Shown here piece after piece: positions 1-30,146 of a DNA stretch of 30,146 bases; within the stretch, counting starts at the first letter, position 1, and the number at the start of each line of letters is the position of its first letter. The stretch spans positions 1 through 30,146 of the IMG/VR virus record IMGVR_UViG_3300032288_001261. One strand, 5' to 3'. The translations under genes were made by a program, and so were the position numbers. Under the pieces are notes generated by a model. That model made no database searches. It worked only from the letters and a program-made list of their open reading frames with translations, and was not told the DNA's origin. This DNA is from a virus.

Positions 1-63
1 ATCGAAGAACTCAAAGAAATCATTGCAACCTACAAAGAGAAAGTTCGTATATTAAAAAAATAG
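1..63 (+). CDS. ninG: 3' end of ninG-like gene (duplicate of 30024-30086)
   Basis: These bases encode the last 20 residues and the TAG stop of the NinG-like protein that is complete at 29559-30086. The fragment is partial only because the circular genome was opened here. It is not a second gene or a pseudogene. Confidence 0.92.
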   Translation: MEELKEIIATYKEKVRILKK

Positions 64-71
64 TATATTTG
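64..71 (+). promoter_or_regulatory. Candidate -7 promoter box TATATTTG
   Basis: The octamer fits the Bacteroidota TAnnTTTG -7 consensus exactly and follows the ninG-like stop at once. No good TTTG -33 element lies 19-21 bases upstream, and the expected start point falls near the ATG at 76. If active it would serve the following genes or give a leaderless transcript. The same site appears again at 30087-30094. Confidence 0.4.
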
Positions 72-75
72 CCCT

Positions 76-204
76 ATGTACAGAATGCTTCGCAACCTAT
101 TGCGGTTAAATATTGTTAAATTGAAAGCACAAAGACGGATTAGAACAGATTTTCAACGTCTATTCTCACACGAAAACTTTGAGCTACTAAACCCTGAGGA
201 ATGA
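76..204 (+). CDS. Small basic protein, 42 aa, unknown
   Basis: The frame runs from ATG at 76 to TGA at 202-204 and overlaps the next start in an ATGA junction, which is the coupling used throughout this genome. The product begins MYRMLRNLLRLN and is rich in Arg, Leu and Lys in its first two thirds, ending acidic (LLNPEE). No known domain is recognised. It is the first gene of the chain of small genes leading to the terminase. The other copy of its start, at 30099, is cut by the window end. Confidence 0.6.
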   Translation: MYRMLRNLLRLNIVKLKAQRRIRTDFQRLFSHENFELLNPEE

Positions 205-440
205 CATCAGAAACATTTGCAGACTTATTGCTTGACAAATTTAAGGATGACCTAATAGAATCGGATGCTTATTTTGTAGATGCTGGAGCGTTTAGTTGTT
301 CACAAACTGCAATTGACTTTATACTTCAATTTATAGGAGAAGACGATTTAGATAGTTCATTTGATAAAGTTCTTTTTTTGTTTGAGGTAAAGGAAATTTT
401 AGAGAATAGAAGATACGAATTTTTTAAATTTAAAGGATGA
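201..440 (+). CDS. Hypothetical acidic protein, 79 aa
   Basis: Begins MTSETFADLL and is acidic and apparently all-helical, with no membrane segment or metal-binding motif. It is coupled to the gene before by ATGA at 201-204 and to the gene after by ATGA at 437-440. The position at the head of the chain before the terminase suggests either a small structural accessory or a leftover of the replication region. I do not recognise the family. Confidence 0.7.
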   Translation: MTSETFADLLLDKFKDDLIESDAYFVDAGAFSCSQTAIDFILQFIGEDDLDSSFDKVLFLFEVKEILENRRYEFFKFKG

Positions 441-694
441 CACGATACGAGAAAAAAATGGCAAAAAGCGGTGGAGTGCTTGTATTAATGTTTGACCTTT
501 GCTCTTTGGACGTGCAAGAGAAATGTAGCGAATATGGATTAACAATACCTGAATACGGAAAATTTTATTACGAAAACTTGGATGAAGCCTTAATGCTTGA
601 AAACAAATACAACAGAATAGTTGATAAAATTGACTATCGAATGCCTGAATTTGAATACAAGGTTATTTATAGATTAACATTAAAAAAGTTATGA
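437..694 (+). CDS. Hypothetical protein, 85 aa
   Basis: Begins MTRYEKKMAKSGG and is a mixed alpha/beta, tyrosine-rich protein without a recognised domain. ATGA overlaps tie it to both neighbours (437-440 and 691-694), so it is almost certainly translated as part of one mRNA. The sequence gives no direct sign of its function. Confidence 0.7.
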   Translation: MTRYEKKMAKSGGVLVLMFDLCSLDVQEKCSEYGLTIPEYGKFYYENLDEALMLENKYNRIVDKIDYRMPEFEYKVIYRLTLKKL

Positions 695-945
695 CAATCG
701 TTTTTTTAATAGCATTTGCGTGGTGGTGGTGCGAATTTGAGCCTATCCAGTACACAATCGACGCATTTTTTGCGTACTTTAAACCGAACTTTTACCTGAA
801 TTGGATACACGGCGGACTGAGTTGTATTAAGTGCGTTGCGTTTTGGAGTGCTTTAGCGTACACTGGAGAGCTTTTCTATGCTTGTTTGGTATCTTTACTT
901 ACCTTTGTCTTAAATCTATGCTTACAGAGGCTGAAATTAGCTTGA
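691..945 (+). CDS. Small membrane protein with CxxC motif, 84 aa
   Basis: The N-terminus (residues 1-13) is hydrophobic with three consecutive Trp, and residues 61-78 form a second hydrophobic helix. Between them a CxxC pair (C45, C48) sits in CIKCVAFWSA, resembling the Cys-containing motif of small phage and prophage membrane proteins of the DUF1360 type. That match is from memory and tentative. ATGA coupling joins it to the gene upstream, and its end overlaps the start of the next gene by 28 bases. It is probably an inner-membrane protein of unknown role. Confidence 0.65.
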   Translation: MTIVFLIAFAWWWCEFEPIQYTIDAFFAYFKPNFYLNWIHGGLSCIKCVAFWSALAYTGELFYACLVSLLTFVLNLCLQRLKLA

Positions 946-1124
946 TTGAAAACATCAAAATGCAACCTGAAGATTTACGTTGCACAAAAAAGAATGCAAT
1001 TGCTCTGCGTGACATTCGTAACAGGGTAATGAACGAGCGAAACACGAATTGTATGTGTGGACTTGTATACCGCAAAATCTACATTAAGGACTTTTTGATA
1101 TGGTATGAAAGCCTTGCTCGATAA
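918..1124 (+). CDS. Hypothetical protein, 68 aa
   Basis: I chose the ATG at 918 (MLTEAEISLIENIK). The in-frame ATG at 831 would bury 115 bases in the gene before it, whereas 918 gives an overlap like those of its neighbours. The product is helical, with a basic middle and two Cys in NCMCG. It ends 20 bases inside the sigma-like gene that starts at 1105. Family not recognised. Confidence 0.65.
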   Translation: MLTEAEISLIENIKMQPEDLRCTKKNAIALRDIRNRVMNERNTNCMCGLVYRKIYIKDFLIWYESLAR

Positions 1125-1656
1125 ATACATACAAAGTAATTACGTCGAGGCTTCAAAATACGCTGCCTACTTTATCCAACGCTCTAAACTGCCACTCAAC
1201 CCGAACACGGTTATCTCGAATGCTTATTTAAGGTACTGCAAAATACAACCAGCAGTAAAAGAGCCACACGAAGTCAAAGCGTACTTCTTTCATTTAATCA
1301 AAACAGAAATTTTATGGCGTGACACTTGCTCACGTTTGGAGATAGTAACCGCAGTAGAAGACGAACAGCACTTAACAGACGACAACAACACGGATTTAGA
1401 GGATAAAATAAACGTAGAGTTAAAGCTAACTGCTCAAAGCGAAGCTATCGAAATATACAGAGCGACTTGTAACGACAGAGTAAAGCTAATTTTCTTTGAA
1501 ACGTACTACGACAAAGGCTACAATACAACCCGTGCTATTTCGTCACACTTTGACATTAGCGTATTCGCAGCACACGGAATGATTCGTGAAATGAAAGACG
1601 AAATAAACGAGATTTACAACCAATTAAAACACGAGGACAGAATTAACTATTTTTAA
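1105..1656 (+). CDS. Sigma-factor-like helix-turn-helix protein, 183 aa
   Basis: The size and layout fit an ECF-type sigma factor. Residues about 30-75 are helical and resemble a divergent region 2 (ISNAYLRYC, then AYFFHLIKTEILWRD). A charged acidic linker covers 84-105. Residues about 122-170 look like region 4, with the helix-turn-helix in TTRAISSHFDISVFAAHGMI. Divergent sigma-like proteins just before the terminase genes are known in Bacteroidota phages and prophages. It may direct transcription of late genes. The region 2 match is weak, so a plain DNA-binding regulator or a terminase-associated protein is the alternative. Confidence 0.6.
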   Translation: MKALLDKYIQSNYVEASKYAAYFIQRSKLPLNPNTVISNAYLRYCKIQPAVKEPHEVKAYFFHLIKTEILWRDTCSRLEIVTAVEDEQHLTDDNNTDLEDKINVELKLTAQSEAIEIYRATCNDRVKLIFFETYYDKGYNTTRAISSHFDISVFAAHGMIREMKDEINEIYNQLKHEDRINYF

Positions 1657-1658
1657 AT

Positions 1659-1820
1659 ATGGGAATGTTTTTATCTTTTGCGGTCTTCGCTTTAACCATA
1701 GTTTACTCGATGTGCCTATGGAACGACACTATTTACACTGACAAAGTACTTGCTTTGCTCATAATTACGTACATTAGTTATTTAATAGAACAAGAATATA
1801 CAAAACGAAATGAAAATTAA
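1659..1820 (+). CDS. Small membrane protein, 53 aa
   Basis: ATG at 1659 lies two bases after the previous stop, and the stop at 1818-1820 overlaps the next start by 11 bases. Residues 1-20 (MGMFLSFAVFALTIVYSMCL) and about 31-44 (ALLIITYISYLI) are hydrophobic, making a two-segment membrane protein with a charged C-terminal tail. It fills what would otherwise be a 153-base gap. The overlap at its end supports expression. Function unknown. Confidence 0.6.
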   Translation: MGMFLSFAVFALTIVYSMCLWNDTIYTDKVLALLIITYISYLIEQEYTKRNEN

Positions 1821-2097
1821 AGCAGAATATTTAGGAAAAACGCTCACAAAGAGCGACAGCGTACTAGGAAAAGTCGTTGTAAAAGTAGACGAAAGCTGTA
1901 TTGAAAAACGAGCGCACCTTGTTGCAATGGGTTTCGACTTCATTTTTGAAAAAGAAAGGGTAAAGCCTGAAATTCAAGAGGAGATTGTAAGGTCAGAGCC
2001 TGAAATAGTAGACCAAGTTTACACTGACTCTCCTGAGGTTGAAGAGAAGCCTAAGAAAACACGAAAAAAGAAAACCAATGCCAACACCGAGCAGTAA
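1810..2097 (+). CDS. Hypothetical protein with basic tail, 95 aa
   Basis: Residues 1-55 look like a compact alpha/beta domain (MKIKAEYLGKTLTKSD). Residues 56-80 are an acidic Glu/Val/Pro-rich linker, and 80-90 are strongly basic (KPKKTRKKK). A small domain on a charged tail is common among head-associated proteins, and the terminase lies close downstream. It overlaps the HAD-domain gene by 20 bases. No family recognised. Confidence 0.65.
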   Translation: MKIKAEYLGKTLTKSDSVLGKVVVKVDESCIEKRAHLVAMGFDFIFEKERVKPEIQEEIVRSEPEIVDQVYTDSPEVEEKPKKTRKKKTNANTEQ

Positions 2098-2509
2098 CGA
2101 AACACACGAAGAGTGGATAAAGCGTTGTATGGGCGACTCCGAAAGCGTATCTAGTTACCCGGACGAAGCTCAACGTTATGCTGTTTGCGAGAGCAAGTGG
2201 TCTCAGGAATTTGCTGGTAAGAAAATCAGCTTTGATTACGACGGAGTACTTAGTACAGCAGCTGGTAAAGACCTTGCATTACAACTTGGAACTAATAACG
2301 AGCTTTTCATTATTTCAGCGAGACATTCAAAAGACGGTATGCTTGAAACTGCTGACAAGTTAGGAATACTAAAAGAGCATATATACGCCACTGGCTCGAA
2401 CAACGACAAAATAACGACCATAAAAAAGCTACAAATAGACGAACACTACGACAACAACCCGTTAGTAGTACAAAAGCTAGGTGGCATAGGCAAATTATTT
2501 ACAGAATGA
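2078..2509 (+). CDS. Two-domain protein with HAD-like phosphatase fold, 143 aa
   Basis: ATG at 2078 is preferred over the in-frame ATG at 2039, because it starts just before the conserved N-terminal motif and shortens the overlap. Residues 10-41 (EEWIKRCM ... RYAVCESKW) match a short Cys/Trp motif seen in head-morphogenesis and portal-associated phage proteins. Residues 48-125 look like a reduced HAD domain: motif I is FDYDGV (D53, D55), motif II is IISAR (S80), Lys 111 or 116 may serve as motif III, and DEHYDNN (D121, D125) as motif IV. It could be a small phosphatase. The role in head assembly is inferred from the motif and the position before the terminase. Confidence 0.7.
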   Translation: MPTPSSNETHEEWIKRCMGDSESVSSYPDEAQRYAVCESKWSQEFAGKKISFDYDGVLSTAAGKDLALQLGTNNELFIISARHSKDGMLETADKLGILKEHIYATGSNNDKITTIKKLQIDEHYDNNPLVVQKLGGIGKLFTE

Positions 2510-2709
2510 AATACTTCGTTATCGACATAGGAAAGAAAATGCTTAAACCGTGTCACGTTATTCAGGAATGGTGCAAAGCAAACGAATACCACTTTTTAGT
2601 GTACCTAACAGACGAGGAATACTACCTTTCAATGGAGGAGGTAACAGAAGACGAATTTCTTGATCACTTTTCAAACACGAATCAAAACAAATTAAATGGC
2701 AAAGCGTAA
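2506..2709 (+). CDS. Hypothetical acidic protein, 67 aa
   Basis: Begins MKYFVIDIGKKML with ATGA coupling to the HAD-domain gene, and overlaps the terminase small subunit start by 14 bases. The C-terminal half is acidic (YYLSMEEVTEDEFLDHF). Its last codons contain the sequence AAACACGAATCAAAA (2673-2687) that recurs before other structural genes, so the end of this gene may also carry a control site. No family recognised. Confidence 0.65.
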   Translation: MKYFVIDIGKKMLKPCHVIQEWCKANEYHFLVYLTDEEYYLSMEEVTEDEFLDHFSNTNQNKLNGKA

Positions 2710-3112
2710 ATACATAGAAACCCCCGAAAAGCTATACGAACTATTCGAGGAGTATAAAAAGAATCTAAAGCCAAGAGAAATCCAAAAAGCCACCGCAACG
2801 GGAGTAAAATCCGAATGGCACACCCCACCGCTAACGATGGAAGGCTTCGAAGTATATTGCTTTAAAAACCATTCAGACGTTCATCACTATTTCGATAACA
2901 CGGATGGAAGATATGAAGAGTATAGGACTATCTGCTGCGCAATAAAGCGAGAGATACGCAACGACCAAATCGAGGGCGGTATGGTTGGTCAGTTCAACCC
3001 GTCAATAACTCAACGTCTAAATGGACTTACTGAAAAGACGGATGTCACAACAAACGGACGGGACTTGTCAGAGATTAAGGTAAACATCATTCAACCGAGT
3101 GGAGCTAAATAG
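2696..3112 (+). CDS. terS: Terminase small subunit
   Basis: The 138-residue product fits P22 gp3-like DNA-packaging proteins. It has an N-terminal helical DNA-recognition part (ELFEEYKKNLK), the PPLTMEGFEVYC segment at about 43-54, a central helical oligomerisation part with YEEYRTICCAIKREI, and a C-terminal signature of the form GMVGQFNPSITQRLNGLTEKTD. It would recognise the packaging site and load the large subunit onto concatemeric DNA. It sits directly before the large subunit with a 14-base overlap, the usual order. Start at 2696 (MAKRKYIETP) follows AAACACGAATCAAAA. Confidence 0.88.
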   Translation: MAKRKYIETPEKLYELFEEYKKNLKPREIQKATATGVKSEWHTPPLTMEGFEVYCFKNHSDVHHYFDNTDGRYEEYRTICCAIKREIRNDQIEGGMVGQFNPSITQRLNGLTEKTDVTTNGRDLSEIKVNIIQPSGAK

Positions 3113-4250
3113 CACAATCATATTTGCAAAGAACTGGGAGGCTTTAAACGATTCAAGTAAAAGATTTGTCATTAACCAAGGTGGCTCACGTTCAAGCAAG
3201 ACGTATTCCATTTGTCAGATGTTAATCGTCTACTGCTTACAGAATCCTAACCAAGTGGTTTCGGTCATTCGTAAGACGTTCCCAGCATTAAGGGCTTCGG
3301 TTATGCGTGACTTCTTTGAGATTATGAAAGACCTAGAGCTATACGAAAAGACGAACCACAATATGAGTGAGAACATATACCGCTTTGGCAATGGGTCAAT
3401 AGTGGAGTTCTTTAGTGTGGACGACGAACAGAAAATAAGGGGACGTAAGCGAAACATAGCGTGGTGCAATGAAGCAAATGAACTTTGGTTTGAGGACTTC
3501 CAGCAGTTGAATATGCGTACCGAAGACAAGATGATATTCGACTACAACCCGAGTGATTCTAGCGGATGGCTGTACGAACTACCCGAGAACGAAAGCGTGT
3601 TAATCAAATCAACGTATAAGGACAACCCGTTTTTACCTGAGACCATAAGACGACAGATAGAAGACCTCAAGCGAACAGACGAAGCAATGTACCAAATCTA
3701 TGCACTCGGAGAGAAAGCAATTGCTAAGGTTAACATATACAACAACTGGACGTTCTTAAAAACGAGGCCTGAACGTTTCGTTAACTACGTGTATGGCCTT
3801 GACTTCGGTTACAACCACCCTACGGCCTTAATGAAAGTTTACTACTGCGAGAACGACCTTTACATAGAGCCTATAATCTACGAGAGTTACTTAACTATAA
3901 CCAACCTAATCGACAAGTTCAAAGAGCTTGACATCTCAAAGAACGACGACATACTAGCTGACTACTCACGACCTGAAATGATTTACGAGCTTCAGGTAGC
4001 AGGTTACAACGTGAACAACGCAAACAAGGTAGTTAATAAAGGAATCCTCAACGTAAAGACGTTTAAAGTTTACTGCGAGGATAACCACTACTTAAAAAAG
4101 GAATACGAGAACTATAAGTGGAAAAAGAAAGGCGATGACATAGGCGACGAGCCTATTAAGATGTTTGACGATGCAATGGATGCAATAAGGTATGCAGCTA
4201 CGTTCATTAAAGAAATGTACTACACGGATGACGCTTATATTGCGTTCTAA
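3099..4250 (+). CDS. terL: Terminase large subunit
   Basis: ATPase and nuclease motor that pumps DNA into the prohead. The ATPase half has a Walker A loop GGSRSSKT at 28-35, an adenine-side RKTFPALRASVMRDF segment at 58-72, a Walker B-like strand ending in CNEAN (E125 would be catalytic) and the coupling motif FDYNPSD at 147-153. The RNase H-like nuclease half carries acidic residues D235 (GLDFGYNH), D288 (ILADYS) and D361 (DDAMDAIRYA). The layout is that of the PBSX-type Terminase_3/6 families. At 383 residues it is at the short end for the family but has all motifs. Confidence 0.95.
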   Translation: MELNSTIIFAKNWEALNDSSKRFVINQGGSRSSKTYSICQMLIVYCLQNPNQVVSVIRKTFPALRASVMRDFFEIMKDLELYEKTNHNMSENIYRFGNGSIVEFFSVDDEQKIRGRKRNIAWCNEANELWFEDFQQLNMRTEDKMIFDYNPSDSSGWLYELPENESVLIKSTYKDNPFLPETIRRQIEDLKRTDEAMYQIYALGEKAIAKVNIYNNWTFLKTRPERFVNYVYGLDFGYNHPTALMKVYYCENDLYIEPIIYESYLTITNLIDKFKELDISKNDDILADYSRPEMIYELQVAGYNVNNANKVVNKGILNVKTFKVYCEDNHYLKKEYENYKWKKKGDDIGDEPIKMFDDAMDAIRYAATFIKEMYYTDDAYIAF

Positions 4251-4280
4251 AACACGAATGAAAAAATACTATTCTAAGTT
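4248..4280 (+). promoter_or_regulatory. Repeated gene-start element, copy before 4281 gene
   Basis: The gap starts with the terL stop and reads TAAAACACGAAT, then G, an A-run, and TACTATTCTAA at 4267-4277, just before ATGGC. Nearly the same sequence fills the gap at 9139-9172. TACTATTCTAA occurs again at 17491-17501. Position and conservation suggest a late promoter or a translation-start element. No bound factor is known. Confidence 0.45.
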
Positions 4281-5723
4281 ATGGCAATAACGATAATAAC
4301 AGAACCTCAATTTCACACACCAGCATACAACCGCGTGTACTTTGAAATCGACTCAACGAATAAAACAAAACCAAGTTTTCGTTACATATTTGACGTGTAC
4401 GACGCGGGAACTACTAATAAGATAGCGGAGTATAGGGTGCTACCAAGAAACGTTGACTTTTACGGCGAGATTGATTTGTCTCGTTTATTCTCAACGAAGG
4501 TAACGTTTAGCCTTGACCCAACGGTGACAAGTTGGTACAATCCAGCGGAGTCCTATTACCAGTACGATGTTAAGTTCGGCGAAGAGTATATTGTCTCTTA
4601 CAATTACACGGCTTCATTGGCAACTGGTTCTTTTATCGCTGGCGGTGCGTCTACACGCATAACAATAGGCACACACACGTTTGTCGCTGGTGACCAAATT
4701 GTAATTGACCAAGCGGATGGCGGAGTTGCGAATCCATTGCTTGAAGGTTTACACACGGTGGTTGCAACGAGTGCCACTTATATTGATGTTAATGTTTTGT
4801 TCAGTAATATTAACGACACAAGTATAGATGGAAGCGTTCGTTATTCAGACAACAGAAAAACGATATTCAGAGACTTAGACGAAACACAAAATTACTATGT
4901 ATTCAACGGCGCGTTGCCCTTTAAAGGTTTCAGAACTTACAATTATTTCAACTACAATTTAAGTTCAGCGGGTGACTTATTCCTGACAACACAACCAGTT
5001 AAAGGTTTTTATTGTACACCTCAGCAAGACATTTGGGTGTTTATAATGAATAACGGACAAGACAAGTTTTATATGTACTTTCAAAACTCACTTGGTGACG
5101 TTTACAGAAAGCCAATTAACACCACTAACAAATATAGTCAAGTCGCGGTTGGTCCAAACAACTTCGGAACTTTAACTTTGTATTCGGGTACGGGGACTGG
5201 ATTACTTCAGTCAGGTGTGACTTGGTATCGTTACTGGTTTGGTGACAATGTAACGGGCGCTCCTTATTCGGAATATTACCGCATTGACTTAGATTTTCGT
5301 TGTACTATTGAAGGCTACGAACTTTTATTCCTTGACCGAATGGGGTCGTTTAGTTCGTTTGCATTTCAGTTGAGAGCATACGAACGCGGAACTACCAAAC
5401 GAGAGACTTATAACAAGTACATTCCGGGCGACACGTCAAGCGGTGTGTTCACTTACGATACGTATGCAAGGGGGCAGAGTGTAATTAACCCAAGTGTTGA
5501 ACGTACGCTTGAACTAAACACCAATTGGATTACTGAAGAGATGTCTGTTTACTTTGAAGAGTTGGTAACGTCACCTGAAGTATACTTGAAGGACACGGAC
5601 GGCAATTACTATGCGGTCTTGGTTACGGACTCAGCGTTTGAAATCAACCGCAGTCGAAACAAGAACTTGTTTAAAAAGACGATTACAATAAAGTACGCAA
5701 ACGAAAATATAATCAATGGTTAG
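4281..5723 (+). CDS. Tail tip/baseplate-associated protein, 480 aa
   Basis: A beta-rich protein rich in Tyr, Asn and Thr with no signal peptide. Residues 1-115 form a first beta region (PQFHTPAYNRVYFEID). Residues about 125-190 look like an inserted small domain (RITIGTHTFVAGDQIVIDQA) of the kind found in many Bacteroidota phage tail proteins. The remainder is beta-sandwich-like. It lies between the terminase and a large hub/fibre-like gene that it overlaps by 8 bases. Role in the distal tail is inferred from composition and place. The exact part (distal tail ring, baseplate shell or side fibre) cannot be told. Confidence 0.6.
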   Translation: MAITIITEPQFHTPAYNRVYFEIDSTNKTKPSFRYIFDVYDAGTTNKIAEYRVLPRNVDFYGEIDLSRLFSTKVTFSLDPTVTSWYNPAESYYQYDVKFGEEYIVSYNYTASLATGSFIAGGASTRITIGTHTFVAGDQIVIDQADGGVANPLLEGLHTVVATSATYIDVNVLFSNINDTSIDGSVRYSDNRKTIFRDLDETQNYYVFNGALPFKGFRTYNYFNYNLSSAGDLFLTTQPVKGFYCTPQQDIWVFIMNNGQDKFYMYFQNSLGDVYRKPINTTNKYSQVAVGPNNFGTLTLYSGTGTGLLQSGVTWYRYWFGDNVTGAPYSEYYRIDLDFRCTIEGYELLFLDRMGSFSSFAFQLRAYERGTTKRETYNKYIPGDTSSGVFTYDTYARGQSVINPSVERTLELNTNWITEEMSVYFEELVTSPEVYLKDTDGNYYAVLVTDSAFEINRSRNKNLFKKTITIKYANENIING

Positions 5724-8406
5724 GATACAACTTGAGACGGGTTACTTAGACGTAAAGGATGGAACGAACTTACCTATCAATTTAGGAATTGGCGACATTC
5801 GCGATATAAGCAAAAAGACGGGTACATTCAGTAAAACAATAACGCTTGACGGCACTAAGAACAACCACGAACTACTGAACCATTATTACGACACGAATAT
5901 ACAAGCGCAGACGTTCAATGTAAACACGCTCACGAAATGCGCATTATTGCAAAACGGAATCCCAGTAATTGAAGACGCGTACCTTCAACTTGTTAATATA
6001 GTCAAGAAACAGACGACAGATAGTCAAGAACAAGAAATCACCTATGAGGTATTAATTAAAGACGGCGCGAGTTCATTCTTTACAACTTTAGGTTCGAAGG
6101 AACTTACTGACTTAGACTTCAGTGACCTTGACCATACTTATTCAGCTGCGAACGTTGTAGCAAGTTGGTCGCATTCAGTTACGGACGGGTACAAATATCC
6201 AGTATGCTACAATCCAAGCAATGACTATTTATTGAATGAGTTTCGTCCAGCAATATACGCTAAGACGTACTTTGACCGAATCTTTGAAACGGCTGGTTTT
6301 ACTTACCAATGGAGCACCTTAAGTATTGACAAGTTTAACAAGTTGTTGATTCCTTACAACGGCGACAACCCCTATGTGAACAATGACAATTATATGGTCA
6401 AGGCTGAGAATGCAATCGGAAGCGGTGTGTTTAGTTATCCTTGGTCTTCTTATCAAACCACGAACCAAGTTCCAAATACTCTATTTAAACCGCTTGACAT
6501 ATTAACAGAAACGCTTGACCCTTCAGGTTCTTTTAGTCCGACAACTGCAACTTACCTCAATAACATACTTATAAATTCTCCCGCTGCATTATTAATTGAT
6601 GTTCAAGTCACTTACACTACTTTTGTGAACAACCCACACGCAAGTACAATTTACTTGCAAGGTGGCGACATCTGGACTCAGATAGGCGGCGCATTGTCAA
6701 TCAATGGAGCGAACCCAAGCAACTTTGGAACTTACAATAATATCGGTTTTTATTTGTTAGATGGAACGAGTTACGCTCCCGGAACTACTAACGTTTTGGT
6801 TAACGATACCGTGAACTTTCAACTTGTAGCGTCAAACTTACAAGTCGGAGACACGGTTAAAGTATTTGACGCTATGACCGCGTTTCGTCTAAGTCCAACA
6901 AGTGTTAACTTTAGAAGCCTACCTATTGGAGGAGCAATAAGAACAGCAAACATAGGACACACAATAAGTTCTTATAAAATAACAATAAGCTACACTCCAA
7001 ACACAATCGGGTTCGGCGGTGATATAGTGGTAAATGATTACGTGCCTAAAAAGATTAAACAAGCGGACTTCATTAAGTCAATCTTTACGATGTACAATCT
7101 GTACGTAACCACCGACAAGACGAACTCGCAAAAGTTAATCATTCAAACGCGTGACAATTTTTACGATTCGGGCGCACGTAAAGACTGGTCTGAAAAGTTA
7201 GCAAAAGACCGCGAACAAAATCTTCAGTTCATTGCAGAGACTGCACAAAAACGACTCTTATTAACTTATAAACAAGACGCGGACGAACCGAATAAAATTT
7301 ACAAAGAAGCCACCAACGAGGTTTACGGGCAAGTTGAATACATACTGGACAACGAGTATATCAAAGGCGAAGACAAGAAAGAACTTGTTTTCAGTCCGAC
7401 ACCCGTAAATCAAACAAGTTTCGGAGCAATCGTTCCAATGTTTGTCGGGTCAGCGCCAAAGACGAACATTCGAATACTTTACGATGGACCAATGCTTGAC
7501 TGCGGAGCGTTTAATATTTATGACGATATTGGAACGGCAATCGGTGAGTTTGACTTGGTGCAATACCCAGCAATAACACACTTCAACAATCCGTTGACAC
7601 CTGACTTTGATTTGAACTTCGCGGTGTGTGACTATTACTTTTACCAGCAACAAGTATTAACGGCGAACAACCTTTTCAATCTGTACTGGCGACGCACGAT
7701 GAACCAAATAAACACGGGCAAAATGTTAACTGCCTATTTTTATTTGACTGAAAATGACATCCAAACTATTAAGCTAAACGACAAGATTAGAATATTCAAC
7801 GATTGGTATAATATAAACAAGGTCATTGACTACAATGTTAACGTACCGATGTTAACAAAGGTTGAATTGATTACGGTTGACGAAGACATTCGCCTTGTCC
7901 CGGTAAGTAAAAAAGACATAAAACCAATTGCTCCAGTTCCGAACACGGAAGGTTTAATAAACGTTTTGAATGGTCACTTTTACAACAACAACAATGTTAT
8001 AAGTGCTTATTCAGACGTGACAACTAAAGGGGTTGGTAACGTAGTTAGTGGCGGTCACAAGGCGGTTATAATAGGCAATAATAGAAACGTTCAAAGTTCA
8101 GGAATATTCGGTGACGAAATTGTGAATCCTTACCCGGTTATTTACCCTATGTTTTTATGGAACGATACGTGGACAATTACAAGCCAACAAAGCGTTTTAA
8201 TTTACGAAGGGACAACCAACACAACTTGGTATTTGCCACCGCTCGGAAACACGGGTCAGCAGTTTATTATTAAGAACGTCGGAACGGCTGCACTAACTAT
8301 TAATGCGGACGGGACAGAAACGATTGACGGCGCATTGACTTTAAAACTTAACCAATGGGACTCGGTCACTTTAGTCGACGGTCAACTTCAATGGTATATT
8401 ATTTAA
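5716..8406 (+). CDS. Tail hub/fibre fusion protein, 896 aa
   Basis: Residues 1-250 begin MVRIQLETGYLDV and contain a GDIRDISKKTGTFSKTITLDGT segment, followed by tail-hub-like beta regions to about 740; this start is shared by large tail-tip proteins of Bacteroidota phages as I recall them. Residues about 755-812 show an irregular Asn/Gly/Val repeat (GVGNVVSGGHKAVIIGNNRN), typical of a trimeric beta-helix. The last 75 residues (from YEGTTNTTWYLPPLG to WYII) match a small C-terminal domain widespread in fibres (IIKNVG, ADGTETIDG, DSVTLV). The protein may therefore join hub and receptor-facing fibre in one chain. Confidence 0.65.
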   Translation: MVRIQLETGYLDVKDGTNLPINLGIGDIRDISKKTGTFSKTITLDGTKNNHELLNHYYDTNIQAQTFNVNTLTKCALLQNGIPVIEDAYLQLVNIVKKQTTDSQEQEITYEVLIKDGASSFFTTLGSKELTDLDFSDLDHTYSAANVVASWSHSVTDGYKYPVCYNPSNDYLLNEFRPAIYAKTYFDRIFETAGFTYQWSTLSIDKFNKLLIPYNGDNPYVNNDNYMVKAENAIGSGVFSYPWSSYQTTNQVPNTLFKPLDILTETLDPSGSFSPTTATYLNNILINSPAALLIDVQVTYTTFVNNPHASTIYLQGGDIWTQIGGALSINGANPSNFGTYNNIGFYLLDGTSYAPGTTNVLVNDTVNFQLVASNLQVGDTVKVFDAMTAFRLSPTSVNFRSLPIGGAIRTANIGHTISSYKITISYTPNTIGFGGDIVVNDYVPKKIKQADFIKSIFTMYNLYVTTDKTNSQKLIIQTRDNFYDSGARKDWSEKLAKDREQNLQFIAETAQKRLLLTYKQDADEPNKIYKEATNEVYGQVEYILDNEYIKGEDKKELVFSPTPVNQTSFGAIVPMFVGSAPKTNIRILYDGPMLDCGAFNIYDDIGTAIGEFDLVQYPAITHFNNPLTPDFDLNFAVCDYYFYQQQVLTANNLFNLYWRRTMNQINTGKMLTAYFYLTENDIQTIKLNDKIRIFNDWYNINKVIDYNVNVPMLTKVELITVDEDIRLVPVSKKDIKPIAPVPNTEGLINVLNGHFYNNNNVISAYSDVTTKGVGNVVSGGHKAVIIGNNRNVQSSGIFGDEIVNPYPVIYPMFLWNDTWTITSQQSVLIYEGTTNTTWYLPPLGNTGQQFIIKNVGTAALTINADGTETIDGALTLKLNQWDSVTLVDGQLQWYII

Positions 8407-8409
8407 AAT

Positions 8410-9141
8410 ATGAGTTACTTAAATAGTTACAAACAAGACACGCTTGTAAGCGGTACGAACATAAAGACGATTAACGGAAGTTCAATATTAGGTAGTGGCA
8501 ATTTAGTCGTAACGGGTAGCGGTGCAAGTTGGGGTTCAATCACGGGAACGTTGTCAAGTCAAACGGATTTACAAACCGCATTGAACGCTAAACAAGACGA
8601 CATAACTTTAACGACAACGGGTAGTTCAGGTGCGTCTACATTTATTTCAAATACGTTGAACGTTCCTGACTATACATTGACTGGATTAGGGGGTGTGCCA
8701 ACAACGCGAACGCTAACGATAAACGGAAGTACTCAGGATTTAAGCGCAAACAGAACGTTTACTATTAACCCCGTTAGTGGCACTATTGTGTTAATTTACA
8801 CGGATGAAACCGAAACTACTGGAACAACTGCAACGACTGCTAAAACATATACACTCGCTGCTAACACGTACAGCAAAATAATGATTGAAGCGGAGATTGA
8901 ATTCATTAACACTGCTAATTTAAATGGCAATGCTAACTTTAATATAGTTGTCGGAGGAGTGACTAAAAGAACATTGACTTTGTCAGGAGATGCAACGGGA
9001 ACGGGAGACCAATTTCAAAGTGGCGGAACTTGTAAGTACAGCGAAGCAATTACGGGGGGAGCAGTTATTGACGTAACCACTACAACGGTTGCCAATGCAA
9101 GTTGGGTTGTATTCTCTTTAAGGGTGTACGGAGTTTATTAA
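8410..9141 (+). CDS. Tail fibre protein, 243 aa
   Basis: The N-terminal third carries standard fibre motifs: KTINGSSILGSGNLVV (residues about 18-33) and WGSITGTLSSQTDLQTALNAKQ (about 41-62), both common in trimeric fibre shafts, then repeats of Gly/Thr/Ser-rich strands. Residues about 130-243 form a compact beta domain that could be the tip. It starts four bases after the hub/fibre gene and probably binds to it. Receptor binding is inferred from type, not shown. Its stop codon is the first part of the repeated gap element at 9139. Confidence 0.78.
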   Translation: MSYLNSYKQDTLVSGTNIKTINGSSILGSGNLVVTGSGASWGSITGTLSSQTDLQTALNAKQDDITLTTTGSSGASTFISNTLNVPDYTLTGLGGVPTTRTLTINGSTQDLSANRTFTINPVSGTIVLIYTDETETTGTTATTAKTYTLAANTYSKIMIEAEIEFINTANLNGNANFNIVVGGVTKRTLTLSGDATGTGDQFQSGGTCKYSEAITGGAVIDVTTTTVANASWVVFSLRVYGVY

Positions 9142-9172
9142 AACACGAATCAAAAAATTACTATTGTAAAGT
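9139..9172 (+). promoter_or_regulatory. Repeated gene-start element, copy before tape measure
   Basis: Begins TAAAACACGAATC, then an A-run and TACTATTGTAA at 9159-9169, directly before ATGGC of the tape measure gene. It differs from the copy at 4248-4280 by only a few bases, and AAACACGAATCAAAA also lies before the small terminase start (2673-2687). Candidate late promoter or translational element. Confidence 0.45.
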
Positions 9173-11392
9173 ATGGCTGGAACTATTGACGTAGGTACTA
9201 TTAAAGTCGGCGGACTCGCAGAACTCAAAGCGCAACTTCGTGAAATTAAAGGCGAACTTGCAAACGCTACTGACCCCGAACAAATGCGAAGACTTGCCGA
9301 AGCGGCGGGACAAGTTTCAGACCAAATAAAAGACGCAAACGAACAAGTAGCGGTATTCGCTACGGGGTCAAAGTTTGAAGCGACAAGCAACGCATTCGGG
9401 TTGATGAAAAACCAGTTGATGAGTTTGGACTTTGAAGGCGCGGCGACATCGGCTAAATTGTTTCAACAGACACTCGGTTCAATTACACCCGCTCAGATAG
9501 GCACACAATTAAAAGGTCTTATCTCGGTTGTTGGTTCGTTAAGTAAAGCGTTCATTCAGTTTGGTTTATCGTTACTTGCGAACCCTATTTTTTTAATAGT
9601 CGCAGCGGTGGTTGCTATTACGGCTGCAATCGTTGTCTTATTAAATAAGTTTGGTTTATTAAAGCCTATTCTCAAAGCAATTGGTGACGCATTCAAAGTA
9701 GTTATGGCAGTAATAGACGCGGCAATTCAAGCGTTTAAAGACCTTACTGACTGGCTTGGCTTAACGGCAAACGCGGCGGAGGATAGTGCAAGAAGACAAA
9801 TTGCTGCGAGTGAAGCGTCGAGAAAAGCCACCGAAAAAAAGAGCGAAGCGGCTATTGATGCTTATGACCACGAAATTGCAATGTTAAAAGCGCAAGGAAA
9901 AGACACGGCAATTGTTGAGGCTCAACGTCAAAAACATATTCTTGACACTGCCAAAGTTCAAAAACAAAGATTGCAAGACGAAATAAAACTACACCAAAGG
10001 TTGCAAGATTTGAACGCTGAAGACACGAAAAAATTACGCGAGTCTTTAGACGAACAAACTAAATTAATTCACGATAGCTATCAAGAATTAAAAGTAATGC
10101 GTGAAGCCAACCGAAAAAAGGTTGAAGAGAATGAAGAGAAGGTGCGTCAAAATGCAATCAGCGTTCAGGCAAAAAGAAAAGACGATGCCATTAAATTCGA
10201 ACAAGACAGATTAAACGCAACTCGTAGATACCAAGACCTTGAACTTGAGTTGATGGACGAAGGTATTAAAAAAGAATTAAAAGCAAATGAATACAAATAC
10301 CAGCGCGAAATTGAAGATTTAAAATTCAATAAGAACTTAACAAAAAACGAACGCCTGAAATTAGAGAAGGAACTTGGTGTTGTTTTGGGTGCAAATGCTG
10401 CCGAAATAAGAGACAAATACAATGCAATTGAACTTCAGAAAGAAAGGGATTTTCAAGCAAAATTAAAAGAGTTAACAATAAACGAAAACATTTCACGCGC
10501 TGAGGTTATTAACCAAGACTACCAAAAACAATTAGCGGACTTTCAAAAGTTGCTTGACGACAAAGCAATCACGAAGGAACAATACGCACAACTTGAAGCG
10601 GCTGCGGACGCACAACGACAAGCAAACCAAGACGTATTAAACCAGGAATACGCAAACAGAAATAGAGAAGCTGAAATATCAATGATGGCTGAAGGATTTG
10701 CTAAAAAGTCCGAAATGCTCGAGTTTCAAAAACAACAAGAATTAGCAAACTTAGACTTGACGCAACAAGAACGAATTGCAATCGAACAAGAATACGCAAC
10801 GAAGAGAGCGGAACTTGAAGAGGCAGAAAGACAAAGCAGAGTTGAAGCGGTTAACAAAACCACTCAAATGGTTGGCGACGCCACCAAGACTGGATTGCAA
10901 GGTATCTCTGACATTGTCGGAGCGTTCGCGGGTAAGTCGGTTAGTCAGCAAAAGAAAGCGTTTGAAATTCAAAAGAAAATCAACATCGTAATGGCAACGA
11001 TCGACATGATTAAAGGAGCGGTTTCGGCTTTCTCAAATGCTCAGACGTTAGGTCCAATTGCGGGACCAATTGTCGGGTCATTGATTGCGGCTTCGGTTGT
11101 GGCTTCGGGTATTGCAAACATCAAAAAAATATCGGCAACTAAATTCGAAGGTGGAGGTACAACGTCACCAAGCGCACCAAGTACAACGGGAGGAGGTGAG
11201 GCTGCGAGTGCAACGGCTGGACCAGCGCAACCTTCGTTCAGTTTGTTTGGTCAGCCAAACCAAGCCAACACAATGACTGGAGCGAAGTCCGTTGAAGCGG
11301 GACAGACAACTATTCAAGCGGTGGTTGTTGAGAGTGAAATAACAACAAGCCAAAACAAGGTTAAACGAATGCAAGAATCAGCGACATTATGA
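9173..11392 (+). CDS. Tape measure protein, 739 aa
   Basis: Sets tail length and is ejected with the DNA. It begins with a short Gly-rich strand (MAGTIDVGTIKVGG), then coiled coil. A strongly hydrophobic segment lies at about 137-158 (NPIFLIVAAVVAITAAIVVLL). A long Gln/Lys/Glu-rich coiled coil runs from about 200 to 590. A second hydrophobic region (IVGSLIAASVVASGIANI) is followed by a Gly/Ser/Thr-rich tail. This order is typical of siphovirus tape measures. At about 0.15 nm per residue the tail would be near 110 nm. The stop overlaps the next start in ATGA. Confidence 0.92.
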   Translation: MAGTIDVGTIKVGGLAELKAQLREIKGELANATDPEQMRRLAEAAGQVSDQIKDANEQVAVFATGSKFEATSNAFGLMKNQLMSLDFEGAATSAKLFQQTLGSITPAQIGTQLKGLISVVGSLSKAFIQFGLSLLANPIFLIVAAVVAITAAIVVLLNKFGLLKPILKAIGDAFKVVMAVIDAAIQAFKDLTDWLGLTANAAEDSARRQIAASEASRKATEKKSEAAIDAYDHEIAMLKAQGKDTAIVEAQRQKHILDTAKVQKQRLQDEIKLHQRLQDLNAEDTKKLRESLDEQTKLIHDSYQELKVMREANRKKVEENEEKVRQNAISVQAKRKDDAIKFEQDRLNATRRYQDLELELMDEGIKKELKANEYKYQREIEDLKFNKNLTKNERLKLEKELGVVLGANAAEIRDKYNAIELQKERDFQAKLKELTINENISRAEVINQDYQKQLADFQKLLDDKAITKEQYAQLEAAADAQRQANQDVLNQEYANRNREAEISMMAEGFAKKSEMLEFQKQQELANLDLTQQERIAIEQEYATKRAELEEAERQSRVEAVNKTTQMVGDATKTGLQGISDIVGAFAGKSVSQQKKAFEIQKKINIVMATIDMIKGAVSAFSNAQTLGPIAGPIVGSLIAASVVASGIANIKKISATKFEGGGTTSPSAPSTTGGGEAASATAGPAQPSFSLFGQPNQANTMTGAKSVEAGQTTIQAVVVESEITTSQNKVKRMQESATL

Positions 11393-12843
11393 CAAGTTAC
11401 TATTCCTTATTAAATAAATTAGAAACGTTTTGTAACGCGCATTTACAAATTAAAAAATTTGCTGGTGAGTTCAGAGAGCAAATGCCGAACTTTTGCACGT
11501 TAGATGAGAAATACCCGGTTGTTTTTGTAGTCCCAAATTCGTCACTACCTACGTTGAACCAAAAGGATTTTACAATAGACATCTATTGTGTTGATGTTAT
11601 TCAAAAAGACCGCGCAAATTTGAACGTAATTTTGTCCGATACTGAGTTAATCTTAAACGACATTTATTTATATTTCTCAGATGGTCCTGACTTGAGCGTT
11701 GAAATACTAAGTTCACCTACATTAACACCAATAAACAACTTTGACTTAGATTACGTTGCGGGGTGGTTTATGACAGTGACGTTTCAAGTTGAAGGCTATT
11801 GTGTTGAAGCTATCCCTTTGACACCTTACGAACCGGGTGGCGGTGGTTGTCCACCAGTACGTGTTTTGAATTCAGACGAAAGTTATTCTCAAAATGTACC
11901 TTCAGGCGACACGCTTAATTTACCCGACGTAAACATTCAAGTAATTGACGAGAACCTTAACGTACTTTCAAACTTAAATTACCCAAGTGTTCAGGATTTA
12001 ATTATAAATGTTGATTGTCCTGACTGCTTAGACGGCGTTGCAAAAATCAAAAAAACTGGCGACGGAACTATTGTAAACTTGAACGTGCCGTGCGGTGGTG
12101 TTGTTGAATACGATGTCGCAGACAATGACATTTCAGTTAATGGAACTTTTGTAGTGGGTATTTACGCGACAGACCCGCTAGATATTAAATTAAAAGACCA
12201 AAACACGAATACAATTACACCGACAAGTATTGTTTATCACGGGAACACGCATCACTTAGATATTACAATTGACACAACAGACTTCATCCCGGTTGGCGCG
12301 AAGTTAATTAAGACGGGTCAAACGATACAATATCACGTTCACGACGACGGTGACTTCGAAGCTGGTCGATTAAATAGTTTTGATATATTGTGGAAAAATA
12401 ATCCGTTCGGAAACAACAAACGATTCACGGACACGTTAGGACTTTCACTATACGCTAACAATTGGGTCATTGACTGGTCAACATTTGCCGACAACAAGGT
12501 ACTCGGTTACTATATTAATATTGGTGGCGGTGTAACTTGGTCAACTGCGGTCAGTAGCGCATTTGGTACGCACGGCGGTTTTGGTCAATGTAGACTTGCA
12601 AACATTCGCGAGTTGTTTAATATTGCTACGTTTGGCAATGCGAGTGGTTGTTTGAATTATGCGCCTTTTAATATTGGTGCGCTTTACCTTGCGTCAAGTA
12701 CAACACAACCGGACAACTCAGGAAATGCAATGTATATGTACACCGCAGCGCAGCCAATTGTGAATGGACTTGACAAAACTGCGGCTGCCTTTAGATATAT
12801 TCCAGTGCGTGACTTTACTTGGAACGGAACTAACTTAATTTAA
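11389..12843 (+). CDS. Tail-terminator-like protein fused to DUF1566 lectin-like domain
   Basis: Residues 1-145 look like a tail terminator/completion protein (MTSYYSLLNKLETFCNAHL, YPVVFVVPN, WFMTVTFQVEGYCVEAIPL). A Gly/Pro linker at 149-156 leads to a beta region at 157-300 (NSDESYSQNVPSGDTLNLPD). Residues about 307-484 match the DUF1566 (Lcl) C-type-lectin-like domain: KTGQTIQYHVHDDGDFEAG, RFTDTLG, TWSTAV, RLANIRELFNI, YLASSTT and the end motif RYIPVRDF. The Trp normally before RLP is Cys here. A lectin-like domain on a tail protein suggests surface binding. No reverse transcriptase is present, so it is not a visible DGR target. Confidence 0.68.
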   Translation: MTSYYSLLNKLETFCNAHLQIKKFAGEFREQMPNFCTLDEKYPVVFVVPNSSLPTLNQKDFTIDIYCVDVIQKDRANLNVILSDTELILNDIYLYFSDGPDLSVEILSSPTLTPINNFDLDYVAGWFMTVTFQVEGYCVEAIPLTPYEPGGGGCPPVRVLNSDESYSQNVPSGDTLNLPDVNIQVIDENLNVLSNLNYPSVQDLIINVDCPDCLDGVAKIKKTGDGTIVNLNVPCGGVVEYDVADNDISVNGTFVVGIYATDPLDIKLKDQNTNTITPTSIVYHGNTHHLDITIDTTDFIPVGAKLIKTGQTIQYHVHDDGDFEAGRLNSFDILWKNNPFGNNKRFTDTLGLSLYANNWVIDWSTFADNKVLGYYINIGGGVTWSTAVSSAFGTHGGFGQCRLANIRELFNIATFGNASGCLNYAPFNIGALYLASSTTQPDNSGNAMYMYTAAQPIVNGLDKTAAAFRYIPVRDFTWNGTNLI

Positions 12844-12848
12844 AAGAT

Positions 12849-13076
12849 ATGACTTACAAATTTGAACAATTCAACGTTGAAATTACAGACCCAGTTATTG
12901 ACGTGGTTTGCGTTGCTGACAATATAAACACGAAAACTTGTTCTGTTGACATTACACTAACAACAGACACCGCTGAATTTGGCGTAAACTTACAAGGCTT
13001 CACTTACGAAGTAACTTGGGATGACTCAGACATTGAAGCGTGGGTTGCAAATGAACTTGTAAACTACGAAGTGTAA
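12849..13076 (+). CDS. Small beta-rich protein, 75 aa
   Basis: Begins MTYKFEQFNVEITDP and is acidic and beta-rich, with two Cys and no Lys or Arg in its second half. It starts five bases after the lectin-domain gene and its stop runs into the ATG at 13077. It may be a small tail accessory. Family not recognised. Confidence 0.6.
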   Translation: MTYKFEQFNVEITDPVIDVVCVADNINTKTCSVDITLTTDTAEFGVNLQGFTYEVTWDDSDIEAWVANELVNYEV

Positions 13077-13502
13077 ATGGCTACGTTTAAAGTAAAATAC
13101 GCCACTCGTAATAAACTCGCTAGAGCGTTACAGCAAGAGATTAAAAGCTTAGGCTTAATTGACACGGGTGCTTTGTACGACTCGATTAAAATCTCGGCAA
13201 TGACTGGCGACGAACTAAACAAAATTAACATAACTATAAATGCTTTATTTTATTATTTGTTTTTGGATGAGGGAACAACGAGAGGAATACCTCCTTACTC
13301 AATTACGGATAGTTGGTTAAAGCGTAGCGATACTCAAGCAATAATAGGCGAAATAATAGCCGAGTACATAGCGTGGCAGTTCAAAGAATATCCACTTTTG
13401 CAAATGGCTACAATTCTTAACAATCCTAAAGTAAGCATTCAGTTCAACTGGATAGATTCGCCTTACGCTGGGCTACCTACTGCGCCAATGACTTCATTCT
13501 AG
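13077..13502 (+). CDS. HK97 gp10-like tail completion protein, 141 aa
   Basis: Residues 5-75 follow the gp10-like pattern: a helix with KLARALQQEIKSLGL, then IDTGALYDSIKISA, a strand pair, and FYYLFLDEGT with a following Pro (GIPPYS). That fold forms a head-tail joining or tail-completion piece in siphoviruses. It is separated from the portal and connector by over 4 kb, which is unusual. Its TAG stop shares the CTAG at 13499-13502 with the stop of the gene on the other strand. Confidence 0.7.
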   Translation: MATFKVKYATRNKLARALQQEIKSLGLIDTGALYDSIKISAMTGDELNKINITINALFYYLFLDEGTTRGIPPYSITDSWLKRSDTQAIIGEIIAEYIAWQFKEYPLLQMATILNNPKVSIQFNWIDSPYAGLPTAPMTSF

Positions 13503-14233
13503 ATTGACAAGTCTTTTTTCATTGCCAACATATTAAAAGCAAATACTAAAGGCATTCTCAAAACCTCATCGAACTTGGTTACATCTTCGTTTGCTAGGTT
13601 GTAAATCGTCTGCTCCCACGACCAGCGTTTGAACTTTGCTTCGTTCTGCTCTTCTTTAAGGTCCTCAGCATCTAGCTCTTCGTCAATGTCAGGGTCTGCT
13701 ATGGTAGGCTCAAACAAATTAGAGTACACTTGTATAAAGTTTTCCCTGAACTTTAGGTAAATAGGAATAATTTCGTACACTTCAGCAACGGAAATGCTAT
13801 AAAATTCGTCTTTTCTTACGTCTATGTCGAACTCGTAAGGCTCAAAAACACGTTCTCCCCACTCATTTAACTTTGTTTTTCGGTAAAATAGGGCGCAAAT
13901 CTTTGGTAAATTGCTAACATAATTTTCACTAAACCAAAATTCAAGGTCGATAAACTCGCCTAGCTTTAAGCGGTCCACATTAATAAGTGAATACTCGCCT
14001 ATATTTTGCTTTATTTTAGTTCGTGGTTGCTGTTTAAGCCACTTAATTTTGTCAATTATATTATTCAATTCATCAAAATCGAGGTCCAAAAAGCTATTAT
14101 ATTCTTCATTTGTAAGAATAGAAAGTATTTCTATTTCGTAATCCAGTAACGAGTCGAACTCCGTTTGTTGAAGTTCGTTTATTTCTATGTACTGCTCGAT
14201 ACTAATTTGATGCCACCCCGTCGGTATCTTCAT
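13499..14233 (-). CDS. Second tail-chaperone-like protein of the inverted pair, 244 aa
   Basis: Acidic, helical protein. Residues 7-60 hold ISIEQYIEINELQ and LDLDFDELNNIID. Residues 78-122 read IGEYSLINVDRLKLGEFIDL ... KICALFYRKTKL, a pattern I associate with phage tail assembly chaperones. The same layout appears in the gene before it (DFxE, I-G-Y, AxxF+xTxL in equal order and spacing), so the two look paralogous. It begins inside that gene, in the +1 frame. The C-terminal region 180-200 is a strongly acidic linker. Opposite strand to all other genes. The chaperone assignment rests on pattern and pairing only. Confidence 0.62.
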   Translation of the reverse strand: MKIPTGWHQISIEQYIEINELQQTEFDSLLDYEIEILSILTNEEYNSFLDLDFDELNNIIDKIKWLKQQPRTKIKQNIGEYSLINVDRLKLGEFIDLEFWFSENYVSNLPKICALFYRKTKLNEWGERVFEPYEFDIDVRKDEFYSISVAEVYEIIPIYLKFRENFIQVYSNLFEPTIADPDIDEELDAEDLKEEQNEAKFKRWSWEQTIYNLANEDVTKFDEVLRMPLVFAFNMLAMKKDLSI

Positions 14234-14777
14234 TCTCTGTGTCTTCTTTTACTTTTTGAATGGTCTCGTTTAGTTTGTTACCAACGTAGGCAACGAACGG
14301 AATAACCAACTCTGCATTTTGCTTTTTAAACAACTTTGTTTTAAAGTCGATGTGTGCGTCTGCGTAGTGTTCAGTCGGAGTAAGGTCAGTACGTTTAAAA
14401 ATAATAGCCATCATTCGGGCAAGGTAGTTTGTAGGGTCTTTCTTAATTGACTTCTCGATGTATTTCAAATCACGAACTGAAAGTTTAAACTCCTCCTCAA
14501 ATGACTGGTAAGTATAGCCGTCAATCTCTAGTGTTTGAGTATAGACCGGTGCAATCTTTTCACTTGCTTGGTTAAACTCTCTTACCAACTCTCTGAACTC
14601 GTTAAAGTCCATTTCGTTTATTTCGCTTTCGTCAGCTCCTAAGTAAACAAATATGTTTATCCACTTCTCAAAGGTCTCTGCTTCGTTGTCATTAATGAAA
14701 GACGATACTTTCTCGAATGTTTGGATGTCCATTTCAGAAGCTAAATTCTTAATCTCTTTACTACCTACTTTAATCAT
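14202..14777 (-). CDS. First tail-chaperone-like protein of the inverted pair, 191 aa
   Basis: Residues 17-70 are helical and acidic (MDIQTFEKV, EMDFNEFRELVREF). Residues 85-132 contain IDGYTYQSFEEEFKLSVRDL and ARMMAIIFKRTDL, paralleling the downstream gene. The last 20 residues are acidic and lead into the overlap with the next gene (14202-14233). A -7 box lies just upstream on the same strand. Tail chaperones usually come as a two-frame pair upstream of the tape measure; here the pair is inverted and about 2 kb past it. Alternative: an unrelated paralogous pair of structural proteins. Confidence 0.62.
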   Translation of the reverse strand: MIKVGSKEIKNLASEMDIQTFEKVSSFINDNEAETFEKWINIFVYLGADESEINEMDFNEFRELVREFNQASEKIAPVYTQTLEIDGYTYQSFEEEFKLSVRDLKYIEKSIKKDPTNYLARMMAIIFKRTDLTPTEHYADAHIDFKTKLFKKQNAELVIPFVAYVGNKLNETIQKVKEDTENEDTDGVASN

Positions 14778-14789
14778 AACTTTTTTTCA

Positions 14790-14797
14790 CAAATATA
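14790..14797 (-). promoter_or_regulatory. Candidate -7 box TATATTTG for the minus-strand pair
   Basis: Read on the minus strand the sequence is TATATTTG, an exact match to TAnnTTTG, 12 bases before the ATG at 14777. The -33 element is poor: only a T-run lies about 17 bases further up. It would give a very short leader. The 60-base gap 14778-14837 is the only divergent promoter region of the genome. Confidence 0.5.
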
Positions 14798-14837
14798 AAA
14801 AAAATAACACTTTAAAAATGGTTGCTATTATGTAAGT

Positions 14838-15839
14838 ATGAATAATGATTTACCCGTTTACAAGGTAACCATAGACGAAGATTACAGCGAGGGTCAGGAG
14901 TTAGGCATCGAACAAGTAGCCTTTACTTCTAAACCTGCAATTATTGTAAAAGGTATGGCTTTCACTGCTGCAAAAAAAGTGCAGTTTGCGGACGAGCCTA
15001 AAATGAGAATCGTTGCACCCGCTTTAATCCCTTCAGAGATTTACAGAAACGACGAAGGCGAAGAGTACTTTGTCGAGTTCACAACTGAAGAGATTGAAAA
15101 GCTACACTTGAAGTTTATGGAGGGTCTAAACAATAAAGACCTTTTCAATTTAGAACACGACCAAAACAAGACCGTACCCGCATACATACTTGAAGCTTGG
15201 ATTGTAGACAACCCAACTCAGGACAAGAGCTACACAAGTTATGGTATAGAAGTTCCAAAAGGAACGTTGATGCTTACGGCACAAATTACCGATAAAGAAT
15301 ACTACAACAAGCTAGTCGAAAACGGGCAAGTGGGTTTCAGTATTGAAGGCTATCTCGGTTTGAAATTAGCCGAGCAGTTCAGTAATCAATTAAATACATA
15401 TAAAATGAAGTTACCTGATGGAGAACATCTAATCGAGGGTAAAATCTACGTCGTTGAGGGCGGAGAAATTATTGAGGTTAAAGATGCGCCTACTGAAGAG
15501 GTTGTAACTGAAGAGATGGCTGAGGAAGTTGTCGAAGAGGAAGCAACCGCTGAAGAGGAAGTAAAAGACGAAGAGGTGGCTATGGCTGAAGCTGAAGAGA
15601 AAGTAGAAGAGACTGCAATGGCGGTTGACCCAGTAGCTGACTCAGAAGCTGTATTAGCAATAGTTCAACCACTACTTGACGCAATGGCTACGGAGTTAAT
15701 GAAAGCTATCGCAGAAGTAAAAGCAATGATTCCAGTTGAGGAGTCAGAAACAGAAGAGGTAGAAATGTCTGAGCAGAAGTTCAGCGTATATGACCGATTC
15801 ACACAATTCAGAAATTTTGATTTAAATAATAACAAGTAA
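14838..15839 (+). CDS. Prohead protease with C-terminal scaffold (XkdF-like)
   Basis: Residues 1-180 resemble the XkdF-type serine protease: a strand start (YKVTIDEDYSEG), His107 in LEHDQN and Ser168 in GFSIEG as the likely catalytic pair, with the family segment PAYILEAWIVDNP between. Residues about 215-265 are almost pure Glu/Ala/Val, and 265-305 are helical (LDAMATELMKAIAEVKAMI), as in scaffolding proteins. The last residues (FTQFRNFDLNN) may bind capsid. It precedes the capsid gene directly, as expected. An internal start at 15405 could give the scaffold part alone. Confidence 0.82.
   Translation: MNNDLPVYKVTIDEDYSEGQELGIEQVAFTSKPAIIVKGMAFTAAKKVQFADEPKMRIVAPALIPSEIYRNDEGEEYFVEFTTEEIEKLHLKFMEGLNNKDLFNLEHDQNKTVPAYILEAWIVDNPTQDKSYTSYGIEVPKGTLMLTAQITDKEYYNKLVENGQVGFSIEGYLGLKLAEQFSNQLNTYKMKLPDGEHLIEGKIYVVEGGEIIEVKDAPTEEVVTEEMAEEVVEEEATAEEEVKDEEVAMAEAEEKVEETAMAVDPVADSEAVLAIVQPLLDAMATELMKAIAEVKAMIPVEESETEEVEMSEQKFSVYDRFTQFRNFDLNNNK
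15405..15839 (+). CDS. Possible nested scaffold protein, 144 aa (internal start)
   Basis: Met190 of the protease gene sits in the A-rich context CATATAAAATG, which resembles other starts in this genome. The product MKLPDGEHLIEGKIYVVEGG onwards would be the acidic scaffold domain without the protease. Lambda C/Nu3 uses this arrangement. Only the context supports it here, and the methionine may be purely internal. Confidence 0.35.
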   Translation: MKLPDGEHLIEGKIYVVEGGEIIEVKDAPTEEVVTEEMAEEVVEEEATAEEEVKDEEVAMAEAEEKVEETAMAVDPVADSEAVLAIVQPLLDAMATELMKAIAEVKAMIPVEESETEEVEMSEQKFSVYDRFTQFRNFDLNNNK

Positions 15840-15840
15840 A

Positions 15841-16770
15841 ATGAACAGAAAACTAAAATTCGACTTGGATATTGAAAGCAACGCTTTGCTTTGTCCTAAC
15901 CCAAATGAATTCTACGGACGTGCTTATATCACTGAGGACATCGTAGACAATTACAGAACTTTGCCAGGAATTAAGTCAGCTACTAAATTGGCTAACGTAA
16001 CTTTCGGAAATGTACTACAAGCTTCGACTTGTAACTTTACTGCACCTGATGACAAATTGAATGCTATCGATATCGATGTTTGTGCTTTGTCGGCAATGGC
16101 TCAGCTTTGCCAGTTCGACCTAGAGCAGTCTTTTGTTTCTTTGCAAATGGCGCAAGGGTCAAACGGAGACTTCACGGTTGCTTCTTTTATGAATTACTAC
16201 TGGGCAGAACTTGCAGCTAAGATTGGAGAAGACATCGAGCTTATCCGTTGGCAAGGAGATACATTAAGCGAAGATGCCACTCTTGCTTTGTGTGATGGTT
16301 ATGTAAAGAAGTTTTGTACTGACACTGACATCGTTGGCGTGTACGGAGGTGCTGTAACTTCAGCAAACGTACTTACTCAAATGAGCCTTGTTTATACAAG
16401 TGCTGCTCCTGCTATTCTACAAAAGAAAGCTGACCTACGTTTCTATGTTAGTTCAAATGTTGCTTCAGCATACGAACTTGCTGCCGCTACTGGTAACACT
16501 CAAACTTACGTTACTACTCCGCTACCTTTGACTTACTTAGGTGTGAAAGTTGTTGTTTGTGCTGGTATGCCTGACAACACTATGGTGTTGACATTAAAAT
16601 CAAATTTGGTCTATGCCTTTGATGCTGAAGGAGATGCTAAAGCTTTGAAGGCAGTTAACTTATCTGATACGGTTGCTGAGCCTTACTTGAGAACTCGTGC
16701 AAACTTGAAAATTGGTTTCCACTATACCAACCCGACAGAGATAGTTGTTTACAACGTTTGTTTCGATTAA
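15841..16770 (+). CDS. Major capsid protein, 309 aa
   Basis: Position right after the protease-scaffold, length and sequence pattern fit an HK97-fold capsid protein. Residues 1-90 form an arm-like start (MNRKLKFDLDIESNALLCPN); 100-180 would be the spine helix and E-loop region (LAAKIGEDIELIRWQGD); 200-309 give the A-domain strands ending in TEIVVYNVCFD. Several Cys are spread along the chain. The codons look more uniform and expression-adapted than in neighbours (ctt/gct/act rich), as expected for the most abundant protein. A terminator follows within 20 bases. Confidence 0.87.
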   Translation: MNRKLKFDLDIESNALLCPNPNEFYGRAYITEDIVDNYRTLPGIKSATKLANVTFGNVLQASTCNFTAPDDKLNAIDIDVCALSAMAQLCQFDLEQSFVSLQMAQGSNGDFTVASFMNYYWAELAAKIGEDIELIRWQGDTLSEDATLALCDGYVKKFCTDTDIVGVYGGAVTSANVLTQMSLVYTSAAPAILQKKADLRFYVSSNVASAYELAAATGNTQTYVTTPLPLTYLGVKVVVCAGMPDNTMVLTLKSNLVYAFDAEGDAKALKAVNLSDTVAEPYLRTRANLKIGFHYTNPTEIVVYNVCFD

Positions 16771-16789
16771 TTAATTAACTAATCAACGA

Positions 16790-16820
16790 GGGGGTGGGGT
16801 TGCCCTATCCCCTTTTTTTA
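16790..16820 (+). terminator. Intrinsic terminator after the capsid gene
   Basis: GGGG at 16791-16794 pairs with CCCC at 16809-16812, and GGGG at 16796-16799 pairs with TCCC-type bases at 16803-16806, with a TTG loop and one bulged base. A run of seven T follows. It closes the protease-scaffold and capsid unit and may let part of transcription pass to the tail tube. Confidence 0.8.
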
Positions 16821-16844
16821 TAACTTATTTAAAATTATAGAATT

Positions 16845-17357
16845 ATGCCGTGTAGCACTATAACAACCATAACCAAAGGATGCGACAACAATCAGGGTGG
16901 CATTCAAGCGGTTTATATAAACTCTCAGGATGAGGTTACTTTTCCTTTGACGATTGACGCAAACGCTTGGGAAGTAACAGGAATTACAACTGCGTCTGAC
17001 TTTGTTCCTTTCGAGTTCAACCGAAACACGGGGAACTATACTGAAGAGGCAGCTATCGACCTTGTTAACGGGTCTTCTTTCGTTACGCAAACAATTACTT
17101 TAATGTTCCACAGACGTGAAGCTGCAAAATCAAAAGCTATCAAAATCTTAGGCGAGGGACAAAGAGATTTGTGCGTTATCGTTAAAGATATGAATGGCAG
17201 ATACTGGTGGTTTCAAGATGTTCAAGTAACTGGTTACGCTGAAGGCTCGGGAACAGCCAAGGCTGATGGTAGTAAGTACAGCGTTACTTTGACGAGTGAA
17301 TCGGAATACCTCGCATATGAGGTTGACTCAACTATCATTGCTGGATTGATTCCTTAA
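16845..17357 (+). CDS. Major tail (tube) protein, 170 aa
   Basis: The pattern fits tail tube proteins of Bacteroidota siphoviruses: an opening CDNNQGGIQAVYINSQDEV (residues 12-30), a middle NRNTGNYTEEAAIDLVNGS with VTQTITLMFHRRE, then LGEGQRDLCVIVKDMNGRYW and a closing beta hairpin VTGYAEGSGTAKADGSKYSV. Such proteins stack as rings under the tape measure. It has its own terminator pair downstream and a terminator upstream, so it is transcriptionally isolated, consistent with the high amounts needed. Starts with MPCST at 16845 in an A/T-rich leader. Confidence 0.8.
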   Translation: MPCSTITTITKGCDNNQGGIQAVYINSQDEVTFPLTIDANAWEVTGITTASDFVPFEFNRNTGNYTEEAAIDLVNGSSFVTQTITLMFHRREAAKSKAIKILGEGQRDLCVIVKDMNGRYWWFQDVQVTGYAEGSGTAKADGSKYSVTLTSESEYLAYEVDSTIIAGLIP

Positions 17358-17382
17358 AATACCAATTTCGCAAACACGAAGA

Positions 17383-17409
17383 CCCTCGCTTTTATAGTGG
17401 GGGTTTTTG
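17383..17409 (+). terminator. Intrinsic terminator 1 after tail tube
   Basis: CCCTCGC at 17383-17389 pairs with GTGGGGG at 17397-17403 (two G-T pairs), with loop TTTATA plus one T, followed by TTTTTG. The sequence AAACACGAA lies just before the stem. First of two tandem terminators. Confidence 0.78.
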
Positions 17410-17434
17410 TTCTCCGCTTATATTTATGTAAGCT

Positions 17435-17464
17435 CCCCTCGAGATATTGTTTCGGGGGTTTTTT
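17435..17464 (+). terminator. Intrinsic terminator 2 after tail tube
   Basis: CCCC at 17435-17438 and CGA at 17440-17442 pair with TCG and GGGG at 17452-17458 around one bulged T, with a loop of about nine bases, then TTTTTT. It stands 26 bases after the first terminator, so readthrough into the portal unit should be low. Confidence 0.72.
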
Positions 17465-17490
17465 ATTTAATATAACAAAATACGTATTTC

Positions 17491-17501
17491 TACTATTCTA
17501 A
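17491..17501 (+). promoter_or_regulatory. TACTATTCTAA element before 17505 gene
   Basis: The 11-mer is identical to that at 4267-4277 and one base off that at 9159-9169, each directly before a start codon. Here it follows two terminators, so a promoter is required downstream of them, and this is the best candidate in the 40-base gap. Confidence 0.45.
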
Positions 17502-17504
17502 AAT

Positions 17505-17855
17505 ATGATTTATATCGAGCAAGGTACATTCAACAACATCGTGTTAACGTTAACCGAGAATGCGACTATACCCAACCCTTATTGGTTGTTCGAGTTTGAG
17601 AATGAATACAACACGGAAAGTCAACCAATTTACTGGACAATGTCTGACCAAAGTGCGTACCCTGAACGATACAACTTGTTTCAATTAATAGAGGGTACTG
17701 ACGTTGATTTAATCAAAGGGCAATACTTTTATAAGGTTTACGAGAGTAATGACCCTATTATAATAGACCCGAACACTTCACCTGACGGACTTCGATTAGT
17801 TGAAGAGGGTCGTATGGTTGTATGGGGTCAACAATTAAACACAATTTACGATTAA
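17505..17855 (+). CDS. Conserved-looking structural protein, 116 aa, unknown
   Basis: Beta-rich, acidic protein opening MIYIEQGTFNNIVLTLTENAT, with the pattern MSDQSAYPERYNLFQLIE at residues about 46-63 and GQYFYKVYES at 73-82, ending with EEGRMVVWG. I have seen this pattern in short genes beside capsid and portal genes of Bacteroidota prophages, where its role is unsettled (head decoration or neck piece). It starts the portal unit, just after two terminators and four bases before the portal gene. Confidence 0.62.
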   Translation: MIYIEQGTFNNIVLTLTENATIPNPYWLFEFENEYNTESQPIYWTMSDQSAYPERYNLFQLIEGTDVDLIKGQYFYKVYESNDPIIIDPNTSPDGLRLVEEGRMVVWGQQLNTIYD

Positions 17856-17858
17856 TAT

Positions 17859-19166
17859 ATGAAATTATTCGGTTTTAACATAGGCAAAAAAGAAGACGTT
17901 GAAGTTGTCGAAACTGGCTACCAGTCGTTCAGTACGCCTTTTCTTAAAGTTGGTGGTGGTAATTTGTCACTGCCATACGTTAATGGTCGTCAACAAACAA
18001 ACGGATATATTCGTTTTGGCGAAGACAATCTTTACCCTCAGTTAATTAACCAGCTTTACTATACTTCACCTTTACACGCGTCAATTGTTGACTTTAAAAC
18101 AAACGCGGTAACGGGTGGCGGTTACGAAGTGACGATTGATAAGGACGCAACTGCGACTGAGAAAGTAGATGTTTATTCGTTTGATAAGCGTATAGGCTTC
18201 AAAAAAACGATTCCGCAAGTAACTAAGGATGTAATATTGCACAACCGTGTTTACTTCCACTTGCATTTTAACCAAATCGGAGACCTTGTAAAAGCCAAAC
18301 GCATTGGTCCCGAAAAAATACGACGTTCAAAGTACGGTGATGAATACTTTATTTGTGAAGATTGGTCGTCAATGGTTGATGTTTACTGCATTAAACCTTA
18401 CAAGTATGGAACTAAAGAGCGTGAATGTCTATACGTTTGGGAAAACCATTCTGTAGGTCAAGACATTTACCCGTTGCCAAGCTATACAAGTGCTTTTAAT
18501 TGGGCGTTTTTAGATGGCGAAATGTCGTACTTACAAAAGTCGAATATATTAAACTCAATATTCCCTTCATTTGCAATGATGTTTCCTAAGAAACCGCAGA
18601 ACGAAGAGGAGAAACACGCTATAAAATCAACAATCGAAAAGGCAAAGGGTGCGCATAACGCTGGTAAAGCAATTGCGTTCTTTGCAAATAACCAAGAAAG
18701 TTTACCTAAGATTGAAAGCATACCGACTAATTCAAACGATAACTTGTTTCAGGTAACGACTGAGTCAATAGATTCAAAGATTTGTCAAGCGCATACAATT
18801 GACCCTATATTGATGGGTATTCGAGTGAGCGGTAAACTTGGTTCGGGTTCGGACATCAAACAAGCGTACGTAATCTTTGAAAAAAATACAATCATTCCGT
18901 TGCGTGACACGGTTGAATCAATCTTCAACGACTTGTTAAAAATTGGTAAAATAAAAGCGCATTTAACTTTGAACAACTTTCAAATCATCAACGAAACTAT
19001 CGTTGAACTAGACTCAAATGTGAGCGCAATTAATGAAGCTTTAAACGTTATGCGTCCTGAATTGGTTGCTAAGATTTTAGAGAATATGACACAGGACGAA
19101 ATTAGAGCAATGGCAAGTTTACCGCCACTTGGAAACACGAACACTGAAATACAACCAGCGCAATGA
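17859..19166 (+). CDS. Portal protein, 435 aa
   Basis: Forms the ring at the unique capsid vertex through which DNA passes. Signs are the opening MKLFGFNIGKKE and then FGEDNLYPQLINQLYYTSPLHASIVDFKTNAVTGGGYEV (residues about 50-90), which is the usual start of compact portals. The wing region contains RIGPEKIRRS and VYCIKPYKYG, and the helical stem region follows about 240-330 (HTIDPILMGIRVSGKLGSGSDIKQ). The C-terminal crown has an acidic amphipathic helix. It is placed after the tube and capsid instead of next to the terminase, and overlaps the connector gene with ATGA. Confidence 0.85.
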   Translation: MKLFGFNIGKKEDVEVVETGYQSFSTPFLKVGGGNLSLPYVNGRQQTNGYIRFGEDNLYPQLINQLYYTSPLHASIVDFKTNAVTGGGYEVTIDKDATATEKVDVYSFDKRIGFKKTIPQVTKDVILHNRVYFHLHFNQIGDLVKAKRIGPEKIRRSKYGDEYFICEDWSSMVDVYCIKPYKYGTKERECLYVWENHSVGQDIYPLPSYTSAFNWAFLDGEMSYLQKSNILNSIFPSFAMMFPKKPQNEEEKHAIKSTIEKAKGAHNAGKAIAFFANNQESLPKIESIPTNSNDNLFQVTTESIDSKICQAHTIDPILMGIRVSGKLGSGSDIKQAYVIFEKNTIIPLRDTVESIFNDLLKIGKIKAHLTLNNFQIINETIVELDSNVSAINEALNVMRPELVAKILENMTQDEIRAMASLPPLGNTNTEIQPAQ

Positions 19167-19672
19167 TTTACTTTGTAACCGAAAACTACTTAAAAAACCA
19201 AACACCAATAACGGCAAACGTTGATGTTACAGACGTGACCCCGTTCATTAAGACGCAATCCGATATGCGAGTTCAACCTATTTTAGGAACGTACTTTTAC
19301 AAGCATATGCTAACGGGATATAACGCGCAAACGTTGAACAACGACGAAGAGACACTTGTCACATATATTCAACCAGTAGTTGCGTGGCGAAGTGCTGAAG
19401 ACGCGGTTTTCGGACTTAGTTACCAACTGAAAAATAAAGGTCTTCAAATGCAGAATGGCGACTATTCAACGTCGGTTAGTCAAAGTGAGGTTGCGTTTGC
19501 TCAGGACCACTATGCGCAAAAGGCTTCGTTTTACGAAACACGTTTGTTCAATTACTTGAAAGAAAACAAAGACTTGTACCCTGAATTCACTTCAGACCTG
19601 AACAAAGACTCAGATATTAAACCAACCAAAACTAAAGATAACGGTTACACCGATTCTATATTGATAATATGA
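19163..19672 (+). CDS. Head-tail connector (DUF6712-like), 169 aa
   Basis: Starts MIYFVTENYLKNQTPITANVDVTDVTPFIKTQSDMRVQPILGTYFY, which I associate with the DUF6712 adaptor family of Bacteroidota phages; it corresponds to gp6-like adaptors bound under the portal. Residues 55-130 are helical (VVAWRSAEDAVFGLSYQLKNKGL). ATGA overlaps join it to the portal upstream and the holin downstream, supporting expression in the same unit. Confidence 0.72.
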   Translation: MIYFVTENYLKNQTPITANVDVTDVTPFIKTQSDMRVQPILGTYFYKHMLTGYNAQTLNNDEETLVTYIQPVVAWRSAEDAVFGLSYQLKNKGLQMQNGDYSTSVSQSEVAFAQDHYAQKASFYETRLFNYLKENKDLYPEFTSDLNKDSDIKPTKTKDNGYTDSILII

Positions 19673-20094
19673 AGACATACTTATTGACTATACTTAAAGC
19701 GTTACTGATATTCTTCGCACCCGTGAAGGGAATTGTTATTCTTGTTATTGTAGCAATTCTTTTGGACACTTGTTTTGGTTTATGGAAAGCCAAAAGAACG
19801 GGCGTTGAAATACTAAGTAAACGACTGCGACACGGATTTGTTCCTAAACTTATAAGTTACATTGCTTGTGTGTGTTTAACATACGCTGCGGATTTCTTTA
19901 TTCTTAACGATTTGACTCAAATGGTTGTTAGTGTTGACTACCTTAGCACAAAGTTAATCGGACTTATTCTTTTGAGTATAGAAGTCAAGTCAATGGATGA
20001 ATCATTCCTGGCAGTCAAAGGTTATTCGTTTTTGGATAAAATTATTGGCTTAATTCACAAAGCTAAGAACGTTAAAAAACAACTTCAGGAATGA
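19669..20094 (+). CDS. Holin (phage_holin_4-like), 141 aa
   Basis: Hydrophobic segments at about 7-34, 57-80 and 93-109 separate a basic loop with LLDTCFGLWKAKRTG, the typical motif of the Phage_holin_4 (toxin secretion/phage lysis) family. Residues 130-141 are charged (KAKNVKKQLQE). It would make the inner-membrane lesion that releases the endolysin. Lies first in a three-gene lysis cassette, with ATGA overlaps on both sides. Confidence 0.8.
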   Translation: MKTYLLTILKALLIFFAPVKGIVILVIVAILLDTCFGLWKAKRTGVEILSKRLRHGFVPKLISYIACVCLTYAADFFILNDLTQMVVSVDYLSTKLIGLILLSIEVKSMDESFLAVKGYSFLDKIIGLIHKAKNVKKQLQE

Positions 20095-20528
20095 AAGTCA
20101 ACTGGCTTCAATTGGTTTCGCTTTTAGTTGGTATATTATTGTCAATATTAATGTTATTGTGTTTGGGTGGTTGTTCGGCAAAATGGCACTATGAAAAAGC
20201 ACTTAAAAAAGGAATGCGTTGCGAGACAACAAGCGACACTATTCGAATTAGGTCAATTGATTCGTTAATTATAAACGGCGAAAAGACGTACTTCTATACA
20301 ACGAAGGACACAATAATTCACTTTAACACGGTGTACGTACCTAAAACAAGGTGGCAAACCCGTATTGAATATAGATATAAAACACGGATCCAAAAGCAAT
20401 ACATTAAACAACAAGCCAAGGTCAAGAAAGCAGAAGCCAAAAATAGCGGTTTCAATTCACCTTTAAAGTTGTTGGTTGTCGTTGCTGGATTACTTGCATT
20501 GATTTACTTATTCTTTAGATGGAAATGA
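20091..20528 (+). CDS. Unimolecular spanin (lipoprotein with C-terminal membrane helix)
   Basis: The first 28 residues form a lipoprotein signal, with a hydrophobic stretch ending LCLGGC (Cys28 would be lipidated). The mature part is a periplasmic segment of beta-strand and basic coiled-coil character (YKTRIQKQYIKQQAKVKKAEAK). The last 20 residues (LKLLVVVAGLLALIYLFFRWK) are one membrane helix. A lipid anchor at one end and a membrane helix at the other is the u-spanin design of phage T1 gp11, with similar length (145 aa). Placed between holin and endolysin, it likely fuses inner and outer membranes in the last step of lysis. Confidence 0.72.
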   Translation: MKVNWLQLVSLLVGILLSILMLLCLGGCSAKWHYEKALKKGMRCETTSDTIRIRSIDSLIINGEKTYFYTTKDTIIHFNTVYVPKTRWQTRIEYRYKTRIQKQYIKQQAKVKKAEAKNSGFNSPLKLLVVVAGLLALIYLFFRWK

Positions 20529-20968
20529 ATTTAAGTGAACACGTTACCCGGTCAGAGTTTGAACGCTCAGATACTGCTATAAAATTAGGTATTAACAACG
20601 CGATGAATGAAGTGCAGTTGAAGGCTGCTAAAGCACTTTGTGAAAACGTCTTTGAGCCGATACGCAAACACGTAGGCAAACCGATAAGAATAAACTCAGG
20701 CTTCCGAAGTGCAGCTTTAAACAAACGAATCGGCGGAGCAAGTTCGTCCCAGCATTGTAAAGGTGAAGCGATGGACTTAGATTTGACAAGTCGCGAGTTG
20801 TTTGTGTGGATTCTTAAGAATGTAGAGTTCGACCAGGCAATATACGAGTTCGGTGACGACAAGAACGCAGCGTGGTTTCATATAAGTTACCGACAAGGCA
20901 ATAATCGTAAACAAGCATTGAGAGCAATCAAAGTTAACGGCAGTACGCAGTACATACCTTTTAAATAA
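20519..20968 (+). CDS. M15-type peptidoglycan endopeptidase (endolysin), 149 aa
   Basis: Carries the Peptidase_M15_3 zinc site: H79 and D86 in the SQHCKGEAMD motif and H121 in AAWFHIS. SGFRSAALNK at about 60-69 is the usual substrate-side segment. No signal peptide, so it needs the holin. It overlaps the spanin by ten bases. The Met at 20525 (MNLSEHVT) is an alternative start, two residues shorter and equally likely. Confidence 0.9.
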   Translation: MEMNLSEHVTRSEFERSDTAIKLGINNAMNEVQLKAAKALCENVFEPIRKHVGKPIRINSGFRSAALNKRIGGASSSQHCKGEAMDLDLTSRELFVWILKNVEFDQAIYEFGDDKNAAWFHISYRQGNNRKQALRAIKVNGSTQYIPFK

Positions 20969-20970
20969 TT

Positions 20971-21753
20971 ATGCGAAAACGGATATTTTTTGACATCGAG
21001 ACGAGTCCAAACGTTGTCTTGTCTTGGCGAACTGGCTACAATCTAAACGTTGGTCCCGAGAATATACTCAAAGAACGTGCAATCATTTGCATTTGCTGGA
21101 AGTGGGAGGGAAAAGACGAAGTTCATTCACTTACTTGGGACAAAAAGCAATGCGACAAGTCAATGTTAAAGACCTTTATTAAAGAGTTGAATAAAGCTGA
21201 CGAAATATGCGGACATAACTCCGATAGATTTGACCTCAAATGGCTTCGTACACGGTGTTTATTTCACGGCATTGGTGTTTTCCCTCGTTACCAAACTTTA
21301 GACACGCTTAAAATGGCTAAAAGTAGCTTCTATTTTAATTCTAACAAACTTGACTATATCGCTAAATTTCTTAACGTGGGTCAAAAGACAGAAACGGGTG
21401 GTTTCGACCTATGGAAAAAAGTAGTTCTTGACAAAGATTCCGACGCCTTACAATTAATGGTTGACTATTGCAAAAACGATGTGACCATTTTAGAAGGTGT
21501 TTACGAAAAATTGCAGCCATACGTTGAACATAGATTCAATTACGCGACTCTTCACGGCGAGGAGAGGTATTGTTGTCCGCAATGCGGTTCATATGACATT
21601 AGGTTGAGAAAAACCTACACTACTAAAATGGGGACAATGCGCCATTCAATGCAATGTTCAGACAAAAATCACCCAAATTACACTATTTCCAATAAAACTT
21701 ATATGACATTCCTCCAGGATTCAATTAAAAACAACAAAAAAGTCGTACTTTAG
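20971..21753 (+). CDS. DnaQ-like 3'-5' exonuclease with zinc ribbon, 260 aa
   Basis: RNase H-like DEDDy exonuclease: Exo I is FFDIETSPN (D8, E10), Exo II GHNSDRFDLKWL (N83, D85/D88) and Exo III DYCKNDVTILEGVY (Y166, D170). Residues 201-235 form a zinc-ribbon-like unit with C202, C205, C229 and H234. No polymerase domain is fused and none is seen elsewhere. It could trim DNA in replication or recombination, or degrade host DNA. It ends the late unit next to a strong terminator. Confidence 0.82.
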   Translation: MRKRIFFDIETSPNVVLSWRTGYNLNVGPENILKERAIICICWKWEGKDEVHSLTWDKKQCDKSMLKTFIKELNKADEICGHNSDRFDLKWLRTRCLFHGIGVFPRYQTLDTLKMAKSSFYFNSNKLDYIAKFLNVGQKTETGGFDLWKKVVLDKDSDALQLMVDYCKNDVTILEGVYEKLQPYVEHRFNYATLHGEERYCCPQCGSYDIRLRKTYTTKMGTMRHSMQCSDKNHPNYTISNKTYMTFLQDSIKNNKKVVL

Positions 21754-21801
21754 TACTGTTTTGTTTTCCTTTTATACGGATAGGTTAGGTTTTGTTTACT
21801 T

Positions 21802-21828
21802 GAGGTGGCTTCGGTCACCTCTTTTTTT
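21802..21828 (+). terminator. Strong intrinsic terminator with UUCG loop
   Basis: The stem runs from 21802 to 21809 (GAGGTGGC) and from 21814 to 21821 (GTCACCTC), with loop TTCG closed by C-G, the most stable tetraloop type. Seven T follow. It separates the structural/lysis unit from the early promoter at 21878. Confidence 0.92.
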
Positions 21829-21877
21829 ATGGTGTTTACTGAGTAAATTGAGCAATTGAAAAAAAATATTTAATTTT

Positions 21878-21910
21878 TTTGCACAAGTTAAAAAAAGTTA
21901 TGTACATTTG
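21878..21910 (+). promoter_or_regulatory. Consensus Bacteroidota promoter of the early region
   Basis: TTTG at 21878-21881 and TACATTTG at 21903-21910 are separated by 21 bases, matching the TTTG/TAnnTTTG pattern of Bacteroidota housekeeping promoters with the right spacing. A start point near 21917 would give a leader of about 20 bases before the ATG at 21938. The region upstream is A/T-rich (21851-21880). Confidence 0.82.
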
Positions 21911-21924
21911 TAGGGTAAACATTA

Positions 21925-21943
21925 AAACAAAGAAACAATGAAA
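21925..21943 (+). repeat. 19-bp direct repeat at gene start, copy 1
   Basis: The sequence AAACAAAGAAACAATGAAA is identical to 22174-22192. Both include the start codon and A-rich initiation region of a gene (21938 and 22187). The two copies bracket the 21938 gene. Confidence 0.8.
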
Positions 21944-22138
21944 ACAATAACTTATTTATCACCTATCCCAAGATTCAACAAATCAACTGAAAATTATGTA
22001 TACGATTTGATTACATTATATAATGTAGAAATGTCGAATGATTGGGGTGTTCCTTGTTATGTTGGAACTACTACACCAAAAGGTAAAAAATTTGCTTGGT
22101 GTTGCCCTTCTAAAGTAATTGAATTAAAAACAATCTAA
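21938..22138 (+). CDS. Hypothetical protein, 66 aa, first early gene
   Basis: Starts MKTITYLSPIPRFNKS, directly downstream of the consensus promoter. It contains WGVPCYVGTTTPKGKKFAWCCPS with three Cys, perhaps a small beta domain. No homologue is recognised. It is bracketed by a 19-bp direct repeat (21925 and 22174), which hints that it entered as a separate cassette. An early anti-host function is possible but unsupported. Confidence 0.65.
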   Translation: MKTITYLSPIPRFNKSTENYVYDLITLYNVEMSNDWGVPCYVGTTTPKGKKFAWCCPSKVIELKTI

Positions 22139-22148
22139 AAAAAACGGG

Positions 22149-22160
22149 GGGTGCGCATCC
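22149..22160. other. Palindrome in short gap 22139-22186
   Basis: GGGTGCGCATCC reads as its own reverse complement except for one G-T position. It sits in the 48-base leader between two early genes and may be an operator or an RNA hairpin. Nothing else in the gap is recognised. Confidence 0.3.
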
Positions 22161-22173
22161 GTAACGCATATTC

Positions 22174-22192
22174 AAACAAAGAAACAATGAAA
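22174..22192 (+). repeat. 19-bp direct repeat at gene start, copy 2
   Basis: Identical to 21925-21943 and again spans a start codon (22187). Confidence 0.8.
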
Positions 22193-22291
22193 CAATTTAT
22201 TCCTTACACAAAGCAACAAAAAGACGTAGCGTTTGGACTTGCTTGTTTGACACTAATTATTTTATCAATCATTTATTTAGCAACGATATGA
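22187..22291 (+). CDS. Small membrane protein, 34 aa
   Basis: ATG at 22187 uses the same initiation sequence as the gene at 21938, and the stop overlaps the next ATG in ATGA (22288-22291). After a charged start (MKQFIPYTKQQKD), residues 14-33 form one hydrophobic helix (VAFGLACLTLIILSIIYLAT). Likely a single-pass inner-membrane microprotein. Function unknown. Confidence 0.62.
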   Translation: MKQFIPYTKQQKDVAFGLACLTLIILSIIYLATI

Positions 22292-22506
22292 ACACTTTAG
22301 AAATTCAAAACTTGCACGAACGTGCGGAATGCTTACTTACTATGGTTAAGCATATGGAAAACAGAATCGAGTCACTTAAGTACGTTGATTCATTAATGGA
22401 CTGGACGCGCCCTTCAGACGATAAGATTGACACTTGCGAACGTGGTAAAAAACGATTGCTTGAAAGTTACAAACGAGTATTAACACAAATAATAGAGAAT
22501 ATATGA
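22288..22506 (+). CDS. Hypothetical helical protein, 72 aa
   Basis: Start chosen at 22288 (MNTLEIQNLHERAECL), in ATGA overlap with the microprotein before it. The longer reading from 22243 would lie inside that gene. It has long amphipathic helices (LLTMVKHMENRIESLKYV, KKRLLESYKRVLTQII). It overlaps the next gene in ATGA. No family recognised. Confidence 0.65.
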   Translation: MNTLEIQNLHERAECLLTMVKHMENRIESLKYVDSLMDWTRPSDDKIDTCERGKKRLLESYKRVLTQIIENI

Positions 22507-22754
22507 AAGCACCACACGAATGGATGTCCGACCAGTTAATTGGTTTAAACTTTAATTACGGAATTGATTTTCCTTTAGACGAAGATTACGAACGCGCATA
22601 CGATATTATTCTAAATGACACGCTAATGGAAGAACAAACAATGCTAATGAAGTTTGCCGGGTACTTGACAAAACAAGGACTAATTGAAAAGCTGGACTTT
22701 GAACAACTTGAGAATTTAACATTTGATTTTTACAACGAAACTTACAAGAAATGA
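22503..22754 (+). CDS. Hypothetical acidic protein, 83 aa
   Basis: Begins MKAPHEWMSDQLIG; an acidic, helical small protein. Its end FDFYNETYKK resembles the end of the next gene (YYNETFKSE), a tail-end motif that recurs in small flavobacterial phage proteins as I recall. ATGA coupling on both sides. Unknown role in the early region. Confidence 0.65.
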   Translation: MKAPHEWMSDQLIGLNFNYGIDFPLDEDYERAYDIILNDTLMEEQTMLMKFAGYLTKQGLIEKLDFEQLENLTFDFYNETYKK

Positions 22755-22984
22755 AACAGACAGCAGTATTATGGGTAATGGACAAACTATCTACATTAAA
22801 CGGTTTGAAAGAACTTGGTGGTATAGATGATTACGAATATTTCCATAGATTAAAAGAAATAGAACAAAAAGGCTTAACAATGGAGAAGCAACAGATAATT
22901 GATTGTTATGAATATATTAAATATAATCTCTTTGCAGTAGATTCAGGAGAACAGTACTACAACGAAACCTTTAAATCAGAATAA
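22751..22984 (+). CDS. Hypothetical protein, 77 aa
   Basis: Begins MKQTAVLWVMDKLSTL. It is predicted mostly helical, with MEKQQIIDCYEYIKYN and an ending YYNETFKSE. The last codons and stop lie within a 17-bp sequence (22972-22988) that is repeated at 23150-23166. Family unknown, but the type (short, C-terminal YNETF) seems common in Flavobacterium phages. Confidence 0.65.
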   Translation: MKQTAVLWVMDKLSTLNGLKELGGIDDYEYFHRLKEIEQKGLTMEKQQIIDCYEYIKYNLFAVDSGEQYYNETFKSE

Positions 22985-22988
22985 GATG
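22972..22988 (+). repeat. 17-bp direct repeat, copy 1
   Basis: TAAATCAGAATAAGATG, identical to 23150-23166. It includes the last codons and stop of the 22751 gene and the ATG of the next gene. Confidence 0.85.
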
Positions 22989-23147
22989 TTTGAGAAAATA
23001 AAAGTTGGAGATAGAATCAAAACTAAATTATCAGGAATGGCTATTGTAATAGAAGTAGGTTGTTATAACGGTAAAATGGTAAAGCTTAAGTGTGATAAAC
23101 CTAAATGGTCTTGTGCTTATTTTTATGAGAGTGAATTAGATTTATAA
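22986..23147 (+). CDS. Small beta-barrel-like protein, 53 aa
   Basis: The frame MFEKIKVGDRIKTKLSGMAI has a strand-turn pattern (KVGDRIKTKLSGMAIVIEVG) like the YodC-type (DUF2158) or SH3-like small barrels; the rest has three Cys and an aromatic end (CAYFYESELDL). ATG at 22986 lies in the repeated TAAATCAGAATAAGATG. It is flanked exactly by the 17-bp repeats, suggesting recent insertion between two genes. Unknown function. Confidence 0.62.
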   Translation: MFEKIKVGDRIKTKLSGMAIVIEVGCYNGKMVKLKCDKPKWSCAYFYESELDL

Positions 23148-23149
23148 AC

Positions 23150-23166
23150 TAAATCAGAATAAGATG
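23150..23166 (+). repeat. 17-bp direct repeat, copy 2
   Basis: Identical to 22972-22988. Here the repeat is untranslated up to the ATG at 23164, so the sequence looks like a copied gene end left behind by insertion of the 22986 cassette. Confidence 0.85.
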
Positions 23167-23397
23167 GAAAACAAAAAATATTATTGGACACAAAAAAACG
23201 GACAACAAATAGATGTCGATTCAATGGATGTAAACCATTTGCGTAATGTGGTAAAAATGATTTTAAGAAACCTTGAAAAAATAGAAGCAAAAGAAAAGCA
23301 AAAACAAAAGTTTCAATTGCACGGTGACATCGCGAATGATTTAAACGACCAAATGGAAGTAGCAATGTACCAGGATGAAATGGGTTTCGAATTTTAA
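23164..23397 (+). CDS. Hypothetical protein, 77 aa
   Basis: Begins MENKKYYWTQKNGQQIDVDSM, then VNHLRNVVKMILRNLEKIEAK, a helical basic stretch, and an acidic C-terminus (VAMYQDEMGFEF). The segment DVDSMDVNHLRNVVKMI is one I associate with small early genes of Flavobacterium phages. No domain known. Confidence 0.65.
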   Translation: MENKKYYWTQKNGQQIDVDSMDVNHLRNVVKMILRNLEKIEAKEKQKQKFQLHGDIANDLNDQMEVAMYQDEMGFEF

Positions 23398-23408
23398 AAA
23401 GTAAAAAT

Positions 23409-23633
23409 ATGAAAGCACAATTGACATTTAATTTACCCGACGAACAAAACGACTTCGATATGGCTATACAAGGCGCAAAATGGTGGTCAGTTGTTTGGGA
23501 GTTTGACAAGCATTTACGAAGCGAATTAAAGTACAACGTTGACTTGAATGAGTCACAATACCTATACGCGGAAAAACTACGTGAAAAGTTGCGGGAAATG
23601 GTTTACGATGCTGGTTTAAACTTAGACAAATGA
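23409..23633 (+). CDS. Hypothetical early protein, 74 aa
   Basis: Begins MKAQLTFNLPDEQNDFDMAIQGAKW, then WEFDKHLRSELKY, a pattern that I recall from conserved hypothetical proteins in the replication regions of many phages (KA.L.FNLPEE...F..A..G..W...WD.D..LR). It may be tied to replication, but there is no active-site motif. ATGA overlap with the next microprotein. Confidence 0.7.
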   Translation: MKAQLTFNLPDEQNDFDMAIQGAKWWSVVWEFDKHLRSELKYNVDLNESQYLYAEKLREKLREMVYDAGLNLDK

Positions 23634-23713
23634 AATACCCGGAAAGCATTCAAAAACTCGTTTATTTTTTAGCGGGTGTTTCAATAGGCTGGTTGTTACA
23701 CTGGTCAATGTAA
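23630..23713 (+). CDS. Membrane microprotein, 27 aa
   Basis: A short frame from 23630 in ATGA overlap with the gene before it. Residues 10-26 are hydrophobic (LVYFLAGVSIGWLLHWS). It is the smallest candidate gene here. The coupling supports translation, but chance cannot be excluded at this length. Confidence 0.42.
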   Translation: MKYPESIQKLVYFLAGVSIGWLLHWSM

Positions 23714-23732
23714 AACGGATTGATTCCGATTA

Positions 23733-23780
23733 AGGGTATAGTATTAAACAATTAACATTTTTTAAAGGTATAGTATGAAA
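23733..23780 (+). repeat. Short direct repeat GGTATAGTAT before 23775 gene
   Basis: GGTATAGTATTAAA at 23735 and GGTATAGTATGAAA at 23767 lie 32 bases apart. The second contains the start codon; the first has ATT in its place. It could be a duplicated initiation region or a two-site operator in the 61-base gap 23714-23774. Confidence 0.5.
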
Positions 23781-23927
23781 AAACGAAAGCAAAAAGCAAT
23801 TGAATTCACACACGGCGTTTGTGACGCGGTCAGAAAGCAGTTCTTTACAACTTACAATATTGAATTGATGAATCGAATTAGGCATATTAAATTAGAAGGG
23901 CAATGGTATACGAAAGGGGGGAAATAA
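23775..23927 (+). CDS. Small basic protein, 50 aa
   Basis: ATG at 23775; product begins MKKRKQKAIEFTHGVCDAVR and is strongly basic and helical, ending with TKGGK. The stop and the next start overlap in TAATG (23925-23929). Might bind nucleic acid; no family recognised. Confidence 0.6.
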   Translation: MKKRKQKAIEFTHGVCDAVRKQFFTTYNIELMNRIRHIKLEGQWYTKGGK

Positions 23928-24316
23928 TGCAACGAATAAACTGGAATAAGTTTGTAATGTCCGATTTTTACTACTCGTGTCCTTACGACTTTGAAGACCC
24001 AGCAAATAAAACACGGCTTCGTGAGGTTGTAATGTGGCGAAATGTAGGTATGGTTTGGGCGTGGTTGGCTGGTAATAGTTTAGTGAACTCGGGAAAGTTG
24101 TTTAAACGTGACCATTCAACGGTAATTCACGCAATTAGGCAACTTGTCATTGCTTGTGATGGCTACGGACACACGGAAATGATTCACAACGTTGAGTGCA
24201 TTAAAGAGAAAAGCCGTGAAAACTGCGGTGTTGAGTTCGACGTGTGGACAAATTACGCAATTTGTCAAGTAAGGCTTGAAAATAACTTTGCAAAAAAGTT
24301 TTTAACAAAGAAATAA
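23927..24316 (+). CDS. DnaA domain IV-like DNA-binding protein, 129 aa
   Basis: Start at 23927 (MQRINWNKFV), in TAATG overlap with the upstream gene; the in-frame ATG at 23903 is less likely. Residues 32-75 contain WRNVGMVWAWLAGNSLVNSGKLFKRDHSTVIHAIRQL. RDHSTVIHA matches the signature of the DnaA DNA-binding helix-turn-helix domain (G/K-RDHSTVxHA). The ATPase domain of DnaA is absent. It may bind DnaA-box-like sites near a phage origin or compete with host DnaA. Position just upstream of ERF and YqaJ fits a replication role. Confidence 0.72.
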   Translation: MQRINWNKFVMSDFYYSCPYDFEDPANKTRLREVVMWRNVGMVWAWLAGNSLVNSGKLFKRDHSTVIHAIRQLVIACDGYGHTEMIHNVECIKEKSRENCGVEFDVWTNYAICQVRLENNFAKKFLTKK

Positions 24317-24349
24317 TTTTTAATTTTAACCAAAATAAAAGTAAACAAA

Positions 24350-24889
24350 ATGGAAAACAAAGAACAATTCGAGGATTTAATCCCTCGCGTTTCCGGGATC
24401 TACAACAAACTCTGGAAAGCAAAACAGAAAATCGGTAAGGTTAGCAAGAACGCTAAAAACCCCCATTTTAAAAACAATTACGCAGACATTAACGCTTTAA
24501 TTGAAGAGGTCGAACCTATTCTATTGGAGTATAGTTTGCTACTTATTCAACCAATTGACGAGGGTTGCGTAAAGACGGTTATTATTGACACGGATTCAGG
24601 CGAAAACTTGACTAGCTCGATGAGGTTACCTGACATTCAGGACCCACAAAAAATTGGTAGTGCAGTAACCTATTTCAGACGCTACACTCTTCAATCGTTG
24701 TTAAGCTTACAAGCTGTTGACGACGACGCAAATTTAAGCTCTGAAGCTGTCAAAAACCAAAAGCCGACTATTAGTGACGAGCGTTTTGAAAAGGCACTTG
24801 AAGCTATTAAAAAAGGAGATGCTAAAGTAAGCGACCTAGAGAAATTTAATTTAACAGAAACACAACGAAAAGTAATTGCATTCTTATGA
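24350..24889 (+). CDS. erf: ERF-family single-strand annealing protein, 179 aa
   Basis: Pattern of the ERF superfamily: an N-terminal helix (IYNKLWKAKQKIGKVSKNAKN), then YADINALIEEVEPILLEYSLLLIQPI and the signature IGSAVTYFRRYTLQSLLSLQAVDDDAN at about 102-128. The C-terminal region (135-179) is a small helical tail. It anneals complementary strands during recombination-dependent replication, paired here with the YqaJ-like exonuclease it overlaps by ATGA. An A-rich leader (24317-24349) precedes it. Confidence 0.87.
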   Translation: MENKEQFEDLIPRVSGIYNKLWKAKQKIGKVSKNAKNPHFKNNYADINALIEEVEPILLEYSLLLIQPIDEGCVKTVIIDTDSGENLTSSMRLPDIQDPQKIGSAVTYFRRYTLQSLLSLQAVDDDANLSSEAVKNQKPTISDERFEKALEAIKKGDAKVSDLEKFNLTETQRKVIAFL

Positions 24890-25596
24890 AAATACGATGT
24901 TCAGCCTTAGGCAAAATTATGACCAACCCCCGAACTAAGGGGGAGGTCTTATCTCAAACGTGTAAGTCCTACATTCAGGAGTTAGCACTTGAGGATATTT
25001 ATGGAATTAAAAAAGAATTTAGTTCTCGTTACACCGACAAGGGTAACGAAGTCGAAAACGAATCACTAGAACTTTGTGAACGTGTCCTAGACTTGGGATT
25101 CACTACGAAAAACGACCAGTTCTTTAGCAACGAGTGGATTAAAGGAACTCCCGATGCTTTAGGCGACAACTATGTACTTGACGTTAAAAGTTCGTGGTCT
25201 GCTGCGACGTTCCCATTCTTTGAAGAGGACATACCTAACAAAGATTACTACTGGCAGATGCAAGGTTATATGTGGTTATGTGAAAAAAAATACGCAATTT
25301 TAAGCTATTGTTTGATTAACACTCCTGAAGAGATAGTAAACGATGAGATACGGAGAACAGCGTGGAAAAAATTTGAGATTGAACCCTCTGATGAGACTAT
25401 TGCAGACGTTAGAAACTTGCATAATTTTGATTCTATACCTGAGAGTAGACGAGTAAAAACTTGGCTCATTGATCGAAAGGATAGCGACATCGAAGCTATA
25501 AAAAAACGAGTTGAGGAGTGCCGAGTATATTACAATGAATTACACGAATTGTATGTGTGGACTTGTTTACCGAAAGATTTAATTAATACACTATAA
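24886..25596 (+). CDS. YqaJ-like (PD-(D/E)XK) recombination exonuclease, 236 aa
   Basis: Carries the nuclease core: E55/E57 in KGNEVENESL, D90 in WIKGTPDAL, and D99-x-K101 in LDVKSSW, followed by YYWQMQGYMWL (Q124) as in YqaJ and lambda exonuclease. It would resect double-strand ends to give substrate to the ERF annealase directly upstream. ATGA coupling to that gene supports a single two-gene recombination unit of the Red type. Confidence 0.85.
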   Translation: MKIRCSALGKIMTNPRTKGEVLSQTCKSYIQELALEDIYGIKKEFSSRYTDKGNEVENESLELCERVLDLGFTTKNDQFFSNEWIKGTPDALGDNYVLDVKSSWSAATFPFFEEDIPNKDYYWQMQGYMWLCEKKYAILSYCLINTPEEIVNDEIRRTAWKKFEIEPSDETIADVRNLHNFDSIPESRRVKTWLIDRKDSDIEAIKKRVEECRVYYNELHELYVWTCLPKDLINTL

Positions 25597-25597
25597 A

Positions 25598-25837
25598 ATG
25601 AATGGATTAGATAGATTAATTGGTCAAGTTGTTAGTGTTGATAACACAGACGAGAATGGAAACGATAAAATTTTAATAGGTAAGGTTATTAGTTATGAAA
25701 TTGTTGACTATTATTTTTATGAAAAAAATGAGCCTATTTACATAACGGTAAATTTAGAGCCAGTAGATAAAAACGAAATAATAGAAGACCCCGACGAATG
25801 GTCTGATATACCTTTAAATTACATAACTTTATATTAA
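25598..25837 (+). CDS. Hypothetical acidic protein, 79 aa
   Basis: Begins MNGLDRLIGQVVSVDNTDEN; beta-rich, acidic, perhaps a small barrel (IGKVISYEIVDYYFY, ITVNLEPV). The codon use is more AT-rich than in the neighbouring recombination genes. Starts two bases after the YqaJ stop. Family not recognised. Confidence 0.6.
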   Translation: MNGLDRLIGQVVSVDNTDENGNDKILIGKVISYEIVDYYFYEKNEPIYITVNLEPVDKNEIIEDPDEWSDIPLNYITLY

Positions 25838-25862
25838 TTAATACCTTATAAAACAAATAAAA

Positions 25863-26282
25863 ATGAAAAAAGTAACATTTACAATTAGCATGATTAGTTT
25901 AATTTCGTTAACAAGTTGTTCCGATTATATGCGTGAACAAGATCAAAAGGATGCACAAAGCGAAGGTAAATCAATTTTAATGAAAGCACAATATTCCAAG
26001 CGTGCAGAAATTGAGGAAGCCAAATCAAGATTTGAAAGTGCAAAAATCAACGTGAACAAAGATTTAATTATTTCAGAAAATGAAATTAAAAAGGCAGAAA
26101 ATGAACTTGAAGCAAGAACAATAAGAGCCGAAGCAAGAAAAAAAGAAATAGAAATAATTTCAAAAGCATTAGGTGGAATTGATAATTATATGACATATAT
26201 TAAATATGATATGATGTATAGCGGAAAAGGGAATAAATATTTTTTATCAACGGAAGCAAATATGCCAATAATGATTAAATAA
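25863..26282 (+). CDS. Lipoprotein with stomatin-like C-terminus, 139 aa
   Basis: Residues 1-19 form a lipoprotein signal with lipobox LTSC (C19). Residues 25-105 are a highly charged coiled coil (EARTIRAEARKKEIEIISKALGG). The end (YLAT-like DNYMTYIKYDMMYSGKGNKYFLSTEANMPIM) resembles the C-terminal part of SPFH/stomatin-family proteins. The gene is AT-rich. A phage-encoded lipoprotein in the early region may act in superinfection exclusion, but that is inference only. Outer or inner membrane placement cannot be told. Confidence 0.62.
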   Translation: MKKVTFTISMISLISLTSCSDYMREQDQKDAQSEGKSILMKAQYSKRAEIEEAKSRFESAKINVNKDLIISENEIKKAENELEARTIRAEARKKEIEIISKALGGIDNYMTYIKYDMMYSGKGNKYFLSTEANMPIMIK

Positions 26283-26283
26283 A

Positions 26284-26385
26284 ATGAAAGGAATAATTTT
26301 CACATTTATAGCTGTACCAATAGTATTTGTTTTGTACTTATTTGGTATGTGGTTTATTAAAGAATTTATAAAAAAAGAAAAATAA
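26284..26385 (+). CDS. Membrane microprotein, 33 aa
   Basis: ATG two bases after the lipoprotein stop; stop overlaps the SSB-like start in TAATG (26383-26387). Residues 3-25 form one hydrophobic helix (IIFTFIAVPIVFVLYLFGMW), followed by a basic tail (KKEK). May work with the lipoprotein. Low-information sequence. Confidence 0.55.
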   Translation: MKGIIFTFIAVPIVFVLYLFGMWFIKEFIKKEK

Positions 26386-26669
26386 TGAGTGCAATAATTA
26401 ACTTTTCAATTAAGAATAACGACGGAACTTATTCTAATTACACGATGTCAGTAAACGACACTACCGACAAGTACGGCTACAACGCTTCAGTAACGCTCCA
26501 GCAGTCAAAAGAAGACAGAGAAGCAAAGAAGCCAAAGGTATATGTTGGTAACGGACGTGTGAACTGGACAGATGGACGAATAACTGCGGTTGAATATGTG
26601 CCAAAAAACGAAGCTCCTAGAAACACAAGTGAAAAAATTCAAGCTGCTAACGATGACCTCCCATTTTAA
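26385..26669 (+). CDS. ssb: SSB-like single-stranded DNA-binding protein, 94 aa
   Basis: The C-terminus AANDDLPF is the acidic partner-binding tail typical of bacterial and phage SSB proteins. Residues 1-70 are beta-rich (INFSIKNNDGTYSNYTMSVND, KVYVGNGRVNW), compatible with a small OB fold though shorter than usual SSB (>105 residues). Binding ssDNA near the helicase and initiator fits its place. The 3' end overlaps the next gene by 17 bases. Confidence 0.62.
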   Translation: MSAIINFSIKNNDGTYSNYTMSVNDTTDKYGYNASVTLQQSKEDREAKKPKVYVGNGRVNWTDGRITAVEYVPKNEAPRNTSEKIQAANDDLPF

Positions 26670-26853
26670 GCAATACAAAGTAAACTACTTTAGTGAGGGC
26701 AAACCTCGTTATATGGTCATCTACGCACAAAGCGAATTAGACGCTATTAAACGAGCCGACATTGAACCAAAATTGATTTATAATGTTATTGATTTCGACG
26801 TATGGTTAAAGCGGTGTGAACGCCCATTGCGAGAATATTATAAAACACTTTAA
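26653..26853 (+). CDS. Hypothetical protein, 66 aa
   Basis: Start at 26653 (MTSHFKQYKVNYFSEGKPRYM), overlapping the SSB-like gene by 17 bases; the in-frame ATG at 26590 would overlap far more. A compact alpha/beta protein (YAQSELDAIKRADIEP, DVWLKRCERP). Ends before the structured gap at 26854-26989. No domain recognised. Confidence 0.62.
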   Translation: MTSHFKQYKVNYFSEGKPRYMVIYAQSELDAIKRADIEPKLIYNVIDFDVWLKRCERPLREYYKTL

Positions 26854-26871
26854 GTTTTTTGCTATTATTAA

Positions 26872-26946
26872 GTAGGTCCGCTTCCACAATATAGGACTGA
26901 ATGAATTTGAATTGACCTTGTCAATGAAGTAGAAGTGGAAGCCTAC
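26872..26946. other. Structured non-coding segment (possible ncRNA, origin or riboregulator)
   Basis: In the 136-base gap 26854-26989, GTAG (26872-26875) and GCTTCCAC (26880-26887) pair exactly with GTGGAAGC (26935-26942) and CTAC (26943-26946), leaving a bulge GTCC. Inside, ATTGAC (26911-26916) pairs with GTCAAT (26920-26925) around CTT. The bulge could also pair with GGAC at 26894-26897. A T-run follows at 26962-26967 and A/T repeats (TTTAA) at 26968-26989. Such nesting could form a folded RNA or an origin beside the replication genes. No known RNA family is recognised. Confidence 0.55.
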
Positions 26947-26989
26947 GGATTTGATAGGGTCTTTTTTGTTTAATTTAATTTAATTTATT

Positions 26990-27181
26990 ATGAAGTATGT
27001 TTTAGATTGTATCCAAGAACGAACATTAAATTTAGTATTGGAACGTGAACTGGTGATGTTAGCATTAACAATTGAAGACAATGGTTTTCAAAAGACCATT
27101 TATTTAGATGAGAAAGGAATTTTTGATTTAATAGGTGCGCTCCACCACATTCAGAAACAAATTCAAAACGACAAAAAATGA
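26990..27181 (+). CDS. Hypothetical protein, 63 aa
   Basis: Begins MKYVLDCIQERTLNLVLERELVMLALTIEDNGFQKTIYLDEKGIFDLIG; an alpha/beta small protein without recognised domain. Follows the A/T-rich end of the structured gap and overlaps the replication initiator gene in ATGA. Could assist replication. Confidence 0.6.
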   Translation: MKYVLDCIQERTLNLVLERELVMLALTIEDNGFQKTIYLDEKGIFDLIGALHHIQKQIQNDKK

Positions 27182-27813
27182 GTGGGTGGGTCAAAATACA
27201 CAGAAAAATTCTTGAATGGGAGTGGTTTAATGATACAAACACGTTTAAATTGTTTTTGTTTATATTGCTTTCAGTTAACCATAAAGACAAAAATTACAGA
27301 GGTAAACTTGTTAAAGCTGGTTCAATGGTTACTGGTCGCGATATACTTGCGCAAAAAACAAATATGTCAGTTCAACAAATTAGAAGTTGTTTAAAACGTC
27401 TAAAATCAACCAACGAAATAACCATCGAAACTAACTCGCAAGGTACTATTATTCACGTTGTTAACTTTGAAAAATACCAAGTTGAAACCAACGAATTAAC
27501 CAACAATCAACCAACGATTAACCAGCAATCAACCACTAACAAGAATGTAAAGAATGAAAAGAATATATTTAAGCAACCTACTATTGAAGAAGTTCAAAAC
27601 TATTGTTTGGAACGTAACAATAACGTTGATGCAAAGCGTTGGTTTGACTTTTATGTAAGTAAGGGTTGGTTAGTAGGTAAAAGTAAAATGAGGGATTGGA
27701 AAGCATCTGTAAGGGCTTGGGAAAAGGAAACGAATGTTTCCCCTAAACAACCAAACTTTAAAAGTAATGACCAAATATTTTATGAGAACGTAATGAAACA
27801 ACTTGGAAAATGA
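27178..27813 (+). CDS. Replication initiation/helicase-loader-type protein, 211 aa
   Basis: Opening MSGWVKIHRKILEWEWFNDTNTFKLFLFILLSVNHKDKNYRG and the winged-helix motif TGRDILAQKTNMSVQQIRSCLKRLKSTNEITIETNSQGTIIHVVN (residues about 53-99) are typical of phage replication proteins with DnaD-like architecture. A Gln/Asn/Thr-rich linker follows. The C-terminal part (FYVSKGWLVGKSKMRDWKASVRAWE, 155-180) resembles helicase-binding tails. It would recognise an origin and load the downstream helicase, with which it overlaps in ATGA. Confidence 0.8.
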   Translation: MSGWVKIHRKILEWEWFNDTNTFKLFLFILLSVNHKDKNYRGKLVKAGSMVTGRDILAQKTNMSVQQIRSCLKRLKSTNEITIETNSQGTIIHVVNFEKYQVETNELTNNQPTINQQSTTNKNVKNEKNIFKQPTIEEVQNYCLERNNNVDAKRWFDFYVSKGWLVGKSKMRDWKASVRAWEKETNVSPKQPNFKSNDQIFYENVMKQLGK

Positions 27814-28661
27814 TTCTTGAAGACGGACATAGTACTGAATACTTACTTAACTACCGGGATGGTAACATAGGTAAAGGTCTTGGAATAGGTTGCCGACTTG
27901 ATGAGTATTTGTTGTTTAAGAGAAAGCAGTTAAATATAGTTTTAGGACACGATAACGTTGGTAAGTCTTATTGGATGGAATGGTATTTTTTAATGTTAGC
28001 TTACAAGCATCGTTTGAAATTCGTGTTGTGGATGGGTGAAAATTCAAGCGGTCAGGTTATGCGTGATTTTATACAAATGTTTTCGGGTAAACGATTTAAT
28101 GAACTAACAAAAAACGAAATAGTAGGCTACCAGCATCGAATTGAAAAATACTTTAAGTTTGTCAGCAACGAAAAAATGTATACACCAAAGGAACTTTTAA
28201 CTATTATTGAAGACTCAGGTTGTGACGTTGGCTTTATTGACCCATTCACGGGACTTAATAGAGGTATGCAGCACTCGGACAATTACGAGTTCCTAAATTA
28301 CACACGTGACTTTTGTAACCGAACTGGAAAAACTTTGTACATCTCAACACACCCAACCTCAGAAAGTGGGCGAACTTCAATGCTATACCCACAAGACCAC
28401 CATTGGTTTGGTCATTTGAAGCCACCATTGAAGGCACACATTGAAGGAGGTAAACCATTTTTGAATAGGTGCGACGATATGATTGTTATTCACAGATTAG
28501 TTAAACACGAAACAATGAAGTATTCGACAATGATTGAAGTGGAAAAAATTAAAGACCGGGATACTGGCGGTCAGGTGACAGAGTTAAATTCACCTTTGTT
28601 GTTTGATTACAATAACGGACTTGGATTTATGTTTGATGGTATTAACCCACTAAAACGATAA
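27810..28661 (+). CDS. RecA/DnaB-like replicative helicase ATPase, 283 aa
   Basis: RecA-fold motor: Walker A GHDNVGKS at 46-53, E77 in WMGENS after the second strand, Walker B ending FIDPF (D144), and the STHP strand (YISTHPTS). The N-terminal domain of DnaB is absent, so it resembles the short helicase parts of T7-type or Gp4-like proteins. It follows the loader-type gene in an ATGA overlap and presumably unwinds phage DNA. No primase zinc finger is visible in the window. Confidence 0.78.
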   Translation: MILEDGHSTEYLLNYRDGNIGKGLGIGCRLDEYLLFKRKQLNIVLGHDNVGKSYWMEWYFLMLAYKHRLKFVLWMGENSSGQVMRDFIQMFSGKRFNELTKNEIVGYQHRIEKYFKFVSNEKMYTPKELLTIIEDSGCDVGFIDPFTGLNRGMQHSDNYEFLNYTRDFCNRTGKTLYISTHPTSESGRTSMLYPQDHHWFGHLKPPLKAHIEGGKPFLNRCDDMIVIHRLVKHETMKYSTMIEVEKIKDRDTGGQVTELNSPLLFDYNNGLGFMFDGINPLKR

Positions 28662-28664
28662 ACA

Positions 28665-28919
28665 ATGGATAAACAGATAGCAGTAAGCCTCGCTTACATT
28701 AACCTGAACAGCACTATTAACAAACTACTCTTCAGGCTTCAGAGAGAGCCACAGAAAAAAGTAGGTATTGACCAGCAGATAGAGGACTTGGATTTTGTAC
28801 GTGAGGTCATTCGTTTTTTAGACGCAGACAACAAAGCACTACACAAGCGAAACACGGAACTAGAATTGAGACTATTGAAAGCCATTGAAGAGAATAACGA
28901 ATTAAAGAAGCTTATATGA
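28665..28919 (+). CDS. Hypothetical coiled-coil protein, 84 aa
   Basis: Begins MDKQIAVSLAYINLNSTI; residues about 35-84 form a heptad-rich, charged coiled coil (DFVREVIRFLDADNKALHKRNTELELRLLKAIEENNELKK). It lies between helicase and methyltransferase, three bases after the former and in ATGA overlap with the latter. Unknown role. Confidence 0.65.
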   Translation: MDKQIAVSLAYINLNSTINKLLFRLQREPQKKVGIDQQIEDLDFVREVIRFLDADNKALHKRNTELELRLLKAIEENNELKKLI

Positions 28920-29557
28920 AAATAACAGATAAAATAGAAATAACAAACGAAGACAATATGGATTTAATGGCTCGCTATCCTGATAAGTATTTCAATTTGG
29001 CAATAGTTGACCCTCCTTATGGAATAGGTGCCAATAAAATGACATTAGGAAACGGAAAGAAAAAGATTTATAGAGGCGTAAATGATTGGGATAAAACAAT
29101 TCCTAATAAGGAATATTTTGATGAGTTATTTAGAGTGTCTAAGAATCAGATTGTTTGGGGTGGTAATTACATGACCGAGTTTTTAAAGCCAACTTCCTCT
29201 TGGTTGTTTTGGGATAAAGGAACAGGTGAAAATGACTTTGCTGATGGTGAGTTAGCTTGGAGCAGTTTTGGAGGTGCGTTAAGAAAGTTAACTAAGTCTT
29301 GGGTTGGTGCAAATGCAAAAGACGAAAGTGAACGTATGCACCCTACTCAAAAACCTATTTATCTTTACAAATGGATTCTTGATAAATACGCAAATCAAGG
29401 AAATAAAATACTTGACACGCATTTAGGAAGCGGAAGTATTGCAATAGCTTGTCACGATTACGGATTTGAATTAACGGCTTGTGAATTGGATGCTGAATAC
29501 TACGAAAAGGCGGTACAAAGAATTAAAAACCACGTTTCACAACAAAAACTATTTTAA
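28916..29557 (+). CDS. DNA adenine methyltransferase (N4/N6, beta-class order), 213 aa
   Basis: Motif IV DPPY at 32-35 precedes motif I DTHLGSGS at 167-174, giving the beta order. HPTQKP at 142-147 matches the family's conserved loop. DPPY is used by N6-adenine (and some N4-cytosine) enzymes. No restriction endonuclease is adjacent, so it is probably an orphan enzyme that protects phage DNA or marks its own sites. The target sequence cannot be read from the protein. Confidence 0.82.
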   Translation: MKITDKIEITNEDNMDLMARYPDKYFNLAIVDPPYGIGANKMTLGNGKKKIYRGVNDWDKTIPNKEYFDELFRVSKNQIVWGGNYMTEFLKPTSSWLFWDKGTGENDFADGELAWSSFGGALRKLTKSWVGANAKDESERMHPTQKPIYLYKWILDKYANQGNKILDTHLGSGSIAIACHDYGFELTACELDAEYYEKAVQRIKNHVSQQKLF

Positions 29558-29558
29558 T

Positions 29559-30086
29559 ATGAAAACACGAAAATGTAAAAACTGCAAAGAACCATTTATC
29601 CCGTGGAACTCATTGCAGAAATACTGCTTAAAAAATTATTGCGTCTCAGTAATGATTGAAGAGGCAAAACAAAAGGAATGGGCAAAGCGTAAAGCAAAGA
29701 TGAAAGCCGACTTGATGACCGCGAGTGATTACAAAAAGTTAGCGCAGACCGTGTTTAACCAGTACATTCGACTTCGCGACAAAGACTTAAATTGCATTTC
29801 GTGTGACAAACCCGCCAAGAAAGCCAACGCTGGACATTATTTTAGTCAAGGCGGACATTCAAACGTAAGGTTTCACGAAGACAACGTACACCTTCAATGT
29901 GAGCATTGTAATAGTTTCCTTTCCGGGAATCTTTTAAACTATCAAATCGGTATAGAAAAACGAATTGGAGGGCAAAGATTACTCGCGTTGCACGAACAAG
30001 CGCATATTTATAAAAAATTTACCATCGAAGAACTCAAAGAAATCATTGCAACCTACAAAGAGAAAGTTCGTATATTAAAAAAATAG
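29559..30086 (+). CDS. ninG: NinG (Rap)-like recombination endonuclease, 175 aa
   Basis: Start at 29559 (MKTRKCKNCKEPFIPW) gives the conserved N-terminus; an upstream ATG at 29481 would lie inside the methyltransferase. Zinc-binding Cys sit at 6, 9, 23 and 28, and the C-terminal half has the HNH-like cluster C79, C82, H93, H111, C114 and C117 (CISCDKP, AGHYFSQGG, VHLQCEHCNSF). NinG cuts branched recombination intermediates in lambda. It ends the early unit, next to the recombination and methylation genes. Its last 63 bases are the copy at 1-63. Confidence 0.85.
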   Translation: MKTRKCKNCKEPFIPWNSLQKYCLKNYCVSVMIEEAKQKEWAKRKAKMKADLMTASDYKKLAQTVFNQYIRLRDKDLNCISCDKPAKKANAGHYFSQGGHSNVRFHEDNVHLQCEHCNSFLSGNLLNYQIGIEKRIGGQRLLALHEQAHIYKKFTIEELKEIIATYKEKVRILKK

Positions 30087-30146
30087 TATATTTGCCCTAT
30101 GTACAGAATGCTTCGCAACCTATTGCGGTTAAATATTGTTAAATTG
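30024..30146. repeat. Terminal direct repeat, right copy (assembly overlap)
   Basis: Identical to 1-123; see there. It covers the 3' end of ninG, a second view of the -7 box (30087-30094) and the first 48 bases of the small ORF that is complete at 76-204. Confidence 0.95.
30099..30146 (+). CDS. 5' part of small basic protein (copy of 76-123)
   Basis: First 16 codons of the 42-aa ORF, cut by the window end. Not a separate gene. Confidence 0.6.
   Translation, partial: MYRMLRNLLRLNIVKL

Follow-up and report, generated by a model that had tools for sequence, protein, structure and literature searches.

The gap at 26854-26989 in the phage genome analyzed here encodes a genuine structured RNA, for which the comparison of related sequences rules out a chance fold. 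As judged from the same comparison, the fold consists of two hairpins whose loops are paired to each other, the loop-loop pairing, S2, being an 8-bp kissing helix. The RNA represents an uncatalogued family with very strong covariation, and we propose, with moderate confidence, that it is a self-terminating leader that heads the phage replication operon and would meter transcription into the replication genes.

A structured RNA upstream of the replication genes

The window, that is, the whole stretch of DNA that was analyzed, is a virus record of 30,146 bases that probably represents an entire phage genome, circularly closed and about 30.0 kb long, because its first 123 bases (1-123) recur exactly at the record end (30024-30146). 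The left neighbors of the gap are an SSB-like gene and an overlapping small gene, with the stop codon at 26853; the features within and downstream of the gap are collected in Table 1.

Table 1. Features of the RNA and of the adjoining replication genes in the window
Feature	Position	Strand	Basis
-7 promoter box position, degenerate in this phage (TATTATTA)	26863-26870	+	By homology; TAnnTTTG in most relatives
Complete RNA of about 94 nt, from the predicted 5' end through the T-run	26874-26967	+	R1 89.5 bits, E 1.2e-15 (the window is itself among the 44 sequences that built R1); alignment A4
Hairpin 1: stem S1 26875-26879/26894-26898, loop 26880-26893	26875-26898	+	Covariation
S2 5' side, kissing helix (GCTTCCAC), in the loop of hairpin 1	26880-26887	+	Covariation
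Single-stranded linker with conserved TTATT-like family motif	26899-26913	+	Column conservation in A4
Hairpin 2, predicted intrinsic terminator: T1, internal loop and T2	26914-26961	+	Covariation; RNAalifold
T1 stem	26914-26924/26951-26961	+	Part of hairpin 2
Internal loop TGAA/GGAT	26925-26928/26947-26950	+	T1/T2 junction
T2 stem	26929-26932/26943-26946	+	Part of hairpin 2
S2 3' side, kissing helix (GTGGAAGC), in the loop of hairpin 2	26935-26942	+	Covariation
Terminator T-run	26962-26967	+	In nearly all members
A/T-rich spacer, 22 nt, T-run to ATG of the first replication-operon gene	26968-26989	+	Relatives: median 19 nt, 53 spacers without TAnnTTTG
63-aa gene, family not assigned	26990-27181	+	First gene 3' of the RNA
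DnaD-like helicase loader	27178-27813	+	phrog_2514, E 6e-26
DnaB-type replicative helicase	27810-28661	+	phrog_239, E 1e-16

In an alignment of 44 members built from sequence alone (A4), the column pairs with the strongest covariation make up four helices, S1, S2, T1 and T2, in which 91.9% of the cells pair compared with 67.3% in shuffles, a cell count being a count of sequences and not of independent events. The covariation in A4 is 0.682, against 0.221 (sd 0.012) in shuffles, with 0 of 500 shuffles reaching the observed value, and when the partners were slid by 1-3 columns, it fell to 0.175 or less. Double changes occur at all 5 pairs of S1 (91.8% of cells paired) and likewise in T1 (87.3%) and T2 (91.9%); S2 is paired in 98.3% of cells, G-U pairs are common in the helices, and RNAalifold independently yields S1, T1 and T2. 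The claims for these three helices rest on A4 because the covariance-fitted alignment, A5, leans toward them by construction. S2 is a pseudoknot and as such is absent from the covariance model, R1, so that it can be tested free of model bias: in 58 distinct sequences outside the model, 464 of 464 cells pair, with 82 double changes. The loci L099-L177, having been found by a pattern in which the promoter box, the greater part of S1 and some letters on the 5' side of S2 were fixed, are uninformative on the promoter and S1 and slightly constrained on that side of S2. The S2 sequence itself is varied, with 29 distinct 8-mers among 108 sequences, and in the compact variants L030, L032 and L157, the 6-nt loops are exact complements (GTGCAG/CTGCAC or GGGCAG/CTGCCC), which indicates a loop-loop kissing complex. 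Thus, the family possesses two mutually complementary hairpin loops that covary, along with the sequence hallmarks of an intrinsic terminator, namely, C-G pairs at the base of T1 and a conserved T-run. The TGAA/GGAT junction between T1 and T2 could form U.U and tandem G.A pairs.

The gap and all the pairings named in an earlier reading of the sequence alone are present in the DNA, and that interpretation as a whole is partly supported. Its check by covariation in relatives came out in favor of structure, the paired bases of S1, S2, T1 and T2 all covarying, whereas folding energy against shuffled sequence gave a mild excess only (+ strand segment, z -1.7). Both hairpins are present in the minimum-free-energy fold computed for the 94-nt RNA of the window, but relatives are needed to decide the matter because folding of the one sequence is only mildly unusual. 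Several of the pairings that had been drawn hold, in a fold of two kissing hairpins rather than of nested stems. Within the proposed 12-bp stem, the 8 bp at 26880-26887/26935-26942 are S2 and covary strongly, whereas the outer part, GTAG at 26872-26875 with CTAC at 26943-26946, is absent from L010, L015 and L016; this GTAG rivals T2 for CTAC, and the covariation belongs to T2, in which 26943-26946 covaries with 26929-26932. The pairing of a GTCC bulge with GGAC turned out to be the core of S1 (26876-26879/26894-26897), and the alternative pairing of GACC with GGTC by the T-run is the base of T1 (26914-26917/26958-26961), both with strong covariation. The 6-bp hairpin placed at 26911-26925 finds no such backing, with 61.7% of its cells paired compared with 58.7% in shuffles. 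No ARAGORN model of a tRNA or tmRNA matched, and a small ORF noticed by eye within the RNA, with its ATG at the T1/T2 junction, was dropped because its frame is not kept.

Distribution among viruses of Flavobacteria and relatives

A search with the loader protein recovered 10 viral loci, of which 9 have a homologous intergenic segment in the same place, with differing downstream genes, and a helicase alignment provided 80 further loci, in which the RNA was sought by a descriptor search and then with R1. Among the 63 helicase loci with at least 2.4 kb of upstream sequence, there are 43 strong R1 matches and 11 more loci with weak-scoring, compact or divergent RNAs, members beyond the reach of R1 being judged by eye on their architecture. 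The pattern of promoter plus hairpin 1 occurs in at least 120 stretches of viral contigs, and among the matches listed, 79 of 79 new loci match R1. Altogether, 134 R1 matches were carried forward, and at least 110 distinct homologous sequences are found in viral contigs, the carriers being many viruses of Flavobacteria and relatives. Exactly one R1 match was found in 24 of 30 whole records searched; going by these records, the RNA is single copy in the genomes of ~30 kb. Weak second matches in L059, L065/L152 and L127 lie in coding-like sequence without a promoter box and are not copies. Two loci, L090 and L091 (both 5965-6049), carry a divergent RNA of the same architecture downstream of the helicase and not before replication genes.

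The strict pattern of promoter plus hairpin 1 has no match in 84,980 bacterial genomes, nor did the helicase query against 84,980 bacterial species give a confirmed relative; with both scans empty, no prophage copy is known, and divergent copies might be missed. Of 7 matches in an exact 16-mer search of viral contigs, 6 are unrelated and lack the rest of the motif. Comparison of the window region with named phages by blastn gave nothing real, and with two other members as queries, only promoter-like or terminator-like stretches matched.

Cultured phages do carry the RNA. Cellulophaga phage phi18:3 has a clear copy before a replication gene (50.4 bits, E 9e-9), and weaker matches, of 22-25 bits, lie in the corresponding gaps of phi13:2, phi19:3, phi46:3 and the Flavobacterium phages morran9-1 and lillamy9-1; by eye, the latter two have the full architecture, and S1 is weak in phi13:2, phi19:3 and phi46:3. 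A second copy, common to four Cellulophaga phages, scores 22-23 bits only, yet the architecture is there, as is a TATATTTG box. The second copy of phi18:3 stands at the head of the first rightward operon, right after the switch of transcription direction, and the operon behind the second copy is without recognized replication genes. Between the 5' end of the RNA and the T-run, the four second copies show one differing base, whereas the downstream genes, with an ATG 13-16 nt past the T-run, differ among the phages: near-identical copies before differing genes are the behavior of a portable leader. The two copies in phi18:3 carry different loops. Two annotated genes that overlap the RNA, gp042 of morran9-1 (a hypothetical protein, L226:2376-2519) and gp058 of phi18:3, which overlaps the second copy, are probably spurious. 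Maribacter phage Panino was rejected as a member, its R1 score of 8.8 bits being not significant; its gene order of SSB, 163-nt gap, small ORF, initiator and primase/helicase (L220:1836-1998), with a terminator-like hairpin in the gap, agrees with that of the window and is perhaps that of a remote relative.

Promoter, spacing and operon context

In 36 of 53 distinct members, all found via the helicase and not via the promoter, a TAnnTTTG box lies just 5' of S1, compared with 110 of 3000 random places in the same loci. The distance from TTTG to the start of the model is mostly 4-5 nt, a count that includes the loci found by the promoter pattern, and because this spacing fits the -12 to -5 position of sigma-A boxes in F. 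psychrophilum (PMC9723704), the first base of the model is the expected transcript start. Among the members without TAnnTTTG, some have TATATTGC, which agrees with the TAnnTTGY motif described in the same work (PMC9723704). The window's own -7 box is weak, as it is throughout its clade. At 26826-26873 of the window and in L010 and L014-L018, a strongly conserved ACACTT...TACTATTATTTAGT region replaces TAnnTTTG and may be a different kind of promoter.

From 1 kb upstream to 1.5 kb downstream, there is no second comparable TAnnTTTG peak, and the box occurs in none of the 53 spacers between T-run and ATG (0/53), the absence of other promoters being judged by this single consensus. The next ATG follows the end of the T-run by a median of 19 nt, within 10-25 nt in 46 of the 53, a tight spacing that may merely reflect the compact genome. 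The RNA is co-directional with, and lies directly upstream of, replication operons with mutually unrelated first genes: a small ORF plus a DnaD-like loader, the loader itself, a primosomal-type protein, an HNH endonuclease followed by a primase-like protein, a DNA methyltransferase, or a protein followed by a primase/polymerase. The RNA is tied to the heads of replication operons rather than to any single protein. Going by sequence, the layout is that of a leader-terminator, in which a promoter, a leader and a terminator immediately precede an operon of the same direction. Of the functions suggested in the sequence-only reading, an ncRNA fits the conserved covarying RNA, with its intrinsic terminator and, in most members, a promoter box, and an attenuator for the initiator and helicase genes fits the fixed place before the DnaD-like loader and helicase or another replication operon.

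Elsewhere in the window, a strong plain terminator at 21802-21821 lies ahead of a TACATTTG promoter box (21903) and of the next gene block, whose first gene is at 21938, and this terminator/promoter junction (21802-21938) is without a kissing-hairpin RNA. Two ORFs on the minus strand (13499-14777) are opposed to all other genes and have a minus-strand TATATTTG promoter box at 14797.

A proposed self-terminating leader and its alternatives

In the leader scenario, host RNA polymerase would start at the sigma-A type promoter, at S1, and the very 5' end of the RNA would fold into hairpin 1; hairpin 2, the terminator, would form next, and its loop would pair with that of hairpin 1, producing a compact kissing complex. 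Most polymerases would then halt at the T-run, releasing a small, stable RNA about 95 nt long, and the replication genes would be reached by readthrough only, from this or an upstream promoter, because no promoter box is seen in the spacer. The efficiency of termination would set the amount or timing of the replication proteins; the kissing would adjust this efficiency, perhaps together with a protein that binds the conserved linker or the internal loop. Once released, the RNA may additionally act on its own. All-against-all column covariation detects no conserved antiterminator helix that competes with T1, only S1, S2, T1 and T2 being strong, so that no two-state attenuator or riboswitch of the classical kind is visible and the switch, if there is one, is not classical either; switching by a bound protein or through the kissing state is more likely. 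It is conceivable, if unlikely, that the RNA serves as a copy-number sensor, in which the free terminated RNA would pair with the nascent leaders of other genomes, break the internal kissing and alter termination. If so, the varied S2 loops would prevent cross-talk between phages and operons; plasmid copy-control RNAs avoid cross-talk by varied loops.

The absence of an antiterminator helix would suit a stand-alone gene for a trans-acting phage small RNA, with a promoter and terminator of its own and a place at the operon that reflects gene order only. We entertain this possibility, the chief rival to the leader, tentatively: the kissing hairpins would stabilize an RNA that acts by protein binding or by base pairing of the linker, and the promoter at the first base, the terminator at the last, the compact fold and the conserved single-stranded motifs are all in keeping with it. 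The RNA, however, always lies directly before a co-directional gene, at ~19 nt, and that gene has no promoter box of its own to be seen, and identical second copies precede different genes. The position at the 5' end of early-type operons, with the phi18:3 copies at two operon heads, would also suit a put-like site for processive antitermination, where the nascent RNA binds the polymerase, which then ignores the RNA's own and later terminators; such a site is quite improbable, given that a conserved terminator closes the element itself and that a consensus scan, blind to long-loop terminators, finds in the window's downstream genes no + strand terminator that the polymerase would have to pass.

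Part of a replication origin, as the sequence-only reading had also proposed, might be located here, with the transcript priming DNA synthesis or opening the A/T-rich DNA past the T-run, considering that the RNA adjoins the replication genes on their 5' side and that the spacer at 26968-26989 is nearly pure A/T. This is very improbable: the GC skew, in which an inflection had been suggested as a check, is monotonic and unchanged at the site, which also lacks initiator repeats, and the second copy in the Cellulophaga phages heads another operon, one with no recognized replication genes. Direct repeats that resemble iterons (ATTAACCAACAATCAACCA and variants, with a spacing of 11 nt) are located instead at 27486-27535, within the DnaD-like loader gene, which is a likely site of the origin. 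As for a DNA-level inverted repeat or a chance fold in a compact genome, the mildly unusual folding energy of the single sequence would be compatible with it, but the probability is negligible in the face of strong covariation that includes the pseudoknot in sequences outside the model, common G-U pairs, and a promoter and T-run that are strand-specific; barring systematic alignment error, covariation has already refuted this reading.

Relationship to known RNAs and implications for phage biology

Comparative genomics has yielded candidate structured RNAs from Bacteroidetes and phages (Weinberg et al. 2010, PMC2864571; PMC8040213), that is, from the same phylum, and in the passages covered, these two papers name no motif of this kind. 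The window and 16 related loci contain no gathering-score match to Rfam 15 (4227 families), for which the earlier statement that no known family matches holds, and a permissive Rfam search of the segment gave chance-level scores only. A search of open-licence papers, phage papers included, turned up no description of the RNA.

By analogy, the RNA would seem closest in its working to a leader-terminator, of which lambda pR'-tR' is an example, with a put-type site as a less certain parallel. The lambda pR'-tR' late leader is the 'lambda 6S RNA', associated with Q antitermination, and shares with our RNA the order of promoter, short leader, intrinsic terminator and operon, and a stable small RNA freed when transcription stops. 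It differs in preceding late genes, whereas here the replication genes follow and the kissing-hairpin fold is conserved, and no Q-like protein or qut site was identified here. The put sites of phage HK022, of which each genome has two, are small RNA elements that consist of two hairpins and lie where early phage transcripts begin; the two hairpins, the position 5' of transcripts and, in phi18:3, the two copies are all matched. The put RNAs are not known to end in an intrinsic terminator or to form kissing loops, whereas in the present RNA the terminator is hairpin 2. Kissing-loop RNAs include RNA I/II of ColE1 and the retroviral dimerization hairpins, which resemble the present RNA in complementary loops of 6-8 nt that vary in concert; here, in contrast, both loops belong to one RNA, and one of them caps a transcription terminator.

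The RNA probably controls the expression level of the replication genes. It is common in dsDNA phages of Bacteroidota, a group in which gene control is poorly known, and a terminator tied by kissing loops at the very start of transcription, if it indeed operates in this manner, would be a compact and testable control element for the timing of phage replication. Cultured phages with the RNA exist.
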